A DNA stretch of 64,000 bases from NCBI GenBank assembly GCA_025458865.1, contig JALORP010000015.1:1-64000 (forward strand). The letters run 5' to 3'. How positions within the stretch are numbered: position 1 is the stretch's first letter; every line of letters starts with the position of its first letter. Source of the stretch: Steroidobacteraceae bacterium. Lineage in GTDB: Bacteria > Pseudomonadota > Gammaproteobacteria > Steroidobacterales > Steroidobacteraceae. The position numbers and the translations under genes are program-made. Below are positions 1-64,000 of this stretch, piece by piece. The notes under the pieces are model-generated. The model was not told the DNA's origin. It did not search any database and saw only the letters and a program-made list of their open reading frames with translations.

Positions 1-82
1 GGTGGCGAGGGGGCCCCACAGCCGAGCGTAGAGCGGCGCGAGGCTCGGCGAGCGCCGCAGCGAGGCGAGGAGTGCCCCCCGC

Positions 83-160
83 CGGATCCCGGTCGCGGCG
101 TAGGCACAAGCCACGGATCCCGCCCGCGCGCGAGGCTCAACGCGGATCCCGGTCGCGGCG
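83..160. repeat. 18-bp direct repeat CGGATCCCGGTCGCGGCG at 83-100 and 143-160, 60 bp apart, with a partial copy (CGGATCCCG) at about 114
   Basis: Exact repeat read directly in the non-coding segment downstream of the first gene. Confidence 0.7.
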
Positions 161-180
161 AAATGGTCTCGACGGAAACG

Positions 181-984
181 CTACGTGCGCGCCAGCCAGT
201 CGAACAGCGCATCGCAGAAGCGGATCTTCTGCTCCTTGCCGGCGACCACGTGCGCGAGGTCTTCCCAGGTCTCGCCGATCGCGCCCGGGATGCCGTGCTC
301 GATTGGCAGGGTGGTTCGAGGGCTCGTCACCACGTCGAGCGCGGCATGGAGGATGAAGCTCGGGCAGCGGATCTGGGCGAGGCGGTCCCTGGAGTGGAAG
401 CCGACGCAGGCGTCCACGAGGCGCGAGTGTGCCTCGTAGCGGCCGTTGAGTTCCTTCCAGCCGCCCGCCGGCCCGAGCAGCTTGTCCTTGTTGGCGTTGT
501 AGTACTCGGCCGTGAAGGACAGCAGCGTCACCGCCTTCTGGAAAGCGAAGAAGCCCGCGTCGCGGTGGATCCAGCGGAACATCTCCAGCTGGTCGCGGAG
601 GAAGTCGTCAACCTCGCACCAGGCACCCGTGTTCAGCATGCTGCGGGCGAGGTCGGGGCGGCGGATCGCGATCTCCTGGCAGATGCACGCTCCCATGCCG
701 ACCAGCCCGACGAGGTGCACGTTCGAGAGGCCCAGGTGGTCGAGCAGGCCGATGGCGTCGTCGGCGTGCAGCGCCATGGTCGAGGGAATGGAGAGGTCGT
801 CACCCGAGTCGCGGATGCCCCGGTAGTCGAATAGCACCACCTGGTACCGGTCCGTGAGGCCGCGCGGCAGCTGGTGGTGGTTGTCGTGGCAGAACGTGCC
901 CCAGCCGCCCATCAGAAGCACCGGGTCGCCCCGTCCGAGGACCTCGTAGTACATCTCGTGGCCGTTGATGAAGGCCTTGGGCAT
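181..984 (-). CDS. alpha/beta hydrolase fold protein (start taken at MPKAFINGHEMYYEVLGRGDPVLL); GxSxG elbow is degenerate
   Basis: Alpha/beta hydrolase pattern: VLLMGGWGTF, VVLFDYRGIRDSG, late Asp (LDVVTSP) and His (DLAHVVAG); the ORF track extends further upstream but the ATG at 984 fits best. Confidence 0.8.
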   Translation of the reverse strand: MPKAFINGHEMYYEVLGRGDPVLLMGGWGTFCHDNHHQLPRGLTDRYQVVLFDYRGIRDSGDDLSIPSTMALHADDAIGLLDHLGLSNVHLVGLVGMGACICQEIAIRRPDLARSMLNTGAWCEVDDFLRDQLEMFRWIHRDAGFFAFQKAVTLLSFTAEYYNANKDKLLGPAGGWKELNGRYEAHSRLVDACVGFHSRDRLAQIRCPSFILHAALDVVTSPRTTLPIEHGIPGAIGETWEDLAHVVAGKEQKIRFCDALFDWLART

Positions 985-1144
985 GGGTCCTCCGGGGACT
1001 CGATGACTCGCGCCGGGCGCGCGGGCGCGATCATTCCACAGGCGCAACCGGCGCACAATGTCCGGACAAGTACGGTCGGGTGATCGCCTTGCTTTCGCCG
1101 GCGCCCGTCGTGCGCCGCAGGAGTGGAGACACAGGGCCGGGCTG

Positions 1145-1154
1145 CTGTATACAG
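1145..1154. promoter_or_regulatory. Palindrome CTGTATACAG upstream of the GntR gene; candidate operator
   Basis: Perfect 10-bp palindrome 37 bp before the GntR start codon; same TGTATACA core at 3498 and 26713. Confidence 0.45.
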
Positions 1155-1190
1155 GCGAATCGGGCGGAGTCACGAGCAGGGGGGAAGGCG

Positions 1191-1820
1191 ATGCGGGCTG
1201 TGGACAAGGCGTACGAGACCGTCAGGGACGGCATCCTCTCAGGGCGCTATCCGGGGGGATCGCGGGTCACCGAGCAGGACGTCGCGGCAGCGGCGGGCGT
1301 CAGCCGCACACCCGTGCGCGAGGCGCTCAGGCGACTGCACGCCGAGGGGCTCGTGGATTTCACCGCCAACCTCGGTGCCGTGGTGACGGTCTGGAACGAG
1401 ACGGACGCCGGCGAGATCTTCGACCTCCGGGCCATGCTCGAGTCCTATGGCGCCCGCCGGGCCGCGCGCAGCGCCACGCCGGAACAGCTGGCTGCCCTCA
1501 GGCAGCTGGCCGAGGAGCAGCATCGCGAGTGCCGCGAGCGGGCCCCGGGCTTCCTCGAGCGCGTGGGTGCGCTCAACCAGCGGTTCCACCGCGACCTGCA
1601 GGAGGCGGCCAGCAGCCCGCGCCTCTCGCGCGCACTTGCGGCGCTGATCGAGGCGCCGCTCATGATGAAGACCTTCGAGAAATACACGCCGGACGACCTC
1701 GAGCGCAGCGCGGCGCACCACCTCGAGCTGTGCAGCGCGCTCGAGGCGCGCGACCCGGAGTGGGCCGACGCGGTCATGAGGGCCCACGTGCACGCGGCGC
1801 GCGGCGCGATGCGGCGCTGA
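1191..1820 (+). CDS. GntR family transcriptional regulator (FadR/FCD type)
   Basis: N-terminal winged HTH (AYETVRDGILSGRYPGGSRVTEQDVAAAAGVSRTPVREALRRLHAEGLV) plus helical FCD-like C-terminus. Confidence 0.9.
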   Translation: MRAVDKAYETVRDGILSGRYPGGSRVTEQDVAAAAGVSRTPVREALRRLHAEGLVDFTANLGAVVTVWNETDAGEIFDLRAMLESYGARRAARSATPEQLAALRQLAEEQHRECRERAPGFLERVGALNQRFHRDLQEAASSPRLSRALAALIEAPLMMKTFEKYTPDDLERSAAHHLELCSALEARDPEWADAVMRAHVHAARGAMRR

Positions 1821-1884
1821 CCGCGCCGCACGACTCCTGCGACGATCCTGCCTCGAACGGCGCAATGACGACGATCCACCCGCC

Positions 1885-2078
1885 ATGGGCTACCGGCTCG
1901 CGCACGGGACCCTGAGCTGCCGCGGCGTCCCCGGCGGGCGAGGCCAGGAGCGTTTCACGATCTCCGCCCAACGCGACGGCTCGCGGATCTGCGCACGATG
2001 AGCGGGATCCACGAGACGCGGGTGCTGCGCGGCGTCTCGCTGCGCATCGGCGCCGACGGCCGCTGGCTGCCCGACTGA
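1885..2078 (+). pseudogene. Candidate decayed gene fragment: MGYRLAHGTLSCRGVPGGRGQERFTISAQRDGSRI then a frame change to LRTMSGIHETRVLRGVSLRIGADGRWLPD*
   Basis: Two short coding-like reading frames joined near 1998 by an ATGA overlap, between the GntR gene and the MFS gene. Confidence 0.35.
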
Positions 2079-2086
2079 GACGCAGG

Positions 2087-3463
2087 ATGGACAGATCCCC
2101 GCAATCCTTTGTCCGAGACCCCTGGTGGCGCCAGAAGCGCTGGTGGGTTGCGATCATGCTCTGCGCCGTCACGATGATCGGCTACGTCGACCGCCTCGCG
2201 CTGTCGGTGGCGGCACCCGTGCTGAAGCAGGAGTTCCAGTTCACCAACGAGGAGTACGGGCGCATCACGTTCGCGTTCCTGCTGATGTACGCGGCCGGCC
2301 AGCTGCTGCTGGGGCCGCTGGTGGGGCGCCTCGGCAGCAAGCGCTCGCTGTCGCTCGCGGTTATCTGGTGGAGCATCGCCGCGGTGCTTCACGCCTTCGG
2401 CAAGGGAGTCTGGAGCTTCTTCGCGGCCCGGGCGTTCCTCGGGATCACCGAATCGGTGAACTTCCCTGCGGCCTTCCGCGTCGTCGCGGAATGGTTTCCC
2501 CGCGCCGAGCGCAGCCTCGCGGCGGGATTCATCACCGCCGGCACTGGCCTCGGCGCCATCGTCGCGCCCATCGTCATCGCTCCGCTGATCACCTGGTTCG
2601 ACGCGCTGCATGCCGCGGGCTGGTCGCCGATCAACGGCTGGCACGCGGCGTTCATCGTCCCCGGCGCCATGGGCTTCGTCTGGGTGTGGCTGTGGAATCG
2701 GCACTTCCACCTGCCGGAGCACCATCCGGGCATTTCCGAGGAGGAGCGGGCGCTCGTCCTCGCGGACCGCATCCCGATGCCCGAGCCTGGCGCCGGGGAG
2801 CGTCCCGGGGCGCTCGCCGAGTTCTGCGGCTACTTTCGGGGCCTCGCGGTGCACTTCCGCCACAGGGAGACCTGGGGACTGCTTCTGGCGCGCTTCAGCG
2901 GCGACGGCGCCTTCTATTTCTTCGCCTTCTGGATCCCGCTCTACCTGCGGGACGAGCGCGGCTTCAGCATGATGCAGATCGCGTGGGGCGCGGCGCTGCC
3001 TTTCCTGTTCGCCGACATCGGCTCGCTCCTCGGCGGCTGGGCGGGGCAGCGGCTGATCCGGGGCGGTCTCTCGGTCAACGCCTCGCGCAAGCTGATGATC
3101 TGGGCCGGCGCCCTGCTGGTGCCGCTCGCGCTGCCGGCCGTGTACGTCGAGTCGGCGCTCGCGGCGGTTATCTTCATGGGCCTCGGCGTCTTCGCCATCC
3201 AGGTGAAGTCGTCCTCGCTCTTCGCCGTGCCCGCCGACCTGTTCCCGGCCCGCGACGTTGCGACCGTATGGGGCATCAGCGGGGCGGCGGGCAGCATCGC
3301 CGCAGCGCTTTCCCAGCCGCTGATCGGGCTCATGATCGACCGGACCGGCAGCTATGAGCCCGTGTTCATCCTCGCTTCGTCGCTGCACATCGTGTCGGCG
3401 CTGTTCGTCACCGTGCTGATCCCGAGGATCGATCGTCTCGATCGCGGCCGCGGCCAGCCCTGA
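2087..3463 (+). CDS. MFS transporter (anion:cation symporter/hexuronate-like)
   Basis: 458 aa, multiple hydrophobic segments, MFS signature RLGSKRSLSLAVIWWS and typical N-terminus RWWVAIMLCAVTMIGYVDRLALSVAAPVL. Confidence 0.9.
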   Translation: MDRSPQSFVRDPWWRQKRWWVAIMLCAVTMIGYVDRLALSVAAPVLKQEFQFTNEEYGRITFAFLLMYAAGQLLLGPLVGRLGSKRSLSLAVIWWSIAAVLHAFGKGVWSFFAARAFLGITESVNFPAAFRVVAEWFPRAERSLAAGFITAGTGLGAIVAPIVIAPLITWFDALHAAGWSPINGWHAAFIVPGAMGFVWVWLWNRHFHLPEHHPGISEEERALVLADRIPMPEPGAGERPGALAEFCGYFRGLAVHFRHRETWGLLLARFSGDGAFYFFAFWIPLYLRDERGFSMMQIAWGAALPFLFADIGSLLGGWAGQRLIRGGLSVNASRKLMIWAGALLVPLALPAVYVESALAAVIFMGLGVFAIQVKSSSLFAVPADLFPARDVATVWGISGAAGSIAAALSQPLIGLMIDRTGSYEPVFILASSLHIVSALFVTVLIPRIDRLDRGRGQP

Positions 3464-3497
3464 AGCCGCGACGCCGGGCGGACCTCGGCGGCAGGCT

Positions 3498-3505
3498 TGT
3501 ATACA
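3498..3505. promoter_or_regulatory. TGTATACA palindrome upstream of the TRAP genes; candidate operator
   Basis: Exact 8-bp palindrome 35 bp before the dctQ-like start codon. Confidence 0.45.
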
Positions 3506-3539
3506 CTGATTCACTCGACTAGCCGGGGACCTGCCGACG

Positions 3540-4094
3540 ATGCCAGCGCCGACGCCCGTCCGTCGTGCCCTCGAGTTCGTGCGCAACGCCGAGCTGGCGA
3601 TCACCTGCGCTGCCTTCGCCATCCTCGCGGCGGTGATCTTCGCGGACGTCCTGGTCCGTGAGTTCACCGGCAGCGGGCTGTCCTGGGCCCGGCAGATCGG
3701 CGTCTACGCCAACGTGGTGGTCACCATCGTGGGCATCGGCCTCGCCTCGGCCGGCGGCACGCACCTTCGGCCGCGCTTCACAGACCGCTGGCTCCCCGCG
3801 GCCTGGGATCCCTGGCTCACGCGCGCCGCAGAGTTGCTGACTGCGCTGTTCTGCCTCGCCTTCGCCTGGCTCGCGCTCGGCGTCGTCCGCGAGACGTACG
3901 AACTCGACGAGCGCTCCGTCGTGCTTCGCCTGGTGGTCTGGCCCATCCAGTCCGTCCTGCCGATCGCGTTCCTGCTCGCGGCCTTGCGTCACGCCTGCTA
4001 CGGCGTCTGGCCCGCGCTGCGCCCGGCCGAGCAGGGGGAAGGCGATCCGCATGGGGAGCCGGCCCGCAGCCAGCCGGCCGGTGAAGCGCGATGA
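3540..4094 (+). CDS. TRAP transporter small permease subunit (DctQ-like)
   Basis: About 180 aa, four hydrophobic segments, FADVLVREFTGSGLSWARQIGVYANVVVTIVGIG. Confidence 0.88.
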   Translation: MPAPTPVRRALEFVRNAELAITCAAFAILAAVIFADVLVREFTGSGLSWARQIGVYANVVVTIVGIGLASAGGTHLRPRFTDRWLPAAWDPWLTRAAELLTALFCLAFAWLALGVVRETYELDERSVVLRLVVWPIQSVLPIAFLLAALRHACYGVWPALRPAEQGEGDPHGEPARSQPAGEAR

Positions 4095-5350
4095 CGGGGC
4101 TTGGCCTCGCGCTGATGGTCCTGGCGCTGCTCGTCCTGCGCCAGAACCTCATGGTGGTGCTTGGCTGCGCCGCGGCCTACGCCTACTACGCCTGGGGCGA
4201 CGGCTCGCTGGCCAACATCGTGCTCGACGGGTGGGACGCCCTCAACAAGGACGTCCTGCTCTCGATTCCGCTGTACCTGCTGGCGGGCAACATCATGGCG
4301 GAGGGCGCGATCGCCGCGAGGCTCGTCCGGTTCATGCGGGCGGTCGCGGGGCCGGTGCCCGGCGGGCTCGCCGTCACCACCGTGCTGTCCTGCGCGTTGT
4401 TTGCCGCGATCGTGGGCTCCAGCAGCGTCACGCTGCTCGCGGTCGGCGCCATCATGTACCCGGCGCTGCTGCAGGCGGGTTACGGCCGCGCCTTCTCGCT
4501 GGGCATCGTCTGCGCCGGCGCCACGCTCGGGATCATCATCCCGCCGAGCATCCCGCTGATCCTCTACGGCGTGATGACCAACACCTCGATCGCGGACCTG
4601 TTCCTCGCGGGCGTCGGGCCCGGCCTGCTGCTGGTCGGCTTGTTCGGCGCCTACGCGATCGCGGTGAACTGGCGGCGGCGGCTGCCGTCCTGGAACCTGC
4701 GCGAGCTGCGGGACAGCTTCGCGTCGGGATTCTGGTCGCTGCTCCTGCCCGCGATCATCCTCGGCGGCATCTACAGCGGCTACTTCACCGCGACGGAGTC
4801 GGCGGCGATGGCGCTCTTCTACGCGCTCTTCGTCGAGATGGTGATCCATCGCGAGCTCGACCTTTACGGGCTCGTCAAGGTGACAGGGAACACCACGCGC
4901 CTGCTCGGTTCGCTGTTCCCGGTGCTGATGATGGCGCTGTCGCTCAACGTGTTCCTGTCCTACCAGCAGGTGCCCGAGCAGATCGTCGGCATCCTCGCGG
5001 AGTGGTTCACCTCGCCGGTGAGCTTCCTCATCGGGACCAACCTGCTGCTGCTGGCGGTCGGAATGCTGATGGACATAGGCTCCGCCATCCTGATCCTCGC
5101 GCCGATCCTGCAGCCGGTCGCGCAGGCCCAGGGTCTCGACCCCGTGCACTTCGGCATCATGATGACGGTCAACCTCGAGATCGGTTACCTGACGCCCCCC
5201 ATGGGGCTCAACCTCATCGTGGCGATGAGCGCCTTCCGCGAGGATTTCTGGACCATCTGCCGGGCGGTGGTACCGTTCATCCTGATCATGCTGCTCGCGC
5301 TGCTCGTCGTCGCGACGGTGCCGAAGCTGTCCCTGTTCCTGTTGCGCTAG
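4091..5350 (+). CDS. TRAP transporter large permease subunit (DctM-like)
   Basis: SIPLYLLAGNIMAEG, VTTVLSCALFAAIVGSSSVTLLAVG, GATLGIIIPPSIPLILYGVMTNTSIADLFLAGVGPGLLL; ATGA overlap with the DctQ-like gene. Confidence 0.95.
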   Translation: MTGLGLALMVLALLVLRQNLMVVLGCAAAYAYYAWGDGSLANIVLDGWDALNKDVLLSIPLYLLAGNIMAEGAIAARLVRFMRAVAGPVPGGLAVTTVLSCALFAAIVGSSSVTLLAVGAIMYPALLQAGYGRAFSLGIVCAGATLGIIIPPSIPLILYGVMTNTSIADLFLAGVGPGLLLVGLFGAYAIAVNWRRRLPSWNLRELRDSFASGFWSLLLPAIILGGIYSGYFTATESAAMALFYALFVEMVIHRELDLYGLVKVTGNTTRLLGSLFPVLMMALSLNVFLSYQQVPEQIVGILAEWFTSPVSFLIGTNLLLLAVGMLMDIGSAILILAPILQPVAQAQGLDPVHFGIMMTVNLEIGYLTPPMGLNLIVAMSAFREDFWTICRAVVPFILIMLLALLVVATVPKLSLFLLR

Positions 5351-5364
5351 AGAGGAGCCCAGAC

Positions 5365-6078
5365 ATGCCGGTCATGCAGACCTCAGACCTCACGGCCCGC
5401 CAGTACTGGGCCGAGACCAAGAGCAACCCCAGCCGGGCCAAGTTCGGCTTCGGCGAGAAGGCCGCGATCATAAACATCGACCTGCAGCGCGCCTACACGG
5501 ACATCGAAGCCTACCCCACGGCCTACCAGACCGACCCTCGGCAGATCGAGTACATCAACGAGCTGTCCGCGCTCGCCCGCGCGAGGAACATGCCGGTGAT
5601 CTGGACCTACGTCGCCTACATGGACAGCGCCGACGACGCGGGGGTCTGGGGCACGCGCACCAACACCCCGCACTCGCTGCAGAACATCAAGGTTGGCGAC
5701 CCGCGCGCCGAGCTCGACCCCCGACTCGCGGTGGACCGCAAGCGGGACGCCATCATCAACAAGCGCATGGCGAGCGTGTTTCACGAGACGCTGATCCCGT
5801 CGCTGCTCGTCTGGCACAAGGTGGACACGGTGATCCTGACCGGCGGCAGCACCTCCGGCTGCGTTCGTGCGAGCGCGGTGGCCTCGTTGTCCCACGGCTA
5901 CCGAACTGTCGTTCCCGAGGAGTGCGTGGCCGACAAGCACGAGATCCCGCACTTCGCGAACCTGTGCGACATCATGCTGAAGTACGCCGACGTGGAGCCG
6001 TTCGCCGCCGTCAGGCAGTGGCTCGAGGCGCACCCGGGCTGCGCCCCGGTCCGCGAGGCGCGCGGCTGCCCGTTCTGA
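5365..6078 (+). CDS. Isochorismatase/cysteine hydrolase family protein (N-carbamoylsarcosine amidase-like)
   Basis: Catalytic triad motifs: IINIDLQRAY (Asp), INKRMASVF (Lys), TGGSTSGCVRASAVAS (Cys). Confidence 0.88.
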   Translation: MPVMQTSDLTARQYWAETKSNPSRAKFGFGEKAAIINIDLQRAYTDIEAYPTAYQTDPRQIEYINELSALARARNMPVIWTYVAYMDSADDAGVWGTRTNTPHSLQNIKVGDPRAELDPRLAVDRKRDAIINKRMASVFHETLIPSLLVWHKVDTVILTGGSTSGCVRASAVASLSHGYRTVVPEECVADKHEIPHFANLCDIMLKYADVEPFAAVRQWLEAHPGCAPVREARGCPF

Positions 6079-6102
6079 GCCATCGGGGAAGGAGGGGAGA
6101 GG

Positions 6103-7017
6103 ATGAGGGAAGACCCCGGACTCTACGACTACTGGCCCTACGAGGGCCGTCCGAAGATCGCCTGGCCGGGCGGCGCGCGCGTCGCGCTCTGGGTGGCGCC
6201 GAACATCGAGTTCTACGAGCTCGATCCTGCGCTCAATCCCCACCGGAAGCCCTGGCCGCGGCCCGTCCCCGACGTCGCGGGCTACTCGACGCGCGACTAT
6301 GGCAACCGCGTCGGCCACGTGCGAATGATGCGGCTGCTGGACAAGTACGGCGTGCGCGGCTCCATCTCGCTGTCCACGGCGCTGTGCACGCACCATCCCG
6401 AGATCATCGAGATGTGCCGGGAGCGCGACTGGGAGTTCTTCAGCCACGGCATCTACAACACCCGCTACACCTACGGCATGGACGAGGCGCAGGAGCGGGA
6501 GATGATCACTGACGCGGTCGAGACGATCCGCCGCCACACGGGCCAGCAGTGCGCGGGATACCTCGCGCCGGCCCTCACGCACAGCGAGATCACGCTCGAC
6601 CTTTTCGCCGAGGCGGGCGGGATCTACACCTGCGACCTGTTCCACGACGACCAGCCGACGCCGGTCAGGGTCCGCTCGGGCAAGCGGTTCGTGTCGGTGC
6701 CGTACTCGCTCGAGATGAACGACACGATCGTTTACGTCGTCAACAAGATCGAGCCGAGGCGCTACGCCGAGATGCTCAAGGCGAACTTCGACCGCCTGTA
6801 TGCCGAGGGCGCGCACAGCGGCACCGTCATGTGCATTCCGCTGCACGCCTACCAGGTGGGCCACCCGCACCGGCTGAAGGCGTTCGAGGAGGCGCTCGAG
6901 TACATCACGGGCCATCCCGACGTCTGGGTCACGACCGGGCGGGAGATCGCCCAGCACTACCTGGAGCACTGCTACGACGCGGCCGTCGCCGACATCGCCG
7001 CGCGGGGAGGGAACTGA
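6103..7017 (+). CDS. Polysaccharide deacetylase family protein (PuuE/allantoinase-like)
   Basis: NodB-like fold: DYGNRVGHVRMMRLLDKYGVRGSISLS, EFFSHGIYNTRY, MCIPLHAYQVGHPHRLKAFEEALEYI. Confidence 0.85.
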   Translation: MREDPGLYDYWPYEGRPKIAWPGGARVALWVAPNIEFYELDPALNPHRKPWPRPVPDVAGYSTRDYGNRVGHVRMMRLLDKYGVRGSISLSTALCTHHPEIIEMCRERDWEFFSHGIYNTRYTYGMDEAQEREMITDAVETIRRHTGQQCAGYLAPALTHSEITLDLFAEAGGIYTCDLFHDDQPTPVRVRSGKRFVSVPYSLEMNDTIVYVVNKIEPRRYAEMLKANFDRLYAEGAHSGTVMCIPLHAYQVGHPHRLKAFEEALEYITGHPDVWVTTGREIAQHYLEHCYDAAVADIAARGGN

Positions 7018-7018
7018 C

Positions 7019-7945
7019 ATGGCGCTCGACCGCAGCTACCTGGAGTATCCGCGCCGGCGCTACGGGATGGACCACGACCGCTACGACTGGTCCATGCTGA
7101 CGGACCGCAGCCCCGTGCAGTGGCCCGGCGGCAAGCGGCTCGCACTCTGGGTCAACGTCGCGCTGCAGTTCTTCCCGCTGAACCAGCAGGGCAAGCCCTT
7201 TCCGCCGACTGGCGGCATGACGACGGCATACCCCGACCTGCGGCACTACACGCTGCGCGAGTACGGCAACCGGGTGGGTATCTACCGGTTCCTGCAGGCC
7301 TTCGACCGCTTCGGCGTTCGCCCTACGTTCTCGGTCTCGGCGCGCCTCGCGGAGCGCTACCCTTGCCTGCTGCGGCGTTTGGCCGCGCGCGGGGACGAAA
7401 TCGCCTGCCACGGCTGGCACATGGACGCGACCCACTACGGTGGCCTGGACCCGGCGGCGGAGGAGGCGCTCATCGAGCGCTCGCTTCGCACGCTGCGGTC
7501 GCTGACCGGCCAGCCGGTGCAGGGCTGGCTGAGCCCCTCCCGGTCCCAGAGCGCGAACACGCCGGACCTGCTTGCGAAGCAGGGGGTGCGGTACCTGTGC
7601 GACTGGGTCAACGACGACATGCCCTACGGGTTCCGGACCGGCGCCGGCCCGATGGTCGCGATGCCGCTGTCGCTCGAACTCGAGGACGCATTCATCATCC
7701 ACGGCAACCTGCATTCCGAGAAGGAGTATGCAGAGCAGGTCCGCGACGCCTTCGATTTCCTGTACGCGGAGGCGGCCGAGCAGGGCGGCCGGATGCTGGC
7801 GCTGTCGCTGCACCCCTGGGTGCTGGGACAGCCACACCGCATCGGGCGGCTCGAGGAGGTCCTGGAGTACATCACCGCTCACGAGGGCGTGTGGTGCGCC
7901 CCCGCCGGCGAGATCTGCGCCGCCTGGCAGTCGGCGGCCCGCTGA
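7019..7945 (+). CDS. Polysaccharide deacetylase family protein, paralogue of the preceding gene
   Basis: EYGNRVGIYRFLQAFDRFGVRPTFSVS, EIACHGWHMD, LALSLHPWVLGQPHRIGRLEEVLEYI. Confidence 0.85.
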   Translation: MALDRSYLEYPRRRYGMDHDRYDWSMLTDRSPVQWPGGKRLALWVNVALQFFPLNQQGKPFPPTGGMTTAYPDLRHYTLREYGNRVGIYRFLQAFDRFGVRPTFSVSARLAERYPCLLRRLAARGDEIACHGWHMDATHYGGLDPAAEEALIERSLRTLRSLTGQPVQGWLSPSRSQSANTPDLLAKQGVRYLCDWVNDDMPYGFRTGAGPMVAMPLSLELEDAFIIHGNLHSEKEYAEQVRDAFDFLYAEAAEQGGRMLALSLHPWVLGQPHRIGRLEEVLEYITAHEGVWCAPAGEICAAWQSAAR

Positions 7946-8006
7946 GCCGCGCCGTTGCGCTAGACTCCGGTACCGGTTCTCATTCATGACATCGAGGCAG
8001 CACTCC

Positions 8007-8489
8007 ATGACGATCAAGGCTGGCGACAAGGTTCCCTCCGCGACCCTCAAGGTCATGACCGCCGACGGCCCGACCGGCGCCAGCACGGACGAACTGTTCG
8101 GCAAGGGCAAGGCCGTGCTGTTCTCGGTGCCCGGCGCGTTCACCCCCACCTGCAGTGCGCGGCACCTGCCCGGCTTCGTGGACCAGGCCGCAGCCATCAA
8201 GGCCAAGGGCGTGGACCGCATCGTCTGCATCGCGGTCAACGACGTGTTCGTGATGAACGCCTGGGGCAAGTCCGCCAGCGTGGGCGACAGCATCGTGATG
8301 GCCGCGGACGGCAACGGTGACTTCACGCGCGCGCTCGGCCTTACCCTCGATGCGACCGGCTTCGGCATGGGCCACCGCGGGCAGCGCTTCGCGATGGTGA
8401 CCGAGGACGGCGTCGTCAAGGCGCTCTATGTCGAGGCGCCGGGCGAGTTCAAGGTGTCGGCCGCCGAGTACGTCCTCGGTCAGCTTTGA
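8007..8489 (+). CDS. Peroxiredoxin (Prx5/hybrid AhpC-TSA type)
   Basis: FSVPGAFTPTCSARHLPGFV with peroxidatic Cys, VNDVFVMNAWGK. Confidence 0.93.
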   Translation: MTIKAGDKVPSATLKVMTADGPTGASTDELFGKGKAVLFSVPGAFTPTCSARHLPGFVDQAAAIKAKGVDRIVCIAVNDVFVMNAWGKSASVGDSIVMAADGNGDFTRALGLTLDATGFGMGHRGQRFAMVTEDGVVKALYVEAPGEFKVSAAEYVLGQL

Positions 8490-8523
8490 CCCATCCCTTG
8501 TCCACGGGCTTGCGCAGGCCCGC

Positions 8524-9537
<1,014 letters not shown>

Positions 9538-9547
9538 AGGAGCCAAC

Positions 9548-9937
9548 ATGGCCGCACCCGTCACCGCACTGTATGCCGCGCTCTCCGGGATACTGCTGCT
9601 CGTCCTGGCCGCCCTCGTGGTTCGCGCCCGATGGGCGACTCGAACCGCGCTCGGCACGGGCACTGACCCGCGCATGGAACGGGCGGTGCGCGTGCACGCC
9701 AACTTCGTCGAGTACGTGCCACTCGCCCTTCTTCTTCTGCTGCTCGCCGAACTGAATGGATTGCCCCCGATCGCCCTGCACGCCGCGGGCCTCGCGCTGG
9801 TGGTGAGCCGGGTGCTTCACGCCTGGGGCCTGTCGCGGCATTCGGCGCGGAGCTTCGGACGTTTCTGGGGAACGCTCGGCACCTGGATCACGATCGCGGC
9901 GCTTGCGTTGGCGCTGCTCGTCGCAACGCTCGCCTGA
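9548..9937 (+). CDS. MAPEG family membrane protein
   Basis: About 130 aa, [30 protein letters not shown] is the typical MAPEG core. Confidence 0.9.
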
Positions 9938-10032
9938 TCAGCCGTCGAGGCTTTGCCGCAGCGTGGCGGCCGGTTCCTCGGCTCCGCCGGCAGTACGCGC
10001 AGTCCGTCAAAGCCGAGTCGCGCCCAGCAGTC

Positions 10033-10074
10033 GCGATATCTGCCTCGCTTTTTCAATAGCTTGGCAGATATCGC
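10033..10074. terminator. Strong hairpin GCGATATCTGCC-(18 nt)-GGCAGATATCGC between convergent genes; candidate bidirectional terminator
   Basis: Perfect 12-bp inverted repeat with a further GCT/AGC pair in the loop, in the 153-bp gap between MAPEG (+) and etfA (-); no clean U tract. Confidence 0.5.
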
Positions 10075-10090
10075 TCAGGCTGGTTCGAGC

Positions 10091-11029
10091 TCAGATGAGC
10101 CGCTCGATCTCGGGCAGCAGGGTGAACAGGTCCCCCACCAGCCCGATGTCCGCGATCTCGAAGATCGGGGCCTCCGGGTCCTTGTTGATCGCCACGATGG
10201 TGCGGGCGTCCTTTATGCCCGTCACGTGCTGGATGGCGCCCGAGATGCCGATGGCCACGTACAGTTCCGGCGCAATGATCTTGCCGGTCTGGCCCACCTG
10301 CATTTCGTTCGGGGCGTAACCCGCGTCCACCGCGGCGCGCGAGGCGCCGACGCCCGCGTTCAGCTTCGCGGCCAGGCGGTAGATGATCTCGAAGTTCTCG
10401 GCGCTGCCCAGCGCGCGTCCACCGGACACCACGCGTGGTGCGGTCTGCAGGTCCGGGCGGTCGCTCTTGGCGGCCGACACCGTCACGAAGCGCGTGTGCG
10501 ACGGCAGCGGCACGTCCACGGCGAGCTTCTCGACCGTGGCGTTGCCTCCCGCGGGCGCGGATTCATAGGAGGCGACGCGCACCGTGCACGCGATGACGCT
10601 GCCGGGCGCGACCTCGACGGTCGTGATGGCGTTGCCGGCGTAGACGGGCCGCTTGAATCGCGTTGCGGACTCGACCGCCATGACATCCGAGAGCTGCGGC
10701 ACGCCGAGCAGCGCCGCGACGCGCGGCATGAGGTCCCGGCCGAAGGTCGTCGAGGGGCCGAACACGTAGCCATGGCCGGCCGCGACCTTAACGACCTGCG
10801 GCGCGAGAACCGCCGCGAGGGGCTGGGCGTTGGCCGCATTCTCGACCAGCAGGACCTTCGCGACGCCCTTCAGGGCCGCGGCCTGCGCGGCGACGCCGGC
10901 GCCGTCGGCGGCGAAGACCGCGACCGTGACCTCGGCGTCCGGCACGCTCGCGGCGCAGGTGACGCACTTGGCGGTGGCGGGATTGAGGCTGCCGCCGGCG
11001 TGCTCCGCAATGACCAGTACCTTGTTCAT
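10091..11029 (-). CDS. etfA: Electron transfer flavoprotein subunit alpha
   Basis: C-terminal FAD motif [20 protein letters not shown]...[41 protein letters not shown]. Confidence 0.97.
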
Positions 11030-11778
11030 CAGATCAGCCCCTTCTTCTTGAGCATGTCCACCAGTTCCGCAGCGTCCTTGACCATCACGCCCTTCTGGCG
11101 CTGCGCGGGCGGCTCCCAGCGCACGACCTGGGCGGGGCTGCCGGCATCCACGCCGAGCGACGCGAGGTCGGTGACGTCGAGCGGCTTCTTCTTCGCCTTC
11201 ATGATGTCGGGCAGTTTCACATACCGGGGCTCGTTCAGGCGCAGGTCCGCCGTGATCACGGCCGGGAGGTCGACCTCGTCGGTCTCGAGACCGGCATCCA
11301 CCTCGCGCGTCACGACCAGGGTCTCGCCCTTGAACTCGACCTTCGACGCGAAAGTGGCCTGCGGGCGGTCCCAGAGGGCCGCGAGCATGGGACCGGTCTG
11401 GGCGGCGTCGTCATCGATCGCCTGCTTGCCGACGATCACGAGTGCCGGCGATTCCTTCTGCGCGATCGCGTGGAGGGTCCGCGCGGCCACGAGCGGATCC
11501 ACCGGGCCGTCGTGCTTCACCAGGATCGCGCGGTCCGCGCCCATGGCTAGTGCGGTGCGCAGCTGCTGCTGGGCGTCGTCGGGGCCGATGCAGACCGCGA
11601 TGATCTCGGCGGCCTCGCCGCGCTCGCGCATGCGCAGCGCTTCTTCCAGGGCGATCTCGTCGAAGGGATTGATGCTCATCTTGACGCCGTCGGTCACCAC
11701 GCCCGTGCCGTCCGGCTTCACGCGGATGCGGACGTTGTAGTCGATCACGCGTTTTACACCCACCAGGATCTTTCGCAT
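11029..11778 (-). CDS. etfB: Electron transfer flavoprotein subunit beta
   Basis: MKILVGVKRVIDYNVRIRVK-like start, NPFDEIALEEALRMRE, DLRLNEPRYVKLPDIMKAKKKPLD. Confidence 0.97.
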   Translation of the reverse strand: MRKILVGVKRVIDYNVRIRVKPDGTGVVTDGVKMSINPFDEIALEEALRMRERGEAAEIIAVCIGPDDAQQQLRTALAMGADRAILVKHDGPVDPLVAARTLHAIAQKESPALVIVGKQAIDDDAAQTGPMLAALWDRPQATFASKVEFKGETLVVTREVDAGLETDEVDLPAVITADLRLNEPRYVKLPDIMKAKKKPLDVTDLASLGVDAGSPAQVVRWEPPAQRQKGVMVKDAAELVDMLKKKGLI

Positions 11779-11806
11779 CGCGTTCGGCTCCTCGTATGGA
11801 AACTCT

Positions 11807-12853
11807 TCAGATCAGCCCGTCGCGGTCGAGGCGCTCGAGGACGGCGCGCTGCGTGGCGACGAAATGGCTTCGGTCGGGAGGCACGGGACTTCCGTCCGGG
11901 CCCAGCATCGTGTTCGGCGGGTACACCGACCCGGCGTAGGTTGCGGCAAAGAGTTCGAGCCGCTGGCGCGAGAGCAGGTTGCCCATGCCGCCGCGGCGGC
12001 GGTAGCGGCGCAGGGCCGCCAGGTCGATCTCGGCGCAGGCGTTGGCCGACTCGCCGGGGAACGCCTCGGCGCGCACATCGCCGAGGTAGTCCACGACCTT
12101 GGACATGCCGTCGGCGGATGCGAACGGGATGTCCACGCCGGCGATGCCGGCCGTGTTCGCGGAGACGACGTAGCAGAGGTTCTCAAGTGCCCGTGCCCGC
12201 TTCGCAATGTCCTTGGGGGTGAGGCGCGGCGACCCGACCTCGCTCGAACTGTGCAGGAAGACTTCCGCGCCTCGAAGCGCGAGCGCGCGCGCGATCTCCG
12301 GGTACAGGATCTCCTCGGAGGCGATCGCGGCGAGGCGGCCGATCTCCGTGCGGGCGACCGGGAAGACGCCGTCGAGGCCGTAGATGTCGAGGTAGCGGTC
12401 CCACACATCGTGCGGCGTGGGCGCGAACATGGAAACGAGCCGGCGGTAGCGCAGGACGACCTCGCCCGAGGGCGCGACACAGAAGCTTGCCTGGAAGTAG
12501 AGCCCCGGGAAATGGCGGTCGGTCTCGTAGGCGTTGCCCGCGAGGAACACGTCGTGGCGGACGGCGATGCCCGCCAGGGCTTCGTACTCCGGGCCGTCCA
12601 CGTCGAGGGCCGCCTTGTCGGCCCAGCCTTCCAGCGTCTCGCCGAGGGGGTAGCTCGTGAGGAGGTATTCCGGGAGGACGACCAGGCGCAGGTCGCGGCC
12701 GAGGAAAGCCTTGGATCCCGACACGCCGCGGTCGATGCGCTCGAGGTTCTCGCGCATCCTCGCCCGGGCGCTCGTCCGGTCCGGGCAGCCGTTCACCGCG
12801 TGGCAGGTGAGCTGCAGCGCCAGGGCGCGGTACGCGGTGATGTCATCGGGCAT
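11807..12853 (-). CDS. Nitrilase/carbon-nitrogen hydrolase superfamily protein with altered catalytic residues
   Basis: CN-hydrolase pattern with catalytic-Glu context VVLPEYLLTSYP and IASEEILYPEIARALALRGAEVFLHSSSE, where the usual Cys position is Ser. Confidence 0.85.
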   Translation of the reverse strand: MPDDITAYRALALQLTCHAVNGCPDRTSARARMRENLERIDRGVSGSKAFLGRDLRLVVLPEYLLTSYPLGETLEGWADKAALDVDGPEYEALAGIAVRHDVFLAGNAYETDRHFPGLYFQASFCVAPSGEVVLRYRRLVSMFAPTPHDVWDRYLDIYGLDGVFPVARTEIGRLAAIASEEILYPEIARALALRGAEVFLHSSSEVGSPRLTPKDIAKRARALENLCYVVSANTAGIAGVDIPFASADGMSKVVDYLGDVRAEAFPGESANACAEIDLAALRRYRRRGGMGNLLSRQRLELFAATYAGSVYPPNTMLGPDGSPVPPDRSHFVATQRAVLERLDRDGLI

Positions 12854-12937
12854 GGGGATCTCGGGTTCGGCGCCCGTTCGGACAGGCCCGGGCGGCGGAA
12901 TTTTGCGCCGCGAAAATAAGCAAAGCCGAGGGGGGTG

Positions 12938-13759
12938 TCAAACGCCGGAGCCTGGCGGTGGGCTCCCTGCTGGCTGGCCCAGAAATCCAGCCCGGATCCG
13001 CTGCGCGGCGTCCCGCAGCCGGGGCAGGAGACGCTCGAGCGCCAGCTTCATCGGCACGGCACTGGCGGCGAAACGGACGCTCAGGCAGGCGAGGCCATGA
13101 TCCTCGAGGTTGACCGGCACCGCGAGGCTGACCTCGTCGGACACGCGCCGGGCCCTGAGGGTGGTCGCATAGCCCTGGACCCGGACCTCGTTCAGGATGC
13201 GCGCAAGCTCCTCCCGATTGCGGGCCAGCGCGTCCTCCTCGCGCTGGGAGCGCGCGAGGATGTCGACCAGCGCGTCGCGCTGCGCCCCGGAGCAGAAGGC
13301 GAGGTAGACCCGGCCGGCGGCGCTCGCGAGCAGCGGTACCCGCAGGCCCGCGGAATGGCGCTCCACGGCGAGCGGGCTGCGATGGTCGGTCGTCTCGCGA
13401 AGGACCATGGACTGGCCCGAGAGCGTCGCGATGGACACCGGCCAGACGATTTCGCGGCAGAGGTCGTCCAGCACAGGACGGGCCAGCTCGCTGACCCAGG
13501 CCTCGTCGTCGAACCCGTCCGAGAGGGTCCGCACCATGATGGTCAGGCGGTAGCGCTCGTCCGCCTGGTCACGGAAGACATAACCGGCCTCGCAGAGCGT
13601 CTCCAGGATGCGGTAGGCGGTGGTCCGCGGCAGGCGGATCTCGGCGGCGACCTCGGACACCGTGGCGCCGTCGCGGCGGTTAAGCACCGCCAGCGCATCG
13701 AGGCCGCGCATCAGCGCGCGAATGGGTCGGGTGGAGTCGGGCACAGCACCCCCGTCCAT
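12938..13759 (-). CDS. IclR family transcriptional regulator
   Basis: RALMRGLDALAVLNRRDGATVSEVAAEIRLPRTTAYRILETLCEAGYVFRD, effector domain LASAAGRVYLAFCSGAQRD. Confidence 0.93.
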   Translation of the reverse strand: MDGGAVPDSTRPIRALMRGLDALAVLNRRDGATVSEVAAEIRLPRTTAYRILETLCEAGYVFRDQADERYRLTIMVRTLSDGFDDEAWVSELARPVLDDLCREIVWPVSIATLSGQSMVLRETTDHRSPLAVERHSAGLRVPLLASAAGRVYLAFCSGAQRDALVDILARSQREEDALARNREELARILNEVRVQGYATTLRARRVSDEVSLAVPVNLEDHGLACLSVRFAASAVPMKLALERLLPRLRDAAQRIRAGFLGQPAGSPPPGSGV

Positions 13760-13995
13760 AGCCGCCAGTCAGGCAGGCAGGCAGTGTAGGAACTCGGGGT
13801 CGTGAAGTCCATCAGGCGGTCGCTTGCCCGAGCACGCCAACCTGTTCAGCCTGGGCCTCGAGCGTTGGGGGGAGGGCGCCAGCCTGAGGACGCGGTGTTC
13901 ATGCGAGCGGTCAACGGCACGCCTGTTGCGCTGCAGGAACGAAACTTCTTGCCGGGCTAATGACGCCGCGCTACGGTCCGCGCCAGGAAGGGGAC

Positions 13996-14108
13996 TGCCT
14001 CGCCGCCGAGACAAGAACAAAGCGAGGCACGAGGGGTGCACCCGCCGGGCGCGGCGACGCGCGCGGGTGCGTAAGGAACGCGGCCTCCAACGAGGCCGCG
14101 ATTTTTTT
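13996..14108 (+). ncRNA. Candidate small non-coding RNA, 3' part: three consecutive stem-loops ending in an intrinsic terminator; 5' end unknown
   Basis: Stems TGCCTCG/CGAGGCA (13996-14002/14023-14029), GCACCCGC/GCGGGTGC (14038-14045/14063-14070), CGCGGCCTC/GAGGCCGCG + T7; no convincing ORF on this strand. Confidence 0.35.
14079..14108 (+). terminator. Rho-independent terminator CGCGGCCTC-CAAC-GAGGCCGCG-ATTTTTTT (+ strand)
   Basis: 9-bp perfect GC-rich stem, 4-nt loop, T7 tract. Confidence 0.8.
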
Positions 14109-14118
14109 GTCCGCGGTT

Positions 14119-14427
14119 TCAGCGTTTCCACGTCGCTCCGCCGACCCAGGTGCCGGCGGCCGCGCTGAACAGCCTGAACTCCACCGTCTGCCACACGCCG
14201 GCCTTGAAGTAGGGGTCCGAACCGACCAGCGCCCTCGCGTCCGCCTCGTCGATCGCCTCGAGGATATAGATGCTCATGCACGGGGCGCCGCCGGGCGTGT
14301 TGCGGACGGGGCCCGCGACGCGCAGCCTGTCCATGGCCGTGAGCACCCACTCGAGATGCGCGTCGAGGTGCGCTCGGCGGCGCTCGGCGGCGTCCGGGCC
14401 GTCGGTTCCGATCACGATGAAGAGCAT
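14119..14427 (-). CDS. YciI-like family protein
   Basis: 102 aa; ARRAHLDAHLEWV, GAPCMSIYILEAIDEADARALVGSDPYFKAGVWQTVEFRLF. Confidence 0.85.
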   Translation of the reverse strand: MLFIVIGTDGPDAAERRRAHLDAHLEWVLTAMDRLRVAGPVRNTPGGAPCMSIYILEAIDEADARALVGSDPYFKAGVWQTVEFRLFSAAAGTWVGGATWKR

Positions 14428-14446
14428 TCGACTCTCCCGGATTGCG

Positions 14447-14476
14447 TTGACACGTCTTTCGGGGCCTCTCTAGACT
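14447..14476 (+). promoter_or_regulatory. Candidate sigma70 promoter TTGACA-(18)-TAGACT for the HapK-like gene
   Basis: Consensus -35 at 14447-14452 and 4/6 -10 at 14471-14476, 36 bp before the start codon. Confidence 0.5.
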
Positions 14477-14512
14477 CGGCCGCCACCGGCGACGCGCGTC
14501 GAAGGAGTCTGG

Positions 14513-14824
14513 ATGTCGACGATCGTCGTGCTATTCAACCTGAGGCCCGGGGTGAGCGTCGAGCAGTACGAGGCGTGGGCCCGGTCCACCGACTTGCCCA
14601 TCGTCAACGGCCTCGGCGCCGTGCAGCGGTTCGAGGTGTTCAGGGCGAAGGGGCTGCTGTCCGGCGCGCCGGACGTTCCCTACCGCTACATCGAACTGCT
14701 GCGCGTCACGAGCGTCGAGGCGCTCAAGGCCGACATCGCGGCCACGCCCGTGATGGCGGAGGTGGCGCGGCAGTTCCGCGAGTTCGCCGACGTGCCGCTG
14801 TTCATCGTCACCGAATCCCTCTGA
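14513..14824 (+). CDS. REDY-like/HapK family protein
   Basis: 103 aa; VVLFNLRPGVSVEQYEAWARSTDLPIVNGLGAVQRFEVFRAKGLL...PYRYIELLRV...FADVPLFIVTESL. Confidence 0.75.
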   Translation: MSTIVVLFNLRPGVSVEQYEAWARSTDLPIVNGLGAVQRFEVFRAKGLLSGAPDVPYRYIELLRVTSVEALKADIAATPVMAEVARQFREFADVPLFIVTESL

Positions 14825-14873
14825 GGCCGGCGATCCGGCGCGCCCGGCGACGTCCCTTCACCCAGGATCACGC

Positions 14874-16118
14874 ATGCAGGCACAGACCGGTTGGCGCTTC
14901 TACGGCTGGTGGGGCATCGTGCTGCCGGCCTTCGTGGTCATCTGGATCACGAACGCCCTGACGCTGGCCGGCATCGCGGTGTTCGACCGCGCGATCCTCG
15001 ACGAGCTCGAGCTCTCGCGCGGGGCCCTCAAGTTCGGGGACACGCTGCAGCTGCTGGCCTCCGCAGCGCTCGCGCCGGTGGGCGGGTGGATCGCGGACCG
15101 CTTCGGGGTGCGGCCGGCGATGATCGCCGGCGCGCTGCTCCTGGCCGGCGGCCTGTACGCCTACTCCATGATCGACTCGCTCACCCACCTGTACCTGCTG
15201 CGCGTGGTGCTGGGCGCATCGCTCGCGGGCGCCGGTCTGGTGGTGTGCGTGACGATCGTCTCGCGGTGGTTCGTGTCCCGGCGCGGCCTCGCGCTCGGCC
15301 TGATGCTGTCCGGTACGAGCCTTGGCAATGCGCTGATCCCCCAGCTCAATACCTGGCTGATCGGGCAGCACGGCTGGCGCGAAGCGCTGCAGATCGTGTG
15401 CCTGATCCCGCTCCTGCTTCTGCCGATCGTGCTGTTCGTCATCAAGGAGTGGCCGGAGCGCGTGGGCCTCGCGCCGCTCGGCGCCGCAGCGGCGGCGGCC
15501 CCGGGAGCCGGCGGCCAGCGCGGCGTGCCCATGGCCGGCTACGACTTCGCCCCCGCGCTGCGCACCGCGAATTTCTGGCTCATCGCCACGGCCGCCTTCT
15601 GCACCTTCTACTCGATCCTGGGCCTGTCCGGAAACCTGTTCCTGCACATGCAGGATCTCGGCTACGACGCGGCCGGCGCGTCGAGGGCCTTCTTCCCGCT
15701 CTTCATCATGGGTCTCGTCGGCAAGCTCGCGGCCGGCGCCATCTCCGAGCTGCTGCCGCGCAAGCTGGTCTTCGCCCTGTGCCTCGGCTTCATGCTGGCC
15801 GGCGCGCTGATGCTCGCGACGCTCAAGCCCTCGCTCGTATGGCCTGCGCTGTGGCTTTTCGGCTTCGGCTGGGGCGGCAACTACACGATGCTGCAGGCGC
15901 TGGTGGCCGACGTCTTCGGCGCCCGCTCGCTCGGCAAGATCCTCGGCGCCATCACGGTCATCGACGCCACCGGCGGCGCGATCGGGCCGTGGATCACGGG
16001 CATGACCTACGACGCGACGAATGACTACGGCCTCGGCTTCGGCATCATGACCGCGCTGATCGCTGTCGCTTTCGTCGCAGCCATGCTGGTCCGGACTCCC
16101 GCCCGGCCCGAGCGCTGA
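14874..16118 (+). CDS. MFS transporter (monocarboxylate/OFA-like)
   Basis: About 414 aa, 12 hydrophobic segments, GGWIADRFGVRPAMIAGALLLAGG. Confidence 0.9.
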   Translation: MQAQTGWRFYGWWGIVLPAFVVIWITNALTLAGIAVFDRAILDELELSRGALKFGDTLQLLASAALAPVGGWIADRFGVRPAMIAGALLLAGGLYAYSMIDSLTHLYLLRVVLGASLAGAGLVVCVTIVSRWFVSRRGLALGLMLSGTSLGNALIPQLNTWLIGQHGWREALQIVCLIPLLLLPIVLFVIKEWPERVGLAPLGAAAAAAPGAGGQRGVPMAGYDFAPALRTANFWLIATAAFCTFYSILGLSGNLFLHMQDLGYDAAGASRAFFPLFIMGLVGKLAAGAISELLPRKLVFALCLGFMLAGALMLATLKPSLVWPALWLFGFGWGGNYTMLQALVADVFGARSLGKILGAITVIDATGGAIGPWITGMTYDATNDYGLGFGIMTALIAVAFVAAMLVRTPARPER

Positions 16119-16131
16119 GACTCCACCGGGC

Positions 16132-17064
16132 GTGCTGGGTTACGTCCTCAGGCGGCTGCTCGGCGCGATCCCGACGCTCGCGGTCATCGTCGTCCTGGCG
16201 TTCCTGCTGACGCGCCTCGCGCCGGGCGGACCCTTCGACGAGGAGCAGGCGCTCCCGCCCGAGATCAAGGCGAACCTGGAGCGCGCCTATGGCCTCGACC
16301 AGCCGCTGCCCGTGCAGCTCGGCCGCTACGTCGCGGGCCTGCTGCGCGGCGACTTCGGTCCTTCCTTCAAGTTCAAGGATTTCACCGTCACGGAGCTGAT
16401 CGCGACGGGCCTGCCGGTCAGCCTGAAGCTCGGCCTCGCAGCGGTCCTGCTCGCGATGCTCGTCGGCATTCCCCTCGGCGTGCTCGCGGCCGCCCGCCAC
16501 AACTCGGCCGTGGACCACGCCGTCACCGGCTTCGCGGTGCTGGGCATCGCCGTGCCCGTGTTCGTGATCGCACCGCTACTCGCGCTCGTCTTCGGCATCC
16601 ACCTCGGCTGGCTGCCGGTGGCGGGCTGGACGCCGGGCACCGTGCGCGACATGGTGCTGCCGGTGGTGACGCTGGCGCTGCCGGTGATCGCCTACATTGC
16701 GCGCCTCACCCGCGGCAGTGTGCTCGAAGTGCTGCGCTCGCCGTTCGTGCGTGCCGCGCGCGCCCGTGGAATTCCAGGCCGGCGGGTGCTGACGCGCCAC
16801 GTGCTGCCCGCGGCGCTGGTGCCGGTCGTGAGCTACCTTGGGCCCGCCACGGCGGCGGTGCTCACAGGCTCGCTGGTCGTCGAGACGATCTTCGGCCTGC
16901 CAGGGCTCGGCCGTTACCTGGTGCAGGGCGCCCTCAACCGCGACTACACGCTCGTCATGGGCATGGTGATCGTGTTCGCGGCGCTGATGATCGTCCTCAA
17001 CCTCGTCGTGGACGTGCTGTACGCGTGGCTCGACCCGCGCATGCGGCCCGGACGCCGCCGCTGA
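16132..17064 (+). CDS. ABC transporter permease (OppB/DppB type), GTG start
   Basis: MLGYVLRRLLGAIPTLAVIVVLAFLLTRLAPGGPFDEE; RARGIPGRRVLTRHVLPAALVPVVSYLG. Confidence 0.95.
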   Translation: MLGYVLRRLLGAIPTLAVIVVLAFLLTRLAPGGPFDEEQALPPEIKANLERAYGLDQPLPVQLGRYVAGLLRGDFGPSFKFKDFTVTELIATGLPVSLKLGLAAVLLAMLVGIPLGVLAAARHNSAVDHAVTGFAVLGIAVPVFVIAPLLALVFGIHLGWLPVAGWTPGTVRDMVLPVVTLALPVIAYIARLTRGSVLEVLRSPFVRAARARGIPGRRVLTRHVLPAALVPVVSYLGPATAAVLTGSLVVETIFGLPGLGRYLVQGALNRDYTLVMGMVIVFAALMIVLNLVVDVLYAWLDPRMRPGRRR

Positions 17065-17915
17065 TGGCCAGCGCGGGGCTCTGGTCGGATGCCTGGGCGA
17101 GGCTCGCCGCGAACCGCGCGGCGATGACGAGCGCGGCCCTGCTCGTCGTGCTCACGCTGCTGGCGCTGCTCGGGCCGATGTCGAGCCCGTACGCGCCGGA
17201 TGCCATCGACTGGGAGCACATGGCGGTGCCGCCCTCGCTCGAGTCCGGGCACTGGCTCGGCACGGACCGGCTCGGGCGGGACCTGTTCGTACGCACGCTC
17301 CACGGCGCGCGGCTGTCGCTGGCGGTCGCTCTGCTGGCGACGCTGGTCAGCCTGCTGATCGGCGTGACCTGGGGCGCGGTTGCCGGCTTTGCCGGCGGGC
17401 GGACGGATGCGCTCATGATGCGCGCCGTGGACGTGCTGTATGCGCTGCCCCAGGTGTTCTTCGTCATCATCCTGACCGTGCTGTTCGACCGCAGCGTGTT
17501 CCTGCTCTTCGTCGCGATCGGGGCGGTCGGGTGGCTGACCATGGCGCGCGTGGTGCGTGGCCAGGCCCTCGCGCTGAGGCAGCGGGAGTTCGTGGAGGCG
17601 GCGGTCGCGTCCGGCGCGGGTCCTGTCCGGATCGTCTTCGGCCACATCATCCCGAACCTGATGGGGCCCGTGATCGTCTACGCGACGCTCATGATCCCGC
17701 AGATGATCCTGGTCGAGAGCTTCCTGAGTTTCCTGGGCATCGGCATCCAGGAGCCGCTCGCGAGCCTCGGCAACCTCATCGCCGATGGCTCGGCCGAGAT
17801 GGAGACGGCGCCCTGGATCCTGCTCGTGCCGGCGAGCTGTCTCGTGCTGATCGTCTTCTCGTTCAATTTCCTGGGCGACGGCCTGCGCGACGCCCTCGAT
17901 CCACGGGAGCGCTGA
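17064..17915 (+). CDS. ABC transporter permease (OppC/DppC type)
   Basis: HWLGTDRLGRDLFVRTLHGARLSLAVAL; QREFVEAAVASGAGPVRIVFGHIIPNLMGPVIV. Confidence 0.95.
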   Translation: MASAGLWSDAWARLAANRAAMTSAALLVVLTLLALLGPMSSPYAPDAIDWEHMAVPPSLESGHWLGTDRLGRDLFVRTLHGARLSLAVALLATLVSLLIGVTWGAVAGFAGGRTDALMMRAVDVLYALPQVFFVIILTVLFDRSVFLLFVAIGAVGWLTMARVVRGQALALRQREFVEAAVASGAGPVRIVFGHIIPNLMGPVIVYATLMIPQMILVESFLSFLGIGIQEPLASLGNLIADGSAEMETAPWILLVPASCLVLIVFSFNFLGDGLRDALDPRER

Positions 17916-18880
17916 TGGCGCTGCTCGAGCTCGAATCGCTGCACGTCCGCTTCCGCACCCGCGAGGGCGAGCTCGAGGCCGTGCGCGGCATGGACCTCGC
18001 GGTCGAGCCGGGTGAATGCGTCGCCATCGTGGGGGAATCGGGCTCCGGCAAGAGCCAGACGCTGCTTGCCGCCACGGGCATGCTCGCCGCGAACGGCACC
18101 GCTTCGGGACGTGTCGCCTTCGAAGGCGAGTCGCTGCTCGGTCAGCCGGCGCGCCTCGCGCGTGTTCGGGGTCCGGGCATCGGCTACGTCTTCCAGGACG
18201 CCCTCGGCAGCCTGACGCCGCACCTGACCGTCGGCGCCCAGCTCGCCGAGGCGCTCGCCGTTCACCACGGCGTTTCCGCCGCCGACGCCCGCACCGAGGC
18301 GCGGCGCATGCTGGAACGCGTCCAGGTTCCAGACCCCGACGCGCGGCTCGGGCAGTATCCCCACGAGCTGTCGGGCGGGACGCGCCAGCGCGTGGCCATC
18401 GCCGCGGCGCTGATGCCGCAGCCCCGACTGCTCATTGCGGACGAACCGACGACGGCGCTGGACGTGACCGTCCAGGCACAGGTCGTCGCGCTGTTCCGCG
18501 ACCTGCGTGCGTCCCTCGGCATGGCGCTCGTCCTGGTTACCCACGACCTCGGCGTTGTCGCGGGGCTCGCGGACCGCGTGATCGTGATGTACGCGGGGCG
18601 CATCGTGGAGGAGGGGCCGGCCGTGGCGCTGTTCGCATCGCCGCGCCATCCCTACACGGCCGGGCTGCTGGCGGCTCTTCCGAGGCTCGACGACGACCTG
18701 GCAGCGCCGATGCGGACCATTCCAGGCGTGCCGCCCGGCGCCGGGCGCGATGCCGGCTGCGCGTTCCGGTACCGCTGCGGCCACGCGAGCGGCCGGTGCG
18801 AAGTGCGGCCGGATCTCGCCGGGTCGGGATCGAGCCGCGTCGCCTGCCATCACCCGCGCGATCCAGGGGGAGGATCGTGA
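17915..18880 (+). CDS. ABC transporter ATP-binding protein (OppD type)
   Basis: Walker A GESGSGKSQT, signature LSGGTRQRVAIAAAL, Walker B LLIADEPTTALDVTVQ. Confidence 0.95.
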   Translation: MALLELESLHVRFRTREGELEAVRGMDLAVEPGECVAIVGESGSGKSQTLLAATGMLAANGTASGRVAFEGESLLGQPARLARVRGPGIGYVFQDALGSLTPHLTVGAQLAEALAVHHGVSAADARTEARRMLERVQVPDPDARLGQYPHELSGGTRQRVAIAAALMPQPRLLIADEPTTALDVTVQAQVVALFRDLRASLGMALVLVTHDLGVVAGLADRVIVMYAGRIVEEGPAVALFASPRHPYTAGLLAALPRLDDDLAAPMRTIPGVPPGAGRDAGCAFRYRCGHASGRCEVRPDLAGSGSSRVACHHPRDPGGGS

Positions 18881-19881
18881 GCGTGCTGCTGGAAGGCCGG
18901 GACCTCGCGGTGCGTTATCGCGTGTCGGGCGGGCTGCTGCGGTCGCGCTGGCTTACGGCGGTGGACGGGGCGAGCCTGTCGCTCTCGTCGGGCGGGACCC
19001 TCGGCGTGGTCGGCGAGTCGGGCTGCGGCAAGAGCACGCTCGGTCGCGCGTTGATCGGCCTCGCACCGCTGGCGGCCGGGGAGTTGCGCTGGCAGGGCCA
19101 ACGCGTCGATGGTCTTTCGGCGCGCGGCTGGCGGCGCCTGCGGCGCGAGCTGCAGATCGTCTTCCAGGACCCACTCGGCAGCCTCGACCCGAGGATGACG
19201 GTGGGGCAGAGCGTCGCGGAACCACTGGCCGTGTTCGAGCCGTCGCTCTCGCGCGCGGCCCGGCGGACCCGCGTCGGCGAGACGCTCGAGCGCGTCGGCC
19301 TGCCGGCCGGCGCAGCCGACCGCTACCCGCATGAGTTCAGCGGCGGCCAGTGCCAGCGTATCGGCATCGCGCGCGCCGTGATCCTGAAGCCACGGCTCGT
19401 CGTCTGCGACGAGCCGGTGAGCGCGCTCGACGTGTCGGTCCAGGGGCAGGTGGTGAACCTGCTGCGCGAGCTGCGCGACGACCTGGGGCTCGCCTACCTC
19501 TTCATCAGCCACAACCTCGCGGTCGTGCGGCACCTGAGCACCGAGGTGGTGGTGATGTACCTCGGCCGGGTGATGGAGAGCGGCCCGCGCGATGCGATCT
19601 ACGGGCGCCCGCTTCATCCCTACACGCGCATGCTGCTCGACGCCGTGCCGGTGGCGGACCCGCAGATCGAGCGGCACCGGACGCGAACCCTTCCGTCCGG
19701 CGAGCTGCCTTCTCCGCTGTCTCCCCCGGACGGCTGCGTGTTCCGGACGCGCTGCCCGCTGGCCGAGGCGCGCTGCGCCGAGCGGCGACCGCTGCTGCAG
19801 GAGGCAGCCCCCGGTCATCGCATCGCTTGCCATCGCTGGCGGGAGTGGCCAACAGGATTGAATACGCCCCCGGATCGGTAG
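18877..19881 (+). CDS. ABC transporter ATP-binding protein (OppF type), GTG start
   Basis: Walker A GESGCGKST, signature FSGGQCQRIGIARAVI, Walker B LVVCDEPVSALDVSVQ. Confidence 0.95.
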   Translation: MSVLLEGRDLAVRYRVSGGLLRSRWLTAVDGASLSLSSGGTLGVVGESGCGKSTLGRALIGLAPLAAGELRWQGQRVDGLSARGWRRLRRELQIVFQDPLGSLDPRMTVGQSVAEPLAVFEPSLSRAARRTRVGETLERVGLPAGAADRYPHEFSGGQCQRIGIARAVILKPRLVVCDEPVSALDVSVQGQVVNLLRELRDDLGLAYLFISHNLAVVRHLSTEVVVMYLGRVMESGPRDAIYGRPLHPYTRMLLDAVPVADPQIERHRTRTLPSGELPSPLSPPDGCVFRTRCPLAEARCAERRPLLQEAAPGHRIACHRWREWPTGLNTPPDR

Positions 19882-19916
19882 AATACGCGGCCCTCGTCAT
19901 TTTCAGGGACCGTTCC

Positions 19917-20747
19917 ATGCACAGACTCGACGGCAAGGTCGCGCTGGTGACCGGCGCAGGACGCAGCGGCGGCCTCGGCGAGGCGATCTGCCTGAGGCTC
20001 GCCGCCGCCGGCGCGCGCATCGTGGTCACCGACCTCGGCGCAGGCCGGGCGATGATGGAAACCGGGCACATCGGGACGACCGGCGAGATGGAGGCAGTGG
20101 CGGGGCGCGTGCGCGCGGCCGGCAGCGAGGCCATTGCCGTGCCGCTCGACGTGTGCGACGAGGCACAGGCCGAGGCGGCCGTGCAGCGGGCCGTGGACGC
20201 CTTCGGGCGGCTCGACATCCTCGTCAACAACGCCGGCATCGGTTACCTGATCTCGCCGCTGGTGGAAACGCCCGCCGAGCGCTGGCGCACGGTGCTGGAG
20301 GTTAACCTGACGGGCGTCTTCCTCTGCACCAAGGTCGCCGCGCAGCAGATGATCCGCCAGGGGCAGGGCGGCCGCGTGGTCAACATCGCGAGCCAGGCCG
20401 CCAAGTCCGGTCATCGCCACATGGCCGCCTACACGGCCTCGAAGCACGGGATGGTGGGCCTCACGCGCAGCGCCGCGATGGAACTCGGACCGCACGGCAT
20501 CACGGTCAACGCGGTGTGCCCGAACCACGTGACGACGGGCCTCGGCGCTGTCCAGAACGAGTACTTCGCGAAGCTGAACAACCAGACGGTGCCGGAGTAC
20601 CTGGCCACGATGCGCGAGCGAATCCCGATGCGGCGCGTCGGGCTGCCGGCGGACACAGCCGGCGCCGTGGCCTTCCTGTGCTCTGACGAGGCGGCCTACA
20701 TCACCGGCGAGGCGATGAACGTCAGCGGCGGCGTGGAAATGCACTGA
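19917..20747 (+). CDS. SDR family NAD(P)-dependent oxidoreductase
   Basis: KVALVTGAGRSGGLGEAIC, ILVNNAGIGY, AYTASKHGMVGLTRSAAMELGPHGITVNAVCP. Confidence 0.95.
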   Translation: MHRLDGKVALVTGAGRSGGLGEAICLRLAAAGARIVVTDLGAGRAMMETGHIGTTGEMEAVAGRVRAAGSEAIAVPLDVCDEAQAEAAVQRAVDAFGRLDILVNNAGIGYLISPLVETPAERWRTVLEVNLTGVFLCTKVAAQQMIRQGQGGRVVNIASQAAKSGHRHMAAYTASKHGMVGLTRSAAMELGPHGITVNAVCPNHVTTGLGAVQNEYFAKLNNQTVPEYLATMRERIPMRRVGLPADTAGAVAFLCSDEAAYITGEAMNVSGGVEMH

Positions 20748-20900
20748 CGGCGGCCGCGCACACGCCGGCGCCTGAGAACGTTGCGGGAGCGCGACATTGG
20801 CTGTGTTTCCGAGCCGGCAGTGATAGATTCCGGCAGGTCGTGGGGCGGCCAGGGGACCGCTGCCACGGTTGCTTCGAAGCTTCAATCAGGGGGGGAGAAC

Positions 20901-23384
20901 ATGAAGCGTTTGAACAGGGTTGGATTGGCGGTGTCGGCGGTCTGCGCGGGTGCGCTCTCGTCGCCGGCCGGCGCGCAGGGCGCGCTGGAAGAGATCGTCG
21001 TGACCGCGCGCAAGACCGAGGAGACGCTCCAGGAAGCGCCGGTCGCGGTGACGGCTTTCACCGCCGAGCGTCTCGAGGAGCGCGGCATCGAGTCCGTGGC
21101 CGACGTAGCCCGCTTCACGCCGGGCCTCGTCTTCGACCAGAACTTCGGTCGCGCGACGGAGCGGCCGGTGATCCGTGGCCAGGGCAACGTGCTCGCCGGC
21201 GTGACCACCGGAGCCGAGGCGGGCGCTGCCTACTTCATCGACGGCATCTACTTCTCGGGTGATGTCCAGAGCCTCGACCTGTCCGACGTCCAGCGCGTCG
21301 AAGTGATCCGCGGCCCGCAGAGCGCGCTGTATGGGCGAAACACCTATTCGGGCGCGATCAATTTCGTCACGCGCGCCCCCCTGGATACCTTCGCAGCTTC
21401 GGCCCGTGCGAGCTACGACAGCGACGAGGTGGACGCCAGCCTTCGCCTCGAAGGCCCGATCGTCGACGGCCTGGCCGGTTCCATCTCGTTCCGCTACTAC
21501 GACTTCGAGGGCCAGCACCGCAACCAGGTCACCGGAAAGCTGGTCGGCGAGGAACGCACGGAGGCCGTGAACGCCGTGCTGGACTGGCAGCCGAACGACG
21601 ACTTCCGCCTGCGGGTTCGTGGCGGCTACACCGACGACGACGACGGCACCCGGCCGCTGTTCCTTCAGGATTCCTCCTTCAACAACTGTTACCCGGGCAC
21701 GCGCTCGCTGACTTCCTACGGGAACGCCACCAACGGCGTGCCGGCGAACGACTTCCAGTATTTCTGCGGCGCGATCCGCGCGCGGCCCGTCGCCCTCAAT
21801 GACGGGCCGACGGTCAACCCCGTTTACACGCCCGCCGTCCCCGCCAGCCTCGTGTTCGTCGCGCCCCCGGCGCAGATCGGCGGCACGGTCTATCGGCCGG
21901 AGGACGGCGTCGAGTTCTCGGGCGTGGCCCGGGAGCGGCGCTATGCCAGTGCGCTGGCGGACTGGGACGTTTTCGGCAGCGGCTACACGCTGTCGGTCGC
22001 GAGCGCGTTGCGCAACGAGAGCCGGTTCACCGGCGCCGACTCGACCCACAGCCCGGTCAACTACTGGTTCCCCGCAGCGTCTTTCGCGGCCGGATCAAAC
22101 GCGTTCCTCAACAGCTCGGACCGGACCAAGTTCGAGGACTGGTCGCTCGAGATGCGTTTCGCCTCGCCGGTGGATCGCTCAGTCCGCTGGATGGTCGGCG
22201 CGTTCCACTATGAACTCGACCAGAAGCAGTACACGGTCAACTTCGTCAACCCGAACGGGCAGTCCATCCCCGTGGAGATCGGCGACACGCTGAATACGGC
22301 CGTGTTCGGCCTGGTCGAGTGGCAGTTCGCCGAGAAGTGGTCCATCACGGCCGAGGGCCGCTACGCGGAAGAGACCAAGAAGCTCGTCCAGCGGGCCGCG
22401 GGCACCGTGAATCCGGGCGCAGTGAACTACCGGGACGAGGGCCAGTTCGACAAGTTCACGCCAAGGGTCACCCTCGACTGGAAGGCGACGGACGACCTGA
22501 GCCTCTACGCCATCTACGCCGAGGGCAACAAGCCGGGCGGCTTGAACGGCTCGAACGGCCTCGCCAACGGCTTCCCCACCTGGGACGAGGAGACCTCGAC
22601 GAACTACGAACTCGGCCTCAAGGCGGCCTGGCTGGACGGGCGCCTGGTCACGAATGTCGCCACCTATTTCATCGATGCGAAGGACGTGCAGCTGACGACG
22701 GCTGTGCCGCCGGCGCCGGGCACGACGGCCAGCTCGATCTCGGTGGTCACCAACCAGGGTGCCGCAGAGATCTTCGGCGTGGAGTTCGAAGCGACCTGGC
22801 GGCCGATCGATCCGCTCACCCTGAGCCTGACCTACGCGCTGGCCGACTCGGAGTTCACGGAGGGCTGCGACGATTTCCAGTGGGTGCTCACCTCGGGTGG
22901 CGGCCTGTTCAACCCCGCCAACCCCACAGCCAACAACCTGAACGGTCAGGGCAACTGCTCCATAGAGGGCAACCAGCTGCCGCTGTCGGCGAAGAACCAG
23001 GGGTCGCTCGCGATCGACTGGCGCCAGCCCTTCGCCAACGGCCTCGAGTGGTACGTCAACGCCGACGTGAGCTACACGGACAAGCGCTACGTGCAGGTCC
23101 ACAACCTTGCCTACGTGCCGGAAGCGACGCTGGTCGGGGCCCGCCTCGGCATCTCGGGCGAGCGCTGGTCGGCGGGACTCTACGGCCGGAACCTCACCGA
23201 CGAGGACGCGCCGCTGGTGGCGACCCGGTGGTTCACGCTGCCCTACGGCTTCGGCTACGGGGCCCAGGTGCCGGTGGCGCAGCGCATTCCGGGTGCGGAT
23301 TACGGCGCGCCGCGCGGATTCTTCGGCACGCTGCGCCGCGAGCGCCAGGTGGGCGTGGAGTTCACCTATCGCTACGGCAACTGA
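20901..23384 (+). CDS. TonB-dependent outer-membrane receptor
   Basis: Signal peptide, TonB box EEIVVTARKTEETLQEAPVAVTAF, plug domain VEVIRGPQSALYGRNTYSGAINFVTR, C-terminal beta-barrel strand ending in an aromatic-rich VGVEFTYRYGN. Confidence 0.95.
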   Translation: MKRLNRVGLAVSAVCAGALSSPAGAQGALEEIVVTARKTEETLQEAPVAVTAFTAERLEERGIESVADVARFTPGLVFDQNFGRATERPVIRGQGNVLAGVTTGAEAGAAYFIDGIYFSGDVQSLDLSDVQRVEVIRGPQSALYGRNTYSGAINFVTRAPLDTFAASARASYDSDEVDASLRLEGPIVDGLAGSISFRYYDFEGQHRNQVTGKLVGEERTEAVNAVLDWQPNDDFRLRVRGGYTDDDDGTRPLFLQDSSFNNCYPGTRSLTSYGNATNGVPANDFQYFCGAIRARPVALNDGPTVNPVYTPAVPASLVFVAPPAQIGGTVYRPEDGVEFSGVARERRYASALADWDVFGSGYTLSVASALRNESRFTGADSTHSPVNYWFPAASFAAGSNAFLNSSDRTKFEDWSLEMRFASPVDRSVRWMVGAFHYELDQKQYTVNFVNPNGQSIPVEIGDTLNTAVFGLVEWQFAEKWSITAEGRYAEETKKLVQRAAGTVNPGAVNYRDEGQFDKFTPRVTLDWKATDDLSLYAIYAEGNKPGGLNGSNGLANGFPTWDEETSTNYELGLKAAWLDGRLVTNVATYFIDAKDVQLTTAVPPAPGTTASSISVVTNQGAAEIFGVEFEATWRPIDPLTLSLTYALADSEFTEGCDDFQWVLTSGGGLFNPANPTANNLNGQGNCSIEGNQLPLSAKNQGSLAIDWRQPFANGLEWYVNADVSYTDKRYVQVHNLAYVPEATLVGARLGISGERWSAGLYGRNLTDEDAPLVATRWFTLPYGFGYGAQVPVAQRIPGADYGAPRGFFGTLRRERQVGVEFTYRYGN

Positions 23385-23388
23385 CCGG

Positions 23389-23425
23389 GCCGGGGGGAAC
23401 GGGGGTCCTCCCCGTTCCCCCCGGC
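23389..23425 (+). terminator. Very strong hairpin directly after the TonB receptor stop: GCCGGGGGGAACGGGG-GTCCT-CCCCGTTCCCCCCGGC
   Basis: Perfect 16-bp stem, 5-nt loop; lacks a U tract. Confidence 0.65.
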
Positions 23426-23489
23426 AGCCCGCCCGGGACGATGCGAGGGTGATCCGCCTGAACGTCGGCCCGTCCCTGGCCCGCCCTGT

Positions 23490-24377
23490 TCAGCGTTCCT
23501 CGATCAGTTCGATGTACTCGCCGGCGGCTCCGCGCATGAGCGCCGTTCGCCGGCCATCGTAGGGAGCCGCCTCGATCCTTCGGGGCTGCGCGAGGAACTC
23601 GAGCTCGAGCGCATCGAGGCTCTTGACCGAGAAGCTGACCATGCTCATGCCGGGCGGCAGCTCGCCCGGCCGCTGCGGACGTGGCGTCGCGGCGGACGGG
23701 TACTCGTCGAGCTCGATCAGGAAGTTCTCCGGGAACTGCACGATCGCGAGCCTGAAGTCATGCCCGACCGGAAGGTCCCAGGCCTTGGCCAGCACGGAGA
23801 TCTTCGAGTCCATCGCCGCGGTCACCGGCATCGCAAGCCTGTCCGCGTAAAAGCGGCGCATGGCCTCCATGTCGGGCCCGCCGAGCACCACGATGAAGGT
23901 GCGGTCCACGAAGCTCTGCGCGCTGCCGAGGTTGAACAGCGACTTTCCCGCGGGGATGCGGGTGAGGTACACGAGTTCATCGGCTGGCCCGAGGGCCTGC
24001 ATGGCGATGATCTCGGGGTTCATCGAGAGGCCTTTCGGCTCGCCTATGATGCGAAACGGCGAGTCCTTCAGCCGCTCGTGGACGGCGTGGGTGTCCTCGA
24101 CCAGGATCTCGTTCGAGTTCCAGCCGTGGGTGCGCATCGCCGCGAAGCCCTCCACCGCATCCTGGCGGATCAGGCGCAGGTATGCCGGGGCGCCGCTCTC
24201 GGGCTGCATCAGCAGGAAGTCCCGCCCGGCGAGCGCGGGGGTTCCCCAGCTCTCGGCGAGCCCGGCGGCGAGGCGGCCGCGCCCGACCACGCGGTAGCCG
24301 AGATAGTCCGCATAGGCTCGCTCGACCGGGGCGAGGTCGGGAACGGTCATGGTGACCGCGATGATGGCCGTGAGCAT
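23490..24377 (-). CDS. VOC (glyoxalase/dioxygenase-like) family protein with two VOC-like halves
   Basis: 295 aa; IIAVTMTVPDLAPVERAYADYLGYRVVGRG and later FIVVLGGPDMEAMRRFYADRLAMPV...FSVKSLDALELEF. Confidence 0.75.
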   Translation of the reverse strand: MLTAIIAVTMTVPDLAPVERAYADYLGYRVVGRGRLAAGLAESWGTPALAGRDFLLMQPESGAPAYLRLIRQDAVEGFAAMRTHGWNSNEILVEDTHAVHERLKDSPFRIIGEPKGLSMNPEIIAMQALGPADELVYLTRIPAGKSLFNLGSAQSFVDRTFIVVLGGPDMEAMRRFYADRLAMPVTAAMDSKISVLAKAWDLPVGHDFRLAIVQFPENFLIELDEYPSAATPRPQRPGELPPGMSMVSFSVKSLDALELEFLAQPRRIEAAPYDGRRTALMRGAAGEYIELIEER

Positions 24378-24493
24378 TCACCGTACTCCGGGCGCGCGAC
24401 ACACCCTGTGATATCTTCCGGCGCGCGAAACATGGTAGCCGCCACGCCTTGTCCGGGCCAACGCTTCAGACGACAGGGTAGGAGGTAACGCGC

Positions 24494-26485
24494 ATGAACG
24501 CTTCACAGGGAGACTCGTCTTTCCCGCGGCTGTTCGAACCGATCACGCTCGCCGGAAAGCGCCTGAAGAACCGGGTCACCCACGCCTCGATGACCACCCG
24601 CATGGGGCGCGAGCAGCGGCTCACGGAGAGGCAGCTCGACTACTATCGAAACCGCGCGCGCGGCGGCTGTTCGCTCATCGTCACCGAGCCGCTCACGGCC
24701 TGGCGGCGGCAGCAGGCGCCGCACAAGCTCAGGGTGCGGGGCGGCGATGCCTTCGCCGACCTGCAGCGTTTCGCGGACGCGGTCGAGTCCGAGGACTGTC
24801 GCCTGCTTGGCCAGATCCAGGATCCCGGCCGCGGGCGGCACGAGCGCGGCCGAAACCCGCTCGCCTGGGGCGCGTCCTCGCTGCCGGACGACCTGAGCTG
24901 GACGGTCCCGCACGTCCTGTCGGTGGAGGAGATCCGCGAGATGATCGCGGACTTCGCGGAGTCGGCCGCGACGCTCAAGCGCGCCGGGTTCTCGGGCGTC
25001 GAGATCTCGGCGGGTCACGGCCACCTGTTCCACCAGTTCATGTCGCCCTGGTCCAACCGCCGCGACGACGAGTACGGCGGTGCGCTGGAGAATCGGCTGC
25101 GTCTCACACGGGAGCTCATCGCCGCGATCCGGCAGTCCTGCGGTGCCGACTTCATCGTCGGCCTGAAGCTGCCCGGTGACGACGGCGTGAATGGCGGCAT
25201 TGGGCCGGTCGAGGCGGCCGAGATCGCGCCCCGCCTGTGCGCACCCGGCGCGGTGGAGTACGTCTGCTTCACCTGGGGCGCGCACGCCCGCTCTCTCGAC
25301 ATGCACATCCCCGACGCGCATTGGCCGCGTGCGCCGTTCCTCGACATCGTTCGCGCGCTCAAGGCCACCATCCCAGGCGTGCCCGTGATGGCGGTCGGCC
25401 TGATCACCGACCCGGCCGAGGCCGAGGGGATCATTACGCGAGGCGATGCCGAACTCGTGGCGCTGGGGCGGCCGCTCGTGACGGATCCCGCGTGGCCGCT
25501 CAAGGCCCGTGCCGGTCGCGGCGACATCCGCTACTGCGTCGCCTGCAACAGCTGCTGGGGACGGATCACGGAACACGCGACGCTGGCCTGCGACAACAAC
25601 CCGCGCGTCGCGGAGGCCGACGAGACCGACTACTGGCCGGTGAAGGCAGCCCGGGGCCGGCGAGTGGTGGTGGTGGGTGCGGGCATCGCCGGGCTCGAAG
25701 CCGCCTGGGTCGCCGCGGCGAGGGGGCACGAGGTGACGGTGATCGGCGCCGGTGCCGAGGCGGGCGGCAAGACGCGGCTGCACGCCCGCCTGCCGGGCGG
25801 CGAGAATCTCTCCAGCATCTACGACTACCAGCTGCTGGCAGCCAGGCGGGCCGGCCTGCGCCTCGAGCTGGGCCTTCGCGCCACCGCGGGAGACGTCCTC
25901 GCGCTCGAGCCGGAGGCCGTGGTGCTCGCGACGGGTTCGACCATGGGCTGGCCGCGCATGCTGCCCGCGGAGTGGCGCGCGGACGGCACGATCCCGGACC
26001 TCAGGACGCTGATGCCCGACCTCGTGGACCTCACCGAGCCGCAGGGCGGCACCGCGGTGCTGTTCGACATGGACCACGGGGAGGGCACCTACGCTTCGGC
26101 GCAGGTGCTGAAGCGCCTGTTCGACCGGGTGGTGATCCTCACGCCGCGGGACCGCATCGCAGAGGACACGCCGCTCGTCACGCGGCTCGGGATCCTGCGG
26201 CGAATGACGACGCTCGGCATCGAGCTGTGGCCCCTCATGGAGCCGTCGCCGCACTCGCGGCTGGAGGACGGCGTCTTGCTGGCGAGGAACGTCTACACCG
26301 GGGCGGAAACGGAGATCGGCGACGTCGCCATCTTCACCTACTCGACGGCGCGCGTCGCCGACGATGCGCTCGCCGCGCCGCTGCGCGCGGCGGGCGTTGA
26401 ACTGCGGCTCGTAGGGGATTGCTATGCGCCGCGCACGGTCATGGCCGCGACCTCGGAAGGCCACGCCGCGGGGCTCGCGCTGTGA
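24494..26485 (+). CDS. NADH:flavin oxidoreductase/2,4-dienoyl-CoA reductase-like (OYE barrel + FeS + FAD/NAD domain)
   Basis: FEPITLAGKRLKNRVTHASMTTRMG; GVEISAGHGHLFHQFMSPWSNRRDDEYGG; YCVACNSCWGRI...LACDNNP; VVVVGAGIAGLEAAWVAAARGHEV. Confidence 0.93.
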   Translation: MNASQGDSSFPRLFEPITLAGKRLKNRVTHASMTTRMGREQRLTERQLDYYRNRARGGCSLIVTEPLTAWRRQQAPHKLRVRGGDAFADLQRFADAVESEDCRLLGQIQDPGRGRHERGRNPLAWGASSLPDDLSWTVPHVLSVEEIREMIADFAESAATLKRAGFSGVEISAGHGHLFHQFMSPWSNRRDDEYGGALENRLRLTRELIAAIRQSCGADFIVGLKLPGDDGVNGGIGPVEAAEIAPRLCAPGAVEYVCFTWGAHARSLDMHIPDAHWPRAPFLDIVRALKATIPGVPVMAVGLITDPAEAEGIITRGDAELVALGRPLVTDPAWPLKARAGRGDIRYCVACNSCWGRITEHATLACDNNPRVAEADETDYWPVKAARGRRVVVVGAGIAGLEAAWVAAARGHEVTVIGAGAEAGGKTRLHARLPGGENLSSIYDYQLLAARRAGLRLELGLRATAGDVLALEPEAVVLATGSTMGWPRMLPAEWRADGTIPDLRTLMPDLVDLTEPQGGTAVLFDMDHGEGTYASAQVLKRLFDRVVILTPRDRIAEDTPLVTRLGILRRMTTLGIELWPLMEPSPHSRLEDGVLLARNVYTGAETEIGDVAIFTYSTARVADDALAAPLRAAGVELRLVGDCYAPRTVMAATSEGHAAGLAL

Positions 26486-26712
26486 TGCGCCGTACGTCCC
26501 CGAGGTACCGGCCAGCTACAGCTCGCCCGCGCCGCGGCACCTCGTCGAGGGGCAACCGGGCGACTGTTCCGCCTGGGCGGAGAACGTCCGCGGCGACTAT
26601 CTGTCGCGCTGGCTCGGGCTGAAGCAGGGGCGCACCCAAGGCAGCGTTGCTCGCTGGACTGTCGCGGTTTCCTCGCTTGCGCGGGGGCAGGTGCTCCACT
26701 ACTCTCGGCCGT

Positions 26713-26720
26713 TGTATACA
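26713..26720. promoter_or_regulatory. TGTATACA palindrome at the 5' end of the His-rich permease gene; candidate operator
   Basis: Exact 8-bp palindrome 11 bp before the likely ATG at 26732. Confidence 0.45.
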
Positions 26721-26731
26721 TGCGAGGGATC

Positions 26732-27610
26732 ATGGCCGCCGACGTCACGCTGCTCGTGCTGACCGCCGCCTCGATCGGCTTCCTGCACACCGTGCTCGGC
26801 CCTGACCATTACCTGCCGTTCGTCGCCCTGGCCAAGGCGCGCGCGTGGTCGGCCCGCCGCACGGCGTGTATCACCGGGCTTTGCAGCGGCGCCCACGTGA
26901 TGAGCTCCGTCCTGATCGGCGCGATCGGCATCGCGGCCGGCGCCGCGCTCGAGCGCGTCCTGCACATCGAGGATTTCCGCGGCCACGTCGCGCCGTGGCT
27001 GTTGCTTGGGTTCGGGCTCGCCTACGCAGCCTGGGGCATCCGGCGGGCGCTGCGCGGCGAGTCGCACAGCCACGAGCACTTCCACGCCGATGGTACGCGC
27101 CACAGCCACGACCACGACCACCGGCTAGCGCCGCACCTGCATCCGCACACCGTTGAAAGGCCCCTGCGGCGACCGACCCCGGATCAGTCCGCCTTCACCA
27201 TCGAGCGCATCGCACCGGCCGCCTCGAAGCCCCTCCCGTCGATCACGCCCTGGGCGCTGTTCATCGTGTTCGCCTTCGGGCCCTGCGAGTCGCTGATCCC
27301 GCTGCTCATGTATCCGGCCGCCGAGGCCAACTGGCTGGCCGTGGCCGCCGTCTGTGTCGCGTTCGGCCTGGCGACGCTCGCCACCATGCTTGCCATCGTC
27401 CTGTTGCTGCGCCGCGGGCTCGAGGCCTTCGACTGGAGCGGTCTCGAGCGCTGGACGCACGCCATCGCCGGCGGCGCCATCGCGATCTGCGCCGCCGCGA
27501 TCCTCGCGCTCGGCCACACGCACGCCCACGCGGCCGACGCGGAGCACGGCCACGATCACGGCCACGAGCACAGTCACTCGCATGACGGCGCCAAGGAACA
27601 CACGCACTGA
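26732..27610 (+). CDS. Histidine-rich integral membrane protein, NicO/UreH-like metal permease family (tentative)
   Basis: Multiple hydrophobic segments, GFLHTVLGPDHYLPFVALAK motif, His-rich loop SHSHEHFHADGTRHSHDHDHRLAPHLHPH and His-rich C-terminus GHDHGHEHSHSHDGAKEHTH. Confidence 0.75.
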   Translation: MAADVTLLVLTAASIGFLHTVLGPDHYLPFVALAKARAWSARRTACITGLCSGAHVMSSVLIGAIGIAAGAALERVLHIEDFRGHVAPWLLLGFGLAYAAWGIRRALRGESHSHEHFHADGTRHSHDHDHRLAPHLHPHTVERPLRRPTPDQSAFTIERIAPAASKPLPSITPWALFIVFAFGPCESLIPLLMYPAAEANWLAVAAVCVAFGLATLATMLAIVLLLRRGLEAFDWSGLERWTHAIAGGAIAICAAAILALGHTHAHAADAEHGHDHGHEHSHSHDGAKEHTH

Positions 27611-27655
27611 CGCCCCGCGCCGTTTCGCATCCAATCTCCGGGGGAGGGAGGGACG

Positions 27656-27910
27656 ATGAAGCTGATCAGGCACAAGCGCAGCCGCGAGGCGGAGCGCTGG
27701 CTCAAGCAGGAGATACGCGAACAGAAGACCCGCTATCGCAAGATCGTCGCGGAGCAGGATGCGCTCGCGCCGCAGCGCGAGAAGTGGATCGCTGCGTTCC
27801 TGGAGCGCATCCAGACGCGCGGCTTCAATGTCCACGCGGACATGCTGCGCAAGATCCCCGTCGAGGAGATTCCGCAGAAGCCCAGGCGCAGGTTCAAGGT
27901 CGTGTTCTGA
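27656..27910 (+). CDS. Small basic hypothetical protein (84 aa)
   Basis: ORF with plausible RBS (gggagggagg) between the permease and cupin genes; charged coiled-coil-like sequence. Confidence 0.7.
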   Translation: MKLIRHKRSREAERWLKQEIREQKTRYRKIVAEQDALAPQREKWIAAFLERIQTRGFNVHADMLRKIPVEEIPQKPRRRFKVVF

Positions 27911-27938
27911 CACGCGCCTCGACACCGGAGGATTGAAC

Positions 27939-28901
27939 ATGGCCCGTCCGCACATTGAGCCTTTCGTCGAGACTGACGTCGCCTGGAAGAAGATGACCCT
28001 GCCGGGCTTCGGCAGGGGCATGCGATACAAGATTCTTTCGCTCGACACCGACACCGGCGCCTGCTCGATGAAGGTGATGCTCGAGCCGGGCTACCGGCAG
28101 CCGCCCGGCATGAGCTACTCGGAAATGGAGCTGTTCGTCCTGTCCGGATCCGTGACGGTCGGCGACCAGGTGCACGGCCCCGGCTTCTACTTCTTCGTCC
28201 CGGCGGGCGTGGCGATGCCGGCCCTGTCCGCGCCGCGCGGCGCGCAGCTGCTGATGTTCTACAACTACGGCGAGCCGAGCTTCGTCGAGTCGGACTCGGA
28301 CCACGCGGGAGCCGAGCGGCACCGCTACTCCGTCGTCAATTCCTACGAGGGGATGAGCTGGACCTCGACGAACTTCTACCCGGCGACGGCGCCCGGCTGC
28401 CTCGTCAAGGTGCTGCGCTTCGACCAGCGCACGCAGGCGTTCACCTTCCTGTACTGCATGACGGCGAATTTCTGGCAGGACAACATCAGCTACCACGACT
28501 GCGCCGAGGAGAGCTACCACATCTGGGGCACCTCCTGGATGATGCAGTTCGGCGACCTGCCGACGGGCGGATACTTCTGGCGGCCGCCTTACATCAACCA
28601 CGGCGCCTTCGCCTGCAAGTACGGCACGCTCGCGCTGGGGCGCACGGACTCGCAGCTCTACAACCACTTCCACTTCAACCCATGGACGACGCCCGAGGAG
28701 AACCTCGAGCGCGCGGCGAGCCGCATGCAGCACTGGAAGCCGGACCTCTACAAGTGGGTTGCGACCGGCGACCACAACCACCCGGTGGACTTCGAGTACC
28801 CGGGCGACCACGGCCACGCGCACGGCGACGTGCCGCACCACCATGGCGACCACAACGTGGCGCACAGCCACGGGCCGAAGCGGCGGCGCATGCGCAAGTA
28901 G
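27939..28901 (+). CDS. Bicupin-like protein with histidine-rich C-terminal tail
   Basis: Cupin-like MKVMLEPGYRQPPGMSYSEMELFVLSGSVTVGDQVHGPGFYFFVPAGV; second cupin-like half LPTGGYFWRPPYINHG; tail DHGHAHGDVPHHHGDHNVAHSHGPKRRRMRK. Confidence 0.75.
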   Translation: MARPHIEPFVETDVAWKKMTLPGFGRGMRYKILSLDTDTGACSMKVMLEPGYRQPPGMSYSEMELFVLSGSVTVGDQVHGPGFYFFVPAGVAMPALSAPRGAQLLMFYNYGEPSFVESDSDHAGAERHRYSVVNSYEGMSWTSTNFYPATAPGCLVKVLRFDQRTQAFTFLYCMTANFWQDNISYHDCAEESYHIWGTSWMMQFGDLPTGGYFWRPPYINHGAFACKYGTLALGRTDSQLYNHFHFNPWTTPEENLERAASRMQHWKPDLYKWVATGDHNHPVDFEYPGDHGHAHGDVPHHHGDHNVAHSHGPKRRRMRK

Positions 28902-28970
28902 TCGACCCAGGATCCGGTCGCCGGCCGGCGCGTCACCTGGAGCACAGGCGTGCGCTGACCGGGGCGGCGA

Positions 28971-29183
28971 TCAGGGCCCCCGCCAGGCGTCCGAGGCTTT
29001 CTTCTCGTCGATCTTGTCGCCGTCGGCGTCGGAGTGGCGGTACCCGCCGTCCCGGACGCGCTCCTGCGCGGCGAGCAGCGGCATGGCCTGCTTGAGGGGA
29101 TTCACCGGGATCACGGGGGCTGCCTGCGGACGAAACGCCGAGCTTGTACACACGGTCCGCCCCTCGCGGCTGTTCAGATTCAT
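28971..29183 (-). CDS. Possible small hypothetical protein (about 70 aa, MNLNSREGRTVC...DGDKIDEKKASDAWRGP)
   Basis: ORF with non-shadow-like composition in the cupin/aminotransferase gap; no recognised family. Confidence 0.3.
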   Translation of the reverse strand: MNLNSREGRTVCTSSAFRPQAAPVIPVNPLKQAMPLLAAQERVRDGGYRHSDADGDKIDEKKASDAWRGP

Positions 29184-29259
29184 CCGGCGGGTTCGCACCG
29201 GCGGCGGGACAGGTCGGCCTGAGGTATGCTGGAAGACCCCAAGTCCCCGGGTCCTGCCC

Positions 29260-30522
29260 ATGGCCAAGACGCAGATCCCAGCGAGTTCCGCCCTGTCCAA
29301 CGTGCGTTACGAGATCCGCGGGCGGCTGGCCCGACGCGCCCACGAGATGGAGCGCATGGGCTACGAGATCATCTCCCTCAACATCGGCAATCCGGGCGCC
29401 TTCGGATTCCGCGCGCCCGAGACCATGCGCCTGGCCATGATCGAGAACCTGGCCGCGGCCGAGGGCTACTGCCACCAGAAGGGCATCTTCCCGGCCCGCG
29501 AGGCCGTGGTCATGCAACAGCAGGACCGCGGGGTGCTCGACGTCACGGCCGACGACGTATTCATCGGCAACGGCGTCAGCGAACTCATCGACCTCGTTCT
29601 GCGCGCCCTTCTCGAGCCCGGCGACGAGGTGCTCGTGCCGAGCCCCGACTACCCGCTGTGGACCGCGGCGGTGACGCTGAACGGCGGGCGCGCGATCCAC
29701 TATCCCTGCCGCCCGGAGCGGGGGTTCGAGCCGGATCCGGAGGAAGTGGCCCGCCTCGTCACCCGCCGGACGCGCGCCATCGTGGTGATCAACCCGAACA
29801 ACCCGACCGGCGCGGTGTACTCGCGCGAGACGCTCGCGGCGCTGGCCCGGCTCGCGGAGCAGCACCGGCTCGTGGTCTTCGCCGACGAGATCTACGACGG
29901 CATGACCTACGACGGCGCCGAGTTCGTGCCGATGGCAACGCTGGTCCGGGAGACGCTCTGCGGCACGCTGTCGGGGCTGTCCAAGGTGTACCGCGCCTGC
30001 GGCTACCGCGTGGGCTGGGCGGTGTTCTCCGGGGCCCGCGACCAGGCGGCTGCCTACATGCAGGGCCTCGAGCTCCTGAGCTCGCTGCGATTGTGCAGTA
30101 ACGTGCCCGGCCAGTGGGCCGTGCAGACCGCCCTCGGCGGTTACCAGAGCATCCGCGACCTCGTGTCGCCCGGCGGGCGCCTGCACCAGTCCCGCCAGGC
30201 GATCGTCGAAGGCGTCGCCGCGAGCCGCCACCTTGCGCTCACCCCGCCGCGCGGGGCGCTGTACGCCTTCGTCAAGGTCAGGCGCGACCACCTGCCCGAC
30301 TTCGACGACCAGGCCTTCGCCCTCGACCTGCTCGAGAACCGGCACGTGCTGGTGGCGCCCGGCGTCAGCTTCAACGTGCCTTACAACGACCACTTCCGGA
30401 TCACCAACCTGCCCGATGCAGAGACGCTGCGCACCGTGTTCACGCGCATCGAGGAGGAGCTCGACTCCTGGGCGTCCGGCAAGACCTCGCGCGGCGGCGG
30501 CGCCCTCAGGGCCGTCCAGTGA
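29260..30522 (+). CDS. Class I/II aminotransferase (AlaA-like)
   Basis: ISLNIGNPGAFGFRAPE, VINPNNPTGAVYSRETL, PLP-Lys region SGLSKVYRACGYRVGW. Confidence 0.9.
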   Translation: MAKTQIPASSALSNVRYEIRGRLARRAHEMERMGYEIISLNIGNPGAFGFRAPETMRLAMIENLAAAEGYCHQKGIFPAREAVVMQQQDRGVLDVTADDVFIGNGVSELIDLVLRALLEPGDEVLVPSPDYPLWTAAVTLNGGRAIHYPCRPERGFEPDPEEVARLVTRRTRAIVVINPNNPTGAVYSRETLAALARLAEQHRLVVFADEIYDGMTYDGAEFVPMATLVRETLCGTLSGLSKVYRACGYRVGWAVFSGARDQAAAYMQGLELLSSLRLCSNVPGQWAVQTALGGYQSIRDLVSPGGRLHQSRQAIVEGVAASRHLALTPPRGALYAFVKVRRDHLPDFDDQAFALDLLENRHVLVAPGVSFNVPYNDHFRITNLPDAETLRTVFTRIEEELDSWASGKTSRGGGALRAVQ

Positions 30523-30567
30523 GCCCGCCCTGGGCGTAGTGTGGCGGGGAGTCCTGCGAGCCCCGCC

Positions 30568-33210
30568 ATGACCACCGACGACCCGCTCCTCAATCACCTC
30601 GATACCGGCGGCAGCGTCGTCACGGCGACGCGGCGGCAGGCGCGCCTGCTGCGCCGGCGTCACGAGGCGGCCCAGCGCCGCGCCGGGCGCAGGGTCTGGC
30701 GGAGCGCCGACGTGGTGCCCGTGGATGCCTGGCTCGAGCGCTGCTGGGCGGAGGCAGCGGCCGACGGCGATGCCGAGCAGCTGCTGAGCTCCGCCGAAGC
30801 GGCCTGGCCATGGAGGCGGCAGGTGCGCCAGGAGGCGCACGGCGGCCTGCTGGAGGAGCGCGATCTCGGCGGCGCGGCGCGGGCCGCCTGGGTCGCCCTG
30901 AGGGCGCACGGCGGTCGGTTGACCGACCTCGGCGGTGGCCTTCTCACGAGGGACCAGCAGGCGTTCCGGGACTGGGCGCTCGCGGTGGAGGCGGACCTGG
31001 CGGGGCAGGGGTGGCTCGATCCTGACCTGCTGCCGGCGGCGCTGGTCGAGCGTGCCGCCCGATTCGCGCCGCGCCATCGGGTGCTCTTTGCCGGGTTCGA
31101 GCGGCCCACCCCGATCCTGCGCCGGCTCGCCGATGCCATCGGAGCTGCCGGGGGCGCCGCCGCCTTCGCGCCGGCGCCCGCGGCCGCAGCGCGGATCACC
31201 CGCCATGCGGCCGAGCACGCGGAGGACGAACTCGAGGCCGCGCTCGACTGGCTGGCCTTGCGCCTCGCCGAATCGCCGGACTCGATCCTGGGCGTCGTGA
31301 TGCCCGACCTCGCCACGCGCCGCGGTGGGGTAGCCCGTGCGTTCGAGGCCGCGCTGCAGCCGGCGCTCGAGTGGCCCGGACGCCTCGAACGGGACCGCCT
31401 CGTGGACTTCGCCGGCGGCCCCCCGCTCGCGAGCGCGCAGGTCGTCGGTGACGCGCTGGCCTGCCTCGAGGCGGCGCCGCTCGTGGAACTGCGCCATGCG
31501 AGCCGCTGGCTGCGCAGCCGTTACCTCGGCCCGCACGAGGAACTCGAGGCCCGCCTGGGACTGGAGTCGAGGCTGCGACGGCGGGGCCTGTTCTCCCTGT
31601 CCTGCTCCGCGCTCGAGGCCGAGGCGCGCGCGGCCGGTTGCGCCGCGCTGGGCACCGCGCTCGCGGCCTCGGAGGAACTCGGGCGCGGGCCGGCGCGGCG
31701 GCGGCCGAGCGAGTGGGCCAGTGCCTTCGGCAGCCTGCTGCAGGCCTGGGGCTGGCCCGCCCGCAGGCCGCTCGCCAGCGACGAATTCCAGTACGCAGAG
31801 CGCTTCCGCGAAGCGCTCTCGCGGCTGGCCGGGCTGGATCGCGTCGTGCCGCCGCTCGCGGCCGGCGAGGCCCGGGCGGAGCTCGCCGGGATCTGCGCGG
31901 CGCCGTTCCAGCCCGAGCGGGGCGACGCCCGCGTGCTCGTCTACGACGACTTCGAGGCGCCCGGTCTCACGCTCGATGGGCTGTGGGTGAGCGGCGTGAC
32001 GGCATCGGCGTGGCCCCGCTCGCCGTCGCCCGACCCGTTCCTGCCGCTGGCGCTCCAGCGCCGGCTGGCGCTGCCTGGCGCCACCGCGGAGGCGTGCCGC
32101 GACGAGGCCCTGGCGACCACGGCGGCGTGGCTTTGCACCGCGCCGGAGGTGGTACTGAGCTGGCCGCTGAGGCAGGACGACGCCAGGGCCGAGGCGAGCC
32201 GGCTGGTTCCGTCGAATCTCGAGGCGCACGCGCGGCGACCGAGGGCTCCCGGCCGCACGAGGCTCATGGCCGGCCACGCCGTGCGCGAAGGAATCAGCGA
32301 CGATCGCGCGCCTGCGCTCGAGCCATCCCGGGCGCGGGGGGGAGCGCGCATCCTCGAGCTGCAGGCCCAGTGCCCCTTCAGGGCGTTCGCGGAACTGCGC
32401 CTCGGCGCGCGCGAACTCGACGAACCCGCGCCAGGCGTGGACCGGCGCGTCCGCGGACTCGCGCTGCACGCGGCCCTCGAGCGGGCGTGGCGGGAGCTCG
32501 GCGACAGCGCGGCCCTGCTTTCGCTGGACGAAGCCGGCCGGGCCGCGATCGCGCGGCGCTGCGTCGCGGCCGCGCTGGAGCGGGAACTGCCTGCGCAGAC
32601 CCCGCCACGGCTGGCCCGGCTGGAGGCCGAATGGCAGGAGGCCGCCGTGGTGGCGCTGCTCGCCGCGGACGCCGAGCGCGATCCCTTCGAGGTGGTCGCG
32701 GTCGAAGAGGCGCTGCAGACGACCTTCGCCGGCGTGCCGCTCCGCCTGCGCGTGGACCGCATCGATCGCACGTCATCGGGCCTCGTGCTCATCGATTACA
32801 AGACCGGCGCGCCCCGGCAGGCGCAGTGGCGCGGGGCGAGACCGGATGCGCCGCAGCTTCCGCTGTATGCCGTCGTGACCCCTGGCGATGTCGCAGCCAT
32901 CGCCTTCGTGGCCGTGCAGAACCAGGGTGCCCGTTACCTCGCCCTCGGCGAGCCGGACGCGGAGGTGCCGGGCCTCACGCCCGCGGACCGCTTCAGGATC
33001 GCGGAAGACGGCGAGCAGGGCCTCGCATGGCCCGAGATCAAGGCCCGCTGGGCGGCGTGGCTGGAGCGGCTGCTCGAGCAGCACCGCGCGGGTGATGCGG
33101 CAGTGGATCCGAAGCAGCCGCAGACCTGCCGCCTGTGCCATCTCGGCACGCTCTGCCGGGTGGATCGTCGCGCCGTCGGTGAGGAGCCGGAGGCGAGTGA
33201 CGATGCCTGA
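30568..33210 (+). CDS. PD-(D/E)XK nuclease family protein, AddB-like (probable DNA repair protein)
   Basis: C-terminal nuclease LRVDRIDRTSSGLVLIDYKTG; AddB-type cysteine pattern AQCPFRAFAE ... TCRLCHLGTLC (FeS). Confidence 0.85.
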   Translation: MTTDDPLLNHLDTGGSVVTATRRQARLLRRRHEAAQRRAGRRVWRSADVVPVDAWLERCWAEAAADGDAEQLLSSAEAAWPWRRQVRQEAHGGLLEERDLGGAARAAWVALRAHGGRLTDLGGGLLTRDQQAFRDWALAVEADLAGQGWLDPDLLPAALVERAARFAPRHRVLFAGFERPTPILRRLADAIGAAGGAAAFAPAPAAAARITRHAAEHAEDELEAALDWLALRLAESPDSILGVVMPDLATRRGGVARAFEAALQPALEWPGRLERDRLVDFAGGPPLASAQVVGDALACLEAAPLVELRHASRWLRSRYLGPHEELEARLGLESRLRRRGLFSLSCSALEAEARAAGCAALGTALAASEELGRGPARRRPSEWASAFGSLLQAWGWPARRPLASDEFQYAERFREALSRLAGLDRVVPPLAAGEARAELAGICAAPFQPERGDARVLVYDDFEAPGLTLDGLWVSGVTASAWPRSPSPDPFLPLALQRRLALPGATAEACRDEALATTAAWLCTAPEVVLSWPLRQDDARAEASRLVPSNLEAHARRPRAPGRTRLMAGHAVREGISDDRAPALEPSRARGGARILELQAQCPFRAFAELRLGARELDEPAPGVDRRVRGLALHAALERAWRELGDSAALLSLDEAGRAAIARRCVAAALERELPAQTPPRLARLEAEWQEAAVVALLAADAERDPFEVVAVEEALQTTFAGVPLRLRVDRIDRTSSGLVLIDYKTGAPRQAQWRGARPDAPQLPLYAVVTPGDVAAIAFVAVQNQGARYLALGEPDAEVPGLTPADRFRIAEDGEQGLAWPEIKARWAAWLERLLEQHRAGDAAVDPKQPQTCRLCHLGTLCRVDRRAVGEEPEASDDA

Positions 33211-36200
33211 TCCCGCGGCACAGGACGCTCGCGCGCGGCAGCGCGCCCTCGACCCGGAGCATTCCTTCGTCGTGCAGGCGCCGGCGGGATCCGGCAAGAC
33301 GAGCCTGCTGACGCAGCGCTTCCTGCGGCTGCTCGCCTGCGTCGAGCGGCCCGAGGAAGTCGTCGCGATCACGTTCACGCGCAAGGCAGCCGCGGAAATG
33401 CGGCATCGCATCGTCGCCGCGCTCGCGTCCGCAGCCGCAGGTCCGCCTGCGGGGGACTCCGAGGCGGAGCGCCTGACCCACGGGCTCGCGGTCGAGGCGC
33501 TGGCCAACTCGCGGCGACGCGGCTGGGATCTCGAGCGTCACCCGTCGCGGCTGCACGTCCAGACGATCGACGGGTTCAACCACTGGCTCGCGCGGCGAAT
33601 GCCGCTCGCCGCTCGCATTGCGCTCTCGCCGGACCTTGCGGACGACGCGGCCTCGATCCACGCGCTGGCTGCGCGACGCCTGGTCGCGCGGCTGGAGGAG
33701 GAGGGCGAGGTCGCGGCCGCGCTCGCGCGCCTCGCTCGTTTGCTCGGGTACGACCCGGCGCGTCTCGCGGAAACCCTGGCCGGCATGCTCGGCAGACGCG
33801 AACTGTGGCTGCCGAAGGTGCTGGAACTCGCGCGGGGAGGGCGCGCGCGCGAGGAGATGGAGGGACTGCTGGCCGCGGCGCTCGAGCGCGAGCTGGCGTC
33901 CATCCGGGCCTGCCTGTCCGGCGGGCCCGCCGAGGCCGCGATCTTGCTGCTCTCCGAGGCGGCCGCAGCCGACCCCGGGGGTCCGCTGGCGCCACTGGCC
34001 GGCGTCTGCGCGCTGCCGCCGGCCTGCGCCGGCGCGGCCGAGGCATGGCGATGCCTCGCGGGTGCGCTGCTCACGAAGCAGGGCAGGCCGCGCGCGCGCC
34101 TCGACAAGAACACGGGTTTCCCGCCCGCGCTGCGAAAGCTCAAGGAGCAGTTGCTCGCATTGCTGCAGGCGCTCGCGGCCGATGAAGCCGCGGTGGGTGC
34201 GCTCGCCGCCGTGGACAGGCTGCCGCCCGCGCGCTACACGGACGCGCAATGGCAGCTGGTGGAAGCCTTGCGGGCCATCCTGGTCCCGGCGGCGGCGGAG
34301 CTGCAGGCGGTGTTCGCCGAGCTGCGTCAGGTGGACCACGCGGCCGTCGCGGCCGCGGCCCGCAGCGCTCTGGGCGCCGAGGACTCGCCGTCCGAACTCG
34401 CGCTGGCGCTGGAGTACCGCCTGCGTCACCTGCTGGTGGACGAGTACCAGGACACGGCGCCCGCGCAGGAGGCGCTGCTGCGGCGCCTGGTGGCGGGCTG
34501 GCAGCCCGGCGACGGCCACACCTTGTTCTGCGTCGGCGACCCGATGCAGTCCATCTACGGCTTCCGCGAAGCCGACGTCACGCTGTTCCTCGAGGCGCAG
34601 GTCCGCGGCATCGGGGGCGTGGCGCTCGAGCCGCTCGTGCTGGAGCGCAATTTCCGCTCGTGCCGCGCCATCGTGGACTGGGCGAACGCCGCGTTCGCCC
34701 GGCTCCTGCCGCAGCAGGAGGATTACGAACGCGGCGCCGTGCGCCACGCGCCGAGCGTTCCCACGCGCGACGATGAACCCGCGGCGGGCGTCACCGTCCA
34801 TCCGGGGCTCGGCCCCGACGCGCAGCGCGACGCGGGGATCGTCGCGCGGCTCGCGGCAGAGGCGGTCGCGGAGATCCGGGCCCTCGAGTCGGCCGGGGAG
34901 GCGCGCAGCGTCGCCATACTGGTGCGCAGCCGCAGCTCGCTGCCGCCGGTCCTCGCGGCCCTGCGGCGGGCGGGCGTCGAGTATCGCGGCGTGGAACTCG
35001 ACAGCCTGGGCGAGCGTCCCGCGGTGCGCGACCTGCTCGCCCTGGCGCGGGCGCTGCTGCACCTGGGCGACAGGACGGCGTGGCTCGCGGTACTGAGGGC
35101 ACCGTGGTGCGGGCTCGCGCTCGCGGACCTGCACGCCCTCTGCGAAGGCGATACCGAGACCACGGTGCTCGCGCTGCTGGATCGGCGCCGGGCGGCGCTC
35201 AGCGAGGATGGCGCCGCCCGCATCGCCCGGGTCCTGCCGGTATTGCGCGACGCGCTCGACGACCTCGGCCGCGAACCGCTGGGATCGACGGTGCGCGCGG
35301 CGTGGCTGGCGCTCGGGGGGCCGGCCGTGGTGGACGATCCCTCCGACCTCGAGAACGCGAGCGCGTGCTTCGACGCGCTCGACGACCTCGCCGCCGGGAC
35401 GGACGGCCCGCCGGAGGCGTCGGCGGTGGAACGGGCGATCGAGGGACTCATGGCCTCGCCGGTCGGCAGCCCCGAGGCGCGCGTGCAGGTGATGACGATA
35501 CACAAGGCCAAGGGGCTCGAGTTCGATACCGTGATCCTGCCGTCGCTGGAACGCGCCGTGCCCGCGGCCGACCGCCAGCTGCTGTACTGGGCGCCGGTGG
35601 CCGTCGCGCCGGGCAGGCGCGGCATCGTGCTGGCGAGCCGTGGCGACGAGCCTGCCGACCGCGGCGACGACCCGCTCGAGCGCTGGATGCGCAGGCTCGA
35701 GCGCGAGCGCTCGCGACTCGAGCTGGGCCGGCTGGCCTACGTGGCGGTTACGCGGGCGCGCCGGCGGCTGCACCTCGTGGGTGCGGCGCGCGTGGACGAG
35801 TCAGGGGAGGAAGGTCCTCAACTCGCCGCGCCGCGCGAAGACACGCTGCTGGGCGTGCTCTGGCCCGCCTTGCGGGATGCCTTCGAGACGGCGCTTGCCG
35901 GGGAGTCGGAGCCGGGCCGCGGGCACGCGGCGCCGGCCGAGAGGCCGCGCGCTTGCGCGCCGGCGCTGATGCGCCTGCCCGCGGGCTATGCACCGCCGCC
36001 GACGCCGGAAGGCCATGGGGGCGCGGGCTCCGTCGAGGCGCGCGGCAGGCCGGGTGCCGTCCGCCCCGAGTTCGACTGGGCCGGCGAACAGGCGCGGGCG
36101 GTGGGCGCGGTCGTGCACCGAGAACTCGAGCGCCTGGCGCGGGAGCGCTTGCCGGCCCGGGACTTGCCGCGCGCAAGCCGGCGCTGGCGCCTGGAGCTGC

Positions 36201-36664
36201 TGCGCGAAGGCCTGCCGGAGCAACTGCTGGCGCCGGCCGAGGCGCGCGTGACCGAGGCGCTATCGCGGGTCGCGGCGAGCGCGGTGGCGGCACGGCTGCT
36301 CGACCCGTCCGCGAGCGAGGCGGAAAGCGAGCTGGCGCTCACGGCGGAGCTCGACGGCGCGCTCGTCCGGGTGCGGATCGACCGCAGTTTCGTGGACGAG
36401 GCGGGGGTGCGCTGGGTCGTGGACTGGAAGACGGGCGCTCATGCCGGCGGGAGCCTCGACCGGTTCCTCGCGCAGGAACTGGAGCGCTATTCGCCGCAGC
36501 TCGCGCTCTATTCGCGGGTGATGGCGCTGCACGACGGCCGGCCGCAGCGGCTCGGGCTCTACTTCCCGCTGCTCGACCGCTTCGTGGAATGGCCAGCCGG
36601 CGCGAGCGCGGCCTCCAGGAGCGACTCGAGCTCGCCCGGCGGCATGGGTCGCCCGCACAGGTAG
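33203..36664 (+). CDS. UvrD-family helicase with C-terminal nuclease, AddA-like
   Basis: Walker A VQAPAGSGKTSLLTQRFLRLLA, ITFTRKAAAEMRHRI, LLVDEYQDTAPAQ, MTIHKAKGLEFDTVILPSLE, nuclease VVDWKTG. Confidence 0.9.
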   Translation: MPDPAAQDARARQRALDPEHSFVVQAPAGSGKTSLLTQRFLRLLACVERPEEVVAITFTRKAAAEMRHRIVAALASAAAGPPAGDSEAERLTHGLAVEALANSRRRGWDLERHPSRLHVQTIDGFNHWLARRMPLAARIALSPDLADDAASIHALAARRLVARLEEEGEVAAALARLARLLGYDPARLAETLAGMLGRRELWLPKVLELARGGRAREEMEGLLAAALERELASIRACLSGGPAEAAILLLSEAAAADPGGPLAPLAGVCALPPACAGAAEAWRCLAGALLTKQGRPRARLDKNTGFPPALRKLKEQLLALLQALAADEAAVGALAAVDRLPPARYTDAQWQLVEALRAILVPAAAELQAVFAELRQVDHAAVAAAARSALGAEDSPSELALALEYRLRHLLVDEYQDTAPAQEALLRRLVAGWQPGDGHTLFCVGDPMQSIYGFREADVTLFLEAQVRGIGGVALEPLVLERNFRSCRAIVDWANAAFARLLPQQEDYERGAVRHAPSVPTRDDEPAAGVTVHPGLGPDAQRDAGIVARLAAEAVAEIRALESAGEARSVAILVRSRSSLPPVLAALRRAGVEYRGVELDSLGERPAVRDLLALARALLHLGDRTAWLAVLRAPWCGLALADLHALCEGDTETTVLALLDRRRAALSEDGAARIARVLPVLRDALDDLGREPLGSTVRAAWLALGGPAVVDDPSDLENASACFDALDDLAAGTDGPPEASAVERAIEGLMASPVGSPEARVQVMTIHKAKGLEFDTVILPSLERAVPAADRQLLYWAPVAVAPGRRGIVLASRGDEPADRGDDPLERWMRRLERERSRLELGRLAYVAVTRARRRLHLVGAARVDESGEEGPQLAAPREDTLLGVLWPALRDAFETALAGESEPGRGHAAPAERPRACAPALMRLPAGYAPPPTPEGHGGAGSVEARGRPGAVRPEFDWAGEQARAVGAVVHRELERLARERLPARDLPRASRRWRLELLREGLPEQLLAPAEARVTEALSRVAASAVAARLLDPSASEAESELALTAELDGALVRVRIDRSFVDEAGVRWVVDWKTGAHAGGSLDRFLAQELERYSPQLALYSRVMALHDGRPQRLGLYFPLLDRFVEWPAGASAASRSDSSSPGGMGRPHR

Positions 36665-38754
36665 CCCTGCATCTCGTCGCAGCCGAGCCCGCGGAGGAAT
36701 TCGATCTGCGCGGCGGTCTCGACGCCTTCTGCGACGACCCGCAAGCCGAGGTTGTGGCCCAGCGCGACGATGGTGCGGACGATGGCGGCATCGTCCGCGT
36801 CATGGGTGACGTCGGCGACGAAGGAGCGGTCCACCTTGAGCCTGTGGACGGGAAACCGCTTGAGGTAGGCGAGACTCGAGTAGCCGGTCCCGAAGTCGTC
36901 TATCGCGATCTCGACACCGAGCCTCTGCAGCTGTCCGAGCGTATCCACCATGCGCGGCACGTCGTGCATGACCATGCCCTCGGTGATCTCGAGTTCCAGC
37001 TGTCCCGGCGCAAGCGCGGTTTCGCGGAGGATCTCGGCGACGACGTCCAGGAAGTCCGGCTGGCGCAGCTGTCGCGGAGACACGTTGACCGAGACCAGCA
37101 GTGGGCCGAGCCCGCGGTCGCGCCACCGGCGGGCCTGGCGGCAGGCGTGCTCCAGCACCAGCCGCCCGATGGGAACGATCAGGCCGGTCTCCTCGGCCAG
37201 CGGGATGAAGCGTGAAGGCATCACCATGGCTTCGCCCGGGGGCTGCCAGCGGACCAGCGCCTCCGCCCCGTTCACCCGGCCGGTCGCCACGTCGAGGCGC
37301 GGCTGGTAGTGCACGACGAAATCACCGTTCTCCACCGCGCGGCGCAGCCGGCGCTCGGTCTGGATGCGCTCGGCCAGCTCGGCGCTGAGCTGGGGCGTGA
37401 AGAACTGCAGCGTGTTGCGCCCGCACTCCTTGGCGCGATACATGGCGGCGTCCGCGTTCTTGAGGAGGGTTTCGCTGTCCCGGCCGTTGTCCGGGAAGAT
37501 CGCCACGCCGACGCTGCTGGTCACGTGGAACTCGCCGAATCGGCTGTTCCACGGCGCAGACAGCACCTCGAACACCCGGCCGGCCCGGGCCTGCACGTCG
37601 GCGAGGCTGTGAGCCCCGGCGATGACGATGACGAACTCGTCGCCGCCGAGACGGGCGACGGTGTCGCGCTCGCTCACGCAGGAACGCAGGCGGCCGGCCA
37701 TCGCGACCAGCAGGTCGTCGCCGGCCTGGTGTCCGAGGCTGTCGTTGATGTACTTGAACCGGTCGAGGTCCACGAACACCACGGCGAGGCAGCCCGGGCC
37801 GCCCGCGGTCGCGAGGATGCCCTGCTCGAGCCGCTGCCTTAGCAGCGAGCGATTCGCCAGCCCGGTCAGTTCGTCGTAGTTCGCCTGCTGCTCGATCCTT
37901 GCCTCGTAGCGCTTGCGCTCGGTGATGTCCTCGACGGTCCCCTCGTAATGCGATAGCGCGCCATCCTCGCCGCACACGGCGCGGGCATTCTCGGATATCC
38001 AGATCACGCTGCCGTCGCGCCGGAAAACCTGCGACTCGAACCCGACCACCGATCCCCGCGCGCGCACCCGGCGGATGAATTCCTCGCGGCGCCCGGGATC
38101 CACGTACAGCTGGGCGCGGATGTCCCGCAGCCCGGCGATCAGCTCGGGCGGGGAATCGAAGCCGTAGATCCGCGCGAGCGCCGGGTTGGCGTCGAGGTAC
38201 TGGCCCTCCGGCGTGCTCCTGAAGATGCCCTCGATCGCGTTCTCGAACAGTCCGTGATAGCGCCTCTCCGCCGCCCGCAGCGCATGGAGCGCCTGCACCC
38301 GGGCGGTGACGTCCTGCACGATCCCTTCGATGGCGAGGAGGCGACGGTGGCGGTCGTAGAGCCCGACACCCCGCTCCCAGACCCAGCGGATGGAGCCGTC
38401 CGCGTGGATCAGGCGGTACTCGATGTCGAAGCGTCGTTGCGCCGCGAGGGCCGCATGGATGCCAGAGCGGACACGCTCCCGATCCTCGGGATGGGTGATC
38501 GATTCGTAGGACACGCGCTGGTTGAACAGCAGGTCCTGCGGCTGGTAGCCGGTGAGCCGCTCGCAGCCCTCGCTGACAAACTCCATCGTCCACTCGGCGT
38601 CGTCGAGGCAGCGGTAGACCATGCCGTCGAGGTTCCCGAGGAGGGTCTTCAACATGCGCGCGAACTCGCGCTGGTCACCGTCGCGCAGGGCGTCGGTGCC
38701 GGGCACCGGCGCCGCGTCGGGCGCGTGCCGTGGCTTGGGGAGCAGGCCGCTCAT
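36559..38754 (-). CDS. PAS-PAS-GGDEF-EAL protein (c-di-GMP turnover)
   Basis: Two PAS/PAC segments, GGDEF motif ARLGGDEFVIVIAG, EAL motif NGAEALVRWQ, DDFGTGYSSLAYLKRFPVHRLKVDRSFV. Confidence 0.95.
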   Translation of the reverse strand: MSGLLPKPRHAPDAAPVPGTDALRDGDQREFARMLKTLLGNLDGMVYRCLDDAEWTMEFVSEGCERLTGYQPQDLLFNQRVSYESITHPEDRERVRSGIHAALAAQRRFDIEYRLIHADGSIRWVWERGVGLYDRHRRLLAIEGIVQDVTARVQALHALRAAERRYHGLFENAIEGIFRSTPEGQYLDANPALARIYGFDSPPELIAGLRDIRAQLYVDPGRREEFIRRVRARGSVVGFESQVFRRDGSVIWISENARAVCGEDGALSHYEGTVEDITERKRYEARIEQQANYDELTGLANRSLLRQRLEQGILATAGGPGCLAVVFVDLDRFKYINDSLGHQAGDDLLVAMAGRLRSCVSERDTVARLGGDEFVIVIAGAHSLADVQARAGRVFEVLSAPWNSRFGEFHVTSSVGVAIFPDNGRDSETLLKNADAAMYRAKECGRNTLQFFTPQLSAELAERIQTERRLRRAVENGDFVVHYQPRLDVATGRVNGAEALVRWQPPGEAMVMPSRFIPLAEETGLIVPIGRLVLEHACRQARRWRDRGLGPLLVSVNVSPRQLRQPDFLDVVAEILRETALAPGQLELEITEGMVMHDVPRMVDTLGQLQRLGVEIAIDDFGTGYSSLAYLKRFPVHRLKVDRSFVADVTHDADDAAIVRTIVALGHNLGLRVVAEGVETAAQIEFLRGLGCDEMQGYLCGRPMPPGELESLLEAALAPAGHSTKRSSSGK

Positions 38755-38884
38755 TCACGCCGTTAGCGGCCGGCCGCGCGGGTTCCTGAGGCGCGAGTTC
38801 ACAGAATTGCCGGCGCACCATCGCGGTGCGCGCGGCCGGCATGGGGCAGGAGCCGCACGGCCGTGCCTACGCGGCACAGCGTCC

Positions 38885-39631
38885 CTAGAGGGTTCCCTCG
38901 ATGGCGAAGCTGCGACGGCCGAGCGAGTCGGGCGGGCCGAGGTAGGCGAGCGCCTGCTGGACGCGCGGGTCGGCCCCGGGAGCCGTGGCCACCTCGCCAC
39001 TCAGCAGGTACTGTCCGCGGGGGTCGAGGGTCAACGTGGCCCGCACGGTCAGGGCGCCGGTGCCGAGGTCGCGCAGGCGGCCGGCGATGCCCTCGGAGCC
39101 GACGCTGCCTTCGCCGAGCAGCAGTTCGAAGTCCCCAAGCCCGCCGCTGCCGGCATAGGGGGCGCTGAGGCCGCGGACGTGGACCGTGCCTTCAGCCGCC
39201 ACCGGCCGACCGTCGCGCAGTTCCAGGCGCGCCACGTCGAACTCCACCCTGCCGTTCCAGCCGCGGGGAGCCAGAAAGCCGTGGAGGTTCGAGATCGGAA
39301 GCGAACCCTTCAGGTCCGACAACAGCACGCGGCCCCCGGTGCGGACGGCGACGTCCAGCCCGACGGATGCGTCCGGCGGGCCGTACACGACGGCATAGTT
39401 CAGTTCGAGCAGCGGCAGGCGCCAGGGCCGGCTGGACCAGCGAACGGGACCGAGCGCGTGTCCCTTCCAGCTGGCATTGTCCACGCTGCCGCGCCAGATG
39501 CTCCCGTGGAGGCCATCGAGCGCGAGGCCGGTGGGCAGGAAGCGCAATGCGACCGTCGCCGGCAGCAGGGCGACGAGGAACAGCAGGAACGCCGCGATTC
39601 CCGCGGCGGCGAGGACCGCAGGGCGGTTCAT
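38885..39631 (-). CDS. gspN: Type II secretion system protein N
   Basis: Short TM N-terminus, LPTGLALDGLHGSIWRGSVDNASWKGHALGPVRWS, position at the end of the gsp cluster. Confidence 0.85.
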   Translation of the reverse strand: MNRPAVLAAAGIAAFLLFLVALLPATVALRFLPTGLALDGLHGSIWRGSVDNASWKGHALGPVRWSSRPWRLPLLELNYAVVYGPPDASVGLDVAVRTGGRVLLSDLKGSLPISNLHGFLAPRGWNGRVEFDVARLELRDGRPVAAEGTVHVRGLSAPYAGSGGLGDFELLLGEGSVGSEGIAGRLRDLGTGALTVRATLTLDPRGQYLLSGEVATAPGADPRVQQALAYLGPPDSLGRRSFAIEGTL

Positions 39632-40098
39632 CAGGGGCCGCGCAGCACGATGCTGGCGTTCACCAGCCCCGCATTCTCGGTGCCGTCGACGCTCGCCGAT
39701 TCCACGGACAGGCCCCGTTCCTGCTGGACGCGCGCCAGCCAGAGCACCAGCGTGTCGAAGGTCGCGGACTCGAACCGCACCCGCAGGCCGCCCCCGGCGG
39801 CCGGCTCCACCCCGGCGAGTGCGCCGCCGAGGCCGGCGTCGCGCGCGGTGCGGTCCACGAGCAGCGGCAGCGGCTCATCGCTGCGGGCTGCCGGCATGGC
39901 CTGAAGGCGCGGGGCGGCCGCCTGCATCCATGCCAGGTCGTCGCGCTTGCGCTCGACGCGCCGTTCCGCGGACGAGACGGCGGAGGAAAGCGCGGAGAGA
40001 CCCCCGACGACCAGCAGGATCGCCGCGACGGCGGTTCCCCACAGCAAGACCTGGCGGTCCCGCGAAGAAAGGCCGGCGTACCAGGAGCTCAGGTTCAT
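39631..40098 (-). CDS. gspM: Type II secretion system protein M
   Basis: WYAGLSSRDRQVLLWGTAVAAILLVV; gene order. Confidence 0.88.
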   Translation of the reverse strand: MNLSSWYAGLSSRDRQVLLWGTAVAAILLVVGGLSALSSAVSSAERRVERKRDDLAWMQAAAPRLQAMPAARSDEPLPLLVDRTARDAGLGGALAGVEPAAGGGLRVRFESATFDTLVLWLARVQQERGLSVESASVDGTENAGLVNASIVLRGP

Positions 40099-41306
40099 GT
40101 GGCCCCCGCGGGGCGGATGGACACGAGCCCGTCAACACCGCCCTCGCGAGGCACCGTCGACTGGACGTCGAAGCTGAGGCCGCGCTGGCCCACGGCCCGC
40201 GCGAGCTCACTGAGCGTCTCGCCGGTCGGCGCGAAGATGCGCAGGTCGAGCATGCGGTCGCGCCAGCCGAGGGAACGGATCTGGACGCCGCCGATGGCGA
40301 CGAAGGCCTGCGAGAGCGCGTCGAGCCGGCCGAGCAGGCCGGATGGATCCGCGGCCGCGCCGGCGCCGAGCCGCTGAGACATCTGCTGGCGAGGGTCCTC
40401 CATCGTCTGCACGTCCGGCATGGCCACGCGGAAAGTCTGCTCGATCGCGGCGTCGAGGCGGCGCTCCTCGTCCCGCAGCTTCACGAGCTCGTAGACCGAT
40501 GTGCCTGCGAGAAGCGCGACGAGCCCCGCCGCCAGCGCGGCCGGCAGGCGCCAGCGGCGCCACTGGGCGCCGAGGCCGCTGCGCGGCGCGAACGGGCCGC
40601 ACATGAGCGACAGCGGCGGGCGGGCCAGGGCGCCGGCGGCGAACAGTGGCAGCGACCCGTCGGGGAGCAACTGAAGATCGAGGCTGCCGGTGACCTCCCG
40701 CAGGGCCTCGATCATGTTGCGCGAGCCTTCCCAGTCCTGCTGCGCGACATAGAGCTGTACGTGGCGGTCCTCGCCTTCGAGCCCGGCGAGCGCGAAGGCC
40801 TCGGTGAGCGGCTCGACGGACAACGCGAACGGGAGCCCCGCCGGCGGCTGCACCGTAAGCTGCCCGCCCTCGAGGACCACCACGGTCTTGCCAGGATTCT
40901 CCGGAAGGCAGAGCGTTTCGCAGTACATCGCTTCCGGCGCGAGTCCCGCAGCCTCGAGCGACGCCAGCCAGCCCGTCATCCGCTCGCGCGGCACCGCGAG
41001 CACGCGCGCGCGTCCGTCCTCGGATTGCTTGCCCACAGCGAAGTGGAAGTCCTCGACGTCGCCTGCGAGCTGCTCCTCGAGTGCGAAAGGCGCCACCTGT
41101 GCGAGCCGGGCGCCTCGGGCGGGCAGTTCGGGCTCCGCCAGGGTCACGTCCGTGCCGGGGACCAGGGCGATGACGCGGCGCTCTGCGGCGAGCGGCGCGG
41201 CGTCGGCCACCGCGCCAGTCGAGACCGGCCCGAGACGCGCGCCGGAGGCATCGACGATGACCCACGACACGGGTTCGCCGAGGCGCAGGACGAGGATCTG
41301 GTTCAT
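40095..41306 (-). CDS. gspL: Type II secretion system protein L
   Basis: VALVPGTDVTLAEPELPARGARLAQVAPFALEEQLAGDVEDFHFAVG; gene order. Confidence 0.92.
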   Translation of the reverse strand: MNQILVLRLGEPVSWVIVDASGARLGPVSTGAVADAAPLAAERRVIALVPGTDVTLAEPELPARGARLAQVAPFALEEQLAGDVEDFHFAVGKQSEDGRARVLAVPRERMTGWLASLEAAGLAPEAMYCETLCLPENPGKTVVVLEGGQLTVQPPAGLPFALSVEPLTEAFALAGLEGEDRHVQLYVAQQDWEGSRNMIEALREVTGSLDLQLLPDGSLPLFAAGALARPPLSLMCGPFAPRSGLGAQWRRWRLPAALAAGLVALLAGTSVYELVKLRDEERRLDAAIEQTFRVAMPDVQTMEDPRQQMSQRLGAGAAADPSGLLGRLDALSQAFVAIGGVQIRSLGWRDRMLDLRIFAPTGETLSELARAVGQRGLSFDVQSTVPREGGVDGLVSIRPAGAT

Positions 41307-41310
41307 GGGG

Positions 41311-42234
41311 TCACTCGGTTCCGGAGGAGCGCAACACGGTTCTCACGCCGCCTGCCGCGTTGCGCTCCAGCAGACTGTACAGGGTGAGTTGCGAGGTGCC
41401 AATACTGACGACGGCGACGCTTCGAAACCAGCTGGAACTCTCGGCGACGACCTGCGCAAGCGCCTGGTACTGGTCGGCATCGAGGGTGGCCTGGAGGTCC
41501 GTCAGCAGCGGGAAGCAGCCCTCGGCTCGGTTCCGGGCGAGCGCCTCGGCGTCGCCGAAATCCGTGCCGCCCTCGACCAGCGCGGCGAGCACGAGCGGCG
41601 TCGCCGTGCACACGTTGATCCGCGTGCCCGCGGGCAACGCGGCCACGTGCGGCCGCAGGCGCGCGAAGTCGTCGAGCGTGAACCCGGGCAGCGCGAGCAT
41701 CTCCGAGGTCGAAGTCACCGGGCCGTTGGCGGCACGGTAGCCCGGAACCTGGCTCAGGTAGACGCCGTCCTCCGCGCCGTCCGGGAACCGCTCGACGGTG
41801 TCGGCATCGAGCCAATCGGCGAGGGCACCGGCGAAACGCTGGTCAACGCCCGCAAGCCGCAGCAGGCGCGAGAATCGCTCAAGGTTCGCCTCGTCCACGG
41901 TGCCGTCCGCGCGCAGCAGGTTGTTGAGGTTGAAGCGCCCCTGCATGTCCTCCAGCCCGCCCTCGATCGTGCCGCCGTCGACGGGCAGTGGCGGGAGGGG
42001 CTGGGCCCAGGGCTCGTCGAGCTCGTCGCGCTGCGAATCCTGGAGGTCCTTGCGCAGGATCTCCGCCGCCCAGGCCTCGGCGCCCAGCGCGACGTGCCAA
42101 CCCTGGTTGAGAGCGCCTATGCCCGCCGTGCGCCGAAGGTCGAGCGCGGCCTCGGTCCCGACACGCGCCGCGAGCACGGTCGCGATGGCGACGAGCACCA
42201 CCGCGGTGATGAGGGCGACGCCGCGCTGCCTCAT
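41311..42234 (-). CDS. gspK: Type II secretion system minor pseudopilin GspK
   Basis: RQRGVALITAVVLVAIATVLA, QGRFNLNNLLR, ADWLDADT, INVCTATPLVLAAL. Confidence 0.93.
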   Translation of the reverse strand: MRQRGVALITAVVLVAIATVLAARVGTEAALDLRRTAGIGALNQGWHVALGAEAWAAEILRKDLQDSQRDELDEPWAQPLPPLPVDGGTIEGGLEDMQGRFNLNNLLRADGTVDEANLERFSRLLRLAGVDQRFAGALADWLDADTVERFPDGAEDGVYLSQVPGYRAANGPVTSTSEMLALPGFTLDDFARLRPHVAALPAGTRINVCTATPLVLAALVEGGTDFGDAEALARNRAEGCFPLLTDLQATLDADQYQALAQVVAESSSWFRSVAVVSIGTSQLTLYSLLERNAAGGVRTVLRSSGTE

Positions 42235-42842
42235 CCGGGCACCTCCACGAGGCGGCGTATCTCGCCGTAGTCAGCGAGCTCGATGACGATCTCCACCGCC
42301 AGCGGCCGGGCCCGCAGCTCGGCGCCGCCGACGCTGCCCAGCTCCGGCCATTCGAGCTGCCACTGCCGCGCGGAATTCATGTAACGGATCTCGACGCGCC
42401 GGACATTGTCCAGCAGCTCGCGGCGCACGGGCTCGGTGGACAGCACAGGGTCGGTGACCGTCCAGTGCCGCCGCACGAGCACCTCGTCCTCGAGCGTGTA
42501 GACCACGCGCTGCACGGTGCCGCGCGGCGTTCCGGACGTGTTCGGCCAGCCTGCGCGAGACATCTCGACGAGGCTCGTAGCGTTGGGGTCGCGGAACAGG
42601 GCCGGGCGGTAGCCGTCGCCGATGGTCTCGCGGACCGGGCGCGGCGCAAGCTGGCGGAAATCACCGGTCATCAGCGTCACGGCGCGCTGCACCTCGCGGA
42701 CGCGGTCCATGTGCTCGCGCGTGCGTTCCACGGCGATGCGCGTGTCGGCGACGCCCCGGTGCGCGAGCACGCCGAGCACGGCGAGGATCACGCTGGCGAC
42801 GAGCACCTCGATGAGCGTGAAGCCGGAAGCCCTGCGCCTCAT
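42231..42842 (-). CDS. gspJ: Type II secretion system minor pseudopilin GspJ
   Basis: Prepilin N-terminus RASGFTLIEVLVASVILAVLGVLAHRG; gene order. Confidence 0.92.
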   Translation of the reverse strand: MRRRASGFTLIEVLVASVILAVLGVLAHRGVADTRIAVERTREHMDRVREVQRAVTLMTGDFRQLAPRPVRETIGDGYRPALFRDPNATSLVEMSRAGWPNTSGTPRGTVQRVVYTLEDEVLVRRHWTVTDPVLSTEPVRRELLDNVRRVEIRYMNSARQWQLEWPELGSVGGAELRARPLAVEIVIELADYGEIRRLVEVPG

Positions 42843-43360
42843 TCCTCGGGCTCCTCGGTGCCGGGCACGGGGGCAGGTCGCGGCGGGCGGGGTTCGCGCC
42901 GTTCCATCTCGTCATCGTCATCCGTGCCGCCGGCGGGGGCGCCTCCGGTCCACGGCGTGATGGAGGGCGCCGTTCCGAGGCTCGTCGCTCCGGCGAAGCC
43001 CGTGACCTGGGCGAGCGAGGAATCCTCCGCATCGGACTCCCGGCGCACGCGCACGTCGATGCGCCGGATGTTCTCTACGGGCGTCTGCGCGACCGTTGCC
43101 GTCCAGCGCCAGGCCTGCCCGGCGAAGTCCACGCGGCCCTCGGTTTCGTCCACGGAGGGCATCTCGCCGGTGAGGCGCAGCTCCGTCAGGCGATTGTCGG
43201 CGATCCAGGCGGCGAAGGTGCGGTCACGAAGGTAGGAGGCGTTGTTGACGGTGTCGTTGACCACGCGAAACACGGCCATCAGGCCGAGCGCGACGATCGC
43301 CATCGCGACCACGACCTCTATGAGCGTGAAGCCACGCTCGCCGCGATCAGGGCGTCTCAT
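42839..43360 (-). CDS. gspI: Type II secretion system minor pseudopilin GspI
   Basis: Prepilin N-terminus GERGFTLIEVVVAMAIVALGLMAVF; AWIADNRLTELRL. Confidence 0.92.
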   Translation of the reverse strand: MRRPDRGERGFTLIEVVVAMAIVALGLMAVFRVVNDTVNNASYLRDRTFAAWIADNRLTELRLTGEMPSVDETEGRVDFAGQAWRWTATVAQTPVENIRRIDVRVRRESDAEDSSLAQVTGFAGATSLGTAPSITPWTGGAPAGGTDDDDEMERREPRPPRPAPVPGTEEPEE

Positions 43361-43889
43361 CGCGCGAGAACTCTATGGTGCCGTCGACCGCGCCCGCCAG
43401 CGTCACGCGCGCGCCGCTCGCGCTGCGCAGCAGCGAAAGCCTGTAGGGAACCACCTCGCCGCTGGCCGCGACCAGCACCTGCGGCAGCGGCTGCTCGGTC
43501 GTCTCCACCGGCTTGAGCAGCACGCGGCGGCCCTCGATCTCGAGTTCCAGCGCAAGCCCGGGCGGAAGGTCGTGGGTCGCGAACCAGCGGTCGCCGCCGG
43601 CGGGAAACCAGCCCTGGCGCCGCCCGTCGAAGACCATGACCTCGTAGCGGGACGGCTCGACGCGAAGGCCGTAATCCCGGCCCTCGAGTTCAGCCTGCTC
43701 CAGGGTGACGGCGACGACGTCCGCGATGCGCCGGGCCTCGTCCTCGATCTCGCGGTCTCCGCCGAGCGCGCCCACCGCGACGGTGACGGCCATCACGAGG
43801 ATCCCGATGATCACGACGACCACCAGGATCTCGATCAGCGTCATGCCCCGCGAGCGCAGGGCCGGCGGCGAGGCGGGGAGGGCGCGCAC
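43347..43889 (-). CDS. gspH: Type II secretion system minor pseudopilin GspH
   Basis: Prepilin segment RSRGMTLIEILVVVVIIGILVMAVTVAVG; gene order. Confidence 0.92.
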   Translation of the reverse strand: MRALPASPPALRSRGMTLIEILVVVVIIGILVMAVTVAVGALGGDREIEDEARRIADVVAVTLEQAELEGRDYGLRVEPSRYEVMVFDGRRQGWFPAGGDRWFATHDLPPGLALELEIEGRRVLLKPVETTEQPLPQVLVAASGEVVPYRLSLLRSASGARVTLAGAVDGTIEFSRDETP

Positions 43890-43904
43890 GAAGGGGCGCC
43901 GGGG

Positions 43905-44342
43905 TCAGTCCACGTTCCAGTTGCCGACGTCGGACGCTACGCCCTCGCCGCCGGGCTGGCCGTCGGCACCGAGGGACCAGAGGTCGTACTCGCCGCCGCG
44001 CGTGCCGGGGAACTGGTACTGGTAGTCGTTGCCCCAGGGGTCCTTGGAGAGCTTCTGCACGTAGCCCCCGGCCTTCCAGTTGCGCACGTTGGGGTCGGCC
44101 GGCTTCTCGACCAGCGCGCGCAGGCCCTGGTCGGTGGACGGATAGGTGTAGTTGTCCATGCGGTAGAGGTCGAGCGCCGTGCCGAGGGTGCGGATGTCCG
44201 ACTGCGCCTTGGTCACGCGCGCCTCGTCGACGCGGCCGAGGATCTGCGGACCGATCAGCGCTCCGAGGATCGCGATGATCACCATGACCACCATGATCTC
44301 GATCAGCGTGAAGCCACGCATCGGGATGGAACTGGAGCGCAT
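43905..44342 (-). CDS. gspG: Type II secretion system major pseudopilin GspG
   Basis: MRGFTLIEIMVVMVIIAILGALIGPQILGRVDEARVTKAQSDIRTLGTALDLYRMDNYTYPSTDQGLRALVEKP. Confidence 0.98.
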   Translation of the reverse strand: MRSSSIPMRGFTLIEIMVVMVIIAILGALIGPQILGRVDEARVTKAQSDIRTLGTALDLYRMDNYTYPSTDQGLRALVEKPADPNVRNWKAGGYVQKLSKDPWGNDYQYQFPGTRGGEYDLWSLGADGQPGGEGVASDVGNWNVD

Positions 44343-44463
44343 CGACGACTCCCTGGCGCAGGGCCGCAGCGATTGGGGAAACGGCAGTCATGATAACAGA
44401 CGCGACCGAGAGCCCGAGGTTCCCCCGTCGCCGTTTTGCGCCGCCGCCGCCAGCGTCGCGCCC

Positions 44464-44469
44464 TATAAT
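44464..44469 (+). promoter_or_regulatory. Perfect -10 hexamer TATAAT upstream of fabD; no convincing -35
   Basis: CCCTATAATCGCG 36 bp before the fabD start, in the divergent gspG/fabD gap. Confidence 0.4.
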
Positions 44470-44504
44470 CGCGCGCGTTCCCGAAGCGACCGGGGGAGAT
44501 TGCG

Positions 44505-45452
44505 TTGAAGCTTGCAATGATTTTTCCGGGCCAGGGCTCACAGTCCGTCGGCATGCTGGCGGACCTCGCGGCGGCGCGGCCCGAGGTGCGCGCCACCTTC
44601 GACGAGGCCTCGGCAGTGCTCGGCTACGACCTGTGGCGACTGTGTTCGGAAGGTCCCGAGGCGGACCTCAACGCGACCGAGCGGACGCAGCCGGCCCTGC
44701 TCGCGGCGGGCGTGGCTGCATGGCGCTGCTGGCGCGCCAGCGGCGGCCCGGTGCCGGCGGCGATGGCCGGTCACAGCCTCGGCGAGATCACCGCCCTCGT
44801 GTGCGCGGGCTCGCTGGGCTTCGCGGACGCGATCGACGTGGTCCGCTTCCGCGGCCGGGAGATGCAGGACGCCGTGCCGGCGGGCGAGGGCGCCATGGCG
44901 GCGATCCTCGGCCTCGACGACGAGGCGGTGGCCGCGGCCTGCGCCGAGGCGGCGGACGGCGGCGTGGTCGTGCCGGTCAACTTCAACTCGCCGGGCCAGG
45001 TGGTGATCGCCGGACAGGCCGGCGCGGTGGAGCGGGCGGTCGCGGCCTGCCGCGCGCGGGGCGCCAAGCGGGCGGTGCCGCTGCCCGTGTCCGTGCCGTC
45101 CCACAGCCCGCTGATGCGACCGGCCGCGGAGCGGCTCCGCGAGCGCCTCGGACCGATCGAAGTCGCCTCGCCCATGATCCGCGTGCACGCCTTCGACGAC
45201 AGCTTCCACGAGACGCCGGACGGCATCCGCGACGCGCTGTACCGGCAGCTCTTCAACCCGGTACGCTGGGCCGCGGTCGTCCGGCGGATGATCGCGGACG
45301 GGGTGACGCACGTGGTCGAGGCCGGTCCCGGCAAGGTCCTCGCGGGTCTCGTGCGGCGTGCCGAGGGTGGCCGCGGGCTCAACGTCCAGACGATCGAATC
45401 CGCGGCCTCGCTCGAGGCCGCGCTCGCGGCGTGCCACGAGGAGGCGACATGA
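44505..45452 (+). CDS. fabD: Malonyl-CoA:ACP transacylase, TTG start
   Basis: MIFPGQGSQSVGML, MAGHSLGEITALVCAGSL, VPVSVPSHSPLM. Confidence 0.97.
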   Translation: MKLAMIFPGQGSQSVGMLADLAAARPEVRATFDEASAVLGYDLWRLCSEGPEADLNATERTQPALLAAGVAAWRCWRASGGPVPAAMAGHSLGEITALVCAGSLGFADAIDVVRFRGREMQDAVPAGEGAMAAILGLDDEAVAAACAEAADGGVVVPVNFNSPGQVVIAGQAGAVERAVAACRARGAKRAVPLPVSVPSHSPLMRPAAERLRERLGPIEVASPMIRVHAFDDSFHETPDGIRDALYRQLFNPVRWAAVVRRMIADGVTHVVEAGPGKVLAGLVRRAEGGRGLNVQTIESAASLEAALAACHEEAT

Positions 45453-46159
45453 ACGTACGCGGTGAACTGCATGGCGAAGTGGCGCTGGTGACCGGCGCCT
45501 CGCGAGGCATCGGGCGGGCGATCGCGATGGATCTGGCCCGCATGGGCGCGTCGGTGGTGGGCACGGCGACATCGGCCGACGGCGTCGCCGCGCTCGAAGC
45601 GTCGCTGCGGGAGGCGGGGCTCGCGGGGCGGGGGCTCGTGCTCGACGTGGGAGACGCCGCTTCCTGCGACGCGGCGCTGGCCGACGTCGAGGCCCGCGAG
45701 GGGCCCGTCACCATCCTCGTCAACAACGCCGGCATCACGCGGGACACGCTGCTGCTGCGCATGAAGGACGAGGACTGGGATGCCGTCCTGCGCACCAACC
45801 TGTCTTCGGTGTTCCGCCTGTCCCGGGGCGTGCTGAGGGGCATGATGAAGGCCCGCCGTGGCCGCATCGTCAACATCGCGTCGGTCGTCGGCCTCGTCGG
45901 GAATCCAGGCCAGGCGAATTACTGCGCCGCCAAGGCGGGCATCGTCGGCTTCACGCGGTCGCTGGCCCGGGAGGTCGCCTCCCGCAGCATCACGGTGAAC
46001 GTCGTCGCGCCGGGCTTCATCGACACGGACATGACCAAGGGCCTGCCCGAGGAGCGCCCCGAGGACGTGGCGGCGGCCGTGGCGTTCCTGGCGTCGCCCC
46101 GCGCGGCCTGGATCACTGGCGAGACCCTGAACGTCAACGGCGGGATGCACATGCCCTGA
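45449..46159 (+). CDS. fabG: 3-oxoacyl-ACP reductase
   Basis: VALVTGASRGIGRAIAMDLARMGA, NNAGITRDTLLLRM, YCAAKAGIVGFTRSLAREVASRSITVN. Confidence 0.97.
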   Translation: MNVRGELHGEVALVTGASRGIGRAIAMDLARMGASVVGTATSADGVAALEASLREAGLAGRGLVLDVGDAASCDAALADVEAREGPVTILVNNAGITRDTLLLRMKDEDWDAVLRTNLSSVFRLSRGVLRGMMKARRGRIVNIASVVGLVGNPGQANYCAAKAGIVGFTRSLAREVASRSITVNVVAPGFIDTDMTKGLPEERPEDVAAAVAFLASPRAAWITGETLNVNGGMHMP

Positions 46160-46170
46160 GTCCGCCTTCG

Positions 46171-46179
46171 TGCTACAAT
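46171..46179 (+). promoter_or_regulatory. Candidate extended -10 promoter TGCTACAAT for acpP, followed by an A/T-rich tract (46181-46203)
   Basis: TGnTAnAAT motif in the 155-bp fabG-acpP gap of an otherwise GC-rich sequence. Confidence 0.4.
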
Positions 46180-46314
46180 TGCTTGAATTTATTTAATTTA
46201 TAGTCCGAATCGCATGGCCGTGGTGGCGACCGCCCGCGGCATTGCCTAGAATGCTCCGCCCGTGCCTGGCCCCGAGCCGGGACGGAAGTTCCCAGTCACA
46301 GGACAATAAACACG

Positions 46315-46557
46315 ATGAGCACAGTCGAAGAACGAGTGAAGAAGATCGTCGCCGAGCAGCTCGGCGTCAAGGAGGAGGAAGTGACCAATGACGCCTCCTT
46401 CGTGGACGATCTGGGGGCCGATTCGCTCGATACGGTTGAGCTGGTGATGGCGCTCGAGGAAGAGTTCGAGACCGAGATCCCGGACGAGGACGCCGAGAAG
46501 ATCACCACGGTCCAGCAGGCCGTCGACTACATCGTCGAGCACCAGGCCAAGACCTGA
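46315..46557 (+). CDS. acpP: Acyl carrier protein
   Basis: [63 protein letters not shown]. Confidence 0.99.
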
Positions 46558-46568
46558 CCGACATGCCG

Positions 46569-46597
46569 CAGGCCCGGGCCGCGGCGCCCGGGACCTG
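46569..46597 (+). other. GC-rich hairpin between acpP and fabF (CAGGCCCGGGC ... GCCCGGGACCTG)
   Basis: 11-bp stem with a single bulged A, 6-nt loop; possible attenuator or processing element. Confidence 0.45.
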
Positions 46598-46648
46598 TTG
46601 GCATTCCGTGGATCCCCCGCCGCCCATCACTGCCGAGGGATACCCGCC

Positions 46649-47893
46649 TTGAGCAAGCGCCGAATCGTCGTCACTGGGCTCGGGCTCCTGTCTCCGCTGG
46701 GCTGCGGCGTCGCCTCCTCCTGGGAGGGGATCCTGGCGGGCCGCAGCGGCATCGGGCCGATCAGCCGCTTCGACACGTCGAACTTCCCCGCGAAGATCTA
46801 CGGGGCGCTGAAGGGCTTCAATCCCGAGGACTACCTTCCAGCCAAGGAAGCCCGGCGCGTCGACCCGTTCATGCAGTACGGCGTCGCCGCGGGCGTGCAG
46901 GCGATCCGCGACTCGGGCCTCGAGATCAACGACGACAACCGCGAGCGGGTGGGTGTCGTCTTCGGCGCCGGCATCGGCGGCATGCAGACCATCGAGGAGA
47001 ACACCGCCAGGTACCTCGAGGCCCGCACGCCGCGCAAGATCTCGCCGCTGTTCATTCCCTCGAGCATCATCAACATGATCTCGGGGCACCTCTCGATCTT
47101 GCACGGCATCCACGGCCCGAACCTCGCCGTGGTGACCGCCTGCACCACCTCGACGCACGCCATCGGGCTCGCGATGCGCACGATCCAGTACGGCGACGCG
47201 GACGTCATGGTTGCCGGCGGCGCCGAGATGGCCGAAACGCCGCTGTCCGTCGGCGCCTTCTGCCAGGCCAAGGCGCTGTCCACGCGCAACGACGATCCCG
47301 CGGGCGCCAGCCGTCCCTGGGACCGCGACCGCGACGGCTTCGTGATGGCCGAGGGTGCCGGCGGCATGGTGCTCGAGGAGTACGAGCACGCACGGGCGCG
47401 CGGAGCCAACATCTATGCCGAACTGGTCGGCTTCGGCATGAGCGGTGACGCCTACCACATCACGGCGCCGCCCGCCGACGGCGACGGCGCGCGCCGCGCG
47501 ATGATCAATGCGCTCCGGGACGCGGGCTGCAACCCCGGGGACCTGCAGTACATCAACGCGCACGCGACCTCGACCGAACTCGGGGACGTCGCGGAGACCG
47601 CGGCGATCAAGCGGGCGTTCGGGGATCACGCGGCGCGCCTCGCGGTCAGCTCGACCAAATCCATGACCGGTCACCTGCTGGGCGCGGCGGGCGCCGCCGA
47701 GGCGATCTTCACCGTGCTCGCGATCCGCGACCAGGTCGCGCCGCCGACGATCAACCTCGACAACCCGGGCGAGGGCTGCGACCTCGACTTCGTGCCGCAC
47801 ACCGCGCGCGAGATGCGCATCGAGGTGGCGGCCTCGAACTCGTTCGGCTTCGGCGGCACCAACGGCACGCTGGTCTTCCGCGCGCTGCGCTGA
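46649..47893 (+). CDS. fabF: Beta-ketoacyl-ACP synthase II (TTG start inferred, [11 protein letters not shown])
   Basis: [31 protein letters not shown] (Cys), [12 protein letters not shown] (His), [16 protein letters not shown] (His). Confidence 0.98.
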
Positions 47894-47930
47894 CCGGTCC
47901 TGGGGCCGGTCGACGCCCCGGACGCCGGGC

Positions 47931-49283
47931 ATGGATTCCGCACCCCCCCCTGATCCTTCCAGCGGCGCAGCCCCGGCCGAAGCGCTGCTGGCCCTGCACC
48001 GCGCCCACCCGCGCGCCTATCCGGTCCTGCTCGAGACGGCCGCGCAGCTCGCCGGGCAGCCGAGCCACTCGCTGCTGCTCGCCGCGCCGGGCGATCGCCT
48101 CGTCCTCTACGGCGATGGGAGGCTCGAAGGCCCGGGCCGGGGCAGCAGCTTCCTCGGGCGGCTCGACGAGTGGTGGCGCGCGGCGGGTGCGCCGTCGCCC
48201 GGCGAGCTTCCCTTCGCGGGCGGATGGTTCCTGCTGCTCGGCTATGAGCTCGCCGGCGAAATCGAGCCCGTGCTGCGCCTGCCGCGTGACGCGGGTGCCG
48301 TGGTCGCCGTCGCGTGGCGGATGCACGCCTCGATCTGGCACGAGCACGCCTCGGGCCGAACGGGTTTCGTCGCGGAACCCGGCCACGAGTCGCTGCCGGC
48401 ACGCATGCGCGCCGACCTCGCCGCGGTCCGGGTCGCACCGCCGCTGCCCGAGCCGCTCGCGCTGGACGTGGCGGAGGACGACCCGGCGCACTACCTTGCC
48501 GCGGTCGAGCGGGCGCTGGGCCACATCGCCGCGGGCGATTTGTACCAGGCGAACCTGTCGCGGCGCTGGACAGCCCGCCTCCGGCCGGACGCCACGCCGG
48601 CGGATGTCTATGCCCGGCTGCGCCGCTCGAACCCGGCGCCGTTTGCGGGCCTCGCGGACCTCGGCGGCTTCGCGGTCGCCTCGAGCTCGCCGGAGCGGCT
48701 CGTGCGGGTCCGGGGCGGCCTGATCGAGACGCGGCCGATAGCGGGCACGCGCGCGCGCGGGCAGGCTGCCGACGAGCAGGCGATCCGGGAGCTGATGGCG
48801 CACCCCAAGGAGCGAGCCGAGCACGTGATGCTGATCGACCTGGAGAGGAACGACCTCGGCCGACTCTGCAGGCCCGGCTCCGTGCACGTGGACGAGTACA
48901 TGACGGTCGAGAGCTACGCCCACGTCCACCACATCGTGTCGAACGTGCGCGGCGAGCTCGCGGAGGAAGCGACCCCGGCGGCGGTGATCCGTGCCCTGTT
49001 CCCGGGCGGCACCATTACCGGCTGCCCGAAGGTGCGCTGCATGCAGCTGATCGCGGAACTGGAAGGCCGCCCCCGGGGCCTGTATACGGGCGCGATGGGT
49101 TACCTGGCCGGGGACGGCAGCATGGACCTCAACATCCTCATCCGGAGCATTGCGATCGAGGACGGCCGCGCCGACCTGCGCGCCGGCGCCGGCATCGTCG
49201 CCGACTCGAATCCGCTGCGCGAACTCGAGGAGACCCGCGCCAAGGCGCGGGGCGTCCTGCGGGCCCTGGCTGAGCGCGGCTGA
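47931..49283 (+). CDS. pabB: Aminodeoxychorismate synthase component I (anthranilate synthase I family)
   Basis: GDLYQANLSRRW, ETRPIAGTRARG, HVMLIDLERNDLGRLCRPGSVHVDEYMTVESYAHVHHIVSNV, PGGTITGCPKVRCMQLI. Confidence 0.93.
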   Translation: MDSAPPPDPSSGAAPAEALLALHRAHPRAYPVLLETAAQLAGQPSHSLLLAAPGDRLVLYGDGRLEGPGRGSSFLGRLDEWWRAAGAPSPGELPFAGGWFLLLGYELAGEIEPVLRLPRDAGAVVAVAWRMHASIWHEHASGRTGFVAEPGHESLPARMRADLAAVRVAPPLPEPLALDVAEDDPAHYLAAVERALGHIAAGDLYQANLSRRWTARLRPDATPADVYARLRRSNPAPFAGLADLGGFAVASSSPERLVRVRGGLIETRPIAGTRARGQAADEQAIRELMAHPKERAEHVMLIDLERNDLGRLCRPGSVHVDEYMTVESYAHVHHIVSNVRGELAEEATPAAVIRALFPGGTITGCPKVRCMQLIAELEGRPRGLYTGAMGYLAGDGSMDLNILIRSIAIEDGRADLRAGAGIVADSNPLRELEETRAKARGVLRALAERG

Positions 49284-50077
49284 TGCGCGTGCTGGTGGAT
49301 GGCGCCGCCGACGTGGGGCTCGATCCCCTCGACCGGGGATTGCAGTACGGCGACGGGTTGTTCGAGACCGTGGCCTGGCGGCGCGGCGCGCCGCGCCTCG
49401 CGGAGTACCACCTCGAGCGGATGGCGACCGGCTGCGACCGGCTCGGCATCCCGCGCCCGCCGGAACGGGCGCTGCTGGCGGAGATGGCCGAGGTGGCCGG
49501 CGCTGGGGATGCGACCGTCAAGGTCGTCGTCACCCGGGGCAGCGGACCTCGCGGCTACCGGCCGCCCCGCGCGCCGAGTCCGCGCCGCATCGTCGCGGGC
49601 TTCGAGGCGACCGCCGCGCCAGCCGGCCCGTGGCAGGCGCGGCTGTGCGCGACCCGCCTCGGGCGCAATCCCTCCCTGGCCGGCCTGAAGCACCTCAACC
49701 GGCTCGAGCAGGTGCTCGCGCGGGCCGAGTGGGACGACCCGGGAATCCACGAGGGGCTCATGCTGGACGACGTCGGCCGCGTGGTGTGCGGCACGCAGTC
49801 CAACCTCTTCGTGGCCGCAGGCGGGAGGCTGGTCACGCCGCGCCTGGACGAATGCGGCGTCGCGGGCGTCATGCGTCGCGCGGTCCTCGCATGGGCCCGC
49901 GCCTGCGGCCTCGACGCGGCCGAGGCCCACGTCACCGTCGACGACCTTCGCGCGGCCGACGAGGTTTTCGTCACCAGCGCCCTGATCGTTGCGCGACGGC
50001 TGTCGTCCATCGACGGATCGCCGCTGGCCGGCGGCGTCCTGCACGAGGAGTTCATCGCATGGCTAGAGGCGCATTGA
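49283..50077 (+). CDS. pabC: Aminodeoxychorismate lyase (class IV aminotransferase)
   Basis: DRGLQYGDGLFETVAWRRG, SLAGLKHLNRLEQVLAR, gene order. Confidence 0.93.
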   Translation: MRVLVDGAADVGLDPLDRGLQYGDGLFETVAWRRGAPRLAEYHLERMATGCDRLGIPRPPERALLAEMAEVAGAGDATVKVVVTRGSGPRGYRPPRAPSPRRIVAGFEATAAPAGPWQARLCATRLGRNPSLAGLKHLNRLEQVLARAEWDDPGIHEGLMLDDVGRVVCGTQSNLFVAAGGRLVTPRLDECGVAGVMRRAVLAWARACGLDAAEAHVTVDDLRAADEVFVTSALIVARRLSSIDGSPLAGGVLHEEFIAWLEAH

Positions 50078-51114
50078 TCCGCTGGGCGCTTCTCGCGGCG
50101 CTGGCCGGCGCCCTGGCCGTGGCGGGCGGCTGGCTCGGCCTGCGCTGGCTCGACGACCGGCGCATGGCCGCGCCCGTCGAGGGCCTGCAGGCGCCCGCAG
50201 TCTTCGTCATCGAGCGCGGCACTTCCCTGCGCGGCGTCGTCCGCGTGCTCGAGAACGCCGGCCTGCTCGAGCATCCGGGGAGCTTCTCGCGCAGCGCGGT
50301 GCGAAGCGGTGTCGCCGCCAGCCTGAAAGCGGGCGAGTACGAGGCGCGCCCCGGCGTCACGCCCGCGGAGCTTCTCGGCATGCTCGCCGAGGGGCGCGTA
50401 TTGCTGCACCCGCTGACGCTCGTCGAGGGCTGGACGGCGCTGCAGGCGCTGGCCGCCGTGCAGGCGCATCCGGCGATCGACGTCCGGATCCCCGCCGGGG
50501 ACATGGCGGCGCTGGCCACGAGCCTCGGCCTCGGTGGGCGCTCGGCGGAGGGCATGCTGTTCCCGGACACCTACCTGTTTCCCCGCGGCACCCCGGACGA
50601 GGCCCTGCTCAGGCAGGCGAAGCAGCGCCTCGAGGCCGTGCTGGCACAGTCCTGGGAGTCGCGCCAGCCCGGCTTGCCGCTCGCCGAGCCCTACCAGGCG
50701 CTGATCCTCGCCTCGATCGTCGAAAAGGAGACGGGGGCGCCCGACGAGCGCCCGCTGATCGCGGGCGTGTTCGTGAACCGGCTGCGAATCGGCATGCGCC
50801 TGCAGACGGACCCGACGGTGATCTACGGGCTTGGAGCGGCGTTCGACGGCAACCTGCGGCGTGCGGACCTGCAGCGCGACACCGAGTACAACACCTACAC
50901 GCGCGCCGGGCTGCCGCCGACGCCCATTGCGCTCGCGGGCCGCGCGGCGATCGAGGCCGCCACGCGTCCGGCTGACACGGAAGCCCTGTACTTCGTGGCG
51001 ACCGGCCTCGGCGACGGCCGGCACCGGTTCGCACGCACCCTCGCCGAGCACAACGCCAACGTGTCGAGGTATATCCTTGCGCTGCGCGAAGCGCGCAGCG
51101 GCGGGAGCCAGTGA
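50059..51114 (+). CDS. mltG: Endolytic murein transglycosylase MltG (YceG-like)
   Basis: LILASIVEKETGAPDERPLIAGVFVNRLRIGMRLQTDPTVIYGLG. Confidence 0.96.
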   Translation: MARGALIRWALLAALAGALAVAGGWLGLRWLDDRRMAAPVEGLQAPAVFVIERGTSLRGVVRVLENAGLLEHPGSFSRSAVRSGVAASLKAGEYEARPGVTPAELLGMLAEGRVLLHPLTLVEGWTALQALAAVQAHPAIDVRIPAGDMAALATSLGLGGRSAEGMLFPDTYLFPRGTPDEALLRQAKQRLEAVLAQSWESRQPGLPLAEPYQALILASIVEKETGAPDERPLIAGVFVNRLRIGMRLQTDPTVIYGLGAAFDGNLRRADLQRDTEYNTYTRAGLPPTPIALAGRAAIEAATRPADTEALYFVATGLGDGRHRFARTLAEHNANVSRYILALREARSGGSQ

Positions 51115-51770
51115 AATTGCGCGGCCGGTTCGTCACCTTCGAGGGCATCGAGGGGGCCGGGAAGTCGACGCAGCTCGCCGAGGCTGCGCGCTTTCTCGCC
51201 GCGCGTGGCATCGAATGCGAGGTCACGCGTGAACCCGGCGGCACGCCCGTCGCGGAAACGCTGCGCCGGCTGCTGCTCGAGCCGCAACCCGAGGCCCTGG
51301 ATGCGACCGCCGAGCTGCTGCTGGTGTTCACGGCAAGGGCGGTCCACGTCGCGAACCGGATCCGGCCGGCCCTCGAGCGGGGCGCCTGGGTGCTCTGTGA
51401 CCGCTTCACCGACGCAACCGAGGCCTACCAAGGTGCCGGACGCGGCCTGCCGGCCGGACAGATCCGCGCGCTCGAGTCCATCGCGCAGCACGGGCTGCGG
51501 CCTGACCTGACGCTGCTGTTCGACCTGCCCGTCGAGCGGGCGCTCGCGCGGGCCGCGGCGCGCAGCACCTGCAGCGACCGGTTCGAATCCGAAGAACGGG
51601 CCTTCCACGAGCGGGTGCGGCAAGGCTACCTCGCCATCCTCGCGCGCGAGCCGGGCAGGCTTCGGCGCATCGACGCCTTGCCGGGCCCGCGCGAGGTGAG
51701 CGCGCAGGTGGAGGACGCCCTCGAGGCCGCCGTCGCCGATTGGAGGAACGGGAGCGCCGATGGCCGGTAA
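51111..51770 (+). CDS. tmk: Thymidylate kinase, GTG start
   Basis: FVTFEGIEGAGKSTQ, EVTREPGGTPVAETLR, LCDRFTDATEAYQGAGRGL. Confidence 0.97.
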   Translation: MKLRGRFVTFEGIEGAGKSTQLAEAARFLAARGIECEVTREPGGTPVAETLRRLLLEPQPEALDATAELLLVFTARAVHVANRIRPALERGAWVLCDRFTDATEAYQGAGRGLPAGQIRALESIAQHGLRPDLTLLFDLPVERALARAAARSTCSDRFESEERAFHERVRQGYLAILAREPGRLRRIDALPGPREVSAQVEDALEAAVADWRNGSADGR

Positions 51771-52806
51771 GCGGTCAGCCCCGGCCCCGGAGGTGGTGCC
51801 GGACATCCCGGAACGCCTCGCGGTGGCCGACGCGCCGTGGCTCGCGCCGACCCGCCAGCGCCTGCAGGCTGCGTGGCGATCGGGGCGCTTCCCGCACGCG
51901 CTGCTGCTGGTTGGACGGGCGGGCCTGGGCCAGTCCGAGCTCGCGCTCTGGGTGGCCCAGCTCGCCCTGTGTGAGGCGGCGGACGGCAGGCCCTGCGGCG
52001 GCTGCGGTGCCTGCGTCCTGTTCCGGTCCGGGAATCACCCGGATCTGCACCGCGTGACGCTCGAGGACGATTCCAAGGTTGTCAAAGTCGACCAGATCCG
52101 GGCGCTGTCGGCCGTGCTGGCGATGCGCAGCTACCGGGGCGGATACCAGGTCGGCATCGTCGATCCCGCGGATGCCCTCAATACAAATGCATTCAATGCA
52201 TTACTCAAGACTCTTGAAGAGCCATCTGAGCAGACGCTGCTGGTCCTCGTGGCTTCGCGGCCGAGCGTCCTGCCCGCCACGATCGTCAGCCGCTGCCTGC
52301 GTCTCCCGATGCCGGTGCCGACCGCTGCCGTGGCTGGCACCTGGCTCGCCCGGCGCCGGCCAGGTACGGACTGGGAGCAGGTCCTCGCCCTGGCGCAAGG
52401 CGCGCCCCTCGCCGCGCTCGACCTTGCGGAGGCCGGGGTGGCGGAACTTGGGCCGGCGCTGGCGCGCGACCTCTCGCAGGTCGGCTCGGCCGGATTCGAC
52501 CCCTGGCGCCTCGCCGAGGCCTGGCACAAGGACCGCCCCGGGGAGCGATTGCTGTGGATCGAGCACTGGGTGACGGGCTGGCTGCGCGAGGCACTGGCGG
52601 CCGGTGACGCGGTTAACAATAATCGCTCATCCGGGTTGCCAAGGGCGGCGGCCGGCACGAACATGGGCCCTGTGTTCGCGTTCCTCGACCGGCTTCGCGC
52701 GGCGCGCGCGGCGGTCGAGGGCCCCCTCAACACCCAGCTGCTCCTCGAGGACCTGCTGGTCGCGATGGGTGAGGCCTTTGCCGCGGCCCAGGGCCGCACA
52801 GGATGA
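51760..52806 (+). CDS. holB: DNA polymerase III delta-prime subunit
   Basis: FPHALLLVGRAGLGQSELALWVAQ, CGGCGACVLFRSGNHPDLH, NAFNALLKTLEEPSEQTLLVLVAS. Confidence 0.95.
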   Translation: MAGKRSAPAPEVVPDIPERLAVADAPWLAPTRQRLQAAWRSGRFPHALLLVGRAGLGQSELALWVAQLALCEAADGRPCGGCGACVLFRSGNHPDLHRVTLEDDSKVVKVDQIRALSAVLAMRSYRGGYQVGIVDPADALNTNAFNALLKTLEEPSEQTLLVLVASRPSVLPATIVSRCLRLPMPVPTAAVAGTWLARRRPGTDWEQVLALAQGAPLAALDLAEAGVAELGPALARDLSQVGSAGFDPWRLAEAWHKDRPGERLLWIEHWVTGWLREALAAGDAVNNNRSSGLPRAAAGTNMGPVFAFLDRLRAARAAVEGPLNTQLLLEDLLVAMGEAFAAAQGRTG

Positions 52807-53159
52807 CGATGCGCGCACCTTCGACGAAGCCGGGACTGCTGACGCTCACCATCAAGGACAAGAGCGCGCTGTACCTCGCTTACATGCCCTTCGTGCGCAA
52901 CGGTGGCCTGTTCATCCCGACCAACAGCAATTACCGGCTCGGCGACGAGGTGTTCATGCTCCTCAACCTGATGGGGGAGGAGGAGAAGCTGCCCGTGGCC
53001 GGCCGGGTGATCTGGGTGACGCCGAAGGGCGCGCAGGGCAAGCGCACGGCGGGCATCGGCGTGCAGTTCAGCGAACAGGATCGCGGCACCACGCAGAAGA
53101 AGATCGAGTCCTACCTAGCCGGGGCGCTCGGCGGGGACAAGCAGACGCACACGATGTAG
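52803..53159 (+). CDS. pilZ: PilZ domain protein (type IV pilus assembly PilZ-like)
   Basis: PFVRNGGLFIPTNSNYRLGDEVFMLLNLMGEEEKLPVAGRVIWVTPKGAQGKRTAGIGVQF; after holB. Confidence 0.9.
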   Translation: MTMRAPSTKPGLLTLTIKDKSALYLAYMPFVRNGGLFIPTNSNYRLGDEVFMLLNLMGEEEKLPVAGRVIWVTPKGAQGKRTAGIGVQFSEQDRGTTQKKIESYLAGALGGDKQTHTM

Positions 53160-53167
53160 GGCCGGGC

Positions 53168-54229
53168 TCAGCCCGCGGCGGGACCCAAGGCGTTGCCGAG
53201 CAGGCCGCCGCGCAGGCAGGAAGCATCGTAGCCGCGCTCGCTCAGCAGGAAGGCCGCCGCGGAACTGCGCCGCCCGGTTTCGCAGACCAGCACGTAGGGC
53301 ACCGAGCGGTCCAGCGTCTTCAGCTTGATGCGGATGAAATAGAGCGGAATGTTCACGGCGCCCTGCGGGTGCCACAGCTCGTACTCGCTCGGCAGGCGCA
53401 CGTCGAGCCAGACGCCGCCGTGCGCGATGGTGTCCCGGGCCTGGTCGAGGTCCACCCAGTGCAGCAGCGGTTCGTTGAGCAGCGAGTTGAAGTCCTCCTT
53501 CCCGAGCCGCATCAGCGAGCCGTCGGTGAGCATGGCCACCGTGGCGTTGCGCTTGCCCTCGGAGATGAGCGCCTCCTCGCCGAAGGACTCGCCGACCCCG
53601 AGCTCCGCCAGCCGTATTCCCTCGCGGTTGAGCGGCGTCTCGCGCGTCACCACGCAGCGGCCGCGGGTGATGACGTAGAAGTAGTCCCCTTCGTCGCCCT
53701 GCTTGATGACGACTTCGCCGGCCTTGTAGTTCACGCGTTGCATGCGCATGAACAGCGCCTGGATGTTCGCCGGCGGGACGCGGTGGAAGGACTTGGTCTG
53801 CAGCAGCACGGTCATCCAGTCGTCGCCGCCCGGGGTGCCGTCGCCGCCGATCTCCGAGACCTCGTAGGTTCCGGTCTGGTCCCAGGTGATGAGGACGTCG
53901 AGCATCTCCGAGTCGACGGAGATGTACTCCACGTCGGTGATCGCCCGCGCCGTGAAGCGGCGGGGCTGGCCCGGGGCCACGGGGTTGCGCGCTTCGGGGC
54001 TGCCGCCTTTCAGGGTCGCGACCAGCCGGTCCCCGCTCACGAGTTCCAGTTCGCCGCTGACCAGGTAGAAGGTGCGCTTGTCCTCGTCGCCTTCCTTGAA
54101 CAGCAGCCGGCCCTCGTCGAGCCGGCGCAGCGTCGTCTTCCGCGCGAGGGCCGCGAGGTTCTCCCGCTTCAGGCCGTCGAGGGGCGAGAAACTGCGCAGG
54201 GTCGCGAGGTCGAGAGCCTTACCTTCCAT
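53168..54229 (-). CDS. Fusion protein: cyclic-nucleotide-binding domain(s) plus C-terminal rhodanese domain
   Basis: CNB-like LLFKEGDEDKRTFYLVSGELEL and VVIKQGDEGDYFYVITRGRCVV...ELGVGESFGEEALISEGKRNATV; rhodanese GGVWLDVRLPSEYELWHPQGAVNIPL...VLVCETGRRSSAAAFLLSERGY. Confidence 0.9.
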   Translation of the reverse strand: MEGKALDLATLRSFSPLDGLKRENLAALARKTTLRRLDEGRLLFKEGDEDKRTFYLVSGELELVSGDRLVATLKGGSPEARNPVAPGQPRRFTARAITDVEYISVDSEMLDVLITWDQTGTYEVSEIGGDGTPGGDDWMTVLLQTKSFHRVPPANIQALFMRMQRVNYKAGEVVIKQGDEGDYFYVITRGRCVVTRETPLNREGIRLAELGVGESFGEEALISEGKRNATVAMLTDGSLMRLGKEDFNSLLNEPLLHWVDLDQARDTIAHGGVWLDVRLPSEYELWHPQGAVNIPLYFIRIKLKTLDRSVPYVLVCETGRRSSAAAFLLSERGYDASCLRGGLLGNALGPAAG

Positions 54230-54287
54230 GGCGCTCCGCCACCGCGGTCTTGGGCTTGTTCATTGGCCGCGGATGTTAGCACAGAGG

Positions 54288-56327
54288 TCAGGACGGCAAT
54301 CCGCGGAGCCCGTCCCATCCCGCGTCGGGACGGAAGCGGGGCCCGTACGCGCGTTCCAGCGCCTGCAGGCGCGCGACGACCTCGTCCACCCCGCGCTGGC
54401 GCGCGTACTGCAGCGGGCCGCCCCGGAAGGGCGCGAATCCGGTCCCGAAGATCATGCCGGCGTCGAGCAGGTCCGCGTCGGCGACGACTCCCTCGCGCAG
54501 GCACGCGACCGCCTCGTTGAGATACTGGAGCACCAGGCGATCCTGCAGGTCGGCGGGCGCGGACCCGGCGGGCGGCTTGACCGGCTTGCCGTCGCGCCAC
54601 TCGTAGAGCCCCCGTCCGCTCTTGCGGCCGACCCGACCCGCTGCAACCAGCGACTCCAGTCCTCGCGGGGCCTCGCGACCGAAGGCCTGGGCGAGGATTC
54701 GCCCGACGTGCTGTGCGACATCGAGCCCGACGGTGTCGGCGAGCTCGACGGGGCCCATGGGCATGCCGAAGTCCACTGCCGCCTGGTCGATGGTGGATAG
54801 GGAAACGCCCTCCGCGGCGGCATGCATGGCCTCGGTCATGTAGGGCATCAGGATGCGGTTCACGGCGAAACCGGGAACGCTTCGGCACGGCAGCGGCAGG
54901 CGGTCGAGGCGCCGGGCGAATGCAGCGGCATCCTGGGCCGCCGCGTCCGATGTCGCGGCCCCGCGCACGATCTCCACGAGCATCATCCTGGAGACGGGAT
55001 TGAAGAAATGCAGGCCGACCAGCCGCGAGGGATCGGCGAGGTCGCGCGCGAGATCCTCCAGCATGAGGCTCGAGGTGTTCGTCGCGAGCAGCGCGCCCGG
55101 CTTGAGCGCCGGCTCGAGCCGGCGGTAGAGGTCCCGCTTCGCGTCCGCGTCCTCGAAGATCGCCTCGATCACGACGTCGGCCGAGGCGGCGCCGGAGCCC
55201 GCGACATCGGCCTTCAGCCGGGACCGGCAGGCCTCCGCCTGGCCGGGACGGCGGCACTTCCTGTCGAAGAACCCGCGGGCGCGCTCCAGCGCGGCCGCGA
55301 CGAACCGCTCCTCGCGGTCCTGCAGCGTCACGGTGAGCCCGCGGTACGCGCACCAGGCGGCGATGTCGCCGCCCATCAGCCCGGCGCCGACCACGTGCAC
55401 CCGATCGAAACGCCGCGTCGAGCCGCCACCGAGCGCCTTGAGGCGGTCCTGCAGGAAGAACACGCGCACGAGGTTGCGCGAGGTGGGCGTGAGAAAGAGC
55501 CGCGCGATCGAGCGCGCCTCGGCTTCATATGCCTCGGCGCTGGCGGCGCCGTGCGATCGCCAGAGATCCACGATGGCGAACGGCGCCGGGTAGTGGTCGG
55601 CGCGCGCCCGCCCGGCGACCTGCTTGCGGACCCGGGCGGCGACGAATCCGCGGACCGGGCCCAGCGCCAGCAGGCGCTGGCCGAGCGGCGGGCGGTGGGG
55701 TGGGGGCGGCGCCAGCGCCAGCGCCCTGGCTTCGTCGCGCAGCCGTTCCGGGGGCACGAGCCGGTCGACCAGGCCGAGCTGGCGGGCGCGGGACGCGCGA
55801 ATGTTTCGTCCGGTCAGCATCATGTCGAGGGCGGCCGGCGCGCCGATCAGCCGCGGGGCCCTGACCGTGCCGCCGAAGCCCGGATGGATCCCCAGCATCA
55901 CCTCCGGCAGGCCGAGCGCGAGACGGTCGTCCTCCGCCGCCACCCGGTAGCGGCAGGCCAGCGCGAGTTCGAGGCCGCCGCCGAGCGCGAAGCCGTGAAT
56001 GGCGGCGACCGTGGGGCAGGGCAGCGCCTCGAGACGGTCGAGCACGCCCTGGCCGGCGCGGACCAGCTCGTAGGCCTGCCGTTCGTCGGACAGGCCGGTG
56101 AATTCCGTGATGTCGGCGCCGGCGATGAAGCCGGAATCCTTCGCGGACACGACGACGAGGGCCTTCGGGCGGGCGCGCTCGATGGCGGCGAGCTTCGCAT
56201 CGAGCTGCTCCATGACGGCCCGGCCGAGCGTGTTGGCCGAGCCTCCCTGGCGATCGAACGCGAGCCAGGCCACGCCGTCCGCGTCGATGTCGAGTTGCCA
56301 GTGCTCCGGCGATGCTGTGCTGCTCAT
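54288..56327 (-). CDS. fadJ: Bifunctional enoyl-CoA hydratase/3-hydroxyacyl-CoA dehydrogenase (FadJ-like)
   Basis: FIAGADITEF, FALGGGLELALACRYRVA, VHVVGAGLMGGDIAAWCAYRGLTVTLQD, LVGLHFFNPVSRMMLVEIV. Confidence 0.9.
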   Translation of the reverse strand: MSSTASPEHWQLDIDADGVAWLAFDRQGGSANTLGRAVMEQLDAKLAAIERARPKALVVVSAKDSGFIAGADITEFTGLSDERQAYELVRAGQGVLDRLEALPCPTVAAIHGFALGGGLELALACRYRVAAEDDRLALGLPEVMLGIHPGFGGTVRAPRLIGAPAALDMMLTGRNIRASRARQLGLVDRLVPPERLRDEARALALAPPPPHRPPLGQRLLALGPVRGFVAARVRKQVAGRARADHYPAPFAIVDLWRSHGAASAEAYEAEARSIARLFLTPTSRNLVRVFFLQDRLKALGGGSTRRFDRVHVVGAGLMGGDIAAWCAYRGLTVTLQDREERFVAAALERARGFFDRKCRRPGQAEACRSRLKADVAGSGAASADVVIEAIFEDADAKRDLYRRLEPALKPGALLATNTSSLMLEDLARDLADPSRLVGLHFFNPVSRMMLVEIVRGAATSDAAAQDAAAFARRLDRLPLPCRSVPGFAVNRILMPYMTEAMHAAAEGVSLSTIDQAAVDFGMPMGPVELADTVGLDVAQHVGRILAQAFGREAPRGLESLVAAGRVGRKSGRGLYEWRDGKPVKPPAGSAPADLQDRLVLQYLNEAVACLREGVVADADLLDAGMIFGTGFAPFRGGPLQYARQRGVDEVVARLQALERAYGPRFRPDAGWDGLRGLPS

Positions 56328-56350
56328 CGGTTCACCCTGGGGAAGCGCCC

Positions 56351-57130
56351 TCAGGCGCGGGCGCTGGCGGCGGAGCCGCGCTTCGGCGCTGCCTGCCGGG
56401 CGACCTCGAAGTCGAACACGAGCGGCAGGTGGTCGGACAGCAGTATGGACGGCACGTCGAAGCCGAGCGGCTCGATCCCCTCGCCGTAGAGGACGAAGTC
56501 GAGCTCCTTGCGCGGCCAGCGGCTCGGATAGGAGGGCCGTCCCTCGACGTTGGCGCTGCGCAGCCCGGCCGCCTCCATGAACAGGTAGATCTCGTGGTCG
56601 CCCCAGAACGTGTTGAAGTCGCCCGCCACGATGACCGGCTTGTTCTGGCGCTTGATCAGCTGGTGCAGGTGGCGCAGCTGGTAGTGGCGGTGGCGGAACT
56701 TGAGCGACAGGTGCACGAGGAACACGGCCAGGTCCTCGAGCTCGAGCTCGATGATCAGCCGCTTGATGCCCGCGTCGAAGTAGTGGAACCGCTCGCCGTG
56801 CACGCGCGGCGCCGCGAGAAAGGCATTGCCCTGCTTGCGGACGATGGGCACCAGCTGGTTGAGCGAGTCCTCGCCGTACTTGCACTGGTAGCTGGAGTAA
56901 TGTCCGAGGTGGTCGGCGATGAAGCGCGCCTGGTTCAGCATGCCGGTCCGGATGGAGCCCGTGTCCACCTCGATAAGCCCGACGATGTCCGGGTCGAGGT
57001 CCTTGAGGAAGACGGTGATCCGGTCCAGCACCTGGCGGCTGCTGCGGAGGTAGCCCGCCCCGGGGACGGGGAGGTGGAAGGACGGGCCGGTGCCGGTGGC
57101 GTACCGGATGTTGTATACGACCAGTCTCAT
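56351..57130 (-). CDS. Endonuclease/exonuclease/phosphatase family protein
   Basis: RLVVYNIRYATG, DIVGLIEVD, VIVAGDFNTFWGDHE, LSDHLPLVFDFEV. Confidence 0.92.
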   Translation of the reverse strand: MRLVVYNIRYATGTGPSFHLPVPGAGYLRSSRQVLDRITVFLKDLDPDIVGLIEVDTGSIRTGMLNQARFIADHLGHYSSYQCKYGEDSLNQLVPIVRKQGNAFLAAPRVHGERFHYFDAGIKRLIIELELEDLAVFLVHLSLKFRHRHYQLRHLHQLIKRQNKPVIVAGDFNTFWGDHEIYLFMEAAGLRSANVEGRPSYPSRWPRKELDFVLYGEGIEPLGFDVPSILLSDHLPLVFDFEVARQAAPKRGSAASARA

Positions 57131-57215
57131 GCGTGCACCGCTTGCCCCGATGGGCTTATTCTAGTCCCCGCGCCTGCCGGAGATACGACCGGCTGCGGGA
57201 AGCCACGAGGAAACG

Positions 57216-57671
57216 ATGTCACAGGAAAACCCGATCCGGCTGTTCGTCAGTCACCTGTTCGCGCCCGACGACGAGTACTACCGGGCGTTCGAGTACCTCG
57301 AGAGCGCCAAGAACTTCTACTACCGCAACCTGAGCGCGCCGGACAAGACGCCGAGCGGCGTCGACCGGGAGTCGCTCAAGGAAGGGCTCAGGCAGCAGAT
57401 GGCCGACGCCGAGCTCGTCCTGCTTCTATCGGCGCTGCACGCTCGCGACCCCATCCTGATCGAGTTCCAGGCGCTCTATGCCAAGGCCTGCGACAAGCCG
57501 GTCGTCGTCGTCGAGCCTTTCGGCACCGGAGCCAAGGTGCCCACCGAGCTGCGCGAGCTGGCCGACGAGGTCGTCCGGTGGAACGAGCGGGAAATGTCAG
57601 ACGCGATCCGGCGGCAGGCGCGTCATGAGGAAACCCTGCGCTGGGACACGATCGAGTTCAAGCTCGACTGA
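57216..57671 (+). CDS. TIR-like (MTH538/ThsB-type) domain protein
   Basis: RLFVSHLFAPDDEYYRAFEYLES...FYYRNLSAPDKTP...LKEGLRQQMADAELVLLLSALHARDPILIEFQALYAKACDKPVVVVEPFG...LADEVVRWNEREMSDAIR matches the usual pattern of this family. Confidence 0.75.
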   Translation: MSQENPIRLFVSHLFAPDDEYYRAFEYLESAKNFYYRNLSAPDKTPSGVDRESLKEGLRQQMADAELVLLLSALHARDPILIEFQALYAKACDKPVVVVEPFGTGAKVPTELRELADEVVRWNEREMSDAIRRQARHEETLRWDTIEFKLD

Positions 57672-57681
57672 GGCCGCGGTT

Positions 57682-58032
57682 TCAGGCCTCGGCGCCGTAG
57701 AGCTGCACCACTGTCCCGTTGCGCGGCCGCGTGGCCGTCTCTTCGTCGCTCAGGGCGCCCAGCAGGCGCACGATGCGCTGGGCGTTTCGCCCGGCCTCTT
57801 CGTTCGACATTTTCCGAACTGTCGCAATGACGGGCGTTTCGCCCCGGAGAGGAGCCACGGAGGTCATGTCCCGTCGCAGCGCCTCGAACTCCGGCCGCAC
57901 GGAACGCGGCAAATCGGCGCTGTCGAGTTCTGCCAAATATCTCGAGAAAGCCACGACAAGCCTTTGTTTGACCGGACATGGTCCGGCTAGCTGAATCGCG
58001 GCCAGATGCACCGACTCCCAGGCGGCCTTCAT
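57682..58032 (-). CDS. Conserved-looking small hypothetical protein (start taken at MKAAWESVHL, with GGAG ribosome-binding site)
   Basis: ORF of 116-120 aa with a plausible SD; no recognised family. Confidence 0.65.
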   Translation of the reverse strand: MKAAWESVHLAAIQLAGPCPVKQRLVVAFSRYLAELDSADLPRSVRPEFEALRRDMTSVAPLRGETPVIATVRKMSNEEAGRNAQRIVRLLGALSDEETATRPRNGTVVQLYGAEA

Positions 58033-58047
58033 CGCAAGCTCCATAAC

Positions 58048-58065
58048 TTATTGTTTTAACAGTAA
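58048..58065. promoter_or_regulatory. A/T-rich imperfect palindrome TTATTGTT-TT-AACAGTAA; candidate operator/promoter element
   Basis: 8-bp arms with one mismatch, just upstream of the small hypothetical gene. Confidence 0.35.
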
Positions 58066-58291
58066 TCCTGGGAGACCGGACAGCGACTGCGACTCCCGGA
58101 ACCGCGCCCGCGCTGCGCTGGATCGAGAAATCTCCGGCAGCGCTAGGCACTTAGGTTCGGAATATAGCGTGGATTCTGTGAAACGCAACCGGCGCCTGGC
58201 GACATTTCGCGCGCGTCGCCCCGGACGGAACGCTTGCCAAGTCAGGCAATTTCGACAAAGCTAGAACACTCAATCAGCCTGAGATTGCGCC

Positions 58292-58690
58292 ATGGGCGCC
58301 ACAGCCCCCGTTACGAGTGCAGCCGTTCTTTCGGCTCTCGCGCAGCCGACACGACTCAAGATCATCGAGGTGCTCGCCGACGGTGACCCCGAGGGTACGC
58401 CGGCCGGCGTGATCGCGCGGCGCGTCGAATGCCCCGCGTCCACGCTCTCATTCCACCTCAAGGAATTGGCGCAGGCGGGGTTGCTCGAAGCGAGGCCGCG
58501 TGGGCGTTTCATCCTCTACGCCGTCGTGCCAGGGGCCTTCGCGGCCCTGGCGGAGTTCATCGGGCGGCTTCCGGGCAAGCCTGAATCGGGTTCGCCGGCG
58601 CCCAAGCCACCACGGGGCCGCACCGGCAAGCGCAAGCGCGAGGAACCCCTCGCGGCCACCGAGCCCGAGGCGCAACTGTCCATCTTCTGA
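58292..58690 (+). CDS. ArsR-family HTH transcriptional regulator
   Basis: VLSALAQPTRLKIIEVLADGDPEGTPAGVIARRVECPASTLSFHLKELAQAGLLEARPRGRFILYAV. Confidence 0.92.
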   Translation: MGATAPVTSAAVLSALAQPTRLKIIEVLADGDPEGTPAGVIARRVECPASTLSFHLKELAQAGLLEARPRGRFILYAVVPGAFAALAEFIGRLPGKPESGSPAPKPPRGRTGKRKREEPLAATEPEAQLSIF

Positions 58691-58714
58691 GGTTCGCGAG
58701 GCGGCAGCGCCCGG

Positions 58715-59905
58715 TCAGAATGCGTCGGCGGGGACGCGAACCCAGCCTTCCATGAGTACGCGCGCACTGCGGCTCATGATCGCCTTGGTGACGGTCCACG
58801 CTCCATCAACCTTCGTCGCTTCCGCCCCGACCCGAAGGGTCCCCGAGGGGTGGCCGAAGCGCACGGCCTTGCGCGGTCCACCCCCAGCGGCGGCGTTGAC
58901 CAGCGTGCCGGGAATCGCGGCCGCGGTGCCGATCGCCACGGCGGCGGTGCCCATCATGGCGTGGTGCAGCTTGCCCATGGACAGGGCGCGAACCAGCAGG
59001 TCTATGCCGCCCGCGGCGATCGGCTTGCCGCTCGACGCCACGTAGTCCGCGGGACGGGCGACGTAGGCGACCTTGGGCGTGTGCTGGCGCCTGGCCGCTT
59101 GGTCGAGGCTGCGGATGAGCCCCATGCGAAGGGCACCGTGGGCGCGGATGGTCTCGAACATGGCGAGCGCCTTCGCATCGCCGTTGATCGAGTCCTGGAG
59201 TTCCGCGCCGGTGTAGCCGATGTCCTCGGCGTTCACGAAGATGGTCGGGATGCCCGCGTTGATCATGGTCGCCTTCAAGATGCCGACACCCGGCACCTCG
59301 AGGTCGTCGACGAGGTTGCCCGTGGGGAACATGGCGCCGCCAGCGCCTTCCTCCTCCGCGGCCGGATCCAGGAACTCGAGCTGGACCTCGGCGGCGGGGA
59401 AAGTCACGCCGTCGAGCTCGAAATCGCCGGTTTCCTGCACCGCACCGCCGGCCATCGGGACGTGGGCAACGATGCTCTTGCCGATGTTGGCCTGCCAGAT
59501 CCGCACGGTCGCGACGCCGTCGGCGGGCAGGCGGCTGGCATCCACGAGGCCGTTCGCAATGGCGAAGGGGCCGACGGCCGCCGACAGGTTGCCGCAGTTG
59601 CCGCTCCAGTCAACGAAGGCCTTGTCGATCGAAACCTGCCCGAAGAGGTAGTCCACGTCGTGATCGGGACGGTGGCTCTTCGCGAGGACCACCGTCTTGC
59701 TGGTGCTCGACGTGGCGCCGCCCATGCCGTCGATCTGCTTGCCGTAGGGATCGGGGCTGCCGATCACCCGCAGCAGCAGCGCATCGCGTTCCGGGCCGGG
59801 AGACTGCGCGCGCCCCGGCAGGTCCTGCAGCCGGAAGAAGATCCCCTTGCTCGTGCCTCCGCGCATGTAGGTCGCGGGGATCCGGATCTGCGGTGCGTGC
59901 GTCAT
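58715..59905 (-). CDS. prpF: 2-methylaconitate cis-trans isomerase
   Basis: IPATYMRGGTSKGIFFRLQDLP, DGMGGATSSTSKTVVLA, VDWSGNCGNLSAAVGPFAI; after acnD. Confidence 0.95.
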   Translation of the reverse strand: MTHAPQIRIPATYMRGGTSKGIFFRLQDLPGRAQSPGPERDALLLRVIGSPDPYGKQIDGMGGATSSTSKTVVLAKSHRPDHDVDYLFGQVSIDKAFVDWSGNCGNLSAAVGPFAIANGLVDASRLPADGVATVRIWQANIGKSIVAHVPMAGGAVQETGDFELDGVTFPAAEVQLEFLDPAAEEEGAGGAMFPTGNLVDDLEVPGVGILKATMINAGIPTIFVNAEDIGYTGAELQDSINGDAKALAMFETIRAHGALRMGLIRSLDQAARRQHTPKVAYVARPADYVASSGKPIAAGGIDLLVRALSMGKLHHAMMGTAAVAIGTAAAIPGTLVNAAAGGGPRKAVRFGHPSGTLRVGAEATKVDGAWTVTKAIMSRSARVLMEGWVRVPADAF

Positions 59906-59913
59906 GGGGTTCC

Positions 59914-62508
59914 TCAAGCCGCCGTCGAGGACTCGAGGAAGTCCTTGGCGAAGCGCTGCAGCACGCCGCCCGCCTCGTAGATGGACACCTCCTCGGCGGT
60001 ATCCAGGCGGCAGGTGACCGGCACCTCGAGTCGCCCGCCGTCGCGGCGATGGATCACGAGCACCAGGTCCGCGCGCGGCCGGCGCTCGCCAACCACGTCG
60101 AAGGTCTCGGTGCCGTCGATCTGGAGCGTCTTGCGGTTGGTGCCGGGCTTGAACTCGAGCGGGAGCACGCCCATGCCGATGAGGTTGGTGCGGTGGATCC
60201 GCTCGAAGCCCTCTGCCACGATCGCCTCGACGCCGGCGAGTCGCACGCCCTTGGCCGCCCAGTCGCGGGAGGACCCCTGCCCGTAGTCCGCTCCGGCGAC
60301 GATGATGAGCGGCTGCTTGCGATCCATGTAGGTCTCGATCGCCTCCCACATGCGCATGACCTTGCCGTCGGGTTCGACGCGGGCGAGCGATCCCTTCTTC
60401 ACCTTGCCGTCCACCACGGCCATCTCGTTGACGAGCGTCGGGTTTGCGAAGGTCGCGCGCTGCGCGGTGAGGTGGTCGCCGCGATGCGTCGCGTAGGAAT
60501 TGAAGTCCTCCTCCGGCAGGCCCATCTTCGCGAGGTACTCGCCGGCGGCGCTGTCCAGCAGGATCGCGTTGGACGGGGAGAGGTGGTCGGTCGTGATGTT
60601 GTCGCCGAGGACCGCCAGCGGGCGCATGCCGCTCAGCGTCCGGGCGCCCGCGAGCGCGCCCTCCCAGTACGGCGGACGCCGGATGTAGGTGCTCGCCGGA
60701 CGCCAGTCGTACAGCGGGCTCACGCGCTCGCCTGAGTCCACGCTCGCCCGGAACATGGGCTCGTATACCCGGCGGAACTGCTCCGGCCTTACGCTCGCCG
60801 CGACGATCGCGTCGATCTCCCCGTCCGACGGCCAGAGGTCCTTCAGTGTCACCGGCTTGCCGGTCGGGTCGTGGCCGAGGGCGTCCTTCTCGATGTCGAA
60901 GCGGACGGTGCCGGCGATCGCATAGGCCACCACGAGGGGCGGCGAGGCCAGGAAGGCCTGCTTCGCATACGGATGGATCCGGCCGTCGAAGTTGCGATTG
61001 CCGGAGAGCACTGCCGTGGCGTACAGGTCGCGGTCGATGATCTCCCGCTGGATCCTCGGATCCAGCGCGCCCGACATGCCGTTGCAGGTCGTGCAGGCGA
61101 AGGCGACGATGCCGAACCCGAGCTTCTCGAGCTCGACGAGCAGGCCAGCCTCCTGAAGGTAGAGCTCCACGGTCTTCGAGCCCGGCGCGAGCGATGTCTT
61201 CACCCAGGGCTTGCGGACCAGGCCGGCGCGGTTGGCGTTGCGCGCGAGCAGCCCGGCCGCGATCACGTTGCGGGGGTTGCTGGTGTTGGTGCAGCTGGTA
61301 ATGGCGGCGATGATCACGGCACCGTCTGGCAGCTGACCGGGCACGTCCTGCCACCGGCCGGCAATGCCCTTCGCGGCCAGGTCGGCCGTCGCGACCCGGG
61401 CGTGGGGGTTGCTGGGCCCGGCCATGCTGCGCACGACCGCCGAGAGGTCGAACTCGAGGGTGCGCTCGTACTGCGCCGTGGCGAGGCTGTCGGCCCACAG
61501 CCCCGCGACCTTCGCATAAGTCTCGACAAGCCGGACCTGTTCCTCCTCGCGGCCGGTGAGACGGAGGTAGTCGAGGGTCTGGTCGTCGATGAAGAACATG
61601 GCCGCCGTCGCGCCGTACTCCGGCGCCATGTTCGAGATCGTGGCGCGGTCGCCGAGCGTCAGGGCCGAGGCGCCTTCGCCGTGGAACTCGAGGTAGGCGC
61701 CCACGACCTTCGACTTGCGCAGGAACTCCGTCAGGGCGAGGACGATGTCGGTCGCCGTGATCCCGGGCGCGGGCCGCCCGGTCAGCCTGACCCCGACGAT
61801 CTCGGGAAGGCGCATCCAGGAGGCGCGACCGAGCATGACGCTCTCGGCCTCGAGGCCGCCCACACCGATCGCGATGACGCCCAGCGCGTCCACGTGCGGC
61901 GTGTGGCTGTCGGTCCCGACGCAGGTATCCGGGAACGCCACCCCGTCCCTCGCGTGGATCACGGGCGACATCTTCTCCAGGTTGATCTGGTGCATGATGC
62001 CGTTGCCCGGCGGGATCACGTCGACGTTGCGGAAGGCCTTCTTCGTCCAGTCGATGAAGTGGAACCGGTCCTCGTTGCGGCGATCTTCGATGGCGCGGTT
62101 CCTGGCGAACGCGTCCGGCTCGAAGCCGCCGCACTCGACCGCGAGCGAGTGGTCCACGATCAGCTGCACCGGCACCACCGGGTTCACCTTCGCCGGGTCG
62201 CCGCCTTGATCCGCGATCGCGTCACGCAGGCCGGCGAGGTCGACGAGCGCCGTCTGCCCGAGGATGTCGTGACAGACGACGCGCGCCGGAAACCAGGGGA
62301 AGTCGCGCTCCCGCCGGCCCTCCGCGATCTGCCTCAGGCATTCGGAGAGGATCGCCGGGTCGCAGCGGCGCACCAGGTTCTCGGCGTGCACGCGCGCCGT
62401 GTAGGACAGCCTGTCCCAGGCGCCGGGCTTCAGGTCCTCGACCGCGGCGCGCGCGTCGAAGAAGTCGAGCCGGGTGCCGGGCAGCGGCTTTCGGTAGGCG
62501 GTGTTCAT
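59914..62508 (-). CDS. acnD: Fe/S-dependent 2-methylisocitrate dehydratase
   Basis: Aconitase family: DTCVGTDSHTPHVDALGVIAIGVGGLEAE, ITSCTNTSNP, FACTTCNGMSGALDP; adjacent to prpF and prpC. Confidence 0.95.
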   Translation of the reverse strand: MNTAYRKPLPGTRLDFFDARAAVEDLKPGAWDRLSYTARVHAENLVRRCDPAILSECLRQIAEGRRERDFPWFPARVVCHDILGQTALVDLAGLRDAIADQGGDPAKVNPVVPVQLIVDHSLAVECGGFEPDAFARNRAIEDRRNEDRFHFIDWTKKAFRNVDVIPPGNGIMHQINLEKMSPVIHARDGVAFPDTCVGTDSHTPHVDALGVIAIGVGGLEAESVMLGRASWMRLPEIVGVRLTGRPAPGITATDIVLALTEFLRKSKVVGAYLEFHGEGASALTLGDRATISNMAPEYGATAAMFFIDDQTLDYLRLTGREEEQVRLVETYAKVAGLWADSLATAQYERTLEFDLSAVVRSMAGPSNPHARVATADLAAKGIAGRWQDVPGQLPDGAVIIAAITSCTNTSNPRNVIAAGLLARNANRAGLVRKPWVKTSLAPGSKTVELYLQEAGLLVELEKLGFGIVAFACTTCNGMSGALDPRIQREIIDRDLYATAVLSGNRNFDGRIHPYAKQAFLASPPLVVAYAIAGTVRFDIEKDALGHDPTGKPVTLKDLWPSDGEIDAIVAASVRPEQFRRVYEPMFRASVDSGERVSPLYDWRPASTYIRRPPYWEGALAGARTLSGMRPLAVLGDNITTDHLSPSNAILLDSAAGEYLAKMGLPEEDFNSYATHRGDHLTAQRATFANPTLVNEMAVVDGKVKKGSLARVEPDGKVMRMWEAIETYMDRKQPLIIVAGADYGQGSSRDWAAKGVRLAGVEAIVAEGFERIHRTNLIGMGVLPLEFKPGTNRKTLQIDGTETFDVVGERRPRADLVLVIHRRDGGRLEVPVTCRLDTAEEVSIYEAGGVLQRFAKDFLESSTAA

Positions 62509-62537
62509 GGGCTTCGGGACTCCCGCGGGCAAGCCGG

Positions 62538-63695
62538 TCAGCGGCGCTTGTCCAGCGGCACGAACTTCTGGTCCTCCGGGCCGGTGTAGTTCGCGCTCGG
62601 CCGGATGATCTTGCCGTCGATTCGCTGCTCGATGACGTGCGCGCTCCAGCCGGTGGTGCGTGCGATCACGAACAGCGGGGTGAACATGGCCGTGGGCACG
62701 CCCATCATGTGGTAGGACACCGCGCTGAACCAGTCGAGGTTCGGGAACATCTTCTTGATGTCCCACATCACCCTCTCCAGGCGCTCGGCGATGTCGAACA
62801 TCCTCGTGTCGCCGGCCTCATCGGACAGCGTCTTGGCGACGCGCTTGATCACCTCGTTGCGCGGGTCGGCGATCGTGTACACGGGGTGCCCGAAGCCGAT
62901 GATCACTTCCTTGCGTTCCACCCGGGCGCGGATGTCGGCCTCGGCCTCGTCCGGTGTGTCGTAGCGCTTCTGGGTCTCGAAGGCGACCTCGTTCGCTCCG
63001 CCGTGCTTCGGGCCGCGCAGCGCGCCGATGGCGCCGGTGATGCAGGAGTGCATGTCCGAGCCGGTGCCGGCAATGACGCGGGCGGCGAAGGTCGAGGCGT
63101 TGAACTCGTGCTCGGCGTAGAGGATGAGCGAGGTGTGCATGGCGCGGACCCAGGACTCGGGCGGCGGCTCGCCGTGCAGCAGGTGCAGGAAGTGGCCTCC
63201 GACCGTGTCGTCGTCGGTCTCGACGTCGATCTCCTCGCCGTTGTGGCTCCAGTGGTACCAGAAGCACAGCATCGAGCCGAGCGAGGCGATCAGCCGGTCG
63301 GCGATGTCGCGCGCGCCGGCGACGTTGTGGTCGTCCTTCTCCGGGAGCGTACAGCCGAGCGCGGACACGCCGCTTCGCATGACGTCCATCGGGTGGCTCC
63401 CGGCCGGGAGCGACATCAGCACCTCGCGCACGGGCAGCGGCAGGCCGCGCAGGGACCTGAGCTTGCGCTTGTAGCCCGCGAGCTCGGCGCGGTTCGGCAG
63501 CTTGCCGTGGATCAGCAGGTAGGCAATCTCCTCGAACTCGCAGCGCTCGGCGAGCTCGAGGATGTCGTAGCCGCGGTAGTGGAGGTCGTTGCCGGTGCGA
63601 CCGACGGTGCACAGCGCCGTGTTGCCGGCCGGGACGCCGGACAGGGCGACGGACTTCTTTGGCTTGCGGGCATCGGGAGCGGGTGCGTCGGTCAT
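62538..63695 (-). CDS. prpC: 2-methylcitrate synthase
   Basis: Citrate synthase fold: [58 protein letters not shown]. Confidence 0.95.
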
Positions 63696-63699
63696 GGGA

Positions 63700-64000
63700 T
63701 CACTCCTTGTCGCGGGCGAAGAGCTCGTCGAGCTTCTTCTCGTAGTCGTGATAGCCGAGGACGTCGTAGAGCTCGGCGCGGGTCTGCATGCGGTCGATGA
63801 CGGCGCTCTGGGTCCCGTCGCGGCGCAGCGACGTGTAGACCTCCAGCGCGGCCTTGCTCATGGCGCGGAAGGCCGAGAGGGGATAGAGCACCAGCGCGAC
63901 GCCGGCCTCGCCCAGCTCGGAGACGGTGAACAGTGGCGTCTTGCCGAACTCGGTGATGTTGGCGAGCACGGGCACCCGCACGGAGCGGGTGAACTCGCGG
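63700..64000 (-). CDS. prpB: Methylisocitrate lyase, 3' part only (gene continues beyond the window)
   Basis: [49 protein letters not shown]. Confidence 0.93.

Follow-up and report, generated by a model that had tools for sequence, protein, structure and literature searches.

The window analyzed here, a stretch of 64,000 nucleotides from a Steroidobacteraceae bacterium, contains a gene for a protein of the nitrilase superfamily that has a serine at the position of the catalytic cysteine. By convention, the chemistry of this superfamily is defined by its Glu-Lys-Cys triad. The locus thus raises the question whether such a protein is still an enzyme, how its altered active site has arisen, and with which of its neighbors it is functionally connected.

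Catalytic positions and predicted fold

The open reading frame (11807-12853, minus strand, including the stop codon) encodes 348 amino acids from its ATG. Residues 52-286 match the CN_hydrolase profile PF00795 with 89.3 bits (cut-off 23.2), and the translation contains the nucleophile segment RLAAIASEEILYPEIARALALRGAEVFL. When the protein was aligned with HMMER to formamidases and aliphatic amidases of known structure, the nucleophile of these enzymes came to lie opposite Ser179 (codon TCC, 12317-12319, minus strand), the lysine of their YRK motif opposite Arg138 (codon CGG, 12440-12442, minus strand), and the glutamate of their PEY motif opposite Glu62 (codon 12668-12670, minus strand). A preliminary description of the locus had read a Ser in place of the Cys, an Arg in place of the Lys, and a retained Glu context from the sequence; translation, profile match and alignments confirm the Ser, and the alignments also the Arg and the Glu.

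All 149 distinct sequences of the family contain Glu62, Arg138 and Ser179, so that both the catalytic Lys and the catalytic Cys of the PF00795 superfamily are missing throughout. No conserved Cys was found elsewhere in these 149 sequences, the best column being C17 with 66%. Members of the superfamily have a second conserved Glu, namely Glu132 in MtCPA and Glu142 in the G. pallidus amidase. This residue has no obvious counterpart in the Ser-type protein, because, compared with the closest ordinary group, about four residues are missing from the loop that follows Arg138; there is no Glu at +8 after Arg138, and Asp149 is invariant in the Ser clade. As judged from the alignments, three catalytic positions appear to be altered or missing compared to the superfamily.

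An AlphaFold2 model was built from 70 family sequences and has a mean pLDDT of 95.3. In a Foldseek search it matched 205 PDB chains at E<=0.001; the top solved folds are formamidases and aliphatic amidases, and formamidase 5g3p is the best match (E 3e-21). Ser179 is located between the strand 172-176 and the helix 180-183 of the model, which is the position of the nucleophile elbow. The prediction supports the view that the Ser179 protein has retained the nitrilase fold and the nucleophile elbow. Fold, length, Glu62 and nucleophile elbow are shared with the AmiE/AmiF branch of PF00795, i.e., the aliphatic amidases and formamidases (best PDB entries 5g3p, 2uxy and 2dyu). However, the Ser-type protein differs from this branch by the replacements of Lys by Arg, Cys by Ser, Asn by Gln at position 121 and Trp by Lys at position 214 as well as in the second Glu, and it scores far below the cut-offs of the NCBIfam equivalogs for formamidase (57.9 versus 406 bits) and aliphatic amidase (50.8 versus 427 bits).

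Conservation, distribution and order of the substitutions

One genome per species was scanned with a loose threshold, which yielded 429 candidate stretches encoding a relative. Glu62, Arg138 and Ser179 are present in each of the best 80 of these 429 (GTDB, 56-82% identity). The set was extended by genome searches, and the relatives retained at E < 1e-60 comprise 149 distinct Glu-Arg-Ser, 14 Glu-Arg-Cys and five Glu-Lys-Cys sequences; the top-scoring relatives are the Glu-Arg-Ser set without exception. Glu-Arg-Ser is conserved far beyond chance. Ser179 is encoded by TCN codons in 75 and by AGY codons in five of the best 80 (of 429). Comparison of the window gene with close relatives gave dN values of 0.13-0.20 and dS values of 0.84-2.0, and the Ser clade is under purifying selection.

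The one-genome-per-species scan detected carriers in Pseudomonadota, Acidobacteriota, Bacteroidota, Cyanobacteriota and Bacillota, and a member of the Glu-Arg-Ser family with 55% identity from Actinomycetota adds a sixth phylum. Cultivable carriers include Sphingobium, Niveispirillum irakense and Lysobacter. Carriage is patchy, with three of 299 genomes across the phylum and about seven of 369 across the class; within the order it is 107 of 396, where the threshold also lets in the Glu-Arg-Cys sister.

A maximum-likelihood tree was built without the columns 62, 138, 178, 179, 180 and 205. The Ser clade is single (bootstrap/SH-aLRT 100/99), the Glu-Arg-Cys sequences (rows L138, L159, L177 and L231-L241) form its sister (100/100), and the union of the two has a support of 99/95. 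Both are nested among Glu-Lys-Cys relatives, and a second tree is consistent with this. The idea that Ser and Arg might mark a conserved clade is therefore borne out, as all 149 sequences fall into one supported clade. At least two of the five closest Glu-Lys-Cys rows are tandem double-domain proteins, which makes the tree position of these rows less certain; regardless of them, support is 100% for both the Ser clade and the Cys sister. The family's nearest relatives with Glu-Lys-Cys are open frames of about 650-690 amino acids (L179, L180, L181 and L183, in genomes G682 and G690), and the two that were scanned (L179, L181) contain two CN_hydrolase stretches in tandem each. As the sister has Glu-Arg-Cys and the superfamily at large Glu-Lys-Cys, the simplest order, and on these sequences most likely the real one, would be that Lys was replaced by Arg first and Cys by Ser second.

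Further active-site residues have been co-fixed (all codons on the minus strand). Gln121 (12491-12493) is invariant in the Ser clade (149/149), and position 214 (12212-12214) is occupied by Lys in 145 and by Arg in four of the 149 sequences; ordinary Glu-Lys-Cys relatives have Asn and Trp at these positions (23/25 in both cases), as do the Glu-Arg-Cys proteins (9/9 in both cases). Glu180 (12314-12316), which is the residue directly after Ser179, is present in 148 of 149 sequences, and Glu205 (12239-12241), in the loop past the strand after the nucleophile helix, in all of them. The stem of the Ser clade has also fixed Tyr63, Phe115 and Ala178 (alignment columns). The Glu-Arg-Cys sister, which is likewise uncharacterised, has Arg138 and most motifs in common with the Ser clade, but has retained Cys179, Trp214 and Asn121 and has Pro178, Gly/Ala180 and Asp205. 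Because other substitutions in active-site motifs were fixed and purifying selection acts on the clade, the active site looks rebuilt rather than decayed.

The Ser clade is not the only Cys-less lineage in this part of the superfamily, and the tree requires at least four changes between Cys and non-Cys. A subfamily with the motif AxExxxPE (L088, L089, L090, L127 and L128), found in haloarchaea, proteobacteria and Tsukamurella and represented, e.g., in Haladaptatus, is about 30% identical to the Ser-type protein; it differs in that it has kept the Lys and has Ala at the Cys position. In the tree, the Glu-Lys-Ala subfamily represents a separate loss of the Cys, independent of the Ser clade. Glu-Lys-Gly relatives (L143 at 1477 and L184 at 1008, in G647 and G691) lie near Glu-Lys-Cys relatives on the opposite strand. 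On contig C31 (15531-16412, L082), the genome of the window (G000) itself encodes a Cys-less relative in which the nucleophile elbow is shortened (e.g. SSVQWEPE) and Glu and Lys are retained. The same type occurs at L021 (3633), L027 (2784), L142 and L146, and in L021 and L027 it is found beside the Ser-type gene. In addition, contig C53 of this genome contains a second family copy (2106-2540; L083, and L186 near 2265), which has an in-frame gap at about residues 64-264, with the N-terminal 57 residues joined directly to the C-terminal 83. It is either a deletion derivative or an assembly artefact, and it adjoins a gene for a TRAP-type binding protein on the other strand.

Genomic neighborhood and possible functions

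Two adjacent PuuE-type hydrolase genes are encoded in the window. The first (6103-7017, plus strand), which has a polysaccharide-deacetylase fold, is the best-supported functional partner; the second lies at 7019-7945 (plus strand). Both match Polysacc_deac_1, and their top NCBIfam model is the PuuE allantoinase, below its cut-off. Of the best 80 loci (of 429), 11 and 13 have homologs of the two genes near the Ser-type gene, with up to 79% identity. Among 59 relatives, all ten genomes with the first PuuE-type hydrolase belong to the 14 with the Ser-type gene (Fisher 1.6e-8, ignoring shared ancestry), and among 369 genomes of the class four of the five with this hydrolase also carry the Ser-type gene (Fisher 2.3e-7, again ignoring shared ancestry). 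The local clusters span several classes, and the partner genes are missing from many loci. An isochorismatase-fold hydrolase is encoded at 5365-6078 (plus strand), and similar genes (cluster c23) are found near seven of the 80 best family genes. An aldehyde dehydrogenase gene is present near the Ser-type gene in 43 of the best 80 loci (of 429); the window has no adjacent one.

Genes of the dihydropyrimidinase type occur near six of the best 80 loci (of 429), and one lies directly downstream of the Ser-type gene in G690. The latter scores above the cut-off for an ordinary dihydroorotase (647 versus 535 bits), and this link was therefore not taken as pathway evidence. Upstream of the nitrilase-type gene and on the same strand, an IclR-type regulator is encoded (12938-13759, minus strand), an arrangement that three of the closest relatives share. 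The window also contains a gene for a small HapK/REDY-like protein (PF11639; 14513-14824), which adjoins an MFS transporter gene (14874-16118). Relatives of the transporter recur near the Ser-type gene in 23 of the best 80 loci (of 429).

We slightly favor the view that the Ser-type protein is a working enzyme, which would catalyze a substrate-specific step in the catabolism of a nitrogen-containing compound, with an intermediate similar to an amide or ureide as its substrate. The family would be an old branch of the superfamily whose active site was rebuilt stepwise, from Glu-Lys-Cys via Glu-Arg-Cys to Glu-Arg-Ser, and tree and alignment support this course. The protein would act beside the hydrolases of the PuuE type and of the isochorismatase fold, joined in many genomes by an aldehyde dehydrogenase, and its place in the pathway might be roughly that of beta-ureidopropionase in pyrimidine breakdown. 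The analogy to beta-ureidopropionase and N-carbamoylputrescine amidase lies in a nitrilase-fold step beside a hydrolase of the cyclic-ureide type and an aldehyde dehydrogenase. However, these enzymes have the canonical triad, and the Ser-type protein scores only 46.3 on TIGR03381, the N-carbamoylputrescine amidase model (cut-off 410). Within the active site, Glu62 may be the general base, Ser179 may serve as nucleophile or position a water molecule, and Arg138 and Lys214 could stabilize negative charge. The Lys or Arg at position 214 is a possible substitute for the catalytic Lys, but the Arg in four of 149 sequences would be odd for a general base. Reactivity of the residue was strongly diminished in the C158S variant of N-carbamoylputrescine amidase (PMC4812014), and therefore catalysis by the Ser-type protein has to be viewed with caution. 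A more specific version of the proposal is offered only tentatively: the protein may be a serine-based hydrolase on the nitrilase fold, with Ser179 as nucleophile assisted by Glu62 and Arg138/Lys214, in a degradation pathway with PuuE-type hydrolases, which would have originated once, via a stage kept in the Glu-Arg-Cys sister, and would have spread to at least six phyla.

The preliminary description had left the choice between a pseudo-enzyme, a binding protein and different chemistry. The missing Glu-Lys-Cys triad and the conserved clade uphold altered chemistry or binding. A pseudo-enzyme, i.e., a protein that does not catalyze a reaction but binds a ligand, regulates or acts as a scaffold, with a pathway intermediate in the old pocket, is a serious rival, which we regard as less likely. 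It would be in accordance with the three altered or missing catalytic positions, with the engineered Cys to Ser exchange, which keeps binding while strongly diminishing reactivity (PMC4812014), and with the nearby Cys-less lineages (Ala, Gly, Val/Thr) and the repeated changes at the Cys position in the tree. However, the pocket-motif residues show the invariance of those of an enzyme, the synteny is with metabolic enzymes, and there is no regular partner paralog that could be regulated. As the invariant charged residues Glu180, Glu205 and Lys214 have been gained, and constraint has not been lost, a working enzyme is weighed above a binding protein.

The gene lies directly upstream of etfB (11029-11778) and etfA (10091-11029), all on the minus strand, as had been described before; its distance to etfB is 28 bp. 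This adjacency, which is kept in the seven closest of the best 80 relatives (of 429), had led to the suggestion that the Ser-type protein works with EtfAB in an ETF-linked oxidation. In G090, a flavoprotein gene is located about 11 kb from the Ser-type gene and resembles ETF-QO by eye, although its profile score only indicates a FixC-like oxidoreductase. The comparative data make an ETF-linked function very improbable. The etfB-etfA pair (10091-11778) is the sole ETF of the genome (assembly 87% complete) and therefore probably a general ETF. No ETF gene is within reach in the other 73 of the best 80 loci, and in four genomes (G663, G665, G670 and G690) etfBA and the Ser-type gene are on different contigs. 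Moreover, G648, from the same genus, contains etfBA, while a Ser-type gene was not detected. With only seven of 80 loci and a sole genomic ETF, a dedicated linkage is not supported as a family trait, and the adjacency most probably reflects a local gene order of the closest relatives. The PuuE-type pair is a stronger link than the ETF.

A sequencing error, private mutation or pseudogene can be dismissed almost with certainty: the truncated copy on contig C53 indicates that loss-of-function copies may occur, but the Ser is neither sporadic nor compensated by a conserved Cys elsewhere, the frame is intact and under purifying selection, and both the best 80 relatives (of 429) and all 149 distinct sequences share Glu-Arg-Ser.

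Precedent and implications

Relatives of vanin and symplectin from squid have been reported to contain E-K-S and E-R-S triads, and it was remarked that the Ser could still serve as nucleophile (PMC5541922). The triad itself therefore has a precedent, and the Glu-Arg-Ser combination is common to both groups. However, the squid proteins are animal two-domain proteins of the vanin type, in which Ser has arisen several times but is uniform in a single group (PMC5541922), in contrast to the bacterial family, which is one clade of single-domain proteins of 348 amino acids that always have Ser and Arg. The squid case is the only one of Ser- or Cys-less nitrilases in the literature searched, with most subscription journals outside its scope, and a description of the bacterial Glu-Arg-Ser clade was not found in this literature. 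Further searches of this literature retrieved nothing useful about a nitrilase in one cluster with PuuE, isochorismatase or ETF.

The cluster of PuuE-type, isochorismatase-fold and aldehyde dehydrogenase genes points to a degradation route for nitrogen compounds, of which no description was found in the literature searched. Cys-less relatives receive the default name "nitrilase-related carbon-nitrogen hydrolase", and the Glu-Arg-Ser clade warns against the assignment of an amidase function from the CN_hydrolase domain alone. The extant Glu-Arg-Cys and Glu-Lys-Cys relatives make the stepwise switch of the nucleophile directly testable, residue by residue.
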